Below, piece after piece: positions 1-64,000 of a DNA stretch of 64,000 nt. The position numbers and the translations under genes were made by a program. Each line of letters starts with the position of its first letter. Position 1 is the first letter of the stretch. A model generated the notes under the pieces. It saw only the letters and a list, made by a program, of their open reading frames with translations, was not told the origin of the DNA and made no database searches. Source of the stretch: Halodesulfovibrio aestuarii DSM 17919 = ATCC 29578. Its GTDB lineage: Bacteria > Desulfobacterota > Desulfovibrionia > Desulfovibrionales > Desulfovibrionaceae. The stretch lies in NCBI RefSeq assembly GCF_000384815.1, contig NZ_ARQF01000020.1, positions 930,001 through 994,000 of the forward strand. The letters are read 5' to 3'.

Positions 1-111
1 CGTCAAATATCAACGCACTGTTGATCGTAACTTTCAAAAAATTCATCGTGTGACCATGTAGGAGATTGACGCTTCCTATCTTCGGTGAGCCTTCTTTTGG
101 CCTCTGGAAGC

Positions 112-142
112 CAGAGAACCTTTTTAAAAAAAAGTTTCTCTG
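112..142. repeat. AT-rich inverted repeat in gene-less left edge
   Basis: CAGAGAA at 112-118 pairs with TTCTCTG at 136-142, and the loop between them is itself a T-run followed by an A-run, so the whole can fold as one long stem. It lies in a stretch (62-225) with no gene I can support. It may be the end signal of a gene lying off the left edge; nothing else points to a function. Confidence 0.35.
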
Positions 143-225
143 AACTCTCCAAAAGCTTTTAGCTGCGAGATCGCCACGTTTTTTACACCACCTCGCGGCT
201 TATGCTCCACTACCTTTCTAAAAAT

Positions 226-264
226 AAAAAAGGGCTATCCTTTATATGGAGGATAGCCCTTTTA
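226..264 (-). terminator. Hairpin terminator, GGCTATCC variant
   Basis: GGGCTATCC at 232-240 pairs with GGATAGCCC at 251-259, flanked by an A-run on the left and T's on the right, so it can act in both directions. It sits about 60 bases past the stop of the leftward gene at 326-658. It is one of seven related hairpins in the window. Confidence 0.75.
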
Positions 265-325
265 CTATTCAAGCCAACGGCATTAAACCGCGTGAAAGCA
301 GGCGTACTAGAAATTCACCGAAGCC

Positions 326-658
326 TTACTTCGTCAACGGATCAACATCTGAAGTGGTCGCGAAGAAAAGCTCTTTATCATAGGGGCCAAAAGACTTGGT
401 ATCGCCCAAAAGCGTAAAAAACTCGATACGTGAATAACGACGCAGACGTTCTTCGGTTACACCGTGTGTTTTGTAGTACACATCACGGTGCTGCGGATCA
501 CGTGACTCTGTGAGATCGTATACGGCTTCGTCGGTTTCGCCCCATGCGTGTAACACCCATTTTGTGCCGTCATAAAGCCATCCGTGTACAACGGTGCAAT
601 CTTCACATTCACTTCCAACTTCAATTACAGCTTCAAAACATTGTTCTTTATATTCCAT
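326..658 (-). CDS. Hypothetical protein, 110 aa
   Basis: I do not recognise the family. The open frame extends to 676, but the ATG at 658 is preferred because GAGGGA lies just upstream of it. The protein is acidic, soluble-looking and has no signal peptide or membrane segment. Near the N-terminus it has three cysteines (CFEAV, then CEDC) and a VHGW...HAWGE...VYDLT pattern. A similar Cys / VHG / HAW-E arrangement occurs in small uncharacterised bacterial and phage proteins, but I cannot assign activity. It lies 37 bases downstream of the hydantoinase-like gene on the same strand and may share its transcript. The hairpin at 226-264 would end that transcript. Confidence 0.7.
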   Translation of the reverse strand: MEYKEQCFEAVIEVGSECEDCTVVHGWLYDGTKWVLHAWGETDEAVYDLTESRDPQHRDVYYKTHGVTEERLRRYSRIEFFTLLGDTKSFGPYDKELFFATTSDVDPLTK

Positions 659-695
659 AAGATGTCCCTCATTCAATCATGTAAAATTGCAAGAC

Positions 696-2342
696 CTAAC
701 AGTTGTGTTCTGCCATAAACACAGAGCCAAGCGCGTTGCCCACTGCAAAATGGTCAGGGAACGCAATGGTTGTATTCAATCGCTTAGCAACATTTGTGAG
801 CAAATATGGTGCTGCTGCACCTATCCCGATCATTGGCACATTGAGCGATACAGAAATCTGAAGCAGCTTGTTTTCTTCACGATTTGCAAGATAACCAGCA
901 ATATTTCCGCCTATTTCACGCTTGGTGAGATGCCGCAGCACTGTTTCTTCGATGACGCGCTCTGCCTGCGTAAGAACCCGCTGTGCAAAGTCCTCTATTG
1001 TCCTGCCGTCAATATTTGCCAAAATTTGAGCAGCATTGCAGGCCAAATTTTGATCCCCAATATCCAGTCTTTTAAGAACATGCAGTGCATCTGTCGGCGT
1101 AAAACCGACTTCGATGACGTGCTGCTTGTGGAGCAGCTTAGCAATCTCTTGCTCGAAGGTTATTTCTGCGATGCCCAAACTTTTAAGCAAAGCCTGTGGC
1201 GTCATAGCTCCTTGCGCTGCAAGACAAGAAAGGACTGCAGACGCTGCAATGGTTTCCTGCGTGAGATCTGGTGCCATCGTGATGCAGCGAGACAGCTTGC
1301 CTTGTCCAATCCATGTTTCAGGAGCAGGGATGTCCTGCGCCATACAGACTGGTGTTACACGAGCGGGACCAACCACCATCGGTTTACCTTGTGACAGCTG
1401 CACAAGACTGTCGCCACCAATACCGACAGTGAACATTTCAACAGCTTCCACATGGGTTTCCCATTTGCCAATGGACATGCCCGCAGTATCCACAACCGGT
1501 TTACCGTCTTTGATGAGTGTTATGTCTGTTGTGGTACCGCCTACGTCAAGAATAAGGGCATCTGTTGTATCTGTTGCTTTTGCTCCGAACAGTGCTGTTG
1601 CAGCCGGGCCGCTGGCAATAGTTGATGCCGCGTGCTTGAGTGCTTCCTGCATATGCATTGCTGTTGCGTCACCTCGCACTACAAGCACCTCGCCTGTAAT
1701 ACCGCAGGCGGACAGTGCGTTGCTGATACCCGAAAGAAATTTCTGCATAACTGGCAACAACTGTGCGTTAAGACATGCGGTAGAGGCTCGTTCTCTCATG
1801 CCGGCACGCGAACTGGCTTCGTGCGAGCAAAACACGGGGGCATCACTGACCAAACTTACCGCTTTTGCTGCCACCAATTCGTGAACGGGATTCATAAACG
1901 CCATCGAACTGCACACAGCCCATGCTTCAACATCGTTTTTTAATTCATTCACTCCATCCACAATATACTGGATACCAAGCGGCTCTACTTCCTCACCTTT
2001 GATAGTGTGTCCACCGGGGACAAACCGTGCGGCAACCGCGGGCACTTCCAACCGCTGGTTAAAGCCTATGACAAAAAGAGCTACGTCTGCACCTTTGTTT
2101 TCTACTAATGCATTCGTTGCCAACGTGGTGGAAACACATGTTCTGACTATATCATCCGGATTAATTTGAGATACTGCCAACACCTTCTCAACAACCGACT
2201 GGATACCTTTTTGGATGTCATAATGTGTTGTCGGACTTTTAGCTGTTGTAACAGCATTTGCTGAATCCAACTCTACAATGACCGCATCGGTATATGTCCC
2301 ACCGGTATCGATACCAATATAATAGCGCTTATTACTTCCCAT
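696..2342 (-). CDS. Hydantoinase/oxoprolinase family protein (HyuA-like, short form)
   Basis: ASKHA-fold protein of the HyuA family; relatives hydrolyse 5-membered cyclic amides such as hydantoins or 5-oxoproline with ATP. The N-terminal phosphate loop reads GIDTGGTYTDAV, and a second nucleotide-binding loop DVGGTTTDITLIKDG is near the middle. The start is placed at the ATG at 2342, which has GGGAG upstream; the open frame runs on to 2465 but that extension is Cys-rich and non-conserved-looking. At 548 residues it is about 100-150 residues shorter than typical HyuA, so the C-terminal domain seems absent. No HyuB partner lies beside it. Substrate is therefore unknown. Confidence 0.8.
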   Translation of the reverse strand: MGSNKRYYIGIDTGGTYTDAVIVELDSANAVTTAKSPTTHYDIQKGIQSVVEKVLAVSQINPDDIVRTCVSTTLATNALVENKGADVALFVIGFNQRLEVPAVAARFVPGGHTIKGEEVEPLGIQYIVDGVNELKNDVEAWAVCSSMAFMNPVHELVAAKAVSLVSDAPVFCSHEASSRAGMRERASTACLNAQLLPVMQKFLSGISNALSACGITGEVLVVRGDATAMHMQEALKHAASTIASGPAATALFGAKATDTTDALILDVGGTTTDITLIKDGKPVVDTAGMSIGKWETHVEAVEMFTVGIGGDSLVQLSQGKPMVVGPARVTPVCMAQDIPAPETWIGQGKLSRCITMAPDLTQETIAASAVLSCLAAQGAMTPQALLKSLGIAEITFEQEIAKLLHKQHVIEVGFTPTDALHVLKRLDIGDQNLACNAAQILANIDGRTIEDFAQRVLTQAERVIEETVLRHLTKREIGGNIAGYLANREENKLLQISVSLNVPMIGIGAAAPYLLTNVAKRLNTTIAFPDHFAVGNALGSVFMAEHNC

Positions 2343-2952
2343 TACGCGTACTCCCATACAAAACTGAGCGCACAGACTACCGCTCGAACAGGTAGTTTGG
2401 CAACAAAGCGCTAACCAAGCATAATATAATGCAGTTATAACTGTGTCTAATCCAAAAATGTGCAAATTATAATGCTGTTATAATTAATTCTAATACGGAA
2501 TCTTTTAACAAGACTGTAGCTATGACTTGGAACAATAAAACAAACTTTATTTTTTCCAATTTTATTGCCTATTGCATTCTTGACAATTTTTAGCGATGCT
2601 GAATTGATCTAACTAAAGCTTCATTAAAATTCAGTATGGAAATTGTAACTTATGATTAATAGTAATTACTATACAAAAGTTGCATTAAAGAAACTCTCTC
2701 AGTTGCTATTGTAAGCACTACTCTCTTTATGAGTACAACAAATTTTTTACGAAACGAAATAGAGACTTTTTAATCACAAAAATACTATTCAAACACAATA
2801 TAATGGAAATGTTATATTTTACTACGTAGCTTCAGTTAAGAATTTGAGAAGCCAGTATTAAGATCTGAACAGTGCCGATGTTCTATTAAAGATGTTTAAT
2901 ACGTGTGGAATATGTTGCAATGAATTATGTGGCGTAACGGAAGGAGGAGATA
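2343..2952. other. AT-rich divergent intergenic region
   Basis: About 600 bases, strongly AT-rich, between two divergent genes (HyuA-like leftward, MucR-like rightward). No open frame with a credible start is present. It must hold promoters for both genes. MucR/Ros proteins bind AT-rich DNA in the minor groove and often autoregulate, so this tract is a plausible self-binding site; that is inference from composition only. Confidence 0.5.
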
Positions 2953-3345
2953 ATGGAAGAATATCTGAAGCAGGCTTTAGATATTGTGAAAGCACAGGCT
3001 AGCGTCCGCACTATGACCGAAGATGAAATCGGCTCAATGATGCAAAAGCTAGCTTTCGGTATTAAGCAGATTGCCGAAGGCACGCAGGAAGAAACAGTAC
3101 AAGAGCCAATAATGGAACCTAGCAAAGCCATTAAAGAAAAATCCATCACCTGCCTTGAATGTGGTAAGTCTTTTAAGATTCTTACCCGCAAGCACTTGCT
3201 TTCCCATGAACTGTCTATGCAGGAATACCGCGAAAAATACGGTTACAAAAAAGGTATGCCGCTTGTTTGTAAATCTCTGCAGCGCGAACGTAGAAAGAAA
3301 ATGAAAGATATGCGCCTGTGGGAAAAACGTAAAAAGAAAGTCTAG
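2953..3345 (+). CDS. MucR/Ros-family zinc-finger transcriptional regulator
   Basis: 130-residue DNA-binding protein. The C-terminal half carries the prokaryotic C2H2-like finger: CLECG, then SFKILTRKHLLSHE, then the EYREKYG segment typical of Ros/MucR (residues about 63-95), followed by a basic Lys/Arg-rich tail. The N-terminal part (EEYLKQALDIVKAQ) is the MucR helical oligomerisation region. The start is supported by an excellent GGAGGAG seven bases upstream. It is a single-gene unit ending in a bidirectional terminator. Such proteins in Desulfovibrio-type bacteria are usually global H-NS-like repressors; the targets here are unknown. Confidence 0.88.
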   Translation: MEEYLKQALDIVKAQASVRTMTEDEIGSMMQKLAFGIKQIAEGTQEETVQEPIMEPSKAIKEKSITCLECGKSFKILTRKHLLSHELSMQEYREKYGYKKGMPLVCKSLQRERRKKMKDMRLWEKRKKKV

Positions 3346-3412
3346 CAGATAACTGACAGTTGCGTATTGCATTTGTATAAAACTCTTTGCAATACAACAC
3401 TTATATATCTGA

Positions 3413-3453
3413 TAAAAAAACCCGCATTGGTTTCTTTCCAATGCGGGTTTTTA
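3413..3453. terminator. Bidirectional terminator between convergent genes
   Basis: Perfect 10-bp stem CCCGCATTGG / CCAATGCGGG (3421-3430 and 3438-3447) flanked by seven A's on the left and five T's on the right. It serves the MucR-like gene and prfC, which converge here. Confidence 0.9.
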
Positions 3454-3469
3454 CTGTCATTAAAATACG

Positions 3470-5056
3470 TTAACGTATTTCTCGGGTTGTACTGAACACA
3501 ACCTTCGGATAGCGCTCCTGAGCAGACTCAAGCTTCCAAGGGTTTGGAGCAAGATATGCAAGACATCCCTCTGCATCAACTGCGAGATCACTACGGTAGT
3601 AGTCTTTAAAATCTGCCAAAACTTTTTCATCTTCGCTGCTGATCCAGCGGGCAGTTGTAATCATGCAGGGTTCGTAGAGGGCATTTACACTATACTCTTC
3701 TTTCAGACGATGCACGATTACATCAAACTGCAAAATACCGACTGCACCAAGGATATAGTCGCTATTAGAAATAGGACGGAACAGCTGAACTGCACCTTCT
3801 TCTGCAAGCTGCTCAAGACCTTTCTGCAATTGCTTACGCTTCATTGGATCCTTAAGCTGTACGCGACGAAAATGCTCCGGTGAAAAGCTCGGAATACCCA
3901 CAAATTTTAATTCTTCTTTGGTGGTAAAAGTATCACCGATCTTAATAGTACCATGGTTGTGAATACCGATGATGTCGCCAGCGTAAGCTTCATCAACGCC
4001 GGTTCTGTCCTGCGCCATAAAAATAGTCGCATTCGCAATAGTAAAATCTTTACCAACACGATGATGTTTTACTTTCATGCCACGGGTAAACTTACCGGAA
4101 CAAATGCGCATAAAGGCAATACGGTCACGGTGGTTTTTATCCATGTTTGCTTGAATCTTAAAAACAACACCGGAAAAATCTGTTTCGTACGGAGAAACGT
4201 CGCGAGTTGTTGTAGGACGACTTTTCGGAGCCGGAGCAAGCTCAACAAAGGCATCCAGCATTTCCTGCACACCAAAATTATTGATCGCGGAACCGAAGAA
4301 TACCGGAGTCTGCTCACCGTTAAGGTAACGTTCTTTATCAAACGGGTTACCCGCACCTTCAAGCAATTCCAACTCGTCACGTAACTGTACTGCAAATTCA
4401 CCAAGATACTCTTCAAGACGAGGATCGTTTACATCGTTAAAAACAAGGCCTTCCTGAGTCTTACCTTCGTGCACAGCACTAAACAGATGCAATTCGTTCT
4501 TGTATATATTCCATGTGCCTTTAAATTCTTGCCCCATACCTATAGGCCAAGTAAGCGGCACACATTCAATCTTCAAATGTTCTTCAATGTCAGCCATAAC
4601 ATCCAGAGGATCAAGACCTTCCCTGTCGAGCTTGTTAATGAAGGTCACAATAGGAGTATTTCGCAGACGACAAACGTCCATGAGTTTCAGCGTCTGCGCT
4701 TCTACACCCTTTGCAGAGTCGATAACAAGCAGACCGGAATCAACCGCGGTGAGCACACGGTAGGTATCTTCAGAAAAATCCTGGTGCCCCGGTGTATCAA
4801 GCAGGTTAATTTCGTGCCCTTTGTATTCAAACTTCATAACAGAGGAAGTAACAGAAATACCACGCTCCTGCTCCATAGCCATCCAGTCAGAAGTAGCGTG
4901 ACGTGCCGCTTTACGGGATTTTACTGATCCCGCCATCTGAATTGCACCACCGTACAGCAACAATTTTTCTGTCAGGGTGGTTTTACCGGCATCCGGGTGA
5001 CTGATGATGCCGAACGTACGGCGTTTATCAACTTCACGTGCTAAAGCTTTACTCAT
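3470..5056 (-). CDS. prfC: Peptide chain release factor 3
   Basis: Translational GTPase that removes RF1/RF2 from the ribosome after peptide release. The G domain is intact: P-loop [13 protein letters not shown], switch [15 protein letters not shown] and base-specificity motif NKLDRE, followed by the EF-Tu-like domain II and the RF3 C-terminal domain. The ATG at 5056 is chosen because AGAGGA lies at normal spacing and gives 528 residues, the usual RF3 length; upstream codons look like leader. Transcribed alone, with a terminator-like hairpin in its own leader (5106-5132). Confidence 0.97.
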
Positions 5057-5105
5057 GGTTAATCCTCTGTATTCCGTTTTGTGAATAAAAACGGTGCGAT
5101 CTCGC

Positions 5106-5132
5106 AAAAAACAGCGCGGATAACCGCGCTGC
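5106..5132 (-). promoter_or_regulatory. Terminator-like hairpin in the prfC leader (possible attenuator)
   Basis: On the minus strand CAGCGCGG, loop TTAT, CCGCGCTG is followed directly by TTTTTT. That is the form of an intrinsic terminator, yet it lies 52-75 bases upstream of the prfC start with no leftward gene before it. A perfect TTGACA lies just ahead of it on the same strand (around 5140), without a clear -10. Premature termination in the leader is the simplest reading. Confidence 0.5.
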
Positions 5133-5370
5133 AAAAAGTGCTAATATTGTCAACGTAAAATTTTACATCCTACGCTGTTGATGACTGCGTATTCCACAAA
5201 GAACCCGCTTTGGTCAAGAAAGAAGAAACACAGCTCCCCAGACATTCCCCCCGATGCCCCATTAGGCCTTCTGTGTATGTACCTTTCGTGCAAAGCACGG
5301 TGTATACATTTTCACAGCAACCATCTTCTGCTAAACTAAATAGACATTATCTCAGGAGCAGGGAACAACT

Positions 5371-6732
5371 ATGCAGACAGAACGAATATATTTTATGCGA
5401 AAGTCTCCAACACGGACTCACGCACAATGTGTTATTTATTGGATGCGTTGCGAACATAGGGCACAAGATAACTGGGGGTTACTTTACGCTCTGCATACAG
5501 CAAATAATAACAAGCTGCCCCTGCTCGTTCTTTTTTGCCTTGCCGGTTCCACGCCGCACTCTTCCTACAGGCAAAAGAAGTTTCTCTATGACGGAATTAA
5601 AGAAACACAAGCAGCGCTTGAAGCTATAGGGATTCCGTTCATCAACTCCAATGCGCAAACTCCCACCGAGTTAGCAAGCGTGATAACTACTTTTGCCCCC
5701 AGCATGCTTGTGACAGATCACTCATCTCTTAAGCCACAGAAGTCATGGTTACAATTCATTAAAAAACATACGGAATGCGCAATTGCCGAAGTAGATGGAA
5801 GAAATATAGTCCCCGTACGGTATGTTTCAGATAAACAGGAATACGCAGCCCGGACAATCCGCCCTAAGATTCACCGATTGCTTGACCAGTTTCTGTCTCC
5901 ATTCCCGCAGCTCACTGCACCCCAAACGGCATGGAACGGTGATAAGCTCTCGGAACCACTTTCTCCACCACTGGAAATAAAAAATAGTCCTTTTTCCATA
6001 CTGCCTTTTAAATCAGGCGAAAAAGCGGCTTTAGCTGTACTCGACCATTTTGTGAACAAGAAAATCCATCAGTATCTACACAGAAATGATCCCACAAAAA
6101 ACGCCCTCTCCAATCTTTCCCCATACCTGCACTTTGGAATGCTTTCCGCCCAACATGCTGTACTGAAGATCCTTGAGTATCCTCAAATTCCCGCTGAGGC
6201 AAAAGAGGTTTTTCTGGAAGAGTTAGTCGTTCGTCGAGAACTTGCAGATAACTTTTGCTTCTACAACCCACAGTATGATTCAGTAAAATGTTTTCCTAAA
6301 TGGGCACAAAACACTCTGGAAAAGCACCTCTCCGACCCGCGGGAGTATCTTTATTCACTTCATGAATTAGAACATGGTAAAACACATGACCCTCTATGGA
6401 ACGCAGCGCAGCAGGAGCTTGTATATCAAGGAAAAATGCACGGTTACATGCGCATGTATTGGGCAAAAAAAATTCTGGAATGGACAGCTTCACCCGAAGA
6501 AGCCATGCAGCACGCTATCTATCTTAATGACACCTACTCGCTCGACGGTGTCGATTCTAATGGATATACCGGCATTGCATGGTCAATCGGCGGAGTACAC
6601 GACAGACCGTGGCGGGAACGACCTATATTCGGCACGGTGCGGTACATGAACTATAATGGTGCCAAACGTAAGTTTAACGTCGACGAGTACATAGAAAAAA
6701 TCAAACTCGCTATTGAACAGCACCTTGAATAA
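5371..6732 (+). CDS. phr: Deoxyribodipyrimidine photolyase, class II
   Basis: Light-driven flavoenzyme that splits cyclobutane pyrimidine dimers. The C-terminal signature HDRPWRERPIFG followed by VRYMNYNGAKRKF (residues about 410-440) is that of class II photolyases, whose members carry FAD in the C-terminal helical domain. The N-terminal alpha/beta antenna-fold region spans roughly residues 5-150. Length (453) matches the family. AGGAG lies 11 bases before the ATG at 5371. It is a single-gene unit, convergent with pyrD. A photolyase is unexpected for a sediment anaerobe but common in marine members of this group. Confidence 0.93.
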   Translation: MQTERIYFMRKSPTRTHAQCVIYWMRCEHRAQDNWGLLYALHTANNNKLPLLVLFCLAGSTPHSSYRQKKFLYDGIKETQAALEAIGIPFINSNAQTPTELASVITTFAPSMLVTDHSSLKPQKSWLQFIKKHTECAIAEVDGRNIVPVRYVSDKQEYAARTIRPKIHRLLDQFLSPFPQLTAPQTAWNGDKLSEPLSPPLEIKNSPFSILPFKSGEKAALAVLDHFVNKKIHQYLHRNDPTKNALSNLSPYLHFGMLSAQHAVLKILEYPQIPAEAKEVFLEELVVRRELADNFCFYNPQYDSVKCFPKWAQNTLEKHLSDPREYLYSLHELEHGKTHDPLWNAAQQELVYQGKMHGYMRMYWAKKILEWTASPEEAMQHAIYLNDTYSLDGVDSNGYTGIAWSIGGVHDRPWRERPIFGTVRYMNYNGAKRKFNVDEYIEKIKLAIEQHLE

Positions 6733-6769
6733 TAAAAAAGGCTGTCCTTCATACGAAGAACAGCCCCTA
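6733..6769. terminator. Bidirectional terminator, GGCTGTCC family
   Basis: GGCTGTCCTTC (6740-6750) pairs with GAAGAACAGCC (6755-6765) with one mismatch. A-run on the left; T's on the right are interrupted. It separates convergent phr and pyrD. Confidence 0.8.
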
Positions 6770-6796
6770 TTATTTCTCACGATCAGAGACCGCTTG

Positions 6797-7717
6797 CTAT
6801 ACCTTCAGAGACCCTCTGAATTCTTCCAGATCAGTGATGTTCATCTCTTCCATCAGCTGTTCAAGCTGATTTACAAGACGAAACGAGAAATCTGGACGCA
6901 GGAAATTCGCAGTACCTACTTGTACGGCATGCGCTCCTACAAGAATAAATTCGAGAACATCTTCTGCTGATGCAATGCCACCCATACCAATTACCGGAAT
7001 TGAAACGGCCTTGCAGACCTGGTGGGTACAGCGCAACGCCACAGGCTTGATTGCAGGCCCAGAAAGACCGCCGATTACGTTTGCGATAAGCGGTTTACGG
7101 GTACGGATATCAACGCCCATACCGGAAAGAGTGTTAATGCAGGAAATAATATCTGCACCGGCACCTTCTACAGATTTGGCAATGGTGGTGATATCAGTAA
7201 CATTCGGGCTCAATTTAATGATAACCGGCTTGTCGCCCGCAGCTTTTTTTACAGCCTCTGTAACACGTGCAGCCTGCTGCGCATCCTGACCAAAAAGAAT
7301 TCCGCCTTCACGCACGTTAGGGCACGAAATATTCACTTCAATAGCTGCAATACCATCTTCTGCTGCGAGAACTGCAGTAAGTTCAGCAAACTCACCAGGA
7401 TCACATGCATAGATATTGGCAATAACTGGCAATTCATCAGTTGGAAGCTTTGGCAATTTTTCGGTGATAAAAATCTCTACACCGGAGTTTTGCAGGCCAA
7501 CGGCATTGAGCATACCGCATGGAGTTTCTGCAATACGCGGCATCGGATTACCTGCACGCGGCTCAAGGGAAAGCCCTTTTACTACGATACCACCCAGTGT
7601 TTTAAGATCACCGTACGGAGCAAACTCTACACCGTACCCGAACGTACCGGATGCAGTGAGAATAGGGTTTTTAAACTGTAAACCGTTAGAGCCGGGAAGC
7701 GTTACATTCATAGTCAT
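6797..7717 (-). CDS. pyrD: Dihydroorotate dehydrogenase, type 1B catalytic subunit
   Basis: FMN enzyme that oxidises dihydroorotate to orotate in pyrimidine synthesis. Family features: NPILTASGTFGYG near residue 17, NISCPNV (about residue 130) with the active-site Cys of class 1B, IKLSPNVTDI, and a phosphate-binding IGMGGIASAEDVLEF near the C-terminus. 306 residues is normal. AGGAGG lies 6 bases before the ATG at 7717. It follows pyrK by 10 bases; together they form the heterotetramer in which PyrK passes electrons to NAD+. Confidence 0.96.
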   Translation of the reverse strand: MTMNVTLPGSNGLQFKNPILTASGTFGYGVEFAPYGDLKTLGGIVVKGLSLEPRAGNPMPRIAETPCGMLNAVGLQNSGVEIFITEKLPKLPTDELPVIANIYACDPGEFAELTAVLAAEDGIAAIEVNISCPNVREGGILFGQDAQQAARVTEAVKKAAGDKPVIIKLSPNVTDITTIAKSVEGAGADIISCINTLSGMGVDIRTRKPLIANVIGGLSGPAIKPVALRCTHQVCKAVSIPVIGMGGIASAEDVLEFILVGAHAVQVGTANFLRPDFSFRLVNQLEQLMEEMNITDLEEFRGSLKV

Positions 7718-7727
7718 TTAAGCCTCC

Positions 7728-8546
7728 TTACTCTTCGTCCAGAATAATTTGATCTGCCCAGAATACAGGACCGTGCTCACAAGCCTGTGCGCGACCGGCT
7801 GCAACTCCTTTGGCAGTCATTTTATCCGTAGTTCTGGTTACACAACCCAAACATGCGCCAACGCCGCATGCCATTCGGTTTTCAAGAGAAAGCTGACAAC
7901 GCGCATTATGCGTTGCTGCAAAAGTCTGCACCGCTTTAAGAAACGGAGTAGGGCCGCAGGCAAGCACAAGGCCGTCGCTTTCTGCGTATTCCTTCACGCT
8001 TGTTTCAACCAAATCAAGAAAATGAGCTAAATCGTCAGGGCCGCGCTCATAGTGACTTGCTGCTGTAATCCGCTCATTGATTGACTCGAACGGATAGCAG
8101 TTCAGGGGCATTCTATGCCCGAACTCCATATGCAGGTTCCATGGTTGCGGATGCTTTTGTGCGTAGGCAATAAGCGGCGCTATGCCGATACCGCCTGCAA
8201 GCAGTAATGTAGGCGTCTTCTCTTCCATAACAAACGGGGTACCCAGCGGTCCCCATACCACAACTTTATCGCCTGCTTTCAACTCTGCAAGACGCTTAGT
8301 ACCACGCCCTACAACCTGAAAAAAAATTACGAGGTCGCGTTTGCTTACACGACAAATAGAAAAGGGGCGCGCCCAGATCATATCAAGCGCCCACCCTACC
8401 GGGCGAAGCATCACAAACTGGCCTGGCTGCCAGTCTGCCCATTCCGGGCGCTCAATGCGCAGGGCGAAAAAGAGATTTTCGCCGGATACTGTTCCAAAGG
8501 GAACATTATCAAGGACTGTAAGTGTAGTGCATTGTTCCTGATGCAT
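7728..8546 (-). CDS. pyrK: Dihydroorotate dehydrogenase electron-transfer subunit
   Basis: FAD/[2Fe-2S] partner of PyrD-1B. The N-terminal ferredoxin-reductase barrel includes RPFSICRV (FAD binding); the middle NAD domain begins LLAGGIGIAPLIAYA; the C-terminal cluster-binding stretch is CGVGACLGCVTRT, then a fourth Cys in RAQACEHGPVF. 272 residues, as expected. The start at 8546 has an AGGA just upstream. First gene of the pyrK-pyrD operon. Confidence 0.95.
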   Translation of the reverse strand: MHQEQCTTLTVLDNVPFGTVSGENLFFALRIERPEWADWQPGQFVMLRPVGWALDMIWARPFSICRVSKRDLVIFFQVVGRGTKRLAELKAGDKVVVWGPLGTPFVMEEKTPTLLLAGGIGIAPLIAYAQKHPQPWNLHMEFGHRMPLNCYPFESINERITAASHYERGPDDLAHFLDLVETSVKEYAESDGLVLACGPTPFLKAVQTFAATHNARCQLSLENRMACGVGACLGCVTRTTDKMTAKGVAAGRAQACEHGPVFWADQIILDEE

Positions 8547-8862
8547 AATTCCTGTAACCTTATTGCAATTTCTTAAGGCATGTTAGACCTGCCCAAAGTG
8601 TGCAAATCCTGATAGTAAAGTATTACCCGAACGCCGGGCTGTTTACGTGTACGTTCTTTCTTCCCTAGTCGCAATCAATACTTTGGAGCCAAATAACATT
8701 TAATTTATCCGTTATTTTTACAAAACGCCCCAACAATATGACTGTATCATAAAAAACATAACTGCTGTTGCTTCTTCACACATTTATTAAGCATACAATT
8801 ATAGTAGAAAAAAAACTCTCGGCACACACTGCCGATTTGGCACTGATTTAAAGGATCCGCGA

Positions 8863-8904
8863 ATGAGTTATGTTAAAAAAGAGTTTCCTCGAGTAGAGTA
8901 TTAG
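8863..8904 (+). CDS. Candidate leader peptide, 13 codons
   Basis: ATG at 8863 is preceded by AAAGGATCC at good ribosome-binding spacing and opens a 13-residue frame, MSYVKKEFPRVEY, ending TAG. It lies 140 bases ahead of the U32 gene and just after a CGGCA/TGCCG hairpin. The only support is the ribosome-binding site and position; it may be chance. Confidence 0.25.
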   Translation: MSYVKKEFPRVEY

Positions 8905-8965
8905 TGTTGCCAACGGGTAATTCAATAGGTATGTGCTACACCGCAGACTACGAAGAAAATTTTTT

Positions 8966-9026
8966 CCGCCAGCAAATTTTTTCAACCAATTGCACGGCAG
9001 CTGGTTGAACCACCTAGGTACGGCGG
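8966..9026 (+). promoter_or_regulatory. Structured 5' leader before the U32 gene
   Basis: Nested inverted repeats: outer CCGCC (8966-8970) with GGCGG (9022-9026), inner CAACCA (8983-8988) with TGGTTG (9002-9007), and TGC/GCA inside that. The closing arm lies 20 bases before the ATG, whose own ribosome-binding site is weak, so folding could affect initiation. I do not recognise it as a known riboswitch class. The whole 8547-9046 stretch holds no other gene beyond the candidate peptide. Confidence 0.4.
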
Positions 9027-9046
9027 GACTATAAGAGATATATATT

Positions 9047-11059
9047 ATGCAAAATAAACCTGAAATTTTGGCACCTGCCGGTGATAAAAACGCGTTTCTC
9101 GCAGCTATAGCTGCGGGTGCTGACGCGGTATACCTTGGCTTGAAACATTTTTCCGCCCGTATGGCGGCGGACAACTTTTCCTCTACCGAACTCTCTAAAA
9201 TGGTTGAGCTTGCCCACAAAGAAGATCGAAAAGTCTATGTGGCAATGAACACCCTTGTTAAGCCGGGTGATCCTGACTCCGCGGCCCGCCTCATTGGCAG
9301 GCTCCAGCGTGATGTAGGGCCGGACGCACTCATCGTGCAGGATTTAGGCATGGTTGAAGTAGCAAAACAGGTTGGATTTAAAGGTGAGTTACATCTTTCC
9401 ACACTGGCAAACGTTACCCACCCGGCAGCATTTAAAGTTGCACAGGAACTGGGTGTAGACCGCATTATTCTTCCACGAGAATTAAACATTGATGAAGTAC
9501 GTCAGTGCAGTGATGCATGCCCTGAGGATATGACTCTCGAGATGTTCGTGCACGGTGCTCTTTGCTACTGTGTTTCCGGTCGTTGCTACTGGTCCAGCTA
9601 CATGGGCGGTAAATCCGGCCTTCGCGGCCGTTGTGTTCAACCTTGCCGCCGAGTTTACCAGCAAAAAGCCCGCAAGGGTCGTTTCTTCTCTTGTCAGGAT
9701 TTGTCTCTGGACGTTCTTGCCAAGACATTGCTTCCTATTGAAAACCTCAAGTCATGGAAGATTGAAGGCCGTAAAAAAGGCCCTCATTACGTATACTACG
9801 TAACCACTGCATACAAGCTCCTTCGCGATAATCCGGACGATCCGAAGGCTCGCAAACAGGCAGAGCAAATTCTGGAACAGGCGCTTGGTCGTCCTTCCAC
9901 TCACAGCACTTTCCTGCCTCAGAAGCGTCGTTCTCCTGTTAATCCGGCAGAACAGACAAGCTCCGGCCGCCTTGTCGGTAAAATTACCGTTGAGCCGCCT
10001 GCAAAGGCAAAGAAAGGCGAACGCACCTATCCAAAATATTTCTTTAAACCTCGTTTTGAACTACTCAAATCCGACTTTTTACGTATCGGGTACGAAGACG
10101 AGCAGTGGCACTTTACTGACCGCGTTCCGCATCCGGTACCGAAGAACGGCACCTTTGTTCTGCGCGCACCGGCCGGTAAACGTCCTAAAAGCGGCACCCC
10201 TGTTTTCTTAATCGACCGCCGCGAACATGAAATGATCAAAATCCTGAAAGAATGGGATGGCAAACTCTCCCGCTGTAAAGGTAAAAAAAGCGAAGCTATT
10301 GAAGCATCGCTGACATACCCGGCACAGGGGAAACGCCCACGCGCAGTGACTATTCTCATGCGCGACCACCTTCCGCACGGCAAACAGGGTAAAGCAGGCA
10401 AATTCACTGATACAGCGAACGGCATCTGGCTCGGCGAACGTTCGTTGAAAACTGTCGGGCGCACTCTCTTCGGCCGTATGTCATGGTGGCTGCCACCTGT
10501 AATCTGGCCTAATGAAGAAAATAAATGGCGCTCCATGATCAAACAGGCACTGCGTCAAGGTGCTCGTCACTTTGTACTCGGTTCCCCATGGCAGGCGACC
10601 TTCTTTGAAGACGCACGCAACATTGATCTTATCGCAGGCCCGTTCTGTAACCCGTCCAACCCTGCGGCAATTGCTGCATTGAAAAAAATGGGTTTTAAAG
10701 GCGCTATCATTTCGCCTGAGCTTTCTCAGGAGGATATTATGGAACTACCGAAGCAGAGCTGTCTGCCGCTTGGTATTGTTCTTTACGGCTACTGGCCAAT
10801 GGGTATCTCTCGATTCCCGTTGGAAGGTGTTAAGCCTAATGAACCGTTCTATTCTCCAAAAGGCGAGTGCTTCTGGCTACGTCGCTACGGCCAGAACTCC
10901 TGGATTTACCCGGGTTGGCCTATGGATATTGAAAAGAACAAGCAGCAGCTTTTGCAGGCAGGTTACACTATGTTTGTCAAACTCATGGAAAAGCCACCGG
11001 CAGCAGTGCCTGAAGCAAAACGTACATCCCCGTTCAACTGGGATCTTACGTTGCTATAA
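9047..11059 (+). CDS. U32-family protein, RlhA/TrhP-type (RNA hydroxylation)
   Basis: Classed as peptidase U32, but better-studied members (RlhA, TrhP) hydroxylate a cytidine of 23S rRNA or uridine 34 of tRNAs. The N-terminal TIM-barrel begins KPEILAPAGDKNAFLAAI and includes the typical DALIVQDLGM. The four-cysteine motif for the Fe-S/metal site is present: CYCVSGRC, then RGRCVQPCRR (about residues 172-205). At 670 residues it has the long C-terminal region of the RlhA-like group. I cannot tell which RNA is the target. Single-gene unit ending in a palindromic terminator. Confidence 0.88.
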   Translation: MQNKPEILAPAGDKNAFLAAIAAGADAVYLGLKHFSARMAADNFSSTELSKMVELAHKEDRKVYVAMNTLVKPGDPDSAARLIGRLQRDVGPDALIVQDLGMVEVAKQVGFKGELHLSTLANVTHPAAFKVAQELGVDRIILPRELNIDEVRQCSDACPEDMTLEMFVHGALCYCVSGRCYWSSYMGGKSGLRGRCVQPCRRVYQQKARKGRFFSCQDLSLDVLAKTLLPIENLKSWKIEGRKKGPHYVYYVTTAYKLLRDNPDDPKARKQAEQILEQALGRPSTHSTFLPQKRRSPVNPAEQTSSGRLVGKITVEPPAKAKKGERTYPKYFFKPRFELLKSDFLRIGYEDEQWHFTDRVPHPVPKNGTFVLRAPAGKRPKSGTPVFLIDRREHEMIKILKEWDGKLSRCKGKKSEAIEASLTYPAQGKRPRAVTILMRDHLPHGKQGKAGKFTDTANGIWLGERSLKTVGRTLFGRMSWWLPPVIWPNEENKWRSMIKQALRQGARHFVLGSPWQATFFEDARNIDLIAGPFCNPSNPAAIAALKKMGFKGAIISPELSQEDIMELPKQSCLPLGIVLYGYWPMGISRFPLEGVKPNEPFYSPKGECFWLRRYGQNSWIYPGWPMDIEKNKQQLLQAGYTMFVKLMEKPPAAVPEAKRTSPFNWDLTLL

Positions 11060-11100
11060 CCAACGCCTGCACTTGTAAGATTCAAAGAACAATCCGCAAT

Positions 11101-11137
11101 AAAAAAGGCTGTCCTTCATATGAAGGACAGCCTTTTT
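11101..11137. terminator. Bidirectional terminator, perfect palindrome of the GGCTGTCC family
   Basis: Every base from 11107 to 11132 belongs to a perfect 26-bp palindrome beginning GGCTGTCCTTC, with six A's before and five T's after. It ends the U32 gene and the convergent Csd4-like gene. Confidence 0.92.
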
Positions 11138-11158
11138 GTTATTTCAATCATCAATCTA

Positions 11159-12484
11159 TTAACGAACAGCCAACGCGTTATTTTCACTGAACCGGACAAG
11201 CACCATGCCGGAGAATTTTTCCCCCCGATATGCTTCTACCCGGTATACGCGTCCGTTTTTATCAAGAGAAAAACGTGAGATAAGGTCTTTTCTCCGTACT
11301 AACATACCTGATTCCGCACCGTTGTTTCGCCCTACGAACCCGATAATGTTAACCCGATAGCCATCCATAGAATTAATACAAAAATGGCTGTCTACATCAA
11401 TGATGGTTCCCATGGCAACGTCTCGAGTATGTCCATCAACATTTATTCGTAATGATGAGAGGCTATCATCAAATTCAAAAAATTGAGGAGATAAATTCGT
11501 CAGATTTCTGTTTCCGTAATAGACCTTATACCCGTTCGGAGCATCAACCATAGTCAGTAACGGCTTAGAAACTTCAAACTTGCTGGCAAGATCCTTATTC
11601 ATAGGGATATATTGCAAGTACTTACGGACATTATCCAGATCAAGCTGGAGTTTACCACCATACAGGGCAAGTTTAACCTGACTAAACATAGCCTGTTTTA
11701 TTGAACGAGGACTCAGGTCAAAGTCTCGAGAGAACTCGACACCAACCTGCTTCAGAAAGGATTCAAGTACCGAAAGATGATAGTATGTACGGGTCGGCGT
11801 CATGAATGATTTGCTAGCTTCAATACCGAACGCTGGCTTACCGTGCTTAATAGCATAGTAAGTCAACGTTTTTTCCATTTCATGATCCCCCTCACGTGTG
11901 CGGGTGTTCTTCAAATGAAAGGCATCGCTCCCTTGGAGTAACTCTGCGTTCACTTTTCGAACAGCAATTTCTGCCATGTCGCTTAGTCTGCCATACAACG
12001 GATGCTCAATAGCTTTTTGGTCGATAATAACGCACTGTCCCCAATAACCGGGGTTATGAAGTTCATCGATATATTGAGGATGATAGAAGCCGCTACCGTC
12101 GTGCAAGTTGAGAATCATATCAACCTGATCATTACGGATAATTTCTTTTATCCGCTGCACAGCAGTATAATCAGGGTCATTCTTATCCAACGCCGCAAAC
12201 TTGCGGTTCATATCACCGAATGGTCCACGCGCGCTCTTGATAATACTTAAAAAATTCAAATTAGGAACAACCCATACATTACCCTTAGTAATCTTGTAAT
12301 GGGTTACAAGCATGCCGGCAGCGCTGAATCCACCAGGTTCGTCACCCTGAATACCACCAACAACAAGAATGGTAGGGCCGTCAGGATCGTTTCCAAGTTT
12401 ATGTAACGAAAAATCCAGCGGGTTATGCGCAAACGCAGGAACTGCGGTCATGACAACAAGTATGAAAGATAGTAACAATCGCAT
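11159..12484 (-). CDS. Csd4/Pgp1-type peptidoglycan DL-carboxypeptidase (peptidase M14/M99)
   Basis: Periplasmic zinc peptidase; known members (H. pylori Csd4, C. jejuni Pgp1) trim muropeptide tripeptides to dipeptides and set helical shape. A Sec signal peptide occupies residues 1-19 (ends AFA). The atypical zinc ligands are all present and fall at the numbering I recall for Csd4: Gln46 and Glu49 in GGIQGDEPGG, His128 in NLHDGSGF; also Arg86 in SARGPFG and Glu222 in FGIEASKS. 441 residues against 438 for Csd4, so the two C-terminal domains should be present. Its start codon overlaps the stop of the upstream M15 gene (TAATG), implying coupled translation. Confidence 0.9.
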   Translation of the reverse strand: MRLLLSFILVVMTAVPAFAHNPLDFSLHKLGNDPDGPTILVVGGIQGDEPGGFSAAGMLVTHYKITKGNVWVVPNLNFLSIIKSARGPFGDMNRKFAALDKNDPDYTAVQRIKEIIRNDQVDMILNLHDGSGFYHPQYIDELHNPGYWGQCVIIDQKAIEHPLYGRLSDMAEIAVRKVNAELLQGSDAFHLKNTRTREGDHEMEKTLTYYAIKHGKPAFGIEASKSFMTPTRTYYHLSVLESFLKQVGVEFSRDFDLSPRSIKQAMFSQVKLALYGGKLQLDLDNVRKYLQYIPMNKDLASKFEVSKPLLTMVDAPNGYKVYYGNRNLTNLSPQFFEFDDSLSSLRINVDGHTRDVAMGTIIDVDSHFCINSMDGYRVNIIGFVGRNNGAESGMLVRRKDLISRFSLDKNGRVYRVEAYRGEKFSGMVLVRFSENNALAVR

Positions 12485-13329
12485 TATGAGTTCACCTTAA
12501 CATGCCAAGGTTCATACCGTACTCCCAGCAAATTGCCTCTGGGATATCGTAGTGTCAGGTAGCCAAGTTCATTCAACTTGCTGAACACATGTGTCTCAGT
12601 AAAACGGGAAGTAAAATTGGATTTTCCGTACCGCCTCTGCCCAACATCAAAATCACCAATACCGTGAAAAGAGTAACCCGGAGGAGCTAGTGACCGTGAA
12701 GCAAGAGACAAGTTTCCCCCGTTACTGTTCGCCTTCATAAGAAAAAGGTGGAACTGTTTCACTATTCCACGAACGCCGGATGTCAAAATCACATCAGAAG
12801 AAAGAGCACTTTTTATTTCTTTCCACACTCCATATGGATGTTCCTTAAAAAGATAGTGTCCACTGTTGCGAATTTTAATAACTTTGCTGCGGTTTATAGT
12901 CTGCGTAAATACAGTAATGGGTTTATCACCGTAAAACCCTAATAAATGGGCATCGTAGTAAAATATTTTTTCAAGAAAGGCTTTTTCCTGATTAGTAAAT
13001 GCTCCAATACGGGAATATCTTTTCCCATATGTAAAGGCTTGATCGATACTGACAAGATTAAAATTTCCGTATCCAACAGTACGCATTACACGAGTAAGCC
13101 TTGCAGTACATTCTTTAAGCAGTGTTAAATCTTCACCTTTCAACACAATATCATCTGGATGTGCTGAATCAAAATGACTCATCTTTGAAATATAGTCTTT
13201 CACATGTACATCAAACTGCCCATGCTGTTCTTGAGGCTTTTTCTCAATTAACTCTGCAGCAAGAGTATTGCATGGTATTGCCATCATAGATGCAATACAA
13301 ATCTGTTGTAAAAAGGATCGCCTGTTCAT
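12484..13329 (-). CDS. Tat-exported M15-family D-alanyl/LD-carboxypeptidase-like protein
   Basis: Predicted periplasmic zinc peptidase of the VanY/LdcB/M15 group, which cleaves D-Ala from cell-wall stem peptides. The N-terminus NRRSFLQ plus a hydrophobic stretch and a Leu-Ala-Ala site is a twin-arginine signal. Core motifs: SGVRG (184-188), S-x-H-x-x-G with His222 and Asp229 (GYSFHGIGDFDVG), and EPWHVKV with Glu273 and His276; these supply the zinc ligands and the catalytic Glu. First gene of a two-gene operon with the Csd4-like enzyme. I infer that it makes the shortened stem peptide the second enzyme acts on; DD versus LD specificity cannot be read from sequence. Confidence 0.82.
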   Translation of the reverse strand: MNRRSFLQQICIASMMAIPCNTLAAELIEKKPQEQHGQFDVHVKDYISKMSHFDSAHPDDIVLKGEDLTLLKECTARLTRVMRTVGYGNFNLVSIDQAFTYGKRYSRIGAFTNQEKAFLEKIFYYDAHLLGFYGDKPITVFTQTINRSKVIKIRNSGHYLFKEHPYGVWKEIKSALSSDVILTSGVRGIVKQFHLFLMKANSNGGNLSLASRSLAPPGYSFHGIGDFDVGQRRYGKSNFTSRFTETHVFSKLNELGYLTLRYPRGNLLGVRYEPWHVKVNS

Positions 13330-13729
13330 ACATTACTCACGAGGAAAATATATACATCACAACATTATTGCCGTTTATTTCAAAAGAAAACTACGTCATT
13401 TTACCTAAAAACAAAACCCCGATAATCATCGTTTGGGCACTCCAATCTGCACTGTGTTTGTTACTTCTAATAGTAATATCTTGTAAAAATACCTAGCAAA
13501 ACATACTTTCTACAATATTAATAAACATTACAGATATATACTTCACTTTTCGTCATTTTCTGACAAAGCAAAACGTAATTAGCCAATCCTTCCGTACCAA
13601 GGGTTCATCTTGCCATTGCCCTATTTTTTTTTTAGCGTGGCTAATTGTAGTTCTTTTTATGTATTCCTTGTCTTGGATACATAAAGATGGAACACACAAT
13701 CCCAAATTTTTGAAATTTGCAGGACCATA
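13330..13729. other. Divergent intergenic region upstream of dnaX and the M15 gene
   Basis: 400 bases, AT-rich, with no credible frame. A T-run at 13622-13634 and GCAGGA before the dnaX ATG are the only evident marks. I looked for an SRP RNA, which neighbours dnaX in some bacteria, and did not see its conserved core. Confidence 0.45.
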
Positions 13730-15604
13730 ATGAGTACAGCAGCATTAACCACAGCCTACAGACCCCAACGCTTTGCCGACGTTGCAGGGCAGGAAACAGT
13801 AAAATCTGTTCTTTCCCGTGCAGCCAAAGAAGACAAAGTGGCTCCAGCCTATCTTTTCAGTGGCACCCGCGGTGTCGGTAAAACAACCATTGCCCGTATT
13901 TTTGCAAAAGCGCTTAACTGTAAGAATGCTCCTACAAACGAGCCATGCAATGAATGCGAACACTGCAAAAAAATTACACAGGGCATGCATGTAGATGTGG
14001 TGGAGATTGACGGTGCTTCCAACCGAGGAATCGATGATGCGCGCAGACTGCGTGAATCCATCGGCTATGCCGCAATGGAAGGTCGCTATAAAGTCTTCAT
14101 TATCGATGAAGCACACATGCTCACCCGTGACGCGTTCAACGCGCTGCTCAAAACACTTGAGGAGCCACCTAAAGGCGTTACGTTTATACTTGCAACCACA
14201 GAGTCGCATAAATTCCCTATTACTATCATCAGCCGCTGCCAGCACTACACGTTCAAAATGCTTACAGAGCAGGAACTCGTAGATCATCTGACAAAAATTC
14301 TTGAACTGGAAAAATGTGAATACGACCCTGTTGCAGTACGTCTTATTGCACGCCGTGCTGCCGGATCAGTTCGAGACTCTATGTCTCTACTCGGACAAGT
14401 TCTGGCTTTAGGGAATGATCGTCTTGAAGTTGCGGATGTTCGCTCTATCCTTGGTCTTGCAGGACAGGAACTGTTTTTCAGCGTTATGGACGCCATGAAA
14501 AATCAGGATGTTATCGCTCTTTCTCAGGTAATTCGCGATATTCTGGAACAAGGTGTTGATATCGGCTTCTTCCTTCGCGAGCTTGGCAATACATGGCGTA
14601 ACCTGTTCATGCTTAAACAGGCTGGTGAACAGGCATTGCCACTATTAAATCTTCCTGCTGCAGAAGCACAACAATGGTTGGAATTAGCACCGCAGTTTGC
14701 CTTATCACACGTACATGCCTGCTGGCAGTTGACTCTTGAAGGCCAGCGCCGCGTGCTCACAAGTTTAGAACCAGCAATGGCTCTTGAACTGCTGTTACTG
14801 AACCTTGCGTTTCTGCCGAAACTTATTTCTACAGAATCTCTGTCCCGTGGAACCGGTGCTCCACAGCAACCAACAGGACAGCGTCCTGCTTCTCAACAAA
14901 ACACGCCAGAGGCTGCGCCACAAAGGCAAGAGGCACCTCAACAGCAGGCTTCATATCAGCCTCAGCAAAGCGCTCCACAACAAGCCTCTCAGTCTCAGCC
15001 TCCACACAGGCAGCAGACACAGCGTCAAACACCACCTCATAGGCAGGAACCGCCGCATAGACAACAGCAACAGCGCTCTCCTATACAGAACAGCATGCCT
15101 CCATCTATGCCTCCGATGGACGCTCCGCCTATGGAGTTGCCACCAGAATTGGGCGGAACCAACAATAGTATGAGCGCACCACCTCCGGATATCCCACCGT
15201 CCGGTGGGGGAGATGCATCAAGTAATAATCAGCCGTCCGATCTTACCCGTTGGAGCGAATTTTTAGAGTCCTGTCAAAAGCAGGACGAGACGGGCGGCAA
15301 AAGTTTACAATACCTCGCTCAGGCTACTGGTAAACGTTTTGGCGACACCTTGCAGATTACTGCTGCAGGGCGCACGCAGTATGACATGCTGAATAGTACA
15401 GACACAATCGCACTGCTCACCCACCGTGCCAGAGAATGGTACGGTACAGCTACTGTAACGTTGAAGGAACCTGAAACAGAGGCCCGCAGTTACCACGAAT
15501 TGAAAGAAGAAATTGAATCGGATCCGGCAGCACGGCTTCTCAAAGAAGAGTTGGGAGCAGAGCTACTGACGTTTAAACATAAAGACGATCCAAGCCGGAA
15601 ATAG
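13730..15604 (+). CDS. dnaX: DNA polymerase III subunit gamma/tau
   Basis: Clamp-loader ATPase. Residues 1-370 form the AAA+ module: Walker A GTRGVGKTT, zinc-binding cysteines CKNAPTNEPCNECEHC, Walker B DEAHM, sensor 1 region ATTESHKFP and arginine-finger region ISRCQHY. A low-complexity Pro/Gln/His linker follows (about residues 380-500), then a tau-like C-terminal domain (about 510-624) for polymerase contact. I saw no A-rich slippery site at the domain III/IV border, so there is no sign of a programmed gamma frameshift. First gene of the dnaX-ybaB-recR cluster. Confidence 0.96.
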   Translation: MSTAALTTAYRPQRFADVAGQETVKSVLSRAAKEDKVAPAYLFSGTRGVGKTTIARIFAKALNCKNAPTNEPCNECEHCKKITQGMHVDVVEIDGASNRGIDDARRLRESIGYAAMEGRYKVFIIDEAHMLTRDAFNALLKTLEEPPKGVTFILATTESHKFPITIISRCQHYTFKMLTEQELVDHLTKILELEKCEYDPVAVRLIARRAAGSVRDSMSLLGQVLALGNDRLEVADVRSILGLAGQELFFSVMDAMKNQDVIALSQVIRDILEQGVDIGFFLRELGNTWRNLFMLKQAGEQALPLLNLPAAEAQQWLELAPQFALSHVHACWQLTLEGQRRVLTSLEPAMALELLLLNLAFLPKLISTESLSRGTGAPQQPTGQRPASQQNTPEAAPQRQEAPQQQASYQPQQSAPQQASQSQPPHRQQTQRQTPPHRQEPPHRQQQQRSPIQNSMPPSMPPMDAPPMELPPELGGTNNSMSAPPPDIPPSGGGDASSNNQPSDLTRWSEFLESCQKQDETGGKSLQYLAQATGKRFGDTLQITAAGRTQYDMLNSTDTIALLTHRAREWYGTATVTLKEPETEARSYHELKEEIESDPAARLLKEELGAELLTFKHKDDPSRK

Positions 15605-15704
15605 TGTTACTCTTCAAGAAAAAATTATTTCACTATTACTTTGTAAACTCTGCAGAAAAATTCTTTCTGCTTATTTAAAATACTACATTCTCAAGGAGAC
15701 TACC

Positions 15705-16016
15705 ATGCGTGGAATGAACGATATGCTTCGTCAGGCTCAGATGCTTCAGAAAAAAATGACTAAACTTCAGGATGAACTTGCAGAACGTGAAGTATCCGGC
15801 ACTGCTGGCGGCGGCATGATTACTGTTGTATGCACCGGCAAACAGGAAATTCGCTCTATTGTGATTGATAAAAACGCTGTAGACCCTGAAGATGTTGAAA
15901 TGTTGCAGGATCTCGTCCTTGCTGCGACCAACGACGCGCTGCGCAAATCTAAAGAAATGGCTGAAAATGAAATGGGCGCTCTTACCGGCGGCATGAACAT
16001 TCCAGGCATGTTCTAA
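15705..16016 (+). CDS. ybaB: YbaB/EbfC nucleoid-associated protein
   Basis: Small dimeric DNA-binding protein. The 103-residue sequence begins MRGMNDMLRQAQMLQKKM and contains VSGTAGGGMITV and a Met/Gly-rich tail, all standard for YbaB/EbfC. AAGGAG lies 8 bases before the ATG. The position between dnaX and recR is the classic arrangement, pointing to a shared role in replication or repair. Confidence 0.95.
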   Translation: MRGMNDMLRQAQMLQKKMTKLQDELAEREVSGTAGGGMITVVCTGKQEIRSIVIDKNAVDPEDVEMLQDLVLAATNDALRKSKEMAENEMGALTGGMNIPGMF

Positions 16017-16029
16017 GTTAGGATAACCA

Positions 16030-16635
16030 GTGCAACAGCTCCCTGAACCGCTTAAAGTTCTCGTTGGACAACTTTCCAAGCTGCCGGGACTCGGTCCTAA
16101 ATCTGCACAGCGGCTTGCTATGACACTACTGAAGTGGCCGGAAAAGCAAACACGCGACCTTGGACAAAACATCCATGACCTGCGGGACAAGCTCCACTTG
16201 TGCGACCGATGCGGCGCATTGTCAGATACCGACCCGTGTGCAATATGCATCAATGAAACCCGCGCTACTGACACACTGTGCCTCGTACCGGAATGGGATG
16301 CGATGCTCGCACTTGAAGAGGGCGGCTTCTACAAAGGGCAGTACTTTATTATCGGCGGACTAATTGCACCGCTGGAAAACGTCACTCCCGAGCAGCTGGA
16401 ACTGGATAAATTAAAACAACGTCTTCTCGAAGGCACTATTTCCGAGATTATCTTTGCACTTGGCACTACGATTGAAGCGGAAAACACCGTCTCCTACATC
16501 AAGGAGCTCGTAAAACGGGAATTCCCGCACATCAGTGTCAGCCGACTCGCGCAAGGTATTCCCCTCGGCTCAGATGTAAAATTTGTGGATAAAGCAACCC
16601 TGCGGCAGTCTTTGAATTACAGACAGAAACTGTAG
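16030..16635 (+). CDS. recR: Recombination protein RecR
   Basis: Acts with RecO/RecF to load RecA at single-strand gaps. 201 residues: helix-hairpin-helix LPGLGPKSAQRLA, a four-cysteine zinc finger (CDRCGALSDTDPCAIC), and a TOPRIM domain from LCLVPEWDAMLALEE to the C-terminal GSDVKFVDKATLRQSL. It starts with GTG at 16030, chosen because AGGAT lies ahead and translation from there gives the normal N-terminus. 13 bases after ybaB. Confidence 0.96.
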   Translation: MQQLPEPLKVLVGQLSKLPGLGPKSAQRLAMTLLKWPEKQTRDLGQNIHDLRDKLHLCDRCGALSDTDPCAICINETRATDTLCLVPEWDAMLALEEGGFYKGQYFIIGGLIAPLENVTPEQLELDKLKQRLLEGTISEIIFALGTTIEAENTVSYIKELVKREFPHISVSRLAQGIPLGSDVKFVDKATLRQSLNYRQKL

Positions 16636-16692
16636 CTGTAACAGGTGCTTTTTTACCTTTGGCAAGGATTTACGAATCTATATCTTTCGTAA

Positions 16693-16731
16693 AATTAAGG
16701 CTGTCCTTTTATTCAAAGGACAGCCTTTTTC
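16693..16731. terminator. Bidirectional terminator, GGCTGTCC family
   Basis: GGCTGTCCTTT (16699-16709), loop TATTC, AAAGGACAGCC (16715-16725), then TTTTT. It lies between convergent recR and yjbQ. Confidence 0.88.
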
Positions 16732-16905
16732 TTGTTCATTTCAAAATTATTATATCGTCAATATACAGCCTGTTCCCACGCGTACTGCCAGTTTCTTTCT
16801 TCCGACTCTGATCTTTTATGACAAAAAAACATAAAAAATTGTTATAAGAATACACGGTACGCTACTCACGCTTGCAAGCTTTGAGAACGAAGTTATCCCC
16901 CGTTG

Positions 16906-17301
16906 CTATACAGAAAGAAATTTCAGCCACAGTTTACGGCTTCTCGCTCCATCAAATTCGCAAAAATAGATGGCCTGCCATGTTCCAAGTTGTACACGCC
17001 CATTTTCGACTATCAGCATCTGATCAGGGCCGAACATACTTGCCTTAATATGTGCATCACTGTTCCCCTCCATATGCTTATAGTCTCCCTTATGCGGCAC
17101 AATGTGACGCATATTTACTGAAATATCCCGTGCGACGTCGGGATCTGCCCCTTCATTAACAGTTACCGCTCCGGTTGTGTGCGGACAAAAGAGCAGCAGT
17201 GCACCGTCTTGCCAGTTTTTTTCGCTGACCACAGCTTGCACTCTAGATGTAATATCAATGAGTTCTTCACGGGTTGACGTACGTATTTCGAGTAATTCCA
17301 T
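16906..17301 (-). CDS. yjbQ: YjbQ/UPF0047 family protein
   Basis: 131 residues, close to the family norm. Conserved features: CPHTTGAVTVNEGADPDV near residue 45, then MRHIVPHKGDYKHMEGNSDAH, with the His/Asp/Glu residues that line the proposed active site, and QAIYFCEFDGARSRKLWL at the end. E. coli YjbQ has weak thiamine-phosphate synthase activity; the physiological role is unsettled. GAGG precedes the ATG at 17301. Single gene. Confidence 0.93.
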   Translation of the reverse strand: MELLEIRTSTREELIDITSRVQAVVSEKNWQDGALLLFCPHTTGAVTVNEGADPDVARDISVNMRHIVPHKGDYKHMEGNSDAHIKASMFGPDQMLIVENGRVQLGTWQAIYFCEFDGARSRKLWLKFLSV

Positions 17302-17422
17302 GGTAGCCTCGTATGGTTATAAGCAATTGAACGGAGTACTGATTATGTAGCATGATTATGTAATATATTCCATCAGCGGGGAATAGTTGAGGAGTTGGGT
17401 TTTTTCCAATACAACATACAAT

Positions 17423-17468
17423 CCTATTAGCGGTCGAAACCACCGATAGGAACAGCATACAGTATAAT
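17423..17468 (+). promoter_or_regulatory. Hairpin and -10-like box upstream of selB
   Basis: CCTAT at 17423-17427 pairs with ATAGG at 17446-17450, with CGGT / ACC inside around a CGAA loop. A TATAAT follows at 17463-17468, about 50 bases before the selB ATG, but no convincing -35 hexamer lies at the right distance. The dyad may bind a regulator over the -35 region. Confidence 0.35.
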
Positions 17469-17515
17469 GACATTCCGTAAGAACATCAGTCAGGAATTTA
17501 TGCCAAGGAGTATCT

Positions 17516-19441
17516 ATGCCTGTTGTAATGGGCACTGCCGGTCATATTGATCATGGTAAAACTACGCTTGTTAAAACCCTCACCGGAATCGACTGCGACA
17601 GACTGGAAGAAGAAAAAAAGCGCGGAATAACCATTGAATTAGGTTTTGCATTCTTTGAGTTGCCGAATGGCGGCAAAATGGGAATTGTAGATGTTCCGGG
17701 GCACGAAAAATTTGTTAAAAACATGGTTGCAGGTGCATCCGGTATCGACTTTGTGATGCTGGTAATTGCCGCGGATGAAGGCGTAATGCCACAGACCCGT
17801 GAGCATCTGGAAATCTGTTCTCTCCTAGGTATTCCGACAGGTTTTGTTGCGCTCACAAAAACAGATATGGTAGACGAGGAATGGCTTGAACTGGTGCAAG
17901 AAGACGTAAAAGCTTTTCTGCAAGGCTCCTTCCTTGAAGATGCGCCGATTTTCCCCGTGTCCTCACAGACAGGTAACGGGCTTGATACGATTCGTGCGTA
18001 TATCACCAAGATGGAAAAAGAGCTCAAACCACAGCGCCGTTCCGATCTGTTCCGTATGCCGGTCGATAGAATTTTTACAATGCGCGGACATGGAACCGTT
18101 GTGACAGGGACGATGGTTTCAGGCTCCCTCAACATCGGCGATGAGGTACGCTTCTATCCTCGCGAGTTGACAGGGAAAGTTCGCGGACTGCAAAGCCACG
18201 GCAGTACCGTTGAAAATGCTCCCGCAGGTAAGCGTACCGCAATCAACATTACAGGTGTAGAAGTAGCAGATGTGCACAGAGGTGATGTTCTCGCACACCC
18301 CGACACGCTGTTTCCCTCGGATACATGGCACATTGAACTTACCTGCCTTTCATCATCACCTTCACCGCTTAAGAACCGTACAGAAGTTCATTTCCATCAT
18401 GGAGCACGAGATGTGTTGGCACGTCTCTATTTCCCGGATCGTGATAAACTCATGCCGGGTGAAACCACTATCTGTGAAGTCCGGTTCCCTGAGCCAATGG
18501 TTGGAGTTGCAAATGACCGCTGTGTTATCCGCTCATTCTCTCCGCTACGCACCGTAGCGGGTGGCAAGCTTCTGCAACCGGAGGCAGAACGTCTGCGCAA
18601 AAAAAATCCACATTACAATATCATTTGGAAGAGTCTGCAAGAGCTTCCCAAAGCTGAGCCGGAAGACAGAGTACGTCTTCATCTGGCAATGGCGGCAGAA
18701 AATGGACTTTCCTTTTCCCGTCTCTGTATCTTCACAGATATCGAAACCAAAAAACTTGAGAAGATCCTCAACCTATTCGGTGGAAAACAGGAAGCGCTCT
18801 GTTTCGATAAGGAAGAGCGCCAGTACATCGCAGGAAATATACTCACAGAACTTTCAGAAAGTTGCATTGAATTCATGACAGCCTTCCATAAACACGACCC
18901 AATGAAGGCCGGTCTTTCCCGCGGCATGCTCGCATCCGGTTGGGGTAAACAGCTGTCTCCTAAGCTTGTACACTTTCTTGTAGAACGATTGATAAAAGCT
19001 AAAGCCATCATCATTGACGGTGACGTCCTGCGACTGCCAACGCATAAAGTGTCTATGGCTGCAGATCAGGAAGGCCTGCGCAGAGCCATTCTCGAAGCTT
19101 ACGAAAAAGGTGGTATCACTCCACCGAACCTCAAAGAAGTACTTGAACCGCTCAATGTCGATGTAAAAGAAGCTCTGCCTGTTCTCAGGCTTATGGTAGA
19201 GAACAACGAAATGGTGAAAGTAAAAGATACTCTTTACTACCACGCACCATCACTTGAAAAAGTAAAAAAAATGGTGTGCGACTACCTTTCCGACCATGAT
19301 GACATCGGCCCTGCACAACTGCGGGATCTCACAGGACTTTCACGTAAGTATGCGATCCCGCTTCTTGAATATTTTGACCGAGTGCGCCTGACTATGCGTA
19401 TTGGTGACAAACGACAACTACGCGGTACCGGTGGAGTTTAG
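17516..19441 (+). CDS. selB: Selenocysteine-specific translation elongation factor
   Basis: Delivers selenocysteyl-tRNA to UGA codons marked by a SECIS hairpin. N-terminal GTPase: [25 protein letters not shown] and the TKTDM specificity motif. EF-Tu-like domains II and III span about residues 170-360, and the remaining 280 residues are the winged-helix repeats that bind the SECIS RNA. 641 residues is full length. AAGGAG lies 8 bases before the ATG. The presence of selB implies that the organism makes selenoproteins; selA, selC and selD are not in the window. Confidence 0.96.
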
Positions 19442-19558
19442 GTTTAGGTTTAGCATAAAAGCTGTTTACTTCGTGAAGAGTACGGCAGGCTATTTTGATA
19501 ATTCCATACTGCACGTATCGGAGAGACAAGTAGCAATGTTTTCTTAACAACAAGCTCA

Positions 19559-19596
19559 AAAAAAGGCTGTTCCTCATAAGGAACAGCCTTTTTTTA
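19559..19596. terminator. Bidirectional terminator, GGCTGTCC family variant
   Basis: GGCTGTTCCT (19565-19574), loop CATA, AGGAACAGCC (19579-19588), then TTTTTTT. Between convergent selB and tolC. Confidence 0.9.
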
Positions 19597-19669
19597 TTCT
19601 CATATCGCAGCGGTAAGCGTACTAATAGTCTGTTGTTACCGGCTGACAATCTTTGTCGACATCGAGTGA

Positions 19670-21223
19670 TTAATTCTGAGCACCGGTATCATCTGTACTG
19701 TCTGCGGCAACATCATTTTTAAGATCTTTCGCGATATCCGCTTCCAGTCCACTACCTGTCTGGTTAATGACATCGCTTGTAGTAAGCCCAGGAACTTTAC
19801 GACCTGTTGCGTTATACAATGATGCCACAGAAATCATGTAATCGCCACGTGCTGTAATCAAAGATGCTTCCGCAGAAGAAAGGTCAGCCTGCGCATCAAG
19901 TACATCAGTGTTGGTACCAACCTGAGCCTGATAGCGGGCTACAGCCATGCGGTATGCTTCTTCTGCTGCTGCAACGGTTTTTTCTGCCACTTTAATACGT
20001 TTTGCAGCATTGATAATGTTCAAGTAACGAGACTTAACTTGGTATGCAGCTTCCTGCCATGTATTTGCTTCAGAAGCCTTATTGGAAAGTACAGTCTGTT
20101 TTGCGCTGGTTGTTGCAAAATAGGTAGTACCCCAGGAGAAGAGGTCCCAAGAGGCCTTAGCTCCTACTGTAGTTTCTGATAACGCTGTTGGATTAGTGCT
20201 GCTATCAAAACCATTTACTTCCAGCCCGTCACCTGTTTTAGTCCACTCAACTGAAGCGGAAACCTGTGGATAGAATTCACTTGCAGCCACGGTTACCTGT
20301 TCCTGAGAAATCTCTGTTGCTTTACGGGCAATGAGAATATCCGGACGATAATGAGCGGCGGTATCAAGACTTACCTCAAGAGGCTGTTCAAACGGGAAGT
20401 ATGCAAGCTCACCTTTGTAGTTAATATGGGCATTAACCGGAAGGTTAAGCAATGTATTCAAACGCGCTTCCTGGATAACAACCTTGTTTTGTGCAGAGAT
20501 GAGGGTATCCTCAGCTTCGGAAAGCTGTGCCTCAGCACGCAAGACGTCAATACGAGGTTTGAGCCCTACATCATAGAATGCCTGTGCAACTTTAAGCTGA
20601 GAAGCAAGACGCTCTACTGAGTCTTTCGCAGATTCAACATTTTCACGTGCAGTCAGCAGATTAATAAAATTCTGCTGAACAAGAAAAATTAAGTTCAGCT
20701 CTGCCTGTCCCAGCGCAAGATCCTTACTCTGTGCAGTAAGAGCTGCACTATTGTAAGTAGCAAGAAGCTTGAAACCAGTAAAAATTGGCTGCGAAACTTT
20801 GACAGACCACAGATATGTATTGTGAGTATTGTATGAACTTCTATCAGTGTGCAGTGCTGTATACGTGGTATTCAACGATGGTCCAAATGAACCGCGAGCA
20901 GCTTTTCTGCTTTCTTCAGCGCTGGTAGCACCTCTGCGGACAGCTTCAATGGACGGGTTATCAGCAAGTGCTTTCAGCACAGCTTCTTTTAAATTAAATG
21001 TACCGGAAGACTGAATACCGGAAGTAGACTCAGGTTCAATCGCAGTTGCAGCCTGCTTCATTTCTTCTGCCACGGCTGAACGCTCAGCAGGGGTTGCTTC
21101 GCGGTCAATCTTAACATCCTGCAAGCTATCTTCTGGGGTCATCTCTTCAGCAAAAACAGGTGCTGCCATAAGCATACTAAGCAGTACAAATAAAAGCAGC
21201 TGTTGCCAACGTGGGCATCTCAT
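19670..21223 (-). CDS. tolC: TolC-family outer-membrane efflux channel
   Basis: Outer-membrane/periplasmic tunnel protein for type I secretion or RND efflux. The start is set at the ATG at 21223: AAGGAG sits 8 bases upstream and it yields a clean signal peptide (MRCPRWQQ then a hydrophobic stretch ending VFA). The mature protein shows the duplicated outer-membrane-efflux layout: first coiled-coil/strand repeat about residues 70-280, second about 290-490, including ARYQAQVGTNTDVLDAQ. 517 residues. No membrane-fusion or pump gene adjoins it; its neighbour is the divergent tol-pal operon. Confidence 0.9.
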   Translation of the reverse strand: MRCPRWQQLLLFVLLSMLMAAPVFAEEMTPEDSLQDVKIDREATPAERSAVAEEMKQAATAIEPESTSGIQSSGTFNLKEAVLKALADNPSIEAVRRGATSAEESRKAARGSFGPSLNTTYTALHTDRSSYNTHNTYLWSVKVSQPIFTGFKLLATYNSAALTAQSKDLALGQAELNLIFLVQQNFINLLTARENVESAKDSVERLASQLKVAQAFYDVGLKPRIDVLRAEAQLSEAEDTLISAQNKVVIQEARLNTLLNLPVNAHINYKGELAYFPFEQPLEVSLDTAAHYRPDILIARKATEISQEQVTVAASEFYPQVSASVEWTKTGDGLEVNGFDSSTNPTALSETTVGAKASWDLFSWGTTYFATTSAKQTVLSNKASEANTWQEAAYQVKSRYLNIINAAKRIKVAEKTVAAAEEAYRMAVARYQAQVGTNTDVLDAQADLSSAEASLITARGDYMISVASLYNATGRKVPGLTTSDVINQTGSGLEADIAKDLKNDVAADSTDDTGAQN

Positions 21224-21427
21224 GGTCGGATCTCCTTGCGTCAGTCTCATAGACTCGCAGCTAGCACAGAACAGCTTATTCAAAAAAGAATAATTTCTTT
21301 CATGTGCTGTTTCAAGGGGTAAGGGATAAAAATACTGATCTATACGTAATATAACGCGGTGTTTCAGATATGCTTCCGTGTGTAGGGAGAAGCAATGAAT
21401 GATCAGAATAATTCCTAGTAGTTAAAA

Positions 21428-21448
21428 GATTCAAACGGTGTTTGAATC
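21428..21448. promoter_or_regulatory. Perfect 9-bp dyad between tolC and tolQ
   Basis: GATTCAAAC (21428-21436), spacer GGT, GTTTGAATC (21440-21448). It lies in the 457-base gap between divergent tolC and tolQ, closer to tolC. The T's after the right arm are weak and no gene ends here, so it looks more like an operator than a terminator. Confidence 0.45.
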
Positions 21449-21540
21449 GCTAGTTTTTACTCAAAATAGCCAATTACTGCAAGGTTCTTTCCGCGGCAAG
21501 CAAAAAACAGCATCTTTTTTTACCTGAAACTTCAAGCACT

Positions 21541-21570
21541 TTGATAAAAAAGGTTAGCTACTCTTAAGAT
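21541..21570 (+). promoter_or_regulatory. Predicted sigma-70 promoter of tolQRAB
   Basis: TTGATA (21541-21546) and TAAGAT (21565-21570) with an 18-base spacer, 110 bases before the tolQ ATG. It is the best match in the intergenic gap. Confidence 0.45.
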
Positions 21571-21680
21571 AATTCAAAAAAAATTAATTGGATATGGAAG
21601 AACTTTATACCGTCACAGATTTAGGGTACAACGCTTCAAACTTAAAATAAAAATATCCGTAACATCAACCGGAGAAATAT

Positions 21681-22376
21681 ATGGGCGATACCAACATTTT
21701 CATGCTCATCGGGCAAGCAACAATTGTCGTAAAAATTATTCTTGGAATGCTTGCACTTATGTCCCTCACCAGCTGGACAATTATGTTTAATAAATGGCTT
21801 ACTCTCAGCGCTGCCAAAAAACGTGCAAGCAAGGGTATTGAAGCATTCCAGAGCGCGAAGTCGCTACGCGAAGCTGTTCAGGCCGTTGGCACTGATGCTT
21901 CCTCACCATTGTTCTTCGTAGCACAGCAAGGTGTAGACGAATACACCCGTCTTCGCGACAACGTAAATTCCTCTACCGTCATTGCAGACAACGTTCAGCG
22001 TTCTTTAGAACAAGGCGTGTCTATGCAGGCGGCATCCCTTTCCTCTGCACTTCCATTTCTTGCAACATGCGCAAACTCTGCACCTTTTATCGGCCTGTTC
22101 GGTACTGTGTGGGGTATTATGCATTCATTTCAGACTATTGGTCAGATGAAATCAGCAGCACTGGCAGCAGTAGCACCGGGTATTTCAGAAGCATTGATTG
22201 CAACCGCTATTGGTCTTGCCGTCGCCATTCCTGCTGCCATCGGCTACAATATGTTCCTTGGTAAATTACAGGACATTGAAGTGCAGCTTAATTCATTTTC
22301 CGGTGTATTCTTAAACCGCGTACAGCGTGAACTCCACGCTCACCAGCGTCCTAAGCGTACCACTGGCGAAGGGTAG
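21681..22376 (+). CDS. tolQ: TolQ inner-membrane motor subunit
   Basis: With TolR it uses proton flow to energise TolA during outer-membrane constriction. The 231-residue MotA/TolQ/ExbB protein has one N-terminal membrane helix (about 14-36) and two more around residues 125-150 and 165-190; the last contains the PGISEALIATAIGLAVAIPA signature. GGAG precedes the ATG. First gene of tolQRAB, 5 bases before tolR. Confidence 0.94.
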   Translation: MGDTNIFMLIGQATIVVKIILGMLALMSLTSWTIMFNKWLTLSAAKKRASKGIEAFQSAKSLREAVQAVGTDASSPLFFVAQQGVDEYTRLRDNVNSSTVIADNVQRSLEQGVSMQAASLSSALPFLATCANSAPFIGLFGTVWGIMHSFQTIGQMKSAALAAVAPGISEALIATAIGLAVAIPAAIGYNMFLGKLQDIEVQLNSFSGVFLNRVQRELHAHQRPKRTTGEG

Positions 22377-22381
22377 CACGC

Positions 22382-22807
22382 ATGGCAATATCTCTCGGAA
22401 ATAAAAAAGGCTTTGTAGCTGAAATCAACGTAACTCCTTTTGTAGATGTCATGCTGGTCCTGCTTATCATTTTCATGGTAACTGCCCCGCTTATGACACA
22501 GGGGTTAGATGTTGAACTGCCGCAAACAGAAACTGTTTCCGCATTGCCATCGGACAAGGATCACCTGATACTTACCATTGATAAAAATGGTAAGATGATG
22601 CTTGATGACTATGCTGTAACAGCTCAGGACCTTCCGGGACATCTGGAACGTCTTGTAAAAAAACAGAATAAGCAACTGTTCTTACGTGCCGATAAACATG
22701 TAGCATACGGAAACGTTGTAAAAGCAATGGGTATTATCAAAGGTGCAGGCATCAATAACTTGGGAGTTCTCGCTGAAAACCCAGAAACTGCGACAGCAAA
22801 AAAATAG
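22382..22807 (+). CDS. tolR: TolR inner-membrane motor subunit
   Basis: ExbD/TolR family, 141 residues. The single membrane helix carries the proton-handling aspartate in VTPFVDVMLVLLIIFMV (about residues 18-34); the rest is the periplasmic domain that may contact peptidoglycan. It starts 5 bases after the tolQ stop, with AAGGG formed by the end of tolQ. Confidence 0.93.
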   Translation: MAISLGNKKGFVAEINVTPFVDVMLVLLIIFMVTAPLMTQGLDVELPQTETVSALPSDKDHLILTIDKNGKMMLDDYAVTAQDLPGHLERLVKKQNKQLFLRADKHVAYGNVVKAMGIIKGAGINNLGVLAENPETATAKK

Positions 22808-22818
22808 GTGCTCTTAAC

Positions 22819-23730
22819 ATGCGCTTTTTGAGTATGTTGTTCTCCTTGTGCCTTCATTTAGGGCTTATTGTTGCAGTCCTCTATTGGCCTGCTTCTACCA
22901 TTAAGGTTCGACTGGATGTACCGGTCTACAAGGTTAAACTTGTACATTTGGCTCAAGCAAAGCCTACCTCTCATCCAAAACATACGACACCGGTAGTAAA
23001 AAAAACAAAGCCCAAAAAAGACACACCTAAAAAAGAAAGCCCTAAAAAGGACACTCCTAAAAAAGAAGCTCCTAAACCAAAAGTGACAAAGCAGAAGGAG
23101 CCTGCAAAACCAAAATCCAAAACAAAACCTGTTAGCGACAAAAAGAAAGATCAGCCCAAAAAAGCGGTAAGTAAAAAGACAAAGCCGCAAAAGAAAAAAG
23201 CTGTAACTAAAGCTGACACCAAGAAAAAACCGCAAAAGAAAAAGGTGAAGAAAAAAACTCCACCTAAACCGACTCCTGAGGATCTTTTGCGTAAAGCACT
23301 GGCTTCAACTAAGGCTGCTGTAAAAAAGGACGACCAGAAGAAGGTACAGGATATCGAAAAAGAGCTGGCGGCGTTACAAAAGACAGTGGCAAAAGAAGAT
23401 GCCCAGCAAGCTGAACAAGGACTTAAAGGTACTCCGCAAGATGGTATTATCGGCAGTATAGAAGATCTCTATGCGTTAACAGTGATGGACGCCATCAGAC
23501 CCAATTGGCGTTATCCAAAGCTTGCCACACGCACCATTCTTGTTGCACAGGTACGGATAATGATTTCGAATACAGGGGAAATCTTAGACGCCAAGCTCAT
23601 GAATTCGTCTGGACGTCCAGATTTCGATTCTTCCACATTGCGCGCTATTGCTGACACAGAGCAGTTACCTAGTCCGCCAAGCCCTGATCTTACTGAAATC
23701 ACCCTGAACTTTAACAGTCAGGCACAATAA
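22819..23730 (+). CDS. tolA: TolA-like envelope-spanning protein
   Basis: Links the inner-membrane motor to Pal/TolB at the outer membrane. An N-terminal membrane anchor (about residues 5-22) is followed by an extended Lys/Pro-rich linker (about 50-155) of repeats such as PKKDTPKKESPKKD, then a helical part and a C-terminal TonB/TolA domain with IRPNWRYPKLATRT and VRIMISNTGEILDAKLM. Low-complexity codon use in the linker reflects the repeats. The TonB/TolA fold alone is ambiguous; position between tolR and tolB decides for TolA. Confidence 0.9.
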   Translation: MRFLSMLFSLCLHLGLIVAVLYWPASTIKVRLDVPVYKVKLVHLAQAKPTSHPKHTTPVVKKTKPKKDTPKKESPKKDTPKKEAPKPKVTKQKEPAKPKSKTKPVSDKKKDQPKKAVSKKTKPQKKKAVTKADTKKKPQKKKVKKKTPPKPTPEDLLRKALASTKAAVKKDDQKKVQDIEKELAALQKTVAKEDAQQAEQGLKGTPQDGIIGSIEDLYALTVMDAIRPNWRYPKLATRTILVAQVRIMISNTGEILDAKLMNSSGRPDFDSSTLRAIADTEQLPSPPSPDLTEITLNFNSQAQ

Positions 23731-23746
23731 CTGACACAACGTCTGG

Positions 23747-25099
23747 ATGAACAAAATGAAGCGTATTTATATACTTACATTGCTGGTCTGCATGGCTTTG
23801 GCTGCAGCAACATCCGCAAACGCCCGTTCTTTGGAAATTGACATTTATGGACCGGGACAAAATAGCATCAACCTCATCCTATCCGCTCCTGTTATCGCAC
23901 CGCAAGCAATGGGAAGCCCGCAAACACTACAAAGTGCTGCTGCCCTTTCCAAACTGATAAATAATAACCTGTACTACCTGCCGTTTATGAAGCTCATAAA
24001 AAGCCATACCATTCTTGGCGGCAACACAGTAATAGGTGGTACAGGTAAGGCTGTTGATTTTAAAAAATACCAGTTAGCAAATGTTGACCTGCTTGTTACC
24101 GAAGTATGGCCGGAAGTACCAAACGGTGCACGCCCTAAAGTTGAACTGCGTGCATTTGAAGTATTTACCGGAAAACTGGTTCTTGGTAAGGCATATTCCG
24201 AGCTTACACCGGAAAACCTTGCAAACGTTGCAGACAGATTCTGTTCTGCTTTAATGAAAAAACTGACAGGACGTGGCGAATTTTTCCTCTCCACACTTGC
24301 TTTTGTTAAAAAAGCAAATCCTGAAAAGAAAGATATCTGGACAGTCCGGCCTACCGGTCGTGATCTGAACAGACTGACGAATATGTCCGGTCTTGCCATG
24401 TCACCAACATGGTCTCCTGACGGCCGGTATATCTTATTCAGTCACATTGGCAAAAGATACCACTCTCTGGGCATTTGGGATCGCCTGACCCAGCGGGTGC
24501 AAAAAGTTCAATTTCCGGGAAACACCATTATCGGCCCTGCTTTCCTGCCTGATAACAAGGTTGCAGTAAGCCTTGCCGCAGGTGGTAATCCGGACATCTA
24601 CCTTTTGAACCACCTCTTTAAACGCGAAAAAACTCTTGTACAAAACTGGGCAATTGATGTTTCTCCAAGCTTCGATGCCACAGGAAAGAAGATGGTGTTT
24701 GTTTCCAGCAGACGTGGTAATCCGCACATCTTCCTCAAAGACCTGGTAACAGGTAAAGAGACCCGTATTACTCGAAATGGCAAATACAACACCAGCCCGT
24801 CTATTTCACCTGACGGAGAACTGGTAGTATTCGCGCGAAGGACGCCGCAAGGCCACAGAATATTTGCCCTTGACCTAGTCACCGGCAAAGAAAAGCAGAT
24901 TACCTTCGGGCCGGGCAATGATGAAATGCCTGCTTTCGGCCCCGATGGCTTTTTTGTTGCTTTCTCGTCCAACCGCACCGGCGAATACAAAATATATCTT
25001 ACTACCCGCCACGGGGGGACTCCAAGGATTGTAAAAACCGGCTCGGGAGAAGCAACTCTGCCCGCATGGGGCATGGTTCCCGCTGGGTCAGTACGATGA
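23747..25099 (+). CDS. tolB: TolB periplasmic beta-propeller protein
   Basis: Periplasmic partner of TolA and Pal. A signal peptide (residues 1-27, ending SANA) precedes the TolB N-terminal domain (to about 170) and a six-bladed propeller of WD40-like PD40 repeats: SPTWSPDGRYILFS, SPSFDATGKKMVFVS, SPSISPDGELVVFA and PAFGPDGFFVAFSS. Length 450. The start could also be the ATG at 23756; the ribosome-binding site is weak for both. Confidence 0.93.
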   Translation: MNKMKRIYILTLLVCMALAAATSANARSLEIDIYGPGQNSINLILSAPVIAPQAMGSPQTLQSAAALSKLINNNLYYLPFMKLIKSHTILGGNTVIGGTGKAVDFKKYQLANVDLLVTEVWPEVPNGARPKVELRAFEVFTGKLVLGKAYSELTPENLANVADRFCSALMKKLTGRGEFFLSTLAFVKKANPEKKDIWTVRPTGRDLNRLTNMSGLAMSPTWSPDGRYILFSHIGKRYHSLGIWDRLTQRVQKVQFPGNTIIGPAFLPDNKVAVSLAAGGNPDIYLLNHLFKREKTLVQNWAIDVSPSFDATGKKMVFVSSRRGNPHIFLKDLVTGKETRITRNGKYNTSPSISPDGELVVFARRTPQGHRIFALDLVTGKEKQITFGPGNDEMPAFGPDGFFVAFSSNRTGEYKIYLTTRHGGTPRIVKTGSGEATLPAWGMVPAGSVR

Positions 25100-25168
25100 C
25101 ATTTACTTTCTAAGTATCATCGCACTTGCCAACAGCCTGAAACCATGTAAGAAATGGACGGAGTTTTT

Positions 25169-25197
25169 TTGAATTTTATAGGAATATAGGTTATTAC
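25169..25197 (+). promoter_or_regulatory. Predicted promoter of pal
   Basis: TTGAAT (25169-25174), 17-base spacer, TATTAC (25192-25197), in the 211-base gap after tolB. It suggests that pal can be transcribed separately from tolQRAB. Confidence 0.35.
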
Positions 25198-25310
25198 GGC
25201 GCATTGCTCTAATATAAGTATATTCGCGCTATTCAAATCGGTTTTTAAATGCTTGTTATGAAAGCGATTCTATCGCTAGAGTCCTTTTTTGCAAACTTTA
25301 GGAGGATGCA

Positions 25311-25859
25311 ATGATGAAACGATTCGGTATTGCACTGCTGCTCATTATGGCTATGGCTATGAGCTTCGGTTGTGCTAAGAAACAGGTAGCTGTTACCCCT
25401 GAAAATGCCTCTGGCTCTACTGCTGTTGTTGAAGCGTCTGCTGACAATAATGGTGGCTCTATGGATATGAGCTCTCAGGCAACAGAAGGACAGCTTGCAG
25501 AAGAAATGGCAGCAGCAGCTGTTGTTATGGCTGACGCACCAATTTACTTCGATTTTGATAAATTTGACATTAAAGCTGAGTACCGCACCGTGCTCAAGCA
25601 CAATGCAATGATGCTCCAAAAGTACCCTATGATGCGTGTTCTCATTGAAGGCCACACTGACTCCCGCGGTACTTCAGAATACAACCTTGCTCTTGGTGAA
25701 CGCCGCGCACGTGCTGTTCAGGATTACCTGATCGTTCTCGGTGTACCTGCAACTCAGCTCGAAATCGTTTCCTACGGTGAAGAACGTGCTGCTGTTCAGG
25801 GTGCAAGCGAAGCTGCTTGGGCTAAGAACCGTCGTGCCGAGTTCAAACTCATCAAGTAA
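25311..25859 (+). CDS. pal: Peptidoglycan-associated lipoprotein
   Basis: Outer-membrane lipoprotein that binds peptidoglycan and TolB. The N-terminus is a lipoprotein signal ending FGC at residue 21 (slightly atypical lipobox, Ser at -3). After a short Ala/Ser-rich linker, the OmpA-like domain begins IYFDFDKFDIK and includes VLIEGHTDSRGTSEYNLALGERRA, whose Asp and Arg hold diaminopimelate. 182 residues. GGAGG lies ahead of the ATG. Ends in a strong terminator. Confidence 0.95.
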   Translation: MMKRFGIALLLIMAMAMSFGCAKKQVAVTPENASGSTAVVEASADNNGGSMDMSSQATEGQLAEEMAAAAVVMADAPIYFDFDKFDIKAEYRTVLKHNAMMLQKYPMMRVLIEGHTDSRGTSEYNLALGERRARAVQDYLIVLGVPATQLEIVSYGEERAAVQGASEAAWAKNRRAEFKLIK

Positions 25860-25891
25860 TATAGCTAAGACTCCTTAGCAGATATACGTAA

Positions 25892-25921
25892 GGCGTTTCC
25901 TCAGGGAGACGCCTTTTTTTT
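25892..25921 (+). terminator. Terminator of pal
   Basis: GGCGTTTCC (25892-25900) pairs with GGAGACGCC with a short loop, followed by eight T's. Confidence 0.9.
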
Positions 25922-26084
25922 GGGGTTATTGCCGTTTGAGCCATGCTTATTGATCTCTAACAAACGCCCTTCGATGCCTGCAATTTTAATCCATAAGACA
26001 GATTGCTCCATCGAGAAAATTACTGCATTAATCCGCTTGAACACAGCAATCATAGAATTAAAAAAACATGGAATTTTATTCACA

Positions 26085-26122
26085 AAAAAGCAGGCAATGG
26101 ATGCTCCATTGCCTGCTTTTTT
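26085..26122. terminator. Bidirectional terminator
   Basis: GCAGGCAATGG (26090-26100) pairs with CCATTGCCTGC (26106-26116), with six A's on the left and six T's on the right. On the minus strand it ends the gene at 26153. The 160 bases between it and the pal terminator hold no convincing gene. Confidence 0.9.
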
Positions 26123-26152
26123 GCGCTTTGAAAACTATATCTACAACAAATA

Positions 26153-26668
26153 CTATTGTTTTTTACTAGTAGTATCTGTTGCTGTAGCAGCTTCAGCCGC
26201 TTTCATTTTTTCACGAGTTTCTTCAATGTAGCCCTTAACCTTATCAGACTTCTTCCATTCATCATACATGGAAAGCCAGTTACCAAAGTCAAGGAAGCTC
26301 TGGTCGAGCTGTGCTTCGTGACCTTCAACCCACATGCTGAACAAATGCATCTCAAACTGGAAGGTTGCACTGTTGAAAACACGCTCTGCCATACCTGCTT
26401 TCATGCTGTTACCATCAAGTTCGGTAGAAACATACACAATAACAGCTTCACGGGAGGTTTCCGGAGTAATTTCCTTGTTGTTAAGCTCATCAGCAAGGGA
26501 ATGAATATGCGGCCAATTCTCACGGATACGCATGTCTGCTTTTTCAGGAATACGTATGAAGAGCTTGCCATCTTCCTCTTCGCTAATGAAGTAGAAGCGT
26601 AACCAGTTCTCAAAGATAAGAACTTCGCTGATAGATTTAACTGCCTTAGAAAATTCTGTAACCGCCAT
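26153..26668 (-). CDS. Hypothetical protein, 171 aa
   Basis: Not recognised. The ATG at 26668 is preferred because AAGGAG sits 8 bases upstream; the open frame continues to 26713. The protein is soluble, acidic, rich in aromatic residues, and ends in a disordered, charged Ala/Thr tail (about 150-171). The central part mentions no cysteine or catalytic motif that I can name; it looks like a helical all-cytoplasmic fold. It stands alone between terminators, divergent from nothing close, and has its own strong terminator. Confidence 0.75.
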   Translation of the reverse strand: MAVTEFSKAVKSISEVLIFENWLRFYFISEEEDGKLFIRIPEKADMRIRENWPHIHSLADELNNKEITPETSREAVIVYVSTELDGNSMKAGMAERVFNSATFQFEMHLFSMWVEGHEAQLDQSFLDFGNWLSMYDEWKKSDKVKGYIEETREKMKAAEAATATDTTSKKQ

Positions 26669-26764
26669 GTGGCACTCCTTTCTCTGTTTCTCCCACTGAA
26701 TGGGGACAAACAACTATGGTCATTAGATGGCCATACGTCAAGTGAGTTTTTTCACAATCATGAC

Positions 26765-27736
26765 TTACGCGTATAAGTGACAGAGTACATGATGGTTTTT
26801 TTCAACTTCCAACCACTGCGGCGCGACTTCTCTACAGACTGGCATCACCCTTCTACAGCGTGTATGAAACGGGCAGCCTTCAGGCAGCGTCAATGGACTT
26901 GGTATATCTCCATGTTGTGGAGTGCCGACGCTACGTCTTCCTGGAACAGGAATCGGTATCGCCTCAAGCAGCATCTGAGTATATGGATGCAATGCGTTGT
27001 CAAACAACGCCTGAGTACTCGTGAATTCGACAAGACGCCCGAGATACATGACTGCAATAGTGTCGCTTACGTGCCCAACAACAGCTAAATCATGCGATAT
27101 AAACATGTACGTCAGACCAAAATCTGTCTGTAAATCCGTCAGCAGATTCAACACCTGCGCCTGAACTGAAACATCCAACGCAGAAACGGCTTCATCGCAA
27201 ACAATAAAGTCCGGATTCAGGACCAAAGAACGTGCAATTGCCACGCGTTGTCGCTGACCACCGGAAAATTCATGTGGATAACGGGCATAGTGTTCCGCAC
27301 GCATCCCAACACGTTCAAGCAAATCTGTTACGACCTTTTTACGCTCTCTTGGCTTTCCTACACGATGCACATCCAACGCTTCCTGAATACTTTTACCGAT
27401 GCTTTTACGTGGATTCAATGACGAGACGGGATCTTGAAAGATCATCTGAATACGACGAGGTAAAGAATGAGTCACCTCGCGGCTCCCGTGCCATATAGAT
27501 TCTCCCTCCAGCAAAACATCACCGGAAGAAGGCGGAAGCAAATGGGCAACAATTTTTGCCAACGTAGATTTACCACAGCCACTCTCGCCGACCAGCCCCA
27601 GCGTTGTACCTTTTTCAATTCTTAAACTGACGTCATTCACGGCCGTCAGTTCTCTAGGAGCTTTCGACAACAAAGGTTGTTCTACGGAAAATGTACGCGT
27701 AACGTTTTTAAGTTCTAAAAAAGTTGTAATGCTCAT
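26765..27736 (-). CDS. Oligopeptide/dipeptide ABC transporter ATP-binding protein (OppF/DppF type)
   Basis: ATPase of a peptide or nickel importer. Walker A GLVGESGCGKSTLAK, Q-loop MIFQDP, signature [15 protein letters not shown], Walker B DFIVCDEAVSALD and H-loop FISHDLAVV are intact. The C-terminal oligopeptide extension with its cysteine cluster is present (CPFHTRCRRVMPVCREV). 323 residues is normal for OppF/DppF. Unusually, no OppA, B, C or D gene lies next to it: flanking genes are unrelated, and the upstream one is on the other strand. It must serve a transporter encoded elsewhere. Confidence 0.9.
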   Translation of the reverse strand: MSITTFLELKNVTRTFSVEQPLLSKAPRELTAVNDVSLRIEKGTTLGLVGESGCGKSTLAKIVAHLLPPSSGDVLLEGESIWHGSREVTHSLPRRIQMIFQDPVSSLNPRKSIGKSIQEALDVHRVGKPRERKKVVTDLLERVGMRAEHYARYPHEFSGGQRQRVAIARSLVLNPDFIVCDEAVSALDVSVQAQVLNLLTDLQTDFGLTYMFISHDLAVVGHVSDTIAVMYLGRLVEFTSTQALFDNALHPYTQMLLEAIPIPVPGRRSVGTPQHGDIPSPLTLPEGCPFHTRCRRVMPVCREVAPQWLEVEKNHHVLCHLYA

Positions 27737-27890
27737 CTCTCCAGTACGTTAGAGTCCAACGCTCATATAGTAACAACATGTCATTGTATGAGCAAAAACC
27801 TATCGATACAACTAATGATTACAGGAGACCCACTACGCTTTATTGACAAGGTTTTTGAAATGAGCCACTTTCCACCTCCGAGGGATAAAC

Positions 27891-28163
27891 ATGGCAAAAA
27901 AACGCACTAGAAAACCACGTCCACCATTACCAGCACCAAGCTGGTCGAGCATGCTGTATGTAAAAATTGAAAAAAAATACATCGGCATGTTCCGCTTTCT
28001 ACTAGAAGCACAAGATAACCTCGGCTACGCATCCGTAGTCGATAATTACGACTGTGTGCTTAAAGTTACCTACTCGCCGCATCAGGATAGAGAAATACGC
28101 GCGTTCCTTAAAGGCATGCAGGAAACTATTCCATTTGAAGTCTTTGAACGGCCAGTGGAATAG
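27891..28163 (+). CDS. DUF4911-like small protein, 90 aa
   Basis: A basic N-terminal tail (KKRTRKPRPPLPAPS) precedes a compact alpha/beta domain starting MLYVKIEKKYIGMFRFLLEAQD and ending FEVFERPVE. The pattern resembles the DUF4911 proteins of sulfate reducers, of unknown function; I assign this from memory. The domain reads like an ACT/ferredoxin-like fold (beta-alpha-beta with YDCVLKVTYSPHQDREIRAF), which is inference. Single gene with a weak ribosome-binding site. Confidence 0.65.
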   Translation: MAKKRTRKPRPPLPAPSWSSMLYVKIEKKYIGMFRFLLEAQDNLGYASVVDNYDCVLKVTYSPHQDREIRAFLKGMQETIPFEVFERPVE

Positions 28164-28272
28164 CTGATCCACACCACATCTATAATGCACGACATTATGT
28201 GGTTACGGAAGCTTCACCCCAACAGCACATTCAGGTACCGCAAGCAACTGTCCTAGCCCACTGTATAAAATA

Positions 28273-28536
28273 CTATTTTCTACGAGTCACCAGATTCAGC
28301 AACAGACGTGCGATGAACCAAGCACTGCCAAAGAGAATTGCAAGTGATAAGAAATAGAGTGGCGTGCTGGCAGCAATTTCAGAGTTTCGCAACATTGTAA
28401 TTCCGCTAAAGATAATTGCAGCACTGACTATAAGCTGGAACAGGTGATTCGAATCCCGAATCACCTTACGTCGTTTGCTCATAAAAAAGCTCATGATCCA
28501 GACGATCACAAAAAAAAGTACTGCTAATTTAAACAT
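28273..28536 (-). CDS. Small membrane protein, 87 aa
   Basis: Not recognised. Three hydrophobic helices: about residues 2-20, 33-51 and 57-79, separated by a strongly basic loop (SKRRKVIRDSNH), so the N-terminus is likely outside or very short. The ATG at 28536 overlaps the last 8 bases of the aldolase-like gene (ATGTTTAA), indicating translational coupling. The open frame continues further upstream, but that part merely shadows the other gene. Confidence 0.7.
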   Translation of the reverse strand: MFKLAVLFFVIVWIMSFFMSKRRKVIRDSNHLFQLIVSAAIIFSGITMLRNSEIAASTPLYFLSLAILFGSAWFIARLLLNLVTRRK

Positions 28537-29314
28537 CTTCTTTCTGAGGTTCCTCTGCAAGAGTCGCAATGCTCTGGATACGTTCCAGACTTGTAACTTG
28601 TTCATTCTGAGGAAGAATCTGAAACGGCACAATTACCCCATCCGCACCGCAAGCAAGGCCATTTTCAACGGACTTACAATAACTGCCGAATATCGCTGCT
28701 CCGTGAGTACCTGTTAATAGTACAGGTGCGGTGGAATCCCCCACGGCTTGTGCAAAACTTTCCTGATGGCCGGAGTAAGGCACAGCAATAACATCTGCAC
28801 CAAGCTCACTGCCGAGGCTTATTGAGTCTGCAATGAGCGCACGGTCGTATTCCTGAACGATACGATCACCCTTTGCAAAAATTGAAAGAAGCACCGGTAA
28901 TCCGTAGGAATGGGCTTCCTCGCTGATGTTGCCAAAGTCCTGAAGCATTTTTTCTTCGTACTCATTGCCGATGGCGAGTTGCAAAGCAACAGCCCCTGCT
29001 CCAGAGCGTAACGCTTCAAGCACTGAACAAACAATGCTACGATTCCAAGCTGGCACAGCATGTTTACTTGCTGTAGAAAGCTGGATGATCAACGGAAGAG
29101 ATGCAGGAAAAGTTAATCCATACGTTCGGGCAAAACCACTTGATACAATAAGTGAAGTTAGCGGATGTTTGCTAATGGCTTCTACGCAGGCAGGAATTGA
29201 GGCAGAAGAAGAAAAACCACCGTCCATTCGGGACTGTTCAAAAGAAACAATAACAGGTTTTGATTTGTTGTCTGTTGAAAGCAGATGCTCTCTTCTACGA
29301 TAAATGCCAATCAT
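28529..29314 (-). CDS. DeoC/LacD-type aldolase-fold protein lacking the catalytic lysine
   Basis: Resembles the archaeal-type class I fructose-bisphosphate aldolase / LsrF / ADH-synthase family: a TIM barrel with LRSGAGAVALQLAIGN, GLPVLLSIF, then LGADVIAVPYSGHQESFAQAV and the phosphate-loop region APVLLTGTHG. In active members the strand reads GAD-[IV]-[IV]-K and the next loop GGPK. Here the Schiff-base lysine is Ala177, GGPK is GTHG, and the usual DHG near the N-terminus is missing. It is therefore probably a non-aldolase or pseudoenzyme. The start at 29314 has AGGAG at proper spacing (261 residues). It lies between trmN6-like and membrane-protein genes in one operon. Confidence 0.72.
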   Translation of the reverse strand: MIGIYRRREHLLSTDNKSKPVIVSFEQSRMDGGFSSSASIPACVEAISKHPLTSLIVSSGFARTYGLTFPASLPLIIQLSTASKHAVPAWNRSIVCSVLEALRSGAGAVALQLAIGNEYEEKMLQDFGNISEEAHSYGLPVLLSIFAKGDRIVQEYDRALIADSISLGSELGADVIAVPYSGHQESFAQAVGDSTAPVLLTGTHGAAIFGSYCKSVENGLACGADGVIVPFQILPQNEQVTSLERIQSIATLAEEPQKEDV

Positions 29315-29330
29315 AAACATCTCCTGAGGG

Positions 29331-30095
29331 CTATCGCCCGCGTGCATTGCATTCCAGATACGGACAAAATGTCAGAGCCCCGTCCGTAAGAGCTGTGTTG
29401 TCCCCAATGCCGCTGTACATCACAAGCGGAGCTTCAACAACAACACCGCAGTTACCGTTTTTTCTAGCTTCAAGCAATACCAGCGTACTATTTTGATCTG
29501 CCTTACTGTGAATAAATTTTATACGCTTAGGCGTCAGTTTATTCCGTGAACAAACCACCACAAGCTCTTCAAGGCGCTCCGAAGGGAATATACAACAGAA
29601 CGCTCCCTTATTCTTTACCAGAAAAGAGGCCGCCTGCACAAATGCCTCAAGCGCACCTTCTGTTTCAAACAACGCACACGTCCGTTCCTGTGTTGCTGCG
29701 TGCCGCCCCTGATTCTGCCTCCTATACGGAGGGTTGGACACAACCAAGTCTGCACTTTCAGCCGCAAGACCGCTCGCACGAATGTTACCCACATCAACCA
29801 GAGTACCACTAAAACGCTCTGCAACTCCCAAAGACTCAGCATTCTGCTTTGCCGCATCAAGCAATACAGGTTGTAATTCAAGCCCTGTCACTGCCAGCTG
29901 CTCGTTCTCTAGTAACATCGTCAAACCAACAATGCCACAGCCTGCACCAAGATCAACAGCCGTGCGGTACTTCGCTGCACCAGCAAACCTCGCCAGCAAC
30001 AACGCATCCATTGAAAAGCGGAACGTCCCCTCCGGTTGAAAAAGGCCGCGTGGAAAATATTCCCGAGCCACCGCTATCTCATCTTCTTTACGCAT
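29331..30095 (-). CDS. TrmN6/YfiC-like tRNA or rRNA adenine-N6 methyltransferase
   Basis: SAM-dependent methyltransferase. SAM-binding motif I is VDLGAGCGIVGLTML; the catalytic NPPY motif lies in DLVVSNPPYRRQNQGR. The latter, followed by HAATQERTC and ASFLVKNKGAFCCIFPSERLEEL, is typical of the YfiC/TrmN6 group that methylates A37 of valine tRNA1. ATG at 30095 or 30098 is preferred over the TTG further upstream because GAGGGT sits just ahead. 254 residues. First gene of a three-gene operon; 16 bases to the next. Confidence 0.88.
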   Translation of the reverse strand: MRKEDEIAVAREYFPRGLFQPEGTFRFSMDALLLARFAGAAKYRTAVDLGAGCGIVGLTMLLENEQLAVTGLELQPVLLDAAKQNAESLGVAERFSGTLVDVGNIRASGLAAESADLVVSNPPYRRQNQGRHAATQERTCALFETEGALEAFVQAASFLVKNKGAFCCIFPSERLEELVVVCSRNKLTPKRIKFIHSKADQNSTLVLLEARKNGNCGVVVEAPLVMYSGIGDNTALTDGALTFCPYLECNARGR

Positions 30096-30108
30096 CATTA
30101 CCCTCAAC

Positions 30109-30128
30109 GCGCCGCAGGCGCTTTTTTC
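30109..30128 (+). terminator. Rightward terminator-like hairpin antisense to the trmN6-like leader
   Basis: GCGCC, loop GCA, GGCGC (30109-30121) followed by TTTTTT. It points rightward, but no rightward gene precedes it. It overlaps the leader of the leftward trmN6-like gene, 13 bases before its ATG. Confidence 0.5.
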
Positions 30129-30258
30129 TTGCCTTCGGCGGATGGGCTGAAACTATTACACAGAGTCCCCAGCCCCTTTCAATATTTTTTGTATTACGGA
30201 AGATGCCCGTTATGTAACTTCGCAACCGGCTCAACATCTACATTTTCTTGCTTAAATA

Positions 30259-30294
30259 TAAAAAAAGGGTGGGACTAATCTCCCCACCCTTTCC
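30259..30294. terminator. Terminator of roo
   Basis: GGGTGGG pairs with CCCACCC across a short loop (about 30267-30289), with A's on the left giving a T-run on the minus strand. It lies 165 bases past the roo stop; the bases between hold no gene. Confidence 0.75.
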
Positions 30295-30458
30295 TTACAA
30301 ACACTATTAAAGCCGTGGTCGCTGTTATTAACAAGAATCCTTCGCTAATCGGGTCAAAGGAGATTCCCCCTTACGAATGCAAGGCAAAGCCTGCCCTTCG
30401 GAAACTCATCAAAGAAAATACAACTCAAGAAGAGAAAGCGCCACAGGCTCCCAAACAG

Positions 30459-31667
30459 TTAGTCGCCACACTTCTCTTTAAGAGCTTTTGCAAGTTCAAC
30501 ACCCATTTCATAGCACTTTTTAAAAGAATCGTGCGTTGGAACGAACTGAATTTTTACGCCATCAACAGGCATTTCAAATCCCATATCGACAAGACTACCG
30601 GAAAGTGATTTTACGCACTCACCAGACCAACCGAAGGAACCGAATGCGCCGCCAATGCGGTTCTGCGGACGCAGCCCTTTCATGTAGGTAAGCATTTTAG
30701 CTACTTCAGGCAAAATACCGTTATTATGTGTCGGAGAACCGAAGACTACAGCACTGGCGCTTCCAAGCTCTGTCATTACAGCGCTATGATGATCAGTCTT
30801 AAGATGCATAATGCGTACTGGAACACCTTCGCTTTCAAAGCCTTCCGCAACGGCGTAAGCCATTTTTTCGGTAGAATGCCACATTGTATCAAAGATAATT
30901 ACAGCACGTTTTTTCCATGCCTGCTCTGCAAATTCACGATACTTATCGAAGCACCACTGAACATCTTCTTTACCACGGAAAATAAGACCATGATCCGGTG
31001 CAAGCATATCAATTTCAATACCCATTTCTGCAATAGCATCAAGGGTCTTGAGTACTAACGGAGAGAACGGAAGAACAATATTATGGTAATATTCTACCAT
31101 ATCGTGCTCTACAACGGCACGGTCTACTTCGTCTACAAAGCGTTCGGTAGTAGAGATGTTCTGGCCGAAAATGTCGTTACAAATAAGAAGCTTGTCCTGT
31201 GGGATGTAGGAAACCATAGAATCAGGCCAGTGAAGCATACGGGTTTCGATAAACTGGATGTCACGAGAACCAATGTTAATGGAGTCGCCTGTTTTCACAA
31301 CTTCAATAGGCCACCCCTCTGTATCGTAGTGAGCCTGCATGGACCGTTTACCCAGAGGTGAGCAGAAAATCTTCTCCGGTTTGCAGAGTTCAACGAGCTT
31401 AGGAAGACAGCCGGAGTGGTCTGGTTCAAGATGGTTACAAACGATGTAGTCTACTTTTTCCAGCTCGGTCACGTTAGACATACGGCAGAGCATTGTATCA
31501 AGAAAATTACTTTTTACTGTATCAAAAAGTACTGTTTTTTCATCTTTTACGAGATAGGTATTATACGTGGTACCCTGTGGAGACAGTGAGTAGCCATGAA
31601 AATCACGGCTCGTATAATCAACTGCACCGACCCAAAATACGTCTTTCTTAATTTCAACAGGATGCAT
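30459..31667 (-). CDS. roo: Rubredoxin:oxygen oxidoreductase (flavodiiron protein)
   Basis: Reduces O2 to water (and can reduce NO) in the cytoplasm with electrons from rubredoxin. The N-terminal metallo-beta-lactamase-like domain carries the diiron ligands in NHLEPDHSG; from the ATG at 31667 these are His79, Glu81, Asp83 and His84, matching D. gigas ROO, as does the 402-residue length, so this start is preferred over the ATG 3 bases earlier. The C-terminal flavodoxin domain begins about residue 250 (VIIFDTMWHSTEKMA). It lies downstream of dfx-rub on the same strand but behind a terminator and its own promoter. Confidence 0.97.
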   Translation of the reverse strand: MHPVEIKKDVFWVGAVDYTSRDFHGYSLSPQGTTYNTYLVKDEKTVLFDTVKSNFLDTMLCRMSNVTELEKVDYIVCNHLEPDHSGCLPKLVELCKPEKIFCSPLGKRSMQAHYDTEGWPIEVVKTGDSINIGSRDIQFIETRMLHWPDSMVSYIPQDKLLICNDIFGQNISTTERFVDEVDRAVVEHDMVEYYHNIVLPFSPLVLKTLDAIAEMGIEIDMLAPDHGLIFRGKEDVQWCFDKYREFAEQAWKKRAVIIFDTMWHSTEKMAYAVAEGFESEGVPVRIMHLKTDHHSAVMTELGSASAVVFGSPTHNNGILPEVAKMLTYMKGLRPQNRIGGAFGSFGWSGECVKSLSGSLVDMGFEMPVDGVKIQFVPTHDSFKKCYEMGVELAKALKEKCGD

Positions 31668-31707
31668 CATGTTTTCCTTATTACTTGCCCTTGTATTCAG
31701 AGAAAGG

Positions 31708-31737
31708 ATCTTAGAGAGAAATTTTGTTGCTGTTCAA
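31708..31737 (-). promoter_or_regulatory. Predicted promoter of roo
   Basis: On the minus strand TTGAAC (31732-31737), 18-base spacer, TAAGAT (31708-31713), 40 bases ahead of the roo start. This is the same -35/-10/spacer style as the predicted tolQ promoter. Confidence 0.5.
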
Positions 31738-31766
31738 AACAAATAGCAGCGTGTCACCGCTCTAAG

Positions 31767-31782
31767 AGTATAGCGCTATACT
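31767..31782. promoter_or_regulatory. Perfect 16-bp palindrome upstream of roo (operator candidate)
   Basis: AGTATAGCGCTATACT is perfectly self-complementary, with imperfect extension on both sides (CTCT...AGAG). Its centre is about 40 bases upstream of the roo -35 centre, a position suited to an activator. A partial copy, GTATGCTATAC, occurs at 31906-31916. Confidence 0.6.
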
Positions 31783-31927
31783 TAAAGAGCCTGTATTCTC
31801 GCACTGATTACGTCAGCAACACGCAAAAAAATCTACCAAAGTAACGCACACCATGGCACAACAGCTAAAGATAACGATAGCATGTGCGCCTATATCCTGT
31901 ACAGAGTATGCTATACAACAATTTACT

Positions 31928-31958
31928 AAAAAAAGCCCCCCTTCATGAGGGGGGCTTA
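31928..31958 (-). terminator. Terminator of the dfx-rub operon
   Basis: GCCCCCC (31935-31941), 7-base loop, GGGGGGC (31949-31955); the A-run at 31928-31934 gives seven T's on the minus strand. It starts 8 bases after the rub stop. Confidence 0.92.
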
Positions 31959-31965
31959 CTATTGC

Positions 31966-32124
31966 TTAAGCTGGTTCGAATTCGCTCTTAGGAGCCCCGC
32001 AAACCGGACAAAGCCAATCATCAGGAATATCTTCGAACTTTGTGCCTGGCGCTACCCCATTATCAGGATCACCCTCAGCAGGATCGTATTCATAACCACA
32101 AATCAAGCATACATATTTTTCCAT
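31966..32124 (-). CDS. rub: Rubredoxin
   Basis: 52-residue FeS4 electron carrier. Its iron is held by two CxxC knuckles: Cys6 and Cys9 ([12 protein letters not shown]) and Cys39 and Cys42 ([14 protein letters not shown]), the canonical rubredoxin pattern. It passes electrons to Roo and to the superoxide reductase centre of desulfoferrodoxin. It begins 18 bases after the dfx stop and shares the dfx promoter. The start at 32124 is fixed by the conserved MEKYVC N-terminus. Confidence 0.97.
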
Positions 32125-32142
32125 TGTTCTCTACCCCTTTGA

Positions 32143-32523
32143 TTATGCTTCAGCTTTCCAGTGACCATGAAGATTACAGTATTCACGAACAGTAACGGTT
32201 TCTGCTTCAACACAGAACTCGGCTTCAGGGGCATCACCCGGATTAAGAAATTTGGTGTAACTTACGCCGTCTGCAATAAGCTCAATCCACTGAATCCAAT
32301 GTGTGTCAATCATAGGATGAGCAACTTCACCGACTTTTACGAGGTAGCCATTCGCAGTTTTTTCAATAACTGGAACATGCTTTTCGCGTGCTGCGTCTAC
32401 GGTTCCTTCAACCTGAAGAACCATATCATCATCACAACAAACTAAAGCTGGACCGCCACCTACGAGAATTTGAGCCATATTTCCGCAGTGCTCACATTTG
32501 TAAACTTCAAGACGATTTGGCAT
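32143..32523 (-). CDS. dfx: Desulfoferrodoxin (superoxide reductase)
   Basis: Reduces superoxide to peroxide without making O2. The N-terminal desulforedoxin domain holds iron with CEHC and a CC pair (residues about 10-30). The catalytic SOR centre has four His and one Cys: [20 protein letters not shown] and [10 protein letters not shown]. Starting at the ATG at 32523, which has AGGAGG upstream, gives 126 residues, the standard length; the seven-residue extension seen in the open frame is leader. First gene of dfx-rub. Confidence 0.97.
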
Positions 32524-32605
32524 CGGGAGCCTCCTGATCGGCATTATATTATTTTTATTCGGGGAAAAATCGTTTTCCAGTAACCAGAATTTCGAGTGCT
32601 GCGTT

Positions 32606-32634
32606 ACTATACACGTAAAAGAGTATCAGTTCAA
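32606..32634 (-). promoter_or_regulatory. Predicted promoter of dfx-rub
   Basis: On the minus strand TTGAAC (32629-32634), 17-base spacer, TATAGT (32606-32611): a near-consensus sigma-70 promoter, about 82 bases ahead of the dfx ATG. The remainder of 32524-32785 holds no gene. Confidence 0.65.
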
Positions 32635-32785
32635 CGCGTTAAGCAGGCTTTTATCTGCTCCTGCCATCTGTTGAAAAACATATACGCAGTTGAAAAAGAA
32701 TAATCAAGCTATTAATAACTATTCTTATTAAGCTTTTTTCCCTTTCTCGCTTAACCCATTGAATTACATAAATTTTGTAAAAAAC

Positions 32786-32823
32786 AAAAAAGAGGCAGAG
32801 AGTATGCACTCTCTGCCTCTTTT
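32786..32823 (-). terminator. Terminator of mltG
   Basis: GAGGCAGAGAGT pairs with ACTCTCTGCCTC (32792-32819) around an ATGC loop; the minus strand runs on into TTTTTT. It lies 68 bases past the mltG stop. Confidence 0.9.
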
Positions 32824-32890
32824 ACTGAAAATATCATCAAGCACAGCGGTATGTTAAGCCATACGTCTGCTGGCCTAACACATCATGACC

Positions 32891-33919
32891 TTATTTCTTC
32901 TTGCCCAGCTGAAACTTACGAACAGCTTTGTTATGTTCTTTCAAAGTCTTGCTAAACTTATGCGAACCATCACCTTTTGCGACAAAGAACAGGTAGTCAT
33001 GCTGTGCAGGATTCATGGCAGCGTTTATGGCTTCAAGCCCGGGGGAACAAATAGGCCCCGGAGGTAAGCCTCTGTGCTGATACGTGTTATACTCATTATT
33101 TTTGTTACGAATGTCAGCGCGACGGATATTGCCGTCGAAATCCTGACCCAAACCATAAATGATAGTCGGGTCAGCTTGCATACGCATTCCCCTCTCAAGG
33201 CGATTACGATACACGCCAGCAACAAGTTCGCGCTCTGACGCAATTGCGGTCTCTTTTTCTACTAACGAAGCTAAAATAAGAATCTTTTGCAATACTTTTG
33301 TATCTGGAACATCGTCTCCCCAGACAGAGGAAGTTTTCTGCCAGAACATATGAACGAGCATTGATGCCACGTTTTCTGCAGAAGCTTCATTCAATACCTT
33401 AGGCTTGTGCAACTTATACGTTTCAGGAAACAGAAAGCCTTCTGCACTGGAAAACGGAATGTTATTTTTTTTCAGGAAAGCGGGATCATGAATAACTTTT
33501 GAAAAATCCTCTGCTCTGGCAAATCCCTGCTGTTCAATTTTTTTGGCAACATCCCACCAAGGCAACCCTTCCTGAAAAGACAACGTATAAAGAACTCCCT
33601 TGCCACGTATGAGTTCTTGTAAAAGACGTTCGGGCGTCCAGCCGGTATTAATTAAATATTCGCCGGCCTTTAACTGCTGCTGCTGTTTACGAATGCGAAC
33701 AAGCACACGAAATGCAAATGGATATGTGACGGCGCCCTGACGTGCCATATCATCAATAACCTGATTAAACGACGCACCGTCCGGAACAACAAGAGGCACT
33801 TCGCGCGATTCTTCCTGCATAGGAGAACGAGTGTACGCTTCAAACGCAAACCATGCCCCACCTGCCATAAGAATAACAAGCACTGCTATTGCACTGCATA
33901 TTTTAGAAAATGTACTCAT
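32891..33919 (-). CDS. mltG: Endolytic peptidoglycan transglycosylase MltG (YceG-like)
   Basis: Inner-membrane enzyme that cuts nascent glycan strands and so fixes their length. The ATG at 33919 is chosen because it gives a short cytoplasmic N-terminus and one membrane helix (about residues 7-27). A LysM-like subdomain follows, then the YceG catalytic core with LASLVEKETAIASERELVAGVYRNRLERGM (the catalytic Glu is in the VEKET motif), DPTIIYGLG and GLPPGPICSPGLEAINAAMNP. 342 residues. It begins 10 bases after the ruvX stop, in one operon. Confidence 0.94.
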   Translation of the reverse strand: MSTFSKICSAIAVLVILMAGGAWFAFEAYTRSPMQEESREVPLVVPDGASFNQVIDDMARQGAVTYPFAFRVLVRIRKQQQQLKAGEYLINTGWTPERLLQELIRGKGVLYTLSFQEGLPWWDVAKKIEQQGFARAEDFSKVIHDPAFLKKNNIPFSSAEGFLFPETYKLHKPKVLNEASAENVASMLVHMFWQKTSSVWGDDVPDTKVLQKILILASLVEKETAIASERELVAGVYRNRLERGMRMQADPTIIYGLGQDFDGNIRRADIRNKNNEYNTYQHRGLPPGPICSPGLEAINAAMNPAQHDYLFFVAKGDGSHKFSKTLKEHNKAVRKFQLGKKK

Positions 33920-33929
33920 ATAAATACTA

Positions 33930-34361
33930 CTAATCGTACCGCTGTCTGTGCTCTTCACTCAAGTGCAAAAACGACTCTAAAATGCGCACGGCAGCCTGCT
34001 GATCAACAACTTTATCAATCTCGTGCCCCTTCAGTCCAGCATCACGCAGCTCTAATTCTGCCTCAAAGGAACTGAGAGCTTCTGTGATGATAAAAATCGG
34101 CAGGTCGCAACGGCGGCGCAACCGTGCCAAAAAATTGCGAACCTGTCGGGACATAAGGGTTTCTTCACCATCCAGAGTCATCGGCAGGCCAACAACAATC
34201 GCATCAGGAGTCTCTTTCTCGATAAACGCCAGAAGTTCCGTGAAAAATTTTTCACGGGTTTTCATTATCAGCGTCATACGCGGAAATGCCATGTTGCCCC
34301 CAGTGTCGCTGGCAGCAAGCCCTGTCCGCTTTGTTCCGTAGTCAATCGCAATATATTTCAT
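33930..34361 (-). CDS. ruvX: Holliday junction resolvase-like / pre-16S rRNA nuclease YqgF
   Basis: RNase H-fold nuclease that matures the 16S rRNA 5' end. Conserved motifs: [13 protein letters not shown] at the N-terminus (first catalytic Asp), [11 protein letters not shown], and [16 protein letters not shown] at the end (last Asp). 143 residues is typical. The ribosome-binding site is poor, and the gene may depend on readthrough from upstream. Followed closely by mltG, a common pairing. Confidence 0.93.
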
Positions 34362-34390
34362 GTAATGTTTCTTTTGCCATAATACGCAAA

Positions 34391-34428
34391 GCTCCCCTCC
34401 TGACTGTAAACGAGTGCAGAAGGGGAGC
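34391..34428 (-). terminator. Weak hairpin between the FAD/Fe-S gene and ruvX
   Basis: GCTCCCCT (34391-34398) pairs with AGGGGAGC (34421-34428); on the minus strand only TTT follows. The short T-run suggests partial readthrough into ruvX-mltG. Confidence 0.5.
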
Positions 34429-34436
34429 CAACGTTA

Positions 34437-37400
34437 TTAAAGACTTTTTGTACCTACGATTCGCTTCGAGTCTTTCTTAACAGACTCAATTGCAATACGT
34501 TTCAGATGTTTTTTCCAGTCTGCGCCGTATAGTGCCTCAGCTATATATTCCACTGTATGCAACACGGGGCGTTTTTCCTGTAAATTCAAGAATATTCGTG
34601 AAATACCAACCTTACATGACGGACACCCTACAACAACGGGAGCATCATCCGGCATGGTTGGCAACACATGTGTTAGTCCTGCTTCTTTCTTCGCACGCAA
34701 TTTATTGTAAATCGCCGGACTAGTAAGAGCACCCATACCGGACTCACCACAACAACCAGGGTTCAACGTAACATCTACACCACAAAACTCACTCAAAGCA
34801 TGGGCATACACGCCAGCGGCCTTAGTTTTATGCACGCCGGTCCACTCTGCGTGACAAGAAGGGTGGTACAGCACAGATTTACCTTTGGATGCATCTTTCA
34901 ACGCATCACTACCCATACGTTCAATTAAGAATTGTACAGCGTCCTTATGCTCAAGCTGAATATTCAAGGCTTCAGCAAGCCCGTATGACTCAAGCCCTTC
35001 CCGACAGGAACCACACGCAGTAATGGAATGCGTAATTTTAAGCCCCGCGCGTACAGCATCTGCAAGAAACACTTTCATTTCTTCGAGGTTTGCCGCACGG
35101 TTTTTCTTGTATTCTTCATCCTTACCGGCTGCCAGCAGCGGATATCCACAACACATATGTCGTGGTGGCATAATTACAGCCACACCGGATTTGAGCATCA
35201 GCATAAGTGATGCAAGTCCGATGTTTCTATAAAAAAGAGAACCGCCACACCCCGGGAAGTAGAAAACTGCTTCCAGTTCTTTTCCTTCCGGTGCATTTTC
35301 AGGAATAAAAATTGATCCTTTATCCAGACGGAGCACCTCGTTAAGGCCTCTGTAGCCTACCTCAGGCCCTAAACCGGAGAAAAGCGGACTGTTAATGCCG
35401 GAACGCCATGCACTTGGAATAAGACGCAACATTTTGTTCTGCATACGCTGTCCCATGGAAGCCATTTTAGCGGCACGCGGAACACGACTTGCGACATCCG
35501 ACACAAGGTAATCAAGTACCTTCGACTTAATAGGATGTCCTCCTGCACCTTCATCTTCAACAAAAGCACGCAGTTCCAGTGCTACCTTTGAAGAATCGAT
35601 CTTTACAGGGCACACAGCCATACACTTGCCGCAGCCAGTACAATGCTCCATGAGCTTACGCAGCTGCCCCATAAGATTCTCATCCGGCTTACCTTTGTTC
35701 ACCTGAGAGTAATATACGGCTTCCAGCAGCGCCCCGAGGCTCAAGTTCTTATTTCGCGGATGATACAGCAAATCGCCCTGCGGGTAGAACATTGGACAAA
35801 CCTGCTTACACTTACCGCAACGAGTACATACCTGTATATTGGTGAGCAGGTTAATAAGGCGTTCTTTTTCCGGCAGACCGGATGCCTGAATATCGCGGAT
35901 AAGACGGTTAAATGAGAATGTAAAAGGCTTAACCGGAGTATCACGCTGCGTGAGCTTTGCAGGGTTCAAAATAGAAAGAGGGTCAACTCTGCGTTTAAAC
36001 AACGTCAGCTGCTCCATCTTTTCCGGTGCAAGGAATTTAATCTTTGTAATGCCGATGCCGTGCTCGCCGGTTACTTCACCGTCCATTTCCTGTGCCTTCG
36101 CCATAACCTCTTCTGCCACTTCTTCAGCATTATGCAGCATGGCAGGGTTGTTGGAATCCACAGGAATGTTCACATGGCAGTTACCATCACCGGCATGCAT
36201 ATGGTTCGCAACAACGATGCGGGTTGCGAGCATATCATCAACAATCTTTTTAAGTTTTCGACGCAAGTTCGGGTAGCGATCCTGCGCGTGTTCAAAATAC
36301 GCAAGAGCCTGATCAAGCGCTTCCTGCTCTGAAAGTTCTGCAATCGGCACATCGCCTTTGGCAACTTTGGAAGCAAAGGTAAATGCGCGGTTCAGTTCCT
36401 TATCTTCAAGAGGCATCCCGCTCAGACGTCCGCTTTCACCAAGTGCAGTACGGAATGCCCGCCCCATGCAACGCTGGTTCAAATGCTCAAGGAAATCGGA
36501 AAATTCAGGAATGACATCAATTGGAATGACAATGTCTTCGTTGATTTTAAAACCAGAGGTGCGACGGGCAATAGCAGAAAGTTTGTGTCTATCTTCCCAG
36601 AAGACTTCTGCCTCTGCTGCATCTTTCGCAACAAAAACTTCCACGCCTTCATACGGAGCACAAATATTCACAATATCCTGCACGCTGTTATCCAGCGCAT
36701 TTGTATCATTTGAGTTCAATTCAATAATGAGAACTGAAATCGGACTTTCGTCGTCGTGTTTTTTTGATTTTGTCTGGTATTCAATTGCTTCAACATATTT
36801 AACACCAAACTCTTCCAACGCTGAGATTTTAACAAGATCACCCTGCTCACGAATAGTATTACGCAGTGCGACAATGTCCTTAATCACAAGCATTGCATTA
36901 CGCATGGAGCGTCCAAAAAACTCCAGCACAAGCACGCGGTCATATTTTTGCTTCGGGTAGCAGATGAAGGTTGCCTCAGTGATGATGCCATCAGTGCCCT
37001 CTTTCTGCACCCCGGGCAACCCGCCGAGGAACTTGTTTGTAACGTCTTTACCAAGACCTGCCTTGCGGATTTGATCACCGCGCAGAGAAATAACAGTTCG
37101 GACACCGCCGGACACGTCCTTGACTTCAAACACGGCGGTTTCATCTTCCATAATTTTATGACGGGGATGATTAACGCGCTCAACATTAATGATTTCACCT
37201 GTAGGCGTGACCATTGTGTAGTGAAGGATGTTGTCGAGAGTTGTTCCGTACTCAAAGGCAAAAGGACCGCCGGAGTTTTCCGACACGTTCCCGCCGATGG
37301 TGGAAGCAGTCTTAGATGCTGGGTCGACAGTAAAAAGCATCCCACCGTTATCTACGGCTTTAATGGCGTCAAACGTAATAACGCCAGCCTCTGCGGTGAG

Positions 37401-38012
37401 AGTCATTTCTTTTTTGTCGATGGATTTGATAGCGCTCAGCTTCTGCAAACTCATCACAACAGTACGTTTGCGTGCCGGAATAGCACCGCCGGTACAACCG
37501 GAAGCACCGCCACGCGGAATGAGAGCAAATTTCATTTCATTCGCAAGGCGAACAATAGCGCTTACTTGCTCTGTTGCCGAAGGGGCAACAACAAGCAAAG
37601 GAAGTTCCATACGCAAGTCGGTTGCGTCTGTGGAACACTCCACTAACGATGCAGGACGCAGATCAATGTTATTTTTAGGGATGATCTGTCCCAGACGGCG
37701 TACCAACTCACTCCGGAATGCCATATCTGCCTCATAGGCACTCCAGAACATTGTAACGCCTTCGCGCAGAGTGTTCGCGTAATGATGTGCAAGAGCAGGT
37801 TCAGCTCTATCAAATCGTTTGGCAACACTCGAACGAACAGTATCCGCATCGATAAACGGATTGTAGCGGACAAGAAAGAGTTCTTCAGCGAGCGCAATGG
37901 CTAACTCTCGAACTGATTCCGGCCAATCTTCAAATTCATCAAGATCAATCCGCAACACCCTATGGACAAGAAACTCGGAACCTATAGAAATATGTGGGCC
38001 TTTGTGCGGCAT
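34437..38012 (-). CDS. GlcD-GlcF-type fusion: FAD-linked oxidase with Fe-S and CCG domains
   Basis: Predicted D-lactate/2-hydroxyacid dehydrogenase, passing electrons from FAD through Fe-S clusters to the quinone pool. Order: FAD-binding PCMH domain (about 120-330; PRGGASGCTGGAIP binds FAD), FAD-oxidase C-terminal domain with HMHAGDGNCHVNIP and GEVTGEHGIGITK (to about 690), two [4Fe-4S] motifs CTRCGKCKQVCP and CTGCGKCMAVCP (about 725-800), then two CCG domains (FPGCGGS, CCGYP, CCGESGMG) typical of GlcF/HdrB. 1191 residues from the ATG at 38012, with GGGAG upstream. It is a natural single-chain fusion of subunits that are separate in E. coli. Exact substrate unknown. Confidence 0.9.
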   Translation of the reverse strand: MPHKGPHISIGSEFLVHRVLRIDLDEFEDWPESVRELAIALAEELFLVRYNPFIDADTVRSSVAKRFDRAEPALAHHYANTLREGVTMFWSAYEADMAFRSELVRRLGQIIPKNNIDLRPASLVECSTDATDLRMELPLLVVAPSATEQVSAIVRLANEMKFALIPRGGASGCTGGAIPARKRTVVMSLQKLSAIKSIDKKEMTLTAEAGVITFDAIKAVDNGGMLFTVDPASKTASTIGGNVSENSGGPFAFEYGTTLDNILHYTMVTPTGEIINVERVNHPRHKIMEDETAVFEVKDVSGGVRTVISLRGDQIRKAGLGKDVTNKFLGGLPGVQKEGTDGIITEATFICYPKQKYDRVLVLEFFGRSMRNAMLVIKDIVALRNTIREQGDLVKISALEEFGVKYVEAIEYQTKSKKHDDESPISVLIIELNSNDTNALDNSVQDIVNICAPYEGVEVFVAKDAAEAEVFWEDRHKLSAIARRTSGFKINEDIVIPIDVIPEFSDFLEHLNQRCMGRAFRTALGESGRLSGMPLEDKELNRAFTFASKVAKGDVPIAELSEQEALDQALAYFEHAQDRYPNLRRKLKKIVDDMLATRIVVANHMHAGDGNCHVNIPVDSNNPAMLHNAEEVAEEVMAKAQEMDGEVTGEHGIGITKIKFLAPEKMEQLTLFKRRVDPLSILNPAKLTQRDTPVKPFTFSFNRLIRDIQASGLPEKERLINLLTNIQVCTRCGKCKQVCPMFYPQGDLLYHPRNKNLSLGALLEAVYYSQVNKGKPDENLMGQLRKLMEHCTGCGKCMAVCPVKIDSSKVALELRAFVEDEGAGGHPIKSKVLDYLVSDVASRVPRAAKMASMGQRMQNKMLRLIPSAWRSGINSPLFSGLGPEVGYRGLNEVLRLDKGSIFIPENAPEGKELEAVFYFPGCGGSLFYRNIGLASLMLMLKSGVAVIMPPRHMCCGYPLLAAGKDEEYKKNRAANLEEMKVFLADAVRAGLKITHSITACGSCREGLESYGLAEALNIQLEHKDAVQFLIERMGSDALKDASKGKSVLYHPSCHAEWTGVHKTKAAGVYAHALSEFCGVDVTLNPGCCGESGMGALTSPAIYNKLRAKKEAGLTHVLPTMPDDAPVVVGCPSCKVGISRIFLNLQEKRPVLHTVEYIAEALYGADWKKHLKRIAIESVKKDSKRIVGTKSL

Positions 38013-38125
38013 GACCAATTCTCCCAGTAGTTAAAAACGAAGCCTGTGAGTTTACTTTTTGTTCTTTAAGAATGCAAGAACAGCGTAACAGCTCTCTTTA
38101 CCAGCAGAATCTTGGCACTAGACCA

Positions 38126-39160
38126 TTATTCACACATTGTTTCGATATCGTCTTCGGCAGGTTTTGCACATTTGACCAAACGGCTGCGGGTAGGAGATAC
38201 AAGGCGTTTAAAAATAAACATTTCAACATCCTTACCGCACAATTCTTCGATAGGAATTTCCGCACGGGCTAATGCCTTATGGCCTCCGGCAGAACCAATA
38301 TCGCTAAACTGACAGTAAGCAAAGCGCCCCAGGTCACGGTTAACGCCATCACCACGAAAAATAACTATGGCCTTATCCTGATACACTCCGCACACGGCAA
38401 CCCAACGCATTTCGTGCACACGCATGAAGAAATCAGCGATCACAACAAGTGCGTCAGGATTATCCACAACGCCTACAAAGGCGTATTGCCCAGAGCCAAC
38501 CTTATGTATTCCTGTAATCGCACGGGAGAAATAGTCCAACCAATCGTAATGCATCTCGCTTCGTGCAATACGTGAAAGCAGAGGATGGTTTGCATACTTA
38601 CTTAAATACTTAAACGCACGGATATCGATTTCGTTAAAATTACGTTCAAAATCATTTGTGTCAGTTTTAATTCCGTACATAAGAGCTGTTGCCAGCAGCT
38701 TACCCGGTCGAATCTTCAACTGATACAAATATTCTGTAAGAATGGTGGAGTTTGAGCCATATCCGGGAAGAATCTCTTTATACTCTGCAGTAACAGGAAA
38801 ATCATCATTCAACGGATGATGATCAATAACTATCGAATAATCCAGTTCACTGAATAAGGGATGGTGATGAGGCTGAGAATCTACAATCGCAAACTTGTCA
38901 TACTGCGCCGTCACCTGCGGCGTCAATTTAACCATAGGAATACGAAGCAAGCGAACCATGGCAAGGTTGTCAGGACGTGTAATCTCGTTAACACGGGCAA
39001 TATCAACATCTGCAACTCGATGGCTTAAAATACGTTTAAGCGCCATTGCAGACCCCATCGCATCCGGATCAGCATTGATCGTGATGAGCCAGCGTTCATT
39101 ACGAGAGAACATTTCCAGCAGATTATCCAGCTGTGGTTTTACATTACGAAAATACGACAT
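38126..39160 (-). CDS. DHH-family phosphoesterase
   Basis: Mn-dependent phosphoesterase of the DHH/DHHA1 superfamily (NrnA nanoRNase/pAp phosphatase, RecJ relatives). Motif I-like ITINADPDAMGSAMAL, motif II IVDSQPHHHPLF, motif III VIDHHPL and a DHHA1-type glycine motif in SAGGHKALARAEI near the C-terminus are visible. 344 residues, cytoplasmic. It follows the cobU-like gene with one intervening base, so it is the third gene of the cbiR operon. Whether it acts on a cobamide-derived nucleotide or is a housekeeping nanoRNase cannot be settled here. Confidence 0.85.
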   Translation of the reverse strand: MSYFRNVKPQLDNLLEMFSRNERWLITINADPDAMGSAMALKRILSHRVADVDIARVNEITRPDNLAMVRLLRIPMVKLTPQVTAQYDKFAIVDSQPHHHPLFSELDYSIVIDHHPLNDDFPVTAEYKEILPGYGSNSTILTEYLYQLKIRPGKLLATALMYGIKTDTNDFERNFNEIDIRAFKYLSKYANHPLLSRIARSEMHYDWLDYFSRAITGIHKVGSGQYAFVGVVDNPDALVVIADFFMRVHEMRWVAVCGVYQDKAIVIFRGDGVNRDLGRFAYCQFSDIGSAGGHKALARAEIPIEELCGKDVEMFIFKRLVSPTRSRLVKCAKPAEDDIETMCE

Positions 39161-39161
39161 G

Positions 39162-39668
39162 TTATGCCTTTTTTACATAGAGCGGGATACCCGCAATCAT
39201 GAGGCAGACCTCATCACTTACAGCTGCAACAGCTTGGTTAAGAGCCCCCAATCGACGGATAAACTGACGAACCTGAGAACTGGCCGCAATAGGTCCCAAT
39301 CCTGCCTCACACGAAACAATTGTAACTTGAGTCTTCTCTGGAACCAATGAAAGAGTGTGTAAAAATGCGTCCTGCGCCTGCTCCCATTGCTTATTGCACG
39401 CAAAAACCCAAAAATCCAAGCTGTCGATTAAAATAGACTGATACTCCAATATGGACTTTTCTAACAATCGGGGCAATTCAATTCCTGTTTCTTTTACTGG
39501 AATTTCAGGATTTCTTGCTAACCGATGATCTAAAATTTGCTGACCAAACGAAAAGTCCTGAGCCCGCCCCGTTGCAAGTAAAAGAGATGGCATTGTTCCT
39601 TCATACAACCGCTGCAAGCCAAAATCTGACTTGCCGGACTTGTCTCCCCCCAGAATAAGTCGGATCAT
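39162..39668 (-). CDS. CobU-like adenosylcobinamide kinase/guanylyltransferase, diverged
   Basis: CobU phosphorylates cobinamide and converts cobinamide-phosphate to GDP-cobinamide. The P-loop LILGGDKSGKS is at residues 4-14, a His occurs in the DHRLARNP segment where the guanylylated His should be, VSCEAGLGPI matches the VTNEVGMGI motif, and the tail LNQAVAAVSDEVCLMIAGIPLYVK is unmistakably CobU. The RPxHW motif after the His is lost (NPEIPV), and 168 residues is slightly short. One base after the cbiR-like stop. Cobinamide kinase or guanylyltransferase activity may be altered. Confidence 0.78.
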   Translation of the reverse strand: MIRLILGGDKSGKSDFGLQRLYEGTMPSLLLATGRAQDFSFGQQILDHRLARNPEIPVKETGIELPRLLEKSILEYQSILIDSLDFWVFACNKQWEQAQDAFLHTLSLVPEKTQVTIVSCEAGLGPIAASSQVRQFIRRLGALNQAVAAVSDEVCLMIAGIPLYVKKA

Positions 39669-39669
39669 C

Positions 39670-40536
39670 TTATTTTCCTTCTATCAAAAGCATCTCTTCA
39701 ACAATTGGAATGGTCGTTTCAATATGTTTCCAACTAAACAACTCGTACACGAGCGTACAATTCTCGCCGCAATGCTGTAATACCTTGCGCGCAACGTACT
39801 TTCCGGCATCATCAAGGTGCAGTAAACTTGCATGCTTACTGCGCCCCTTAGCCGTCAGCACATCCGCAGGAGCATTCACGTGAATCATACGAAGCCGATC
39901 AAAAAGATCACAACAATCAAGAAGTGCATGATGCCCGTATGCAATGATATGGCCTATGTCAATGCATACCCCCAGTCCCAAATCTTCTATTACCGGGGCA
40001 ATATCAATCAGACATGCCCCCTCAACATTCTCAATTAATAAATCATTACAGTCAAATCCATGACTATGCCATGCGCGAGCAACCACTGTTAATAATTGCT
40101 GAGCCACTTCCACAGAAAAAGCATTTTCCCCCAACGTCAACGGTGGATGCAGCACAGCCTGACGGACTCCTAGAAAATCTACCTTATCCATCAAACCCAA
40201 GATAATATCTGCCACAGCATCGGCATCAGGCCACGGTAAATCCAACGGCAGATGTACGTGGTACGACAAATCAAGCTGCGCTAAACCACGCGGCAAGTCA
40301 TCCTCACCATATGCAAGACATGCCTCCGACTCAAAAAACAACAAGGAAACTTCGTCGACCTTATCCTCAAGAAAAACGCAGTTTTCATACACAGTACCAG
40401 CCATCACCCATGAGGGCGCAGCTGTAGTAATGACAGCGTTGGTGCCTTTTACGGGGTGCCGACGGGCAGTCTTCGTTTTGCATCTGGAAATGGACACTGT
40501 TTCCTTGAGCCCGTTTACATGCGGTTTTTTATCCAT
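39670..40536 (-). CDS. CbiR-like cobamide-remodelling phosphodiesterase (AP-endonuclease-type TIM barrel)
   Basis: CbiR opens the nucleotide loop of cobamides so that the corrinoid can be rebuilt with another lower ligand. The sequence has the family opening PSWVMAGTVYENCVFLEDKV followed by DEVSLLFFE, then xylose-isomerase-like barrel motifs: LDLSYHVHLP, QAVLHPP, LLIENVEG, GVCIDIGHI and IHVNAP, with the His/Glu/Asp metal ligands of that fold. 288 residues; the first 40 are unusually basic and the start is uncertain (weak ribosome-binding site). A directly adjacent cobU-like gene supports a corrinoid role. A general sugar-phosphate isomerase is the alternative. Confidence 0.72.
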   Translation of the reverse strand: MDKKPHVNGLKETVSISRCKTKTARRHPVKGTNAVITTAAPSWVMAGTVYENCVFLEDKVDEVSLLFFESEACLAYGEDDLPRGLAQLDLSYHVHLPLDLPWPDADAVADIILGLMDKVDFLGVRQAVLHPPLTLGENAFSVEVAQQLLTVVARAWHSHGFDCNDLLIENVEGACLIDIAPVIEDLGLGVCIDIGHIIAYGHHALLDCCDLFDRLRMIHVNAPADVLTAKGRSKHASLLHLDDAGKYVARKVLQHCGENCTLVYELFSWKHIETTIPIVEEMLLIEGK

Positions 40537-40574
40537 AAGGCTTATTTTCCAGCTTAGGTGTTGTTTCTAGTGTG

Positions 40575-40755
40575 TAATGCGAGATCTCCCCGGCTAGGCC
40601 GAGCAAGTTCTTCCGCCCATAGAAAAAGGGCATCTAGCAATATTTTAACCGGTTACAATCAACACATAGCTAGTACGTCATGTCGGTCGGGGAGGCCTCT
40701 CCCTCTCTGAAAGGAGTTTCCCGCCTGAGCTACGAAATTAAGCGCAGCAGGCAGT
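40575..40755 (-). promoter_or_regulatory. Possible diverged cobalamin riboswitch before cbiR
   Basis: On the minus strand, in order: a GCCTG...CAGGC arm (40723-40752), GGGAAAC (40716-40722), CCCCGACCGACATGACG (40676-40692) resembling the CCCGCCACTGTGACG segment of B12 riboswitches, GGGCGGAAG, and AGCCGGGGAGATCTCGC (40579-40595) resembling the B12 box AGYCMGGAGACCKGCC. Size (about 180) and distance to the start (43 bases) fit. But the box is imperfect, and I find no GCCACTG element. A TAACCGGTTA palindrome lies at 40646-40655. Confidence 0.35.
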
Positions 40756-40761
40756 CAAATT

Positions 40762-43700
40762 TTACAACAAACTCAGCTGCGTTTCTTTATGCTTCTTTTT
40801 AGCCTTGAGTGCGGAATGCATTAATCCGTCATTTGGCAGATCCGTTAAGAAACGAGAAGGGGAAAGGTGCACTGTGTGCCCGTAAATCATGCGCTTGCCT
40901 GAATGGCTCAGGAATAAAAGCTGCTCTGCACGGGTTATTGCCACATAGAGCAGACGTCGTTCCTCATCAATGTCATAATGATCTGGAGTACTGGAAGCTG
41001 TGCCGGTCAGGGTGTTCATACCAGAATATGGCATAATTCCATCTTCTAAGGCAGGAAGAAAGACGGCTTTAAATTCTAGCCCCTTGGAGGCATGTATTGA
41101 CATTATCTGCACTTTCTCACTTTTTTGGCGTACCAAATCAAGTTCCGTTTGCAGATTAATCCAATTAAGCAGCCCCACCCAACCTTTATGCTCTTTGTAG
41201 TGCTTAACAAGCTGGTTGAATGCAGTTGACTTCCAGAACAGACGATCAAATGGGAGAATATCTTCCATGTACACAGCTATGCCCTGAGGGCCTTTAGCAA
41301 GCACTGCATCAGGGCACGTAATCTGTTCTTCACCTTCATCGCTGGAGATACCTACAAACCGCCCTGCGGCGGCAAGAATAAGCTCCACTCGCGGATCGAC
41401 CCAAAATGCTTCCTGTTCAGGCACAGCGCAGGGAATTCCCAGTCTGTTAAGTGTTTGGCTGATAACAGGAATAAGCGCTTTAAACCGCACGAGAACAGCA
41501 ATGTCACCGGGAGAAAGTTCGCCGCCAAGAAGTCGTTCTTGTCTACTATCCTGCAAAGAATGACTTGTTTGTCCGAGAAGACCACGAATTTGTTCACCTA
41601 TCCATGAAGCTTCCGCCTCAGAGGTTGGTGCTTCAAACATGCGCACCTCAGCTTCAGTAGATTTTTTTGCTTCAATCGGTTGTGCTTCTCGAGCTGGCTG
41701 CATTAACGCACCAGCGTAATCCACAATTTGCTTCGATGAACGGTAGTTTTCAAAAAGCTGGATTGTATTCAGCGACGGAAGTTCTTTGCTCAAGTACGCT
41801 TCTACGCCGCCGTGTGCACCTCTGAAGCCATAAATAGATTGATCCGGATCACCGATACCGAAGAAGCCCTGCCCATTCTGTTCATCTTGCGATACAAGCT
41901 CCCGCACAACTGCAAGTTGCAACGGGGATAAATCCTGAATTTCATCAACGAGAACATGCGTCCACTGGCGAACAAAGACGTTGTTACGCAAAGACTCAAG
42001 CCAAAACTCTAGAAGATCGGTATAATCTGCAAGGTTCCATGAATTTTTTAAACTTGAATAATTATTGTATGCAGCCTGCTGCTCAACCGGACACTCTTCC
42101 ATACGTTCACGGCATAACGAGATTATTTCCCACGACTTTTTGCACTGCTGTTTACTTGCATCCGCATTAGCTTCTCCAAACACACGCTTAGAACTTTCCT
42201 CAGAAAGCAACGTCGGAGCATCTGAATAAGAATTTTGCCAGTATTCAAAAGCAAGGCCATGCAACGTATCTGCGCGAGGGATGGATAATTCGTTTTGAAC
42301 AGAATCTGCAAGTCGTGTTGTCAATTCCTGCGCGGCGCGACGTGTAAAGGTAAGTGCAAGGATTTGTCTCGCTTTAACACCTGCCTCAAGCAAGTGTTCA
42401 ATGCGTCCAATAAGCGTACGGGTCTTACCCGTTCCCGGCCCCGCCAGAACAAGCACTGGCTCAGGTGCTGAAGTAATCGCCAATTGCTGTGCTTCATTGT
42501 ATCTAATACGCTCTGGCTCTTCCTGCCGCTGCTGCACGGCAGCCTCAAAAACAGGCGTTATGGAAGCCTCCTCTTCCGGAGTCAATCCACTTACTTTTTC
42601 CGGCACATCAATAAGCGACTTTCCGTGCTTAAATTCGTCACGCTCCTTTTGGGAAAAAACACGAACCACACCATATTCGCCATCAAACCCGGGTTGACGC
42701 AGTACGTCACCTCTGCGCATTCTTCCTACAGCTTCAGCAAGAAGAGGATGAACCTTTTTAATATCTTCTTCCGGCACATCCCGCAGAATAGCCATTTCTG
42801 AACCGAGCTTAGGGATTGCTTCCGCATACAGCGTCATGACTTTTTTTGTCTTAGGCCCTACCCCCAACACTTCACCCATCAGTTCCGGAAGCGGTATCAA
42901 TGAGCTGAAGTCACCGGCCTTGGCTGGCTGCTTGGGTGTATCCCTGTCCGCAAGAGAGAGCACTCTATGCAACACACCCACAGTTAACGGCTTGCCGCAT
43001 ACAGGGCAAATTCCGTCACGGGTTAATGTTTCTCTAGGCTCCATCACAACATTACACTTGCGATGGCCGTCTAAATGATATTTTCCTTCTTCAGGAAAAA
43101 ATTCCATTGTACCAAGAAACTTATGTCCCAGCCCTTCGCCACGCAAACTGCGGTACATGCCTTCAAAGGATATGTCGCCGGCAAACAGGTTACATTCACG
43201 CCCAAGTTTGTCGCCGGAATGGGCGTCAGAATTTGATACGAGAGCAAAGCGATCAAGAGCGCTCCATAACCAGTTCATTTCCGGATCTGATGAAAGACCT
43301 GTTTCAAGTGCAAAAATTTCTGAGGCATAGTCGCCGAAGCACTCTTCTATTGTGTCAAACCCAGATTTTGAGCCAAACAGAGAGAACCACGGTGTCCATA
43401 TATGAGCAGGAATAAGGAAAGCAAGGGGATGGGTATCAAGCACGAGGTCGAGGATATCACGAGAATCCATCCCGAGAATAGGGCGTCCGTCTGATGTAAT
43501 ATTACCGATCTCGCCGAGACGATTGCTAAATTTTCGAGCAGCTTCAAACGTAGGCATGTAAACAAGGTTATGAACTTTCCGAACCTTGCCGCCACGTTTG
43601 TAAATTGAACTGATTTCCCCCTGCAGCATAAACAATGATCGGCCATTCATGGGGGTATCGCCAAAACGCGGAATCTCTTTGCCTAGGTCTGTTGTGTCTT

Positions 43701-43905
43701 TCAACCGAAACAATCCGCTCTGGCTGTCTTCGACGAGCTGGTCTTCTAACTCGTCCAGCCATTCTGGATGGGTACAATCCCCCGTTCCAAGAACATCAAG
43801 TCCCTTTACCTCCGCCCATGCTGCCAAATGACGTGGCGTCAACTTTTTACTGGTTGCACGGGAAAATCGGGAATGAATATGCAAATCGGCACGAAACTGT
43901 TTCAT
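40762..43905 (-). CDS. EndoQ-UvrD fusion: PHP-type endonuclease with superfamily 1 helicase
   Basis: Two repair enzymes in one chain. Residues 1-420 match endonuclease Q, which nicks 5' of deaminated bases (uracil, hypoxanthine, xanthine) and abasic sites: ADLHIHSRFSRATS, GTGDCTHPEWL, SNSDAHSGDKLGRE and a CNVVM...ICPVCGKPL zinc site. Residues about 470-1047 are a UvrD/Rep helicase: Walker A VLAGPGTGKTRTLI, LTFTRRAAQEL, DEIQDLSPLQL, GDPDQSIYGFRG, SIHASKGLEFKAVFLP and LLYVAITRAEQLLFLS. All catalytic motifs are intact. The fusion suggests direct strand unwinding or excision after the nick. Single gene. Confidence 0.9.
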   Translation of the reverse strand: MKQFRADLHIHSRFSRATSKKLTPRHLAAWAEVKGLDVLGTGDCTHPEWLDELEDQLVEDSQSGLFRLKDTTDLGKEIPRFGDTPMNGRSLFMLQGEISSIYKRGGKVRKVHNLVYMPTFEAARKFSNRLGEIGNITSDGRPILGMDSRDILDLVLDTHPLAFLIPAHIWTPWFSLFGSKSGFDTIEECFGDYASEIFALETGLSSDPEMNWLWSALDRFALVSNSDAHSGDKLGRECNLFAGDISFEGMYRSLRGEGLGHKFLGTMEFFPEEGKYHLDGHRKCNVVMEPRETLTRDGICPVCGKPLTVGVLHRVLSLADRDTPKQPAKAGDFSSLIPLPELMGEVLGVGPKTKKVMTLYAEAIPKLGSEMAILRDVPEEDIKKVHPLLAEAVGRMRRGDVLRQPGFDGEYGVVRVFSQKERDEFKHGKSLIDVPEKVSGLTPEEEASITPVFEAAVQQRQEEPERIRYNEAQQLAITSAPEPVLVLAGPGTGKTRTLIGRIEHLLEAGVKARQILALTFTRRAAQELTTRLADSVQNELSIPRADTLHGLAFEYWQNSYSDAPTLLSEESSKRVFGEANADASKQQCKKSWEIISLCRERMEECPVEQQAAYNNYSSLKNSWNLADYTDLLEFWLESLRNNVFVRQWTHVLVDEIQDLSPLQLAVVRELVSQDEQNGQGFFGIGDPDQSIYGFRGAHGGVEAYLSKELPSLNTIQLFENYRSSKQIVDYAGALMQPAREAQPIEAKKSTEAEVRMFEAPTSEAEASWIGEQIRGLLGQTSHSLQDSRQERLLGGELSPGDIAVLVRFKALIPVISQTLNRLGIPCAVPEQEAFWVDPRVELILAAAGRFVGISSDEGEEQITCPDAVLAKGPQGIAVYMEDILPFDRLFWKSTAFNQLVKHYKEHKGWVGLLNWINLQTELDLVRQKSEKVQIMSIHASKGLEFKAVFLPALEDGIMPYSGMNTLTGTASSTPDHYDIDEERRLLYVAITRAEQLLFLSHSGKRMIYGHTVHLSPSRFLTDLPNDGLMHSALKAKKKHKETQLSLL

Positions 43906-44182
43906 GGAGTAACTATCCTAGCTTTAAGCCGTTGATTGTCAAACGCAGACAGAAAAGAAATCCTTCCGTTCCATACATGTATCAGAGGAACACTACCTAG
44001 ACAATTCCGTAACTTATTCGTTTTTTATGGCTCAACCTTTTGAAACTTATGCACTATGCGGCTTTTGCACTCTAAGCGTTATTTTCTTTTTTGTCTTCGG
44101 CAACCAGAGCACCTTTGAAATAAAAGAATTCTCAAAACCTTCCAAAGACTTTTATGAACATCACGGCTTAAACATCACAAAA
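43906..44182. other. Gene-less region upstream of the EndoQ-UvrD gene
   Basis: About 280 bases before the next terminator. Short frames here have no ribosome-binding site and no recognisable product. It should contain the promoter of the leftward helicase fusion. Confidence 0.4.
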
Positions 44183-44217
44183 AAGGGCTACCCTTCAAAT
44201 GAAGGACAGCCCTTTTA
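44183..44217 (-). terminator. Terminator of glnHPQ, GGCTGTCC family
   Basis: GGGCTACCCTTC (44187-44198) and GAAGGACAGCCC (44203-44214): the stem has two internal mismatches where siblings have GT. A-run left, T's right. It lies 35 bases past the glnQ stop. Confidence 0.75.
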
Positions 44218-44249
44218 CTATTCAAGACAGTACAGTAAAACAGGTAAAG

Positions 44250-44987
44250 CTACAGCTTGCCCAAGAAATCTTTAAGACGCGGATGCTTCGGATTAGAGAA
44301 AAACTCGTCCGGAGCTTCTTCTTCCTGAATCACGCCGTCAGCAATAAAGATTACGCGGTCCGCAACCTCACGGGCAAAGCCCATTTCGTGGGTTACTACC
44401 ACCATGGTCATGCCTTCGTCTGCGAGCTTTTTCATAACATCAAGAACTTCACCTACAAGCTCTGGGTCAAGCGCGGAAGTCGGTTCATCAAAAAGAATCA
44501 CTTTCGGATTCATTGCCAACGAACGTGCAATTGCCACACGCTGTTTCTGACCACCGGAAAGCTGATCCGGATATGCAGCAGCTTTGTCCGGCAAACCAAC
44601 TTTATCAAGCAGACTCAGTGCAATCTTATCCGCTTCTGCTTTGTCCATCTTACGAACTTTTATCAACCCGATGGTGATGTTCTGCAGAACAGACAGGTGC
44701 GGGAACAGGTTAAACTGCTGGAACACCATACCTGCTTCGGAACGCACGTAGTTAATATCAGTTTCTTTGGCGTAGAGATCATAACCATCCACAATGATAG
44801 AACCTGAAGTCAGTTCTTCGAGACGGTTAATACAGCGCAGAACAGTTGATTTACCAGATCCGGAAGGACCCAGAATTACCACAACTTCACCCTGCTTAAC
44901 GTTCAAGTTTACGCCTTTAATTACTTCTATATCACCATAACTTTTATGCAAGTTACGGATTTCAATCATATTTGATGTATCACTCAT
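44250..44987 (-). CDS. glnQ: Polar amino-acid ABC transporter ATP-binding protein
   Basis: ATPase of a glutamine/glutamate-type importer. Walker [16 protein letters not shown]-loop [13 protein letters not shown], signature [15 protein letters not shown], Walker [14 protein letters not shown] and H-loop [11 protein letters not shown] are complete. 245 residues. AGGAG lies 8 bases before the ATG at 44987. Third gene of the H-P-Q operon. The exact amino acid is not determinable from sequence; gln is used as a family label. Confidence 0.92.
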
Positions 44988-44996
44988 AGAATGCTC

Positions 44997-45668
44997 CTAG
45001 CGGCTGCTGCGTGCCATCAATTTTTTTTCATACCAGCGTAATACTTTCGCGATAGAAAGCGTCATACAGAGGTAAACGATCGCTACAGTCAGGTATACTT
45101 CAAACGAACGGAAGTTAACCGCAACAATCTCCTGACCGGAACGGGTAAGCTCTGCTACACCGATAACGGTAAGAAGTGAGGTATCTTTAAGCGAAATAAT
45201 AAACTGGTTCCCCAGTGGTGGAATCATACGGCGAAAAGCCTGTGGCCAAATAATAGAGATCATAGTCTGATGGCGGGTAAGTCCGATAGAACGCCCCGCT
45301 TCAAATTGTCCTGCATCAATAGATTGAACTGCGCCACGAACAATTTCCGCAATATAAGCACCGGAGTTAACAGCAATGGTGATAATACCTGCTGTGATAG
45401 GATCAATACGAACTCCGGTAACAAGCGGTACACCAAAATACAGGAACAAAGCCTGGACAATCATCGGGGTACCACGAATAATTTCTATATAAATGCCCGC
45501 AAGAGAGCGATTAAGCTTATTCTGAGAAAGACGCCCCAAGCCTGCGACTGTACCAATAATAAAACCAATCGCAAGGCCAAGGAGAGTGATATAAATAGTC
45601 AGTTCAACCCCTTCAGTAAGAAGCGGAAGAGTTTCTAACATCACTGCTGGTTTAAACTGAAATGCCAT
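44997..45668 (-). CDS. glnP: Polar amino-acid ABC transporter permease
   Basis: HisM/GlnP-type permease, 223 residues. About five membrane helices, with the coupling-loop motif EIVRGAVQSIDAGQFEAGRSIGLT (EAA loop) at about 110-135, and the family opening GVELTIYITLLGL. It lies 9 bases before glnQ. The ribosome-binding site is weak (AAGG at long spacing), which together with the hairpin after glnH may lower its yield relative to the binding protein. Confidence 0.92.
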   Translation of the reverse strand: MAFQFKPAVMLETLPLLTEGVELTIYITLLGLAIGFIIGTVAGLGRLSQNKLNRSLAGIYIEIIRGTPMIVQALFLYFGVPLVTGVRIDPITAGIITIAVNSGAYIAEIVRGAVQSIDAGQFEAGRSIGLTRHQTMISIIWPQAFRRMIPPLGNQFIISLKDTSLLTVIGVAELTRSGQEIVAVNFRSFEVYLTVAIVYLCMTLSIAKVLRWYEKKLMARSSR

Positions 45669-45722
45669 AAAATGTATCTGCCTTTGGGTACGTTAGCCAA
45701 AATAATTCAGCGGATAAAATGT

Positions 45723-45755
45723 ACATAGGGATGGCACAACACCATCCCTATGTTT
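45723..45755 (-). repeat. Stable hairpin between glnH and glnP
   Basis: ACATAGGGATGG and CCATCCCTATGT form a perfect 12-bp stem around CACAACA. On the minus strand only a broken T-run follows, so it likely stabilises or partly terminates the glnH message rather than ending the operon. Confidence 0.65.
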
Positions 45756-45783
45756 TATATACTATGAGAAAAATAAATAACTG

Positions 45784-46524
45784 CTATTTAGCAGGTGCAT
45801 AACCGAACCATTTGATGAACAGTTCGTTGTAAGTTCCATCTGCTTTAATGTCTTTGAGCGCTTTGTTAACGCCGGAAACAAGCTTGGAACCTTTAGGGAA
45901 TGCAATACCATATGCCTGCCCCTGATAGATAGGACCAACAACTTTAACCATACCCTGACCAGCTTTTGCTTCAAAGTCTTTAACAACTGGCATGTCAAAG
46001 ATAACTGCATCAGCACCGCCGGTCATCAGTTCCATGAACATGTTGTCGTTGTTAGGGAAAAGTTTGATATTTTTCTTAGGTACGTACTGCTGAGCAAGGT
46101 CAACAGAAGAAGTAGCAAGCTTGGTGGCAACAATTTTGTCTTTCAAATCATCAATGGTTTTGATGTCATTGTTATCGGAGCGAACGAGGATAACGAGACC
46201 GGAATCGTAGTAGCCGTCAGAGAAATCAACAACTTCAGCACGGGAAGGCTTAATGGTAATGCCTGCAACAGCAGCATCTATAGAACCAGCCTGAAGACCG
46301 GGAATAATGCCGTTAAAATCCATTGGCTGAAATTCGTAATCAAGGTTCATACGCTTAGCAACTTCTTTCCACATGTCGATATCAAAGCCGACGAATTCAC
46401 CATTCTGTTTGAACTCAAAAGGCTTAAAGTTGGTGTCATGTGCAACAATCAGTTTCTGAGCAAATGCTGCAGAAGACAAAGAAATAACGAGCAAAGCTGC
46501 CAAGATGGCAATAAGACGTTTCAT
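45784..46524 (-). CDS. glnH: Polar amino-acid ABC transporter periplasmic binding protein
   Basis: Solute-binding protein of the SBP3 family. Signal peptide at residues 1-22 (MKRLIAILAALLVI... ending AFA). The mature part begins KLIVAHDTNFKPFEF and contains GFDIDMWKEVAKRM and ITIKPSRAEVVDFSDGYYDSGL, all typical of the glutamine/polar amino-acid group. The ATG at 46524 is preferred over the one 15 bases earlier because GGAGGG is then at the right spacing and the signal peptide is clean. 246 residues. First gene of the operon. Confidence 0.93.
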   Translation of the reverse strand: MKRLIAILAALLVISLSSAAFAQKLIVAHDTNFKPFEFKQNGEFVGFDIDMWKEVAKRMNLDYEFQPMDFNGIIPGLQAGSIDAAVAGITIKPSRAEVVDFSDGYYDSGLVILVRSDNNDIKTIDDLKDKIVATKLATSSVDLAQQYVPKKNIKLFPNNDNMFMELMTGGADAVIFDMPVVKDFEAKAGQGMVKVVGPIYQGQAYGIAFPKGSKLVSGVNKALKDIKADGTYNELFIKWFGYAPAK

Positions 46525-46685
46525 AAATGAACCCTCCAAAAAAATGATTACGATAGCTACTATGTAAAATTCCTACTATTGCGTTTTTTCATTAAACGAA
46601 AGTTTAACGAAAATATGTTCTCAAACCGAGAGAGTATTAGCAGATGGCAGAAAAAAAATCAAACCAAGCGTCTTTTTTTTCTTTT

Positions 46686-46719
46686 TTGTTAATTGTAAAT
46701 TTATTTTTACAATTAACAA
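46686..46719. promoter_or_regulatory. Perfect 14-bp inverted repeat upstream of glnH
   Basis: TTGTTAATTGTAAA (46686-46699), spacer TTTATT, TTTACAATTAACAA (46706-46719). It lies 160 bases before the glnH start and past the ald terminator. There is no T-run on the correct side for termination in either direction, so an operator is more likely. A smaller TTAAAC-GAAA-GTTTAA dyad lies at 46592-46607, nearer glnH. Confidence 0.6.
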
Positions 46720-46814
46720 CATTTCGGCTCAATGATTCCAATACCATACCCATACTATTGTAAACAGATATAACAATATTATTTTAACAAATATGTGAGT
46801 GAGATCGTAACTAT

Positions 46815-46850
46815 AAAAAATCCGGCTTCTAAAAAGAAGCCGGATAGTAA
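46815..46850 (-). terminator. Terminator of ald
   Basis: ATCCGGCTTC and GAAGCCGGAT (about 46820-46845) form a 10-bp stem; on the minus strand it continues into TTTTTT. 30 bases past the ald stop. Confidence 0.9.
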
Positions 46851-46875
46851 AAAACGTGAGTTTTTAGACGCTGAA

Positions 46876-47979
46876 TTACAGTACGTCTTCAGGAGCAAGA
46901 GAGTCGAGACCAAAAGCTGCGCCAACTGCTGGACAAGTAAGTTTACCTTTGTAGGTATTAAGTCCCAGAGCCAGTGCACGGTCTGCACGCAGGGCATCAA
47001 GGCCTTTATTAGCAAGCTGGATTGCGTATGGCAGAGTCTGGTTGCTAAGAGCAAATGTTGAAGTACGAGGTACAGCGCCCGGCATGTTTGTAACACCGTA
47101 ATGAACAACGCCGTGCAAAGTAAATACAGGATTGTCGTGGGTGGTTGGCTTAATCGTTTCGCAACAACCGCCTTGGTCGATAGCTACGTCCACGATAACA
47201 GAGCCTTCTTTCATAGTTTTAACCATGTCTTCTGTTACCAGACTAGGAGCTTTTGCACCCGGAATAAGAACGGCACCAACAACTAAGTCTGCTTTCGCAA
47301 CCCATTCACGGATGTTTGGTTCGGTAGATGTGATGGTGCGGATACGGTTTCCGAACACGTCATCAAGGTACTGTAAGCGCTGGTGGCTGACATCAAGGAT
47401 AGTAACATCTGCACCAAGGCCAATAGCCATTTTAGCAGCGTTTGTACCAACAACACCACCACCGACTACGGTAACGTGTGCTGGTGCAACACCAGGGGTG
47501 CCGCCGAGCAGAACACCAAGTCCACCGTTTGTTTTTTTAAGGAAGTTTGCACCTTCCTGTGTTGCCATACGTCCTGCAACTTCAGACATAGGCATAAGAA
47601 GTGGAAGAGCGCCATTTGCAAGCTGCACAGTTTCATATGCTACGGAAGTGGTGCCACCCTCTAACAGGGCATTTGTTAAATCACGTTCCGCTGCAAGATG
47701 GAGATATGTGAAAAGGAGTAAACCATCGCGAAGGAATTTGTACTCAGATGCGACAGGTTCTTTAACCTTGATAACCATTTCAGCGCCCCAAGCCTCTTCA
47801 GCTGAAACCATTTTTGCACCGGCAGCGATGTATTCTTCATCATATAATCCGCTTCCGTTACCTGCGTTAGTTTCCACAAGCACGGTATGGCCTTGACGAA
47901 CAAGTGTTGCTGCGCCGCCTGGAGTAAGAGCTACTCGATTTTCCAGAGTTTTAATCTCTTTAGGTACACCAATAATCAT
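46876..47979 (-). CDS. ald: Alanine dehydrogenase
   Basis: NAD-dependent interconversion of L-alanine and pyruvate plus ammonia. N-terminal [20 protein letters not shown], substrate-site Lys in MVIKVKEPV, the catalytic His in LHLAAE, and the Rossmann loop [22 protein letters not shown] are all present. The ATG at 47979 with AAGGAG 8 bases upstream gives 367 residues, the usual size; 54 further open codons upstream are Cys/Asn-rich and non-family. Single gene, close to the glnHPQ importer and gdhA, suggesting amino-acid nitrogen handling. Confidence 0.97.
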
Positions 47980-48614
47980 GACTTTCTCCTTGCAACATTC
48001 AGAGGAGTTAATCTGGCTACGAAGTGTCGTATGCGGATTCGGCCCCTGATTGTAGACATTGAAACTGTGGTATAAATTCACGCCGAAACGTGTGTCATCT
48101 GGCTTACCAACACCTGTACAACCCCCACAGTTTTGCGACAAGAAAAAAAGTACTTTTCTGCAGAAAAAACACGAAATTTACTGAGTTTTGCGAAAGCTTC
48201 CCACTGTATTGCATAAATGCATCGTGATTATTTTTTTCATGTCATATAAGGGGGTTAGTCGTGCGATCAAACAACTCTAAGATTCGATGAATCCACACTT
48301 CGTTATAATCGATATAGATGCGTGAATGATCAGCTGTGTTATAGCTCCCCCATAGTTGATCATCTAATTTAAAAAACATTTAAAATATGAAGAAAAGATC
48401 AGTATTTTGTTTTTAAATGCATGATAACACTATTTAACACCTTAACAACATACTATTTGTTACAATGCTGAACAGATGACATAGAAATATTAGACTAAAT
48501 AATCATACACTCATATACTAGTAACATACTGTAAATTCTAATCATACCTTAAAACCATATGGATACTCTCTTGCATACGGAGACTTTCCCTCTATCTATC
48601 ACGAAGGAAACACC
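47980..48614. other. Long gene-less divergent region between ald and the M48 protease
   Basis: 635 AT-rich bases. The frame continuing upstream of ald to 48141 has no ribosome-binding site and no family similarity. TGATCA occurs twice near 48330 and 48357, and several short A/T tracts follow. No gene or clear RNA fold is supported. Confidence 0.45.
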
Positions 48615-49853
48615 ATGACCTTTTTGACCATCCTTATTCTTTTTTTCATCATCGGCACCTGGGGACTTGAAACATGGGTGAACAGACTGAACCTCAACTA
48701 TCTCGGTCAACCCGTTCCTTCTGCATTTAAACACGCAGTGGACACTCACAAGTATGCAAAAATTCAGGCATACACACGAAGAAATGAAAAACTGTCTTTT
48801 TTTTCAAGTATTGTCAGTGTGGTCGCAATAGTACTCTGCATCATATTTGGTATTTTCAATATATTTAATGAATGGGCCGCAGCACTTTTCAGCGGACAAA
48901 TCATGCAGGGGTTAGCATTTCTCGGCATCGTTTCTCTGGCTTCCATGCTTCTCTCGTTCCCGTTCTCTATCTATAAAACATTTTGCATTGAAGAAGAGTA
49001 CGGATTTAACCGCACGACCCCTAAACTATTTATTGCTGACCGCTTCAAAGGCATTTTTCTAGCGATTATCATCGGGGGCCCGCTTGCCGCAGGTGTTATC
49101 TGGTTCTTTCAAACATTCCCAACATTCGGCTGGGTTATCGCGTGGGGATTTGCCACCGCGTTTATATTTGCAGTGCAGTATGTTGCGCCAATTTGGATTA
49201 TGCCGCTTTTCAATAAATTTACTCCGCTTGAAGACGGCGAGCTACGGCAGGCTATTGAAAAATTCGCACAAAAAAACGGATTCAATATTTCTGGCATCTA
49301 TATAATAGATGGTTCCAAACGTTCCAACAAAGCAAATGCCTTTTTCACAGGATTTGGCAAACAGAAACGTATTGCGCTGTTCGATACTCTTGTAAACTCC
49401 ATGAGCACAGAAGAAATTGTAGCCGTCCTTGCCCATGAAATCGGACACAGCAAACTAAATCACATCAAACGAATGTTCCTCACAAGCATTGTCACAACTG
49501 CTATTACCTTCTTCTGCTTATCATTAGTGCTACGCTACCAGCCGCTCTACACGGCGTTTCATGTGGAACACATGACTGTTGCTGTTGGAATTGTGCTTTT
49601 CAGTTTTCTCTACACGCCGCTATCTCTTATTATGACTATTTTTACATCGTATCTGTCCCGTAAATATGAGTTTGAAGCAGATTCTTTTGCAGCCAAAACA
49701 ACCGGAAATTCTTCAGCGCTATGCAGTGCGTTAATTAAACTATCGGTCAACAGCCTTTCAAACCTGACACCACACCCTGCATATGTTTTTTTACATTACT
49801 CACATCCGCCGGTTGTTGCGCGCATTGAAGCTCTGAAAAATATTTCGTTGTAA
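48615..49853 (+). CDS. M48-family membrane metalloprotease (Ste24/CAAX protease 1-like)
   Basis: Integral-membrane zinc protease. It has several helices (about 2-20, 62-85, 100-120, 150-200, 285-305 and 325-350). The zinc site is AVLAHEIGHSKLNH (about residues 275-288), and the third ligand Glu lies in SRKYEFEADSFAA near residue 350. The long N-terminal membrane part and 412-residue length match Ste24 rather than HtpX. GAAGGA precedes the ATG. Single gene with its own terminator. Bacterial Ste24 homologues have no prenylated substrates; a membrane-protein quality-control role is likely but inferred. Confidence 0.92.
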   Translation: MTFLTILILFFIIGTWGLETWVNRLNLNYLGQPVPSAFKHAVDTHKYAKIQAYTRRNEKLSFFSSIVSVVAIVLCIIFGIFNIFNEWAAALFSGQIMQGLAFLGIVSLASMLLSFPFSIYKTFCIEEEYGFNRTTPKLFIADRFKGIFLAIIIGGPLAAGVIWFFQTFPTFGWVIAWGFATAFIFAVQYVAPIWIMPLFNKFTPLEDGELRQAIEKFAQKNGFNISGIYIIDGSKRSNKANAFFTGFGKQKRIALFDTLVNSMSTEEIVAVLAHEIGHSKLNHIKRMFLTSIVTTAITFFCLSLVLRYQPLYTAFHVEHMTVAVGIVLFSFLYTPLSLIMTIFTSYLSRKYEFEADSFAAKTTGNSSALCSALIKLSVNSLSNLTPHPAYVFLHYSHPPVVARIEALKNISL

Positions 49854-49932
49854 CTGCTATGCCGGACAGAACAACACGATTGCTTCGTGTTGGAAAATGT
49901 TGCTGATCAATTTAGTAACACTCTATATCGGC

Positions 49933-49970
49933 AAAAAAGCGACGCGGTTCGTTGAACCGCGTCGCTTTTT
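49933..49970 (+). terminator. Terminator after the M48 protease
   Basis: GCGACGCGGTTC and GAACCGCGTCGC form a perfect 12-bp stem (49939-49965) with flanking A's and TTTTT. The rest of 49854-50157 holds nothing else that I can identify. Confidence 0.93.
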
Positions 49971-50157
49971 AACAGGTAACTTTGTGATATCTTATCGTTA
50001 CTATTCTTCTTGTGCCTGTGTTTATGACTAAAGCACTGTCAGCTTTATATATAAAAAGACGTGTAACCTTAAAAGGTGACAGTAATCACCCCATCTCTTT
50101 ATTCAGTATTTTTTTACAGATAACCAACTTATTATAAAAAGAAGAAAGCACTTCTTT

Positions 50158-50577
50158 TTAACGATTAAGCAAGGAATTCGGATCATCAACCACACTCTTT
50201 CCAACAGGGGCAAGGCAAATTACTGCAAGTTTTAAATGCTGGAAGCCGAATGGAATGCCAATAATGGTAATAAAGTTGGCCAATGCAAAAAACAGGTGCC
50301 CAATAGCAAGCCAAAGGCCCGCAAAAATAAACCAGATGATATTGCCCAACAGCCCAAGAAAGCCAGTTCCAATATCATGCCGACCTGTAACATCCATCCT
50401 GTTCACAACTGCTTTGCCGAATGGCCACAGAGTAAACATCGCAAGTACAAAACAAGAACGTGCCCATGGAATACCGATAATTGAAATAATCATAATAACG
50501 CCGGCGATAAACCATCCCAAAGCCATTCCAAGTCCTCCAAGAAATAACCAGAGGATATTCATAATAATTTTTAGCAT
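50158..50577 (-). CDS. yccF: YccF-family inner-membrane protein
   Basis: 139 residues, four hydrophobic helices in two similar halves. Each half repeats the family pattern: NILWLFLGGLGMALGWFIAG then SIIGIPWARSCFVLA, and NIIWFIFAGLWLAIGHLF then TIIGIPFGFQHLKLA. The IIGIPFG/W-hinge repeats define YccF (DUF307). Function unknown. The ribosome-binding site is weak. Single gene, convergent with the M48 gene. Confidence 0.88.
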   Translation of the reverse strand: MLKIIMNILWLFLGGLGMALGWFIAGVIMIISIIGIPWARSCFVLAMFTLWPFGKAVVNRMDVTGRHDIGTGFLGLLGNIIWFIFAGLWLAIGHLFFALANFITIIGIPFGFQHLKLAVICLAPVGKSVVDDPNSLLNR

Positions 50578-50789
50578 ACTATTTCTCTATTATTCACAAA
50601 CTCGTACGTAAAACATTGAACTTGTTTCACAATTTTGTGACCGTTTAAATGCTGAATTGTAATTTTATATATTAAATACGAATTACAATAAAAAGCAAGT
50701 TTCGTCGGTTTGCTCAATTTTTAATCTTTATATTCCAACATTTCAAAAAAAAGTGCAGTATGTCGCCATTAGTCTGTATATGAATGTAA

Positions 50790-52181
<1,392 letters not shown>

Positions 52182-52221
52182 CACAAAAAAAAGTGTGTTC
52201 TCTGAACACAATCTATCTATT

Positions 52222-52264
52222 TTAACGAAGCATATATGACATCATGTATGCTTCGTTTTTTTTA
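52222..52264 (+). terminator. Terminator of gdhA
   Basis: ACGAAGCATA (52225-52234) and TATGCTTCGT (52247-52256) form the stem, followed by TTTTTTTT. Bases 52265-52525 beyond it hold only the leader of the next gene. Confidence 0.88.
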
Positions 52265-52525
52265 TTACGAGTAGCTCCTGTACCGCTCCCCATACTCATT
52301 CTTCAACCAAGCGGCACTCTCTGAAATTGCGGTCATCCATTGCTCTAACAGCCTGCAAGTGCTACAGATTACAGGAAGGCACCTCCTTTTTTAGACATAT
52401 ACATGCTGAATAGTGGCACCACTCTTTTCTTACAAACACAAAAAAGACAGCATGGCGACGTCGTTGCCGGGTTTCCTTCTTCTCAACAGAAAATTCCAAA
52501 TTCACCCACAAACGAGCGGGGCACT

Positions 52526-55516
52526 ATGGCACTTTCTGATTTCTGTCACAGAATTACAGCTGAAAATAAATTTACCGTCTATCACGATCTCATGCGCGAA
52601 AAGGTAAAGCACATCCTTCTTGTATCTTCCCCGTATGATGCATGGGTTATGGAAGAAGACTGTGACCTTTCTGAACGCCTTGCAAATGAGTACCGCGGCT
52701 TAAACCTCAGCTCACCACCACGGCTTACATGGCTTTCATCACCGGAAGATATCCCCGCAGCCCTGCAAGCTCGTGCAGCAGAAATGGTTATTCTCATGTC
52801 CGGACTTGCAGAACCGGAACTTATTAACCTTAAACAACGTATTGATTCATTTGTTCCGCACCTGCCGGTGGTTGTACTCACCCATAGAGAAATTAAAGAA
52901 AGTGCACGTCTCAAACGTAAGGATTTAGATCACTGTTTCTTATGGACAGGTGACGCCGAGCTTCTTCTGGCTATTGTAAAGCTGACAGAAGACAAAATGA
53001 ACATTGCGCATGACACGCAGGAAGCCGGTATCCGCAATATTATTCTTGTTGAAGATTCCCCAAGCTACATTTCATCATTTCTTCCTATCCTCTATCGAGC
53101 ATTGGTTCAGCAGGCACAAGCTGTTATACAGGAAGGGCTTAATCAGGAGCACAGACTCCTCGTCATGCGCGCACGACCTAAAATACTTGTTGCTGAAACA
53201 TTTGAAGGAGCAATGGAATATTTCCGTCAGTACGAACAATACGTACTGGGAGTTATTTCTGATGTACGGTATCCGCACAATGGTGTGCTTGACCCTTCAG
53301 CAGGGGTTACCCTGTTGTCTCTGATAAAAAAAGAACGCAAAGATATTCCACTTCTGCTGGCAAGCAGTGAATCAGTAAACAAATGGTATGCAAAGGAAAT
53401 ACCCTGTGAATTTATTGATAAAAATTCTCCGCTTTTGTTGGCAGAACTTCATAAGTTTGTCAGTGAGCATCTCGGTTTCGGTGATTTTATCTTCCGCAAC
53501 AAAGATGGAATAGAAATAGACCGAGCACATACAATGTTTCAGCTTCAACAAAAGCTGGATCAAATACCGGCCGATGTCTTTCTTGAGCACTGCCTGAATA
53601 ATGATTTTTCACGCTGGTTCTTTGCCCGCACAGAAACCGAACTTGCTTGCGTCATGCGCCCTCTTACAGCTGAAGACTTTGAAAACAGTGTAGAAACCAT
53701 GCGCACCTTTGTTATCCAACAAATTCGCAACAGGCTTCAACAACGGCAAAAAGGCGTGGTTGTTACCTTTAAAGAAAATAACTTTGACCCGCAGACAGAT
53801 TTTTTAAAAATTGGCGAAGGTTCCATAGGCGGTAAAGCCCGTAGTCTCGCCTTCATGTTTCGCCTTATCGAGCAAAGTAGCTGGCTGAATAAAAAATACC
53901 CGAACATAAACATTATCACGCCCAAAGTGTTAAGCATTGCCACGGAAGGCTTTGACAGCTTTTTGCGATTAAACGACCTTGGATATCTTGCGGATGAAGA
54001 TTTTAAGGATGAAGAAGTCATAGCAATATGCCTTAAGGCAAAGCTCCCTGAATGGCTGACGCGAAAGTTACGAATCTTTTTAGATAAAATAAAAACACCG
54101 CTGGCAGTCCGTTCTTCCAGTCTACTCGAGGATGCACAATATCAGGCATATGCAGGTTTATATTCCACAGTAATGCTCACCAATACACACCCGGATATAG
54201 AAGTGCGTTACGCAGAATTAGCAACCGCTGTCAAAAAAGTATATGCATCTACTTTTTTCCAATCACCCAAATCCTTTTCGCGTCGCGTCAAATTACGTAC
54301 AGATGAAGAAAAGATGGGGGTAATTATTCAAGAAGTTATCGGTAGGCGCTTTGATGACTACTTTTATCCAGCCATTTCCGGTGTCGCACAATCAAAAAAC
54401 TTCTATCCATTCGGAAGAATGAAAACAGATGACGGCATTGCATCAATCGCCATGGGACTTGGAAAAACGGTTATGGACGGAGGACAAGCGTACCGTTTCT
54501 GTCCTAAGTGCCCCCATGTGCAACCACAATTCATAGATTTGCAGGAAACGCTCAAAAATTCGCAAAACACATTCTATAGTCTTTATATGGGAGATCCAAA
54601 TCTTGCGCCAAAAGTAGAGGAACAGGAAGGTGCCCTTGTGCAGCGCAGGGTCTATAATGCAGAACCGAACGGACCAATCTCATTTCTTGCGAGCAGTTAT
54701 TTGCCGCAGGAGGGAATAATTCGAGAAACTGCCTCTATTCCGGGTAGCTCAAAGGTTCTACTCTTTGCGCAGGTACTTAAACACGGCCTGTTTCCACTTC
54801 CAGACCTGCTTAACGATGTGCTCTCATTAGCTGAAGAAGCAATGGGCGGGCCAGTTGAACTGGAATTTTGTGTAAATATGGATATGGATGGTTCCAATGC
54901 AGAATTTGCATTGCTGCAATTGCGGCCAATGAGCTCACTCTCAGGATTATCCGCAGTCACCATTACCAAACAAGAACGCGCCGCGGCCTTCTGCTATTCA
55001 AAACATGCATTGGGTAATTCCGAAAGCAATGACATCTATGATATTATTTTTATCCATCCGGATGATTTTGATGTAGCAAAGACTCTCGAGATTAAGCAGG
55101 AAATACTGGAGTGTAACAAACAAATGCTGCGAGAAGAGCGCAAATATCTTCTCGTAGGCCCTGGTCGATGGGGGACATCCGACCGATGGCTCGGAGTGCC
55201 CGTCATTTGGAACGATATCTCCGGAGTTTCTGCCATTGTTGAAGCATACACAGAACATCTACGCGTTGAGCCTTCTCAAGGATCGCACTTCTTCCATTGC
55301 ATCACCACACTAGGTATCAACTACGTTATGATAACGAACTCCAACGATGAATTTATTCATTGGGAATGGTTAACAACTATTCCTGTTCACTATAAAGGCA
55401 AGTTTATAACCCACATACGTTTTGAGTCTCCAATCACTATCAAGGTAGACGGACGTACCGCCGAATGTACAATGTTAAGACCAAGTTCCCATACCCCGAC
55501 CATGCCCATCGTATAA
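52526..55516 (+). CDS. Receiver-domain / PPDK N-terminal (PEP/pyruvate-binding) ATP-grasp fusion
   Basis: 996 residues from the ATG at 52526; 41 open codons further upstream look non-coding. A degenerate alpha/beta domain (about 20-160, with HILLVSSPYD) is followed by a receiver-like domain: ILVEDSP near 173, SDVRYP near 244 (phospho-acceptor Asp), LLASSE, and FIDKNS (Lys switch). The ATP-grasp domain (about 425-800) keeps the PPDK-N motifs IGGKARSLAF, LAVRSSSLLED, GVIIQEVIG, SGVAQS and LQLRPM. The C-terminal 200 residues hold a conserved LLVGPGRWGTSDRWLGVPV block. The phosphohistidine swivel domain and PEP barrel of PPDK/PEP synthase are absent, so the phosphate acceptor is unknown. Single gene. 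Confidence 0.83.
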   Translation: MALSDFCHRITAENKFTVYHDLMREKVKHILLVSSPYDAWVMEEDCDLSERLANEYRGLNLSSPPRLTWLSSPEDIPAALQARAAEMVILMSGLAEPELINLKQRIDSFVPHLPVVVLTHREIKESARLKRKDLDHCFLWTGDAELLLAIVKLTEDKMNIAHDTQEAGIRNIILVEDSPSYISSFLPILYRALVQQAQAVIQEGLNQEHRLLVMRARPKILVAETFEGAMEYFRQYEQYVLGVISDVRYPHNGVLDPSAGVTLLSLIKKERKDIPLLLASSESVNKWYAKEIPCEFIDKNSPLLLAELHKFVSEHLGFGDFIFRNKDGIEIDRAHTMFQLQQKLDQIPADVFLEHCLNNDFSRWFFARTETELACVMRPLTAEDFENSVETMRTFVIQQIRNRLQQRQKGVVVTFKENNFDPQTDFLKIGEGSIGGKARSLAFMFRLIEQSSWLNKKYPNINIITPKVLSIATEGFDSFLRLNDLGYLADEDFKDEEVIAICLKAKLPEWLTRKLRIFLDKIKTPLAVRSSSLLEDAQYQAYAGLYSTVMLTNTHPDIEVRYAELATAVKKVYASTFFQSPKSFSRRVKLRTDEEKMGVIIQEVIGRRFDDYFYPAISGVAQSKNFYPFGRMKTDDGIASIAMGLGKTVMDGGQAYRFCPKCPHVQPQFIDLQETLKNSQNTFYSLYMGDPNLAPKVEEQEGALVQRRVYNAEPNGPISFLASSYLPQEGIIRETASIPGSSKVLLFAQVLKHGLFPLPDLLNDVLSLAEEAMGGPVELEFCVNMDMDGSNAEFALLQLRPMSSLSGLSAVTITKQERAAAFCYSKHALGNSESNDIYDIIFIHPDDFDVAKTLEIKQEILECNKQMLREERKYLLVGPGRWGTSDRWLGVPVIWNDISGVSAIVEAYTEHLRVEPSQGSHFFHCITTLGINYVMITNSNDEFIHWEWLTTIPVHYKGKFITHIRFESPITIKVDGRTAECTMLRPSSHTPTMPIV

Positions 55517-55547
55517 CAAACTGACTTTCCTAACTATAATCATTAAC

Positions 55548-55585
55548 TTTTAGTGAATGTTGTAGCTATGCAACATTCACTAAAA
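55548..55585 (+). terminator. Terminator after the PPDK-N fusion
   Basis: TTTTAGTGAATGTTG and CAACATTCACTAAAA form a perfect 15-bp stem around TAGCTATG. The T-run after it is poor (ATATA), but the A/T-rich base of the stem makes it work in either direction. Confidence 0.7.
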
Positions 55586-55918
55586 ATATAGCTATCACAT
55601 AGCCACCGCTTATTCGTTGATATTCAAAGGTTTTTACCTTGTGATGCATTTACGAAACATTCAGCAAAACAACCACCCCTTTTGCGATGCTTTTTTGCAA
55701 CATGAAGGACTGTACATCATTATATTCCTTCATGAGCAACCCCCCGTAATTATACATTTTAAAAAAAGAAGCGTTTTTTTTACAACTTGGCATCGCAGTT
55801 GCTATATACTAAGCAGCTTTTCAAAAAAGCACCTATGGTATCCTCTAACACAGTGAAATTGAGAGTAACTGCCATTACTCATTTCACCTCCAGACTAGTT
55901 TACCTAAACTTCCTTTTT

Positions 55919-55973
55919 CTATCTGTCTCCCCCCGCTGTAATTGCGCTTTAATGGCGGGGGATAGTCAGATAG
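55919..55973 (+). ncRNA. Long GC-rich hairpin in gene-less region (RNA candidate)
   Basis: Outer arms CTATCTG (55919-55925) and CAGATAG (55967-55973) and inner arms CCCCCGC and GCGGGGG (ending 55936, starting 55955) are both perfect. They stand in an otherwise AT-rich stretch, 55586-56111, without a supported gene. No T-run follows, so it is not a simple terminator; strand is assumed from the downstream gene. Confidence 0.35.
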
Positions 55974-56000
55974 CCTGAATGTTCCACGAATATTTCCTGC

Positions 56001-56044
56001 AGATGCCCTGTACTCATAATGAGAACAGGGCATCTCTTGGTTTT
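56001..56044 (+). terminator. Second tandem hairpin upstream of yqaA
   Basis: AGATGCCCTGT (56001-56011) pairs perfectly with ACAGGGCATCT (56025-56035), followed by CTTGGTTTT. It may end a short transcript that contains the hairpin at 55919-55973, or act in the leader of yqaA. Confidence 0.5.
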
Positions 56045-56111
56045 AATGACAGCCTTCCTGCAAAGCTATAATTTGACGCAGACAGTCCTTTTTGAAACAG
56101 TATGCACAACC

Positions 56112-56558
56112 ATGACAGATTTTTTTTCTCCTGAGCTAGGGTACACCGCACTATTTTTTCTCAGCTTTCTTGCTGCAACAATACTTCCGCTCGGATCAGA
56201 GTGGTTGCTTATTGCCATGGTTGCAGGCTCATATGAGCCTGCATCATCCGTACTTGTCGCAACAGCCGGTAACACACTGGGCGCATGTACTACCTACGCC
56301 ATCGGAATCTGGGGCGGAGCCTACATTATCCACCACATCCTGCGCATGGATGAAGCTGCACAAGCAAAAGCACAGCGCTTCTACTCCCGATGGGGATCAT
56401 GGTCACTGCTTCTTTCATGGGTGCCTGTGATCGGCGACCCGTTGTGCCTTGTCGGCGGCATCGCGCGTGTGCGATTTCCCCTTTTTCTTCTGCTTGTTCT
56501 CATCGGTAAATTTGCCCGCTATGCCCTTCTTGCCTGGATCACCCTGCAGGCAACGTAG
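56112..56558 (+). CDS. yqaA: YqaA-family (SNARE-associated/DedA-like) membrane protein
   Basis: Small DedA-superfamily membrane protein. Family features: FLSFLAATILPLGSEWLLIAM, AGNTLGACTTYAIG, and WSLLLSWVPVIGDPLCLVGGIARV (about residues 95-118), then a final helix. About 148 residues from the ATG at 56112; the frame is open further upstream to 56019, but that start would lie inside a hairpin, and 56046 is also possible. No start has a good ribosome-binding site. Role unknown; related DedA proteins act in lipid scrambling and membrane homeostasis. Confidence 0.85.
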   Translation: MTDFFSPELGYTALFFLSFLAATILPLGSEWLLIAMVAGSYEPASSVLVATAGNTLGACTTYAIGIWGGAYIIHHILRMDEAAQAKAQRFYSRWGSWSLLLSWVPVIGDPLCLVGGIARVRFPLFLLLVLIGKFARYALLAWITLQAT

Positions 56559-56717
56559 TCACGTCCGGCTTCTTCACTTCATTATTCTTTCTCCTCCCCC
56601 TTATAAAATGCTCTTCAGTGGTCATTAAAAGACTATACACCTGCCCTCTCTATGTTAGGATGGAGCAAACATTTTTTTGACATGCTAAAAATCCATTTTC
56701 ATACACTGGAGGACGAT

Positions 56718-57161
56718 ATGCGGACAATCAAAAATATCCTTGTAGCAGTTGATCTTATGGAAGACAGTTCATTTGTTGCATCATATGCAAAACTATTTGC
56801 TGAAAAATTAGGTGCTGACGTTTTGGTGGTCTACGCTACTCCCCCATTAAGTCAGTACTTTGGGTTATACCTGCCGCAAGACACCATCGCGAAATTCCAT
56901 GAAGACACAGAAAAAGGCGCAATTCGTGAACTAAAAGAGTTTGTAGAAAAGCACTTTACAGGCATTAATGTAAAACAACGGCTCGCAAACGGTCACCCTC
57001 AGGATGTTATCCTTGGTGTTGCAAAAGAAGAAAACTGCGATTTGATTATTATGGGCACCCACAGCCGGAAGGGTGTGGATCGAATTATGTTTGGTTCGGT
57101 TGCTAACCACGTTGTAAAACGGGCTGATATACCTGTTATGACTGTAAGACCAGACATGTAG
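56718..57161 (+). CDS. Universal stress protein A family protein, copy 1
   Basis: 147-residue UspA domain: IKNILVAVDLMEDS at the N-terminus, and ATP-loop region MGTHSRKGVDRIMFGSVANHVVKR, which keeps the first Gly and final Gly-Ser but has Ser in place of the second Gly of G-2x-G-9x-GS. It starts at the ATG at 56718, where GGAGG precedes. It is followed 37 bases later by a second, similar gene; the two share the opening RTIKNIL and about the same length, so they look like a tandem duplication, now well diverged. Confidence 0.92.
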   Translation: MRTIKNILVAVDLMEDSSFVASYAKLFAEKLGADVLVVYATPPLSQYFGLYLPQDTIAKFHEDTEKGAIRELKEFVEKHFTGINVKQRLANGHPQDVILGVAKEENCDLIIMGTHSRKGVDRIMFGSVANHVVKRADIPVMTVRPDM

Positions 57162-57198
57162 ACGAAGTTCTGATTTTTAAACATCCACAGGAGGAACT

Positions 57199-57654
57199 AT
57201 GCGTACTATCAAAAACATCCTCGTTCCTGTTGACATCATGGAAGACAATGCATTTTTCGTCGAGTATGCAAAACTGATGGCTGAGCAATTTAATGCGAAA
57301 ATTACTCTACTATATGCCCGTCCACTTTTGGATCGCTTCTACGACGTGTATCTTACAGATGAAATTATTGAACAAATAAAAGAAGACTCTAAACAGCGCG
57401 CCCTCCAAGAGCTTGAAAAAATTGCCAAAGAACAACTTGATGGTATCGATGTATTCATCAAACTACGCCGTGGTCAGCCACAGGATCTAATTCTTGAAAT
57501 GACCGAAAGTACTGAATTTGATATGGTAGTTATGGGAAAACATTGCCGCAGAGGCGTAGAACGTGTGCTTTTCGGATCAGTTGCAAACCGGGTAATAAAA
57601 CAGTCCAGCGCTCCTGTCCTGATTATCCATCCAGATGAATGCAAGATTGGCTGA
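57199..57654 (+). CDS. Universal stress protein A family protein, copy 2
   Basis: 151-residue UspA protein with the same layout as its neighbour: RTIKNILVPVDIMEDN, then MGKHCRRGVERVLFGSVANRVIKQ. The second ATP-loop Gly is replaced by Cys. Excellent AGGAGG upstream. The pair is followed by a terminator and then the cydAB region, consistent with use under oxygen or respiratory stress, though that link is only positional. Confidence 0.92.
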   Translation: MRTIKNILVPVDIMEDNAFFVEYAKLMAEQFNAKITLLYARPLLDRFYDVYLTDEIIEQIKEDSKQRALQELEKIAKEQLDGIDVFIKLRRGQPQDLILEMTESTEFDMVVMGKHCRRGVERVLFGSVANRVIKQSSAPVLIIHPDECKIG

Positions 57655-57730
57655 CACCCCACTCGCAGTAAGTAGATAAGAAACTTGCGCTTAACTGATA
57701 TTCTTTGATTAACTTCTTCGCATAAAAAAA

Positions 57731-57773
57731 CAAAAAGCCCCTTCCTGTGATTTGTTCAGGCAGGGGCTCCTTT
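57731..57773 (+). terminator. Terminator of the uspA pair
   Basis: AGCCCC.TTCCTG (57736-57747) pairs with CAGG.AGGGGCT (57757-57768), flanked by A's and followed by CCTTTATT. Beyond it, 57774-58102 is AT-rich and holds no gene. Confidence 0.8.
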
Positions 57774-58102
57774 ATTGCTCATTACTAATTTTTTCCTTTT
57801 TATCTATTAATATTACAGGTAAAAAGGATTACAATACATTTTTTACATGCAAACAGCATAACGGGAAGCTCTCAAAAATGTAACCCTTTACAAACATAAC
57901 TAAATTGCTTCTGCGTAACGCAACACATTTTTATTACACTTTCTCACAAAGATAAACGCAGCCGTCTTTTTTTGTTACCTATTTTTTTGTAGGGTGTTAA
58001 AAAAAAGTAATAATCAATTCTTTTTATTTGCAGAAAACGATTTTATGGTTGCAAAAACACATTTTTTAGTATTGATTACCATTACTGAGTGACTAATAGA
58101 AC

Positions 58103-58136
58103 AATTGTTGTGTTCTGTTATAAATATTCAACAATT
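58103..58136. promoter_or_regulatory. Inverted repeat bracketing a -10-like box before cydA
   Basis: AATTGTTG (58103-58110) and CAACAATT (58129-58136) are perfect arms 18 bases apart; TATAAA (58119-58124) lies between them. The arms are 63-96 bases before the cydA ATG. The left arm also belongs to a 10-bp palindrome, AACAATTGTT. Bound protein would cover the promoter, as for a redox or oxygen repressor; spacing does not fit the 18-bp Rex site. Confidence 0.45.
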
Positions 58137-58198
58137 TTTGCTAAACCTTGGCGTACGATGCCTGCTTTAACAGGACGAAAGCCGAAGGGGGTTAATGT

Positions 58199-59497
58199 AT
58201 GGACGTAGTAATGCTGTCCAGAATTCAGTTTGCAGTAACTGTGTTCTTCCATTTTATTTTCGTACCATTAACGCTTGGACTGTCTGTACTGCTTGCCATC
58301 ATGGAAACCATGTATGTGCGTACTGGCAACGAAATGTACAAGCGTATGGTAAAATTCTGGGGTAAATTATTTATTATCAACTTCACCCTCGGTGTTGTTA
58401 CCGGCATCACTCTTGAGTTCCAGTTTGGTACTAACTGGTCCCGTTACTCTGAGTATGTAGGTGATATTTTTGGTTCTTTACTTGCTATCGAAGCAAGTAC
58501 GTCTTTCTTCCTTGAATCTACTTTTATTGCGGTATGGTTCTTCGGTTGGAAAAAAGTCTCCAAAAACGTCCACTGTATGTGTATTTGGCTTGTAGCACTT
58601 GCTTCCAACATGTCTGCCTTCTGGATCATCATGGCAAACGCGTTCATGCAAAACCCTGTCGGCTACAAAATGGTTGAAGGCAAGCCACAGCTTAACGACT
58701 TTTTTGCAGTTATTACAAACCCGTACGGCATTGGCGAATTCGCCCATACAGTATCCTCTTCATGGATGGTTGGTGGTATTTTCGTACTTGGCATTTCCGC
58801 ATGGCACCTATTACGCAAAAACGAAATGGAACTGTTTAAAAGTTCCTTTAAAATTGCTTCCATTTTCTTCCTTATTTTCTCAATAACTACCGCGATAGCA
58901 GGTCACCATCAGGGACAGGTTGCAGCTAAATATCAGCCTGCAAAATTGGCAGCTATGGAATCCCACTGGGAAACAGGCACCAATGTACCTATGTACCTGC
59001 TGACATGGCCTAATGCTGAAAATACCGGCAATGCCATTCAGGCTCTGCCTTTGCCTGGTGCGTTGTCGATCCTCGCATACAACAACCCACAGGCAAAAGT
59101 TATCGGCCTGAATGATATTCCAAAAGAAGACCGCCCTCCAGTGCTGCCGACCTTCATTACCTTCCGGCTTATGGTTGGCTTAGGCTCCTTCTTCCCACTT
59201 CTTGGTATTGCCCTGTTCGCTTGGCGTAAAAAGATTGAAGAAAAAAGTTTTGTTCTTAAAGTACTTCCTTGGCTTATTCCGCTTCCATACATTGCCATTA
59301 TGTTAGGTTGGACAGTAACAGAAGTTGGTCGCCAGCCATGGATTGTCTACAACATGCTCCGAACCTCAGCCGCGGCTTCTCCAATTGAAGCCTCCATGGT
59401 TGTCTGGTCTATTGTCGCCTTTACCCTGATTTACACCTTCCTTGGCCTGCTGGATATCTACCTGCTGAGGAAGTACGCAATGAAAGGCCCTAAATAG
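58199..59497 (+). CDS. cydA: Cytochrome bd quinol oxidase subunit I
   Basis: Heme-bearing subunit that oxidises quinol and reduces O2 to water. 432 residues with about nine membrane helices. The N-terminal helix carries the heme His18 (FAVTVFFHFIFVPLTLG), the conserved GRQPWIVYNMLRT lies near residue 377, and the quinol loop (about 240-300) is of the short type. GGGGG lies before the ATG. First gene of cydAB. It lets a strict anaerobe scavenge oxygen at the membrane, complementing roo in the cytoplasm. Confidence 0.96.
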   Translation: MDVVMLSRIQFAVTVFFHFIFVPLTLGLSVLLAIMETMYVRTGNEMYKRMVKFWGKLFIINFTLGVVTGITLEFQFGTNWSRYSEYVGDIFGSLLAIEASTSFFLESTFIAVWFFGWKKVSKNVHCMCIWLVALASNMSAFWIIMANAFMQNPVGYKMVEGKPQLNDFFAVITNPYGIGEFAHTVSSSWMVGGIFVLGISAWHLLRKNEMELFKSSFKIASIFFLIFSITTAIAGHHQGQVAAKYQPAKLAAMESHWETGTNVPMYLLTWPNAENTGNAIQALPLPGALSILAYNNPQAKVIGLNDIPKEDRPPVLPTFITFRLMVGLGSFFPLLGIALFAWRKKIEEKSFVLKVLPWLIPLPYIAIMLGWTVTEVGRQPWIVYNMLRTSAAASPIEASMVVWSIVAFTLIYTFLGLLDIYLLRKYAMKGPK

Positions 59498-59541
59498 ACC
59501 GACAGGACAAATCCTAAGCAATCAATAGAGAGGTTTTTTGT

Positions 59542-60570
59542 ATGACTCTTGAACTTATATGGTTTTTATTGTGGGGAGTCCTCTGGGGCGTCTACTTCGT
59601 GTTAGACGGTTTTGATCTGGGGCTCGGAACTCTTTTCCCGTTCTTTGCGAAAAACGAACGCGAAAAACGTGTTCTGTATAATACAGTGGCTCCATTCTGG
59701 GATGGCAACGAAGTATGGTTAATTGCAGCTGGCGGTATAACTTTCGCTGCATTCCCAAAAGCATACGCTATTATGTTCAGTGCACTCTACGCACCGCTTC
59801 TCATCATTCTGTTTGCTCTCATCATGCGTGCAGCAAGCTTTGAGTTCCGTAATAAAGTAGATTCTGATGGCTGGCGTAAAATGTGGGATATTTTCCAGTT
59901 CCTCGGCAACTTTGTACCAGCTCTGCTTTTCGGTGTCGCTTTTGCCAATATTTTCCAAGGCATTCCTTTTGATGCAAACGGCGTATATCATGGAAGTATT
60001 ATCCAACTGCTCAACGTGTATGGCATCATCGGCGGACTGTTCTTTGTAATCAACTTTGCAATGCACGGTGCAATGTGGCTTTCTATGAAATCAGAAGGGC
60101 ACATTCATGACCGCGCTATAAACTATGCTAAAAAATTGTGGGTATTCACTGTAGCTCTGGCTATTGCATTTCTCGCAGCCACTGCCATCTACACTGATTT
60201 ATTCGTAAACTACCAGAAGAGTGGTATGCTGCTTGTTATCCCTGCAATTGGCGTAACGGCACTGCTTATGGTTCGAATATTCCTTGCTGGTGGCCGTAAC
60301 CATCTTGCATGGATCAGCAACGCAATCTCCATCTTCTTTATAATCATGTTCGGTATAGTGGGGATGTTCCCGAAACTGCTGCCTTCCAATCTCGATCCGG
60401 CAGCATCCGTAACTATCTTCAACGGTGCATCCAGTACCCTTACCTTGCAGATTATGCTCGGCGTAGTGGTAGTGATCATCCCGCTTGTCCTTCTCTATCA
60501 GTTATGGGCTGTAAGACTGCTCATGCATGTAGTAGACGACGAAGTGCTCGATTCTGACGAATCCTACTAG
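59542..60570 (+). CDS. cydB: Cytochrome bd quinol oxidase subunit II
   Basis: Partner of CydA, 342 residues, about eight to nine helices. Conserved N-terminal WFLLWGVLWGVYFVLDGFDLGLG, then NTVAPFWDGNEVWLIAAGG (the family signature), and PALLFGVAFANIFQG in the middle. 44 bases after cydA, with AGAGAGG upstream of the ATG. Followed by a terminator shared with the convergent ychJ. Confidence 0.96.
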   Translation: MTLELIWFLLWGVLWGVYFVLDGFDLGLGTLFPFFAKNEREKRVLYNTVAPFWDGNEVWLIAAGGITFAAFPKAYAIMFSALYAPLLIILFALIMRAASFEFRNKVDSDGWRKMWDIFQFLGNFVPALLFGVAFANIFQGIPFDANGVYHGSIIQLLNVYGIIGGLFFVINFAMHGAMWLSMKSEGHIHDRAINYAKKLWVFTVALAIAFLAATAIYTDLFVNYQKSGMLLVIPAIGVTALLMVRIFLAGGRNHLAWISNAISIFFIIMFGIVGMFPKLLPSNLDPAASVTIFNGASSTLTLQIMLGVVVVIIPLVLLYQLWAVRLLMHVVDDEVLDSDESY

Positions 60571-60589
60571 TACCAAGCACAGTACATAA

Positions 60590-60629
60590 AAAGAGGGCAG
60601 CCCTATAAGATAGGACTGCCCTTTTTTAT
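60590..60629. terminator. Bidirectional terminator after cydB, related to the GGCTGTCC family
   Basis: GGGCAGCCCTA (60595-60605) pairs with TAGGACTGCCC (60611-60621) with one mismatch, with A's on the left and TTTTTT on the right. Confidence 0.85.
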
Positions 60630-60670
60630 TAACAGTAAGGCTCGGTTAGAGACTATAAAAAACTTACACA

Positions 60671-60716
60671 ACCGGTAGCTGTCCTCAAAAAATGAGGGCT
60701 TTCAGCTAACTACGGT
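60671..60716. repeat. Nested inverted repeat between cydB and ychJ
   Basis: ACCG (60671-60674) with CGGT (60713-60716), AGCTG (60677-60681) with CAGCT (60703-60707), CCTC (60683-60686) with GAGG (60694-60697) build a long bulged stem. There is no T-run at its end. It may extend the ychJ 3' end, or be an unknown RNA. Confidence 0.4.
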
Positions 60717-60781
60717 GAAACAAATTTTTAACGCCTCATCGGCAAACGCGTCGAAAACATCTCATTGAGAGATGATGAAAC

Positions 60782-61273
60782 TTAGTTCTTACCACAACAC
60801 TTTTTGAATTTTTTACCGGAGCCGCAAGGACAAGGCTCATTACGACCTACCTTTGGAGTCTCACGACGGTAGGTATCGTGGTTTTGAACCATACCTTCTA
60901 CATAGAACCAGTCTTTGCCTTCTTTACGGAAAAATGCATGCTCGTGCATTTCCTGTGGTACGCCGCCAAGTTTGTAGTTCGCAACAAACTCAACTTCACC
61001 TGTCACATCGTTTTCGCCACCATCTTTGGTGCCGAGGATATCAAGACCAGTCCATGTAATTTTTTCAGACCATTCTTTTATTTCCTCTTCAGAAAGATCT
61101 CCGCGCATATCTGGATGAACAGAACTACCAAGATATTCATAGCTTCCCAGTACATGTGCAGAGTAACGGGAACGCATAAGAGCCTCTGCAGTAGGAGCAG
61201 GGGTTTGGCCGGAAATAATTGGCTCACAACATGCAGAAAATTCAAGATCAGAACCGCAAGGACATTTTGCCAT
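60782..61273 (-). CDS. ychJ: YchJ-family SEC-C zinc-binding protein
   Basis: 163 residues. A zinc-binding SEC-C-type motif occurs at both ends: [13 protein letters not shown] at the N-terminus and [13 protein letters not shown] at the C-terminus. Between them lies the YchJ NTF2-like domain, with [18 protein letters not shown] and [14 protein letters not shown] precedes the ATG. Function unknown; SEC-C proteins often contact the ribosome or SecB. Confidence 0.93.
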
Positions 61274-61607
61274 GATTTATTCCTCTAACTTTATTTAAAT
61301 TTTTTAGTATATTTCAATTGATAGCATTTTCAAAAAATCAGATTGTAACAATCAAATATCTTCCAGCAAAAAAGCAACACACAGTCGCAGCAACATATTT
61401 CAAGATAGTCACAACGTAGTGCAGTGTGGGTACAACATTCAAAATACTCTGGCAAGGCAACTCTATTTTGTCAAAATAACAAGCAATTTATAATAGCATC
61501 TGAGCCTGATTGCTGTGATATTTCCTTGCAACCATTCTCTTCATGTTTCTATGTATAGTTAAATATAGAAACAAGACTACGCAGCGAACACAACCTCTTT
61601 AATCATT
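61274..61607. other. Divergent intergenic region with an 8-bp dyad
   Basis: 334 AT-rich bases between divergent ychJ and the PilZ gene. GTTTCTAT (61545-61552) and ATAGAAAC (61565-61572) form a perfect dyad 36 bases before the PilZ start; TTGCAA (61526-61531) and TATGTA (61550-61555), 18 apart, could be its promoter, with the dyad over the -10. Confidence 0.4.
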
Positions 61608-62045
61608 ATGGGACTATTGCACATGCCACAAGAGGCTCATTATCGAGAACGCAGGGCAATGACACGTTACCCCCACCCGTTTACTGCATCCATAGCTGAA
61701 TTTGTATTTCCTATGTCCTGCCAGCCGGAATTTAAGGCTGAATGTTTAGACATGACGTCCAAAGGTGCCATGCTGGAAGTCTGCTCAATAATTCCAAAAG
61801 GAAGCGTGCAGCAAGTAAGCATCGAGCTACCCGGATTTGAAAAAAAATTGCATAAGAACAGTCTGTTAAATTGCGACAGTCCATATCAGATTCGCGTTGT
61901 TTCACGAGTAATCTGGGCAACGGTCAAAAATGACACCTCTGTCATTGGTATTGAATTCTTAAATATGAATAAAAGTGCTGAGCAGGCATTGGCCCGATAT
62001 CTAAAAGAGAAACGCACACAAGGTCTTCCTGACAATAAATCATAA
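61608..62045 (+). CDS. PilZ-domain protein (possible c-di-GMP receptor)
   Basis: 145 residues, one PilZ domain. The N-terminal arginine motif is YRERRAMTRYP (RxxxR), and the second motif reads LDMTSKGAML, close to D/N-x-S-x-x-G but with Thr in place of Ser. The barrel continues through VSRVIWATVKNDTSVIGIEFLNM. These residues normally wrap c-di-GMP. The start is uncertain: ATG at 61608 or 61623, neither with a good ribosome-binding site. Single gene; no motility or cyclase gene nearby. Confidence 0.82.
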   Translation: MGLLHMPQEAHYRERRAMTRYPHPFTASIAEFVFPMSCQPEFKAECLDMTSKGAMLEVCSIIPKGSVQQVSIELPGFEKKLHKNSLLNCDSPYQIRVVSRVIWATVKNDTSVIGIEFLNMNKSAEQALARYLKEKRTQGLPDNKS

Positions 62046-62093
62046 TTTTACAAAGTGTGTCCACTACACATTATCTATGCACAGGTGTCATCG

Positions 62094-62128
62094 AAAAAGG
62101 TCGTACAAAACAGTATGGCCTTTTTTTT
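62094..62128 (+). terminator. Terminator after the PilZ gene
   Basis: GGTCGTAC pairs with GTATGGCC (one G-T) across AAAACA, followed by eight T's. The remaining bases to 62385 hold no gene; a perfect TTGACA at 62287-62292 with TATAAT at 62316-62321 is too widely spaced to call. Confidence 0.82.
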
Positions 62129-62385
62129 GTCATTATGAATAAATTACAATTAGATGATGCCCAATGACATCAGTTTTCTTCTTCTTAAAAAAAAATAACT
62201 CGCCCAAAAAACGTCTTCAAGACAGATCTGTCGTACGTTCCCATCCAATCGTATCTTTTCACAAAGTCAAACGTCTTTAATGTTCATTGACACAAACAGA
62301 CTGTTTCCGCATATTTATAATGATTCAGCCACCTTGCTCATGCCCAGTTCGTCCCTGCCGAGCAGGAAAAACAAAGGACACAATC

Positions 62386-62769
62386 ATGGCAGAACCATCG
62401 CATACGACCCGCAAAAAACAAGAAATGCTGTCTTTTCTTTCTGAATCGTTTAAACAAAAAATTCAGCATGTTCCTATTCAGGAAGAAGTACAAAACGATA
62501 TTCAAAGAATCATGCTCGCGCTTGGGTATGCCATTGCGCTCACCCCAACAGGAAACACAGCTTTTACACTCCAGACCCAATATAAAGGAATTGAGGTCCG
62601 TGTCTGGGTTATGAATGAACTCCAGAATGGATGCCCCAGTTCATTATTGGAGACAGTCTGGGTTGGTTATTATACACATGGCGACCAACGCGAAATGGTC
62701 GAAGATTTTGAATATCCGCGGCTTATGGATTACTTACAGAAAATTCATCCTGAAATATTTAGCTCTTAA
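62386..62769 (+). CDS. Hypothetical protein, 127 aa
   Basis: Not recognised. The ATG at 62386 is supported by AAAGGA at 8 bases; the frame is open to 62287, but that part is Cys/Pro-rich leader. The N-terminal third is basic and helical (RKKQEMLSFLSESFKQK); the remainder reads as an alpha/beta domain (EVRVWVMNEL, TVWVGYYTHGDQREM, YPRLMDYLQKIHPEIF). No cysteine cluster, signal peptide or membrane segment. It precedes serS on the same strand, but serS has its own promoter. Confidence 0.7.
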   Translation: MAEPSHTTRKKQEMLSFLSESFKQKIQHVPIQEEVQNDIQRIMLALGYAIALTPTGNTAFTLQTQYKGIEVRVWVMNELQNGCPSSLLETVWVGYYTHGDQREMVEDFEYPRLMDYLQKIHPEIFSS

Positions 62770-62816
62770 AAACTTCATATTTCAGGTTACAAAATTATGG
62801 CGCCAATTTATCTAAG

Positions 62817-62845
62817 TTGACGCCATATTTTCCTGCGGCTATGCT
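62817..62845 (+). promoter_or_regulatory. Predicted promoter of serS
   Basis: TTGACG (62817-62822), 17-base spacer, TATGCT (62840-62845), 37 bases before the serS ATG. ATGGCG (62798-62803) and CGCCAT (62821-62826) form an inverted repeat across the -35 region. Confidence 0.55.
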
Positions 62846-62881
62846 AACAAATCGTACAAAATTTCAAGGAGCCGCATTTCA

Positions 62882-64000
62882 ATGCTCGATCTCAAACTTT
62901 TGCAGAAAAATCCGCAAGTTGTAGCCGAAGCTTTGGCTAAGCGAAACTCTTCCATTAATGTTGAAGAGTTTTCTAAAATCGACAAACGTCGCAGAGAATT
63001 ACTCGTAGAACTTGAGTCTCTTAAAAGCGAACGCAACAAAGCATCCGGAGAAGTAGCTCAGATGAAACGCTCAGGCGAAGATGCATCTGAACTGATTTCC
63101 CGTCTCGGTTCACTGTCCGATAAAATCAAAGAGCTTGATGCTGAAACGGATACTATCAAAACCGTAATGAATGAATGGCTTATTGCTGTTCCTAATATAC
63201 CACATGAAAGTGTTCCTGTTGGTGCAAACGAAAACGATAACGTTGAGTCACACAAATGGGGCGAAAAGCCATCTATGTCCTTCACTCCTAAAGAACATTG
63301 GGAAATTGCAGAGACTATGGGCGGCCTTGACTTTGAACGCGCTGCTAAACTTACCGGCTCCCGCTTTGCTGTATTGTGGGGCTGGGCTGCTCGCTTAGAA
63401 CGCGCTCTTATCAATATGTTCCTCGATATGCAGACTCTTGAGCACGGCTACACTGAAGTGTTCCCGCCTGCTATCGTAAACAGCACAACCATGACAGGTA
63501 CCGGTCAGCTGCCAAAATTCGAAGAAGATCTCTTCCGTCTTAACCATAAAGACTACTACCTCATCCCGACTGCTGAAGTACCACTGACAAACATGCATTC
63601 TGGTGAGATTCTTGAGGAAGGCGATTTGCCGCGTGCATACACTGCACAAACTCAATGCTTCCGTTCTGAAGCTGGTAGTTACGGCAAAGATACTAAAGGT
63701 ATCTTTCGCATGCACCAGTTTACCAAAGTTGAGATGGTGCGCTTCGCGCATCCAGACAACTCGTATGATGAACTTGAAAAAATGCGTCAACACGCAGAAA
63801 ACATCCTCCAGCGCCTCGGTCTGCACTATCGTGTAGTAACGCTGTGCACTGGCGACATGGGCTTCTCTTCCTCTAAAACCTACGACATCGAAGTTTGGTT
63901 ACCGGGACAGAATAAATACCGTGAAGTTTCCTCATGTTCCAACTGCGTAGATTTTCAAGCTCGCCGTGCAAACCTCAGATTTAAACGCAAGGGCTCTAAA
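62882..64000 (+). CDS. serS: Seryl-tRNA synthetase, 5' part
   Basis: Charges tRNA-Ser, and tRNA-Sec as the first step of selenocysteine formation. The ATG at 62882 has AAGGAG 9 bases upstream. The first 110 residues form the tRNA-binding coiled coil ([14 protein letters not shown]...). The class II core follows, with [25 protein letters not shown], and motif 2 [21 protein letters not shown] within about residues 260-285. 373 codons are present; the last 50 or so, including motif 3, lie beyond the right edge. Links functionally to selB in this window. Confidence 0.96.

Follow-up and report, generated by a model that had tools for sequence, protein, structure and literature searches.

The 64,000-nucleotide window analyzed here, taken from a Halodesulfovibrio aestuarii contig, carries on its minus strand a csd4/pgp1 gene (positions 11159..12484) encoding a 441-residue D,L-carboxypeptidase of peptidase family M99, assigned by Pfam, by matches to Csd4 structures and by a predicted model. 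Translation begins at the ATG at 12484, and a Shine-Dalgarno-like AAGGTGA lies shortly 5' of this codon. Directly upstream on the same strand is a gene (12484..13329) for a 281-residue M15 peptidase of the VanY/LdcB fold with a Tat-like MNRRSFL N-terminus, assigned by Pfam, structural alignment and motifs. The two genes overlap by a single base (TAATG). Downstream of csd4 a nearly symmetrical stem that resembles a terminator and has runs of T on each strand (11102..11137) marks the 3' end of the two-gene unit and is followed by a convergent U32-type peptidase gene, and upstream of the M15 gene dnaX is read in the opposite direction. Given this layout of overlap, stem and flanking genes, the M15 gene and csd4 are taken to form one unit, the two genes of which appear to be translationally coupled and presumably are co-transcribed.

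The csd4 product comprises a signal peptide, a catalytic domain (residues 33-264), a weak middle domain and a C-terminal Ig-like domain (residues 338-432). The catalytic domain matched Peptidase_M99 (PF17033; 4.6e-86, 289 bits) and the Ig-like domain matched M99_C (PF17129; 1.2e-29, 102.8 bits), both above the curated Pfam cut-off of 27. The middle beta-barrel, M99_m (PF17130), scored under its cut-off (E 0.11), and the predicted model was aligned to structure 4wck across 422 columns. A phmmer comparison with the Helicobacter pylori Csd4 structures 4q6m/4wck gave an E value of 5e-105 over residues 35-432, with 167 of 398 aligned residues identical (42%). The sequence-only reading had named the protein Csd4/Pgp1 and proposed structure prediction as a check; when this was done the predicted model matched 4wck with a Foldseek E value of 8.5e-51 and a TM-score of 0.83-0.87. 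The homology is beyond doubt, and the protein is a full-length Csd4/Pgp1 that very probably has D,L-carboxypeptidase activity. An assignment to family M14 was dropped, there being no PF00246 match in the genome.

All catalytic residues are conserved. The metal ligands Gln46 to Glu49 (QGDE, codons 12338..12349) and His128 (12101..12103), the segment Arg86 to Arg94 (12203..12229), which holds the substrate arginines Arg86 and Arg94 plus Asn93, and the catalytic base Glu222 (11819..11821) are all encoded on the minus strand. H. pylori Csd4 has the same residue numbers, including the glutamine metal ligand (QxxExnH) (Kim et al. 2014, PMC4220969), and the numbering given in the sequence-only reading for Gln46, Glu49, Arg86, His128 and Glu222 agrees exactly with that report, as does its claim of a glutamine zinc ligand in both proteins. 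Asn93 and Arg94 likewise bear identical numbers, and Arg86, Asn93, Arg94 and Glu222 are invariant in the Csd4 alignment. Note that in a Csd4 from a sister genus (L016) the equivalent invariant residues are found at 45, 48, 85, 127 and 221. As these numbers are shifted by one, it is the homology rather than the numbering that constitutes the evidence, and the identical numbering is partly luck of signal-peptide length.

Most of the meso-DAP contacts, together with all catalytic residues, are identical to those of H. pylori Csd4, and Trp148, Ile153, Glu202, Met203, Leu207 and Thr208 also agree. Four ligand-contact positions differ: His126 is replaced by Asn, Gly131 by Ser, Arg147 by Tyr and Ala220 by Gly. 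Asn126, Ser131 and Gly220 are fixed in 21 of 21 aligned rows, whereas Tyr147 is found in only three of the 21, all of them Halodesulfovibrio. In the H. pylori enzyme Arg147 reaches the D-Glu site through water (PMC4220969).

The M15 partner matched Pfam VanY at 3.8e-11 (43.3 bits, cut-off 25). Over residues 133-281 of its model the VanXY, VanY and LdcB folds were tied, all with Z values of about 9-10, and neither the sequence nor the structure tells D,D from L,D specificity; lower values were obtained for M15 peptidases of the endolysin type (Z 3.5-3.9), which says nothing firm on specificity. Its metal motif HGIGDFD (His222 to Asp228, 12646..12666) and its EPWH motif (Glu273 to His276, 12502..12513), both encoded on the minus strand, belong to a pattern SxHGxGDFDVG..EPWH that keeps the SxH, D and EPWH elements of the classical SxHxxGxAxD...ExxH zinc site with a His-to-Asp spacing one residue shorter. 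This shortened spacing is invariant among the aligned relatives, and Arg3-Arg4 is nearly so, as in Tat signals; the protein is probably Tat-exported. Neither a PBP5-type (PF00768) nor a PBP4-type (PF02113) D,D-carboxypeptidase was found in the genome, which leaves room for an M15 enzyme with that activity, and we give the M15 partner an even chance of being a D,D-carboxypeptidase.

In tblastn searches an M15 gene lay beside csd4 in 23 of 80 named loci, and in the 21 loci in which open reading frames were measured it was directly upstream of csd4 on the same strand, mostly overlapping it by 1, 4, 17 or 29 bases. The pair is held by Halodesulfovibrio, by Desulfovibrio sp. A2-type (genus g38) and by bins of Desulfobacterota and Desulfobacteraceae, and also by bins of Chromatiales and other Gammaproteobacteria and by Arcobacter, Malaciobacter, Sulfurimonas and other Campylobacterota; the measured pair-bearing loci thus come from two or more phyla and from a number of classes. 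Within the Desulfovibrionaceae sample the M15 gene was linked to M99 in genera g1, g2 and g38 and was present but apart from M99 in g8. Among 150 Campylobacterota genomes M99 was detected in 131 and M15 in 12, the two being linked in four (G204, G340, G262 and G326), and in the 16 Helicobacter-type loci used for the tree csd4 had no M15 neighbor. No description of an M15/VanY peptidase paired with Csd4/Pgp1 was found among the titles and abstracts surveyed, an incomplete coverage of the literature, and the coupling and its recurrent gene order seem to be new as far as the literature examined shows. The M15 gene was also considered as a replacement for Csd6. This idea was weakened by the presence of a csd6-like gene in 16 of 20 pair-bearing genomes; as these genomes hold both, the M15 enzyme is not simply a substitute for a Csd6-like enzyme.

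The Halodesulfovibrio genome has one YkuD protein with two Cds6_C domains, encoded by a csd6-like gene on the same contig as csd4, 424 kb away (L063:3132-5090; about 515.6-517.6 kb). It matched YkuD (PF03734, 9.1e-17) and, in two stretches, the NTF2-like Cds6_C (PF24125, 4.8e-24), and its best PDB match was Bd1075 (7o21, 1.7e-28) followed by Csd6 (3.6e-24) and Pgp2 (6.4e-20). Bd1075, Csd6 and Pgp2 are L,D-carboxypeptidases that yield tripeptides and, in Bdellovibrio, produce curvature (PMC8938487; PMC3961634). The Csd4-type muropeptide trimming proposed from the sequence alone would therefore have a source of substrate in the same genome, an L,D-carboxypeptidase of the Csd6/Pgp2/Bd1075 type. 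An uncharacterized membrane coiled-coil protein of 231 residues is encoded after the csd6-like gene. The genome has one bactofilin gene, behind rodA; this locus (L064:1220-4541) places it directly after pbp2-like and rodA-like genes and ahead of the ATP synthase genes.

Among the Desulfovibrionaceae genomes with an M99 gene, roughly one in two carries, in place of Csd4, a divergent M99 (E 1e-24 to 1e-45; an open frame of about 580-750 codons). The three such sequences aligned keep QxxE, Arg86, Asn93, Arg94, His128, Glu222 and the meso-DAP contacts. In the sister-genus loci inspected the operon-like gene order is a csd6-like gene (YkuD plus two NTF2 domains), a gene for a membrane coiled-coil protein of 226-246 residues and then the divergent M99 gene (L065:1279-4959, L067:1250-4948 and L068:27-3491). 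In 62 of 67 genomes the divergent M99 gene lay within 3 kb of a csd6-like gene, an arrangement seen in none of 23 genomes of the Csd4 class, and we read this adjacency as positional evidence for a link between the two trimming steps. The Halodesulfovibrio csd6-like locus has kept the csd6-like and membrane genes, with no M99 gene there. As far as the literature examined shows, this second M99 lineage seems to be undescribed. Another divergent M99 type, without a csd6-like neighbor, was seen in genera g34 (L066, G099) and g30 (L069, G030) and also in g20.

The sequence-only reading had described Csd4/Pgp1 as known from helical Campylobacterota. Its occurrence outside that group is not new: conservation of Pgp1 among epsilon- and delta-Proteobacteria of helical or vibrioid shape was reported in 2012 (Frirdich et al. 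2012, PMC3310789), and M99 was present in 163 of the 199 Desulfovibrionaceae genomes sampled. A novel taxonomic occurrence is therefore rejected, and the window gene is an unremarkable and securely identified csd4, of a kind reported before from this group. Two findings around it are less usual: the M15 partner to which csd4 is coupled and, in sister genera, a divergent M99 whose operon is of the Csd6 type.

We know of no experimental explanation of how Desulfovibrio-type bacteria curve. The vibrioid host surmised from the sequence is borne out by the published description of Halodesulfovibrio as a vibrio (PMC9174804, Table 1), and deletion of pgp1 makes Campylobacter jejuni straight (PMC3310789). 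The same table lists Lawsonia intracellularis as a vibrio and Mailhella as a rod (PMC9174804). No M99 was found in the L. intracellularis genome, identified by its plasmid, which retains a csd6-like gene and, close to dnaX like its window counterpart, the M15 gene (L150:3321-4208); csd4 has been lost from the equivalent locus, where a fumarase/aspartase-like gene occupies its position. As Lawsonia is a vibrio without M99, the enzyme is dispensable for curved cells in the family. The sequence-only reading had named retention of the gene in all straight-rod relatives as a refutation and, as far as tested, they do not all retain it: genus g42, which includes two named Mailhella MAGs, has M99 in only 3 of 15 genomes, and its csd6-like matches are weakened. 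Thirteen of the 15 genomes without a csd6-like gene also have no M99 (Fisher p 2e-9, a value that ignores phylogeny and assembly completeness), and hence the two tend to be lost together beyond expectation. In genus g40 two near-complete genomes, G126 and G195, have neither M99 nor a csd6-like gene, and a third genome, G161, is without M99 only; these may possibly be straight-rod Desulfovibrio, such as D. piger, which is a straight rod (PMC8069399). Taken together, csd4 seems somewhat more apt to contribute to curvature than to be immaterial to it.

We consider it likely that the coupled M15-Csd4 pair takes part in a stepwise trimming of stem peptides to dipeptides that aids the vibrioid shape. 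In such a pathway the M15 enzyme, acting as a D,D-carboxypeptidase, would convert pentapeptides to tetrapeptides, the Csd6/Pgp2/Bd1075-type enzyme would convert these to tripeptides and the exported metallo-enzyme Csd4 would then take meso-DAP off the tripeptide stems to leave dipeptides. The shortened, uncrosslinkable stems could bias the location of wall crosslinks and so give part of the vibrioid shape. Weighing against this account are the vibrio Lawsonia, in which no M99 was found, the four ligand-contact residues that differ from H. pylori Csd4 and the tied VanXY, VanY and LdcB matches of the M15 protein. Homology, the active site, the gene overlap, the conservation of the pair and the presence of an L,D-enzyme and one bactofilin are read from the DNA; we infer the co-transcription, the substrates, the order of the steps and the role in shape.

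An active D,L-carboxypeptidase might instead serve mainly wall recycling or cross-link control, with curvature arising from bactofilin, another cytoskeletal element or the Csd6-like enzyme alone. The curved cells of Lawsonia fit this explanation, as do the bactofilin gene and the fact that the reported curvature enzyme of Bdellovibrio is the L,D-carboxypeptidase Bd1075, homologues of which (the csd6-like genes) were found in 184 of 199 Desulfovibrionaceae genomes. However, the straightening of C. jejuni upon pgp1 deletion, the scarcity of M99 in the genus that holds the rod-shaped Mailhella and the tendency of M99 and the L,D-enzyme to go together in losses all argue against it, and we regard a recycling role as the less probable account, although one of some weight. 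A variant of the preferred stepwise trimming, compatible with the other readings, has the M15 partner as an LdcB-like L,D-carboxypeptidase that would convert tetrapeptides to tripeptides and feed Csd4 directly; the operon would then suffice by itself to take tetrapeptides to dipeptides and would duplicate the work of the Csd6-like enzyme. The direct coupling to csd4 and the equally good fit of the LdcB and VanXY structures are in its favor, but an L,D-enzyme is usually already present in pair-bearing genomes (the 16 of 20 with a csd6-like gene), the Halodesulfovibrio genome lacks PBP4/PBP5-type D,D-carboxypeptidases and many Csd4-bearing Desulfovibrio are without an M15 gene. L,D-carboxypeptidase activity of the M15 partner is thus rather unlikely.

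The csd4 gene could also be a recent horizontal gain from Campylobacterota without an established role, an explanation prompted by the similarity of about 45-47% between the window protein and Arcobacter-type sequences. The tree rejects it: in a quick tree the Desulfovibrionaceae Csd4 proteins grouped into a single supported clade in which Halodesulfovibrio is basal (26 rows; SH-aLRT 99 and 96), and csd4 was retained in all 10 of the Halodesulfovibrio genomes sampled. A recent transfer is thus extremely improbable. The single clade and the wide presence in the family indicate that csd4 is, as judged from these sequences, inherited within the Desulfovibrionaceae.

Halodesulfovibrio holds the trimming enzymes of the helical pathogens plus a csd4 partner that the model organisms seem to lack. 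It is about evenly balanced whether curved-shape trimming exists outside Helicobacter and Campylobacter in two alternative conserved arrangements, the M15-Csd4 pair of Desulfobacterota, Gammaproteobacteria and Arcobacter/Sulfurimonas-type bacteria and the operon of csd6-like, membrane coiled-coil and divergent M99 genes, with the M15 enzyme an unrecognized member of the shape pathway that the model pathogens have lost or never had. The gene-deficient relatives (Lawsonia, most Mailhella-group genomes and two g40 genomes) offer a direct way to test, in harmless sulfate reducers, whether trimming and shape are connected.

Compared with known systems, the catalytic domain of the window Csd4 is distantly like those of the M14 carboxypeptidases and the succinylglutamate desuccinylase-aspartoacylase family in fold, but has QxxE where most M14 enzymes have HxxE (PMC4220969). 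With H. pylori Csd4 (4q6m, 4wck-4wcn) and C. jejuni Pgp1 it shares the signal peptide and the domain order over its full length and, with the former, the Gln-Glu-His metal site, Arg86/Arg94 and Glu222; it differs from H. pylori Csd4 by H126N, G131S, R147Y and A220G, by the weak middle-domain score and by the position of its gene behind an M15 gene, a neighbor not seen in the Helicobacter-type loci examined. The M15 partner shares the fold and the H..D..EPWH motifs of VanY, VanXY and LdcB, but its HGxGDFD motif is one residue shorter and it has an extra helical N-terminal part, a Tat-like signal and the coupling to csd4. Finally, the Halodesulfovibrio csd6-like protein shares YkuD and Cds6_C with Csd6, Pgp2 and Bd1075 (7o21, its best match) but has two NTF2-like domains rather than one, and in the sister genera the csd6-like genes, unlike those of the known systems, are co-located with the divergent M99.
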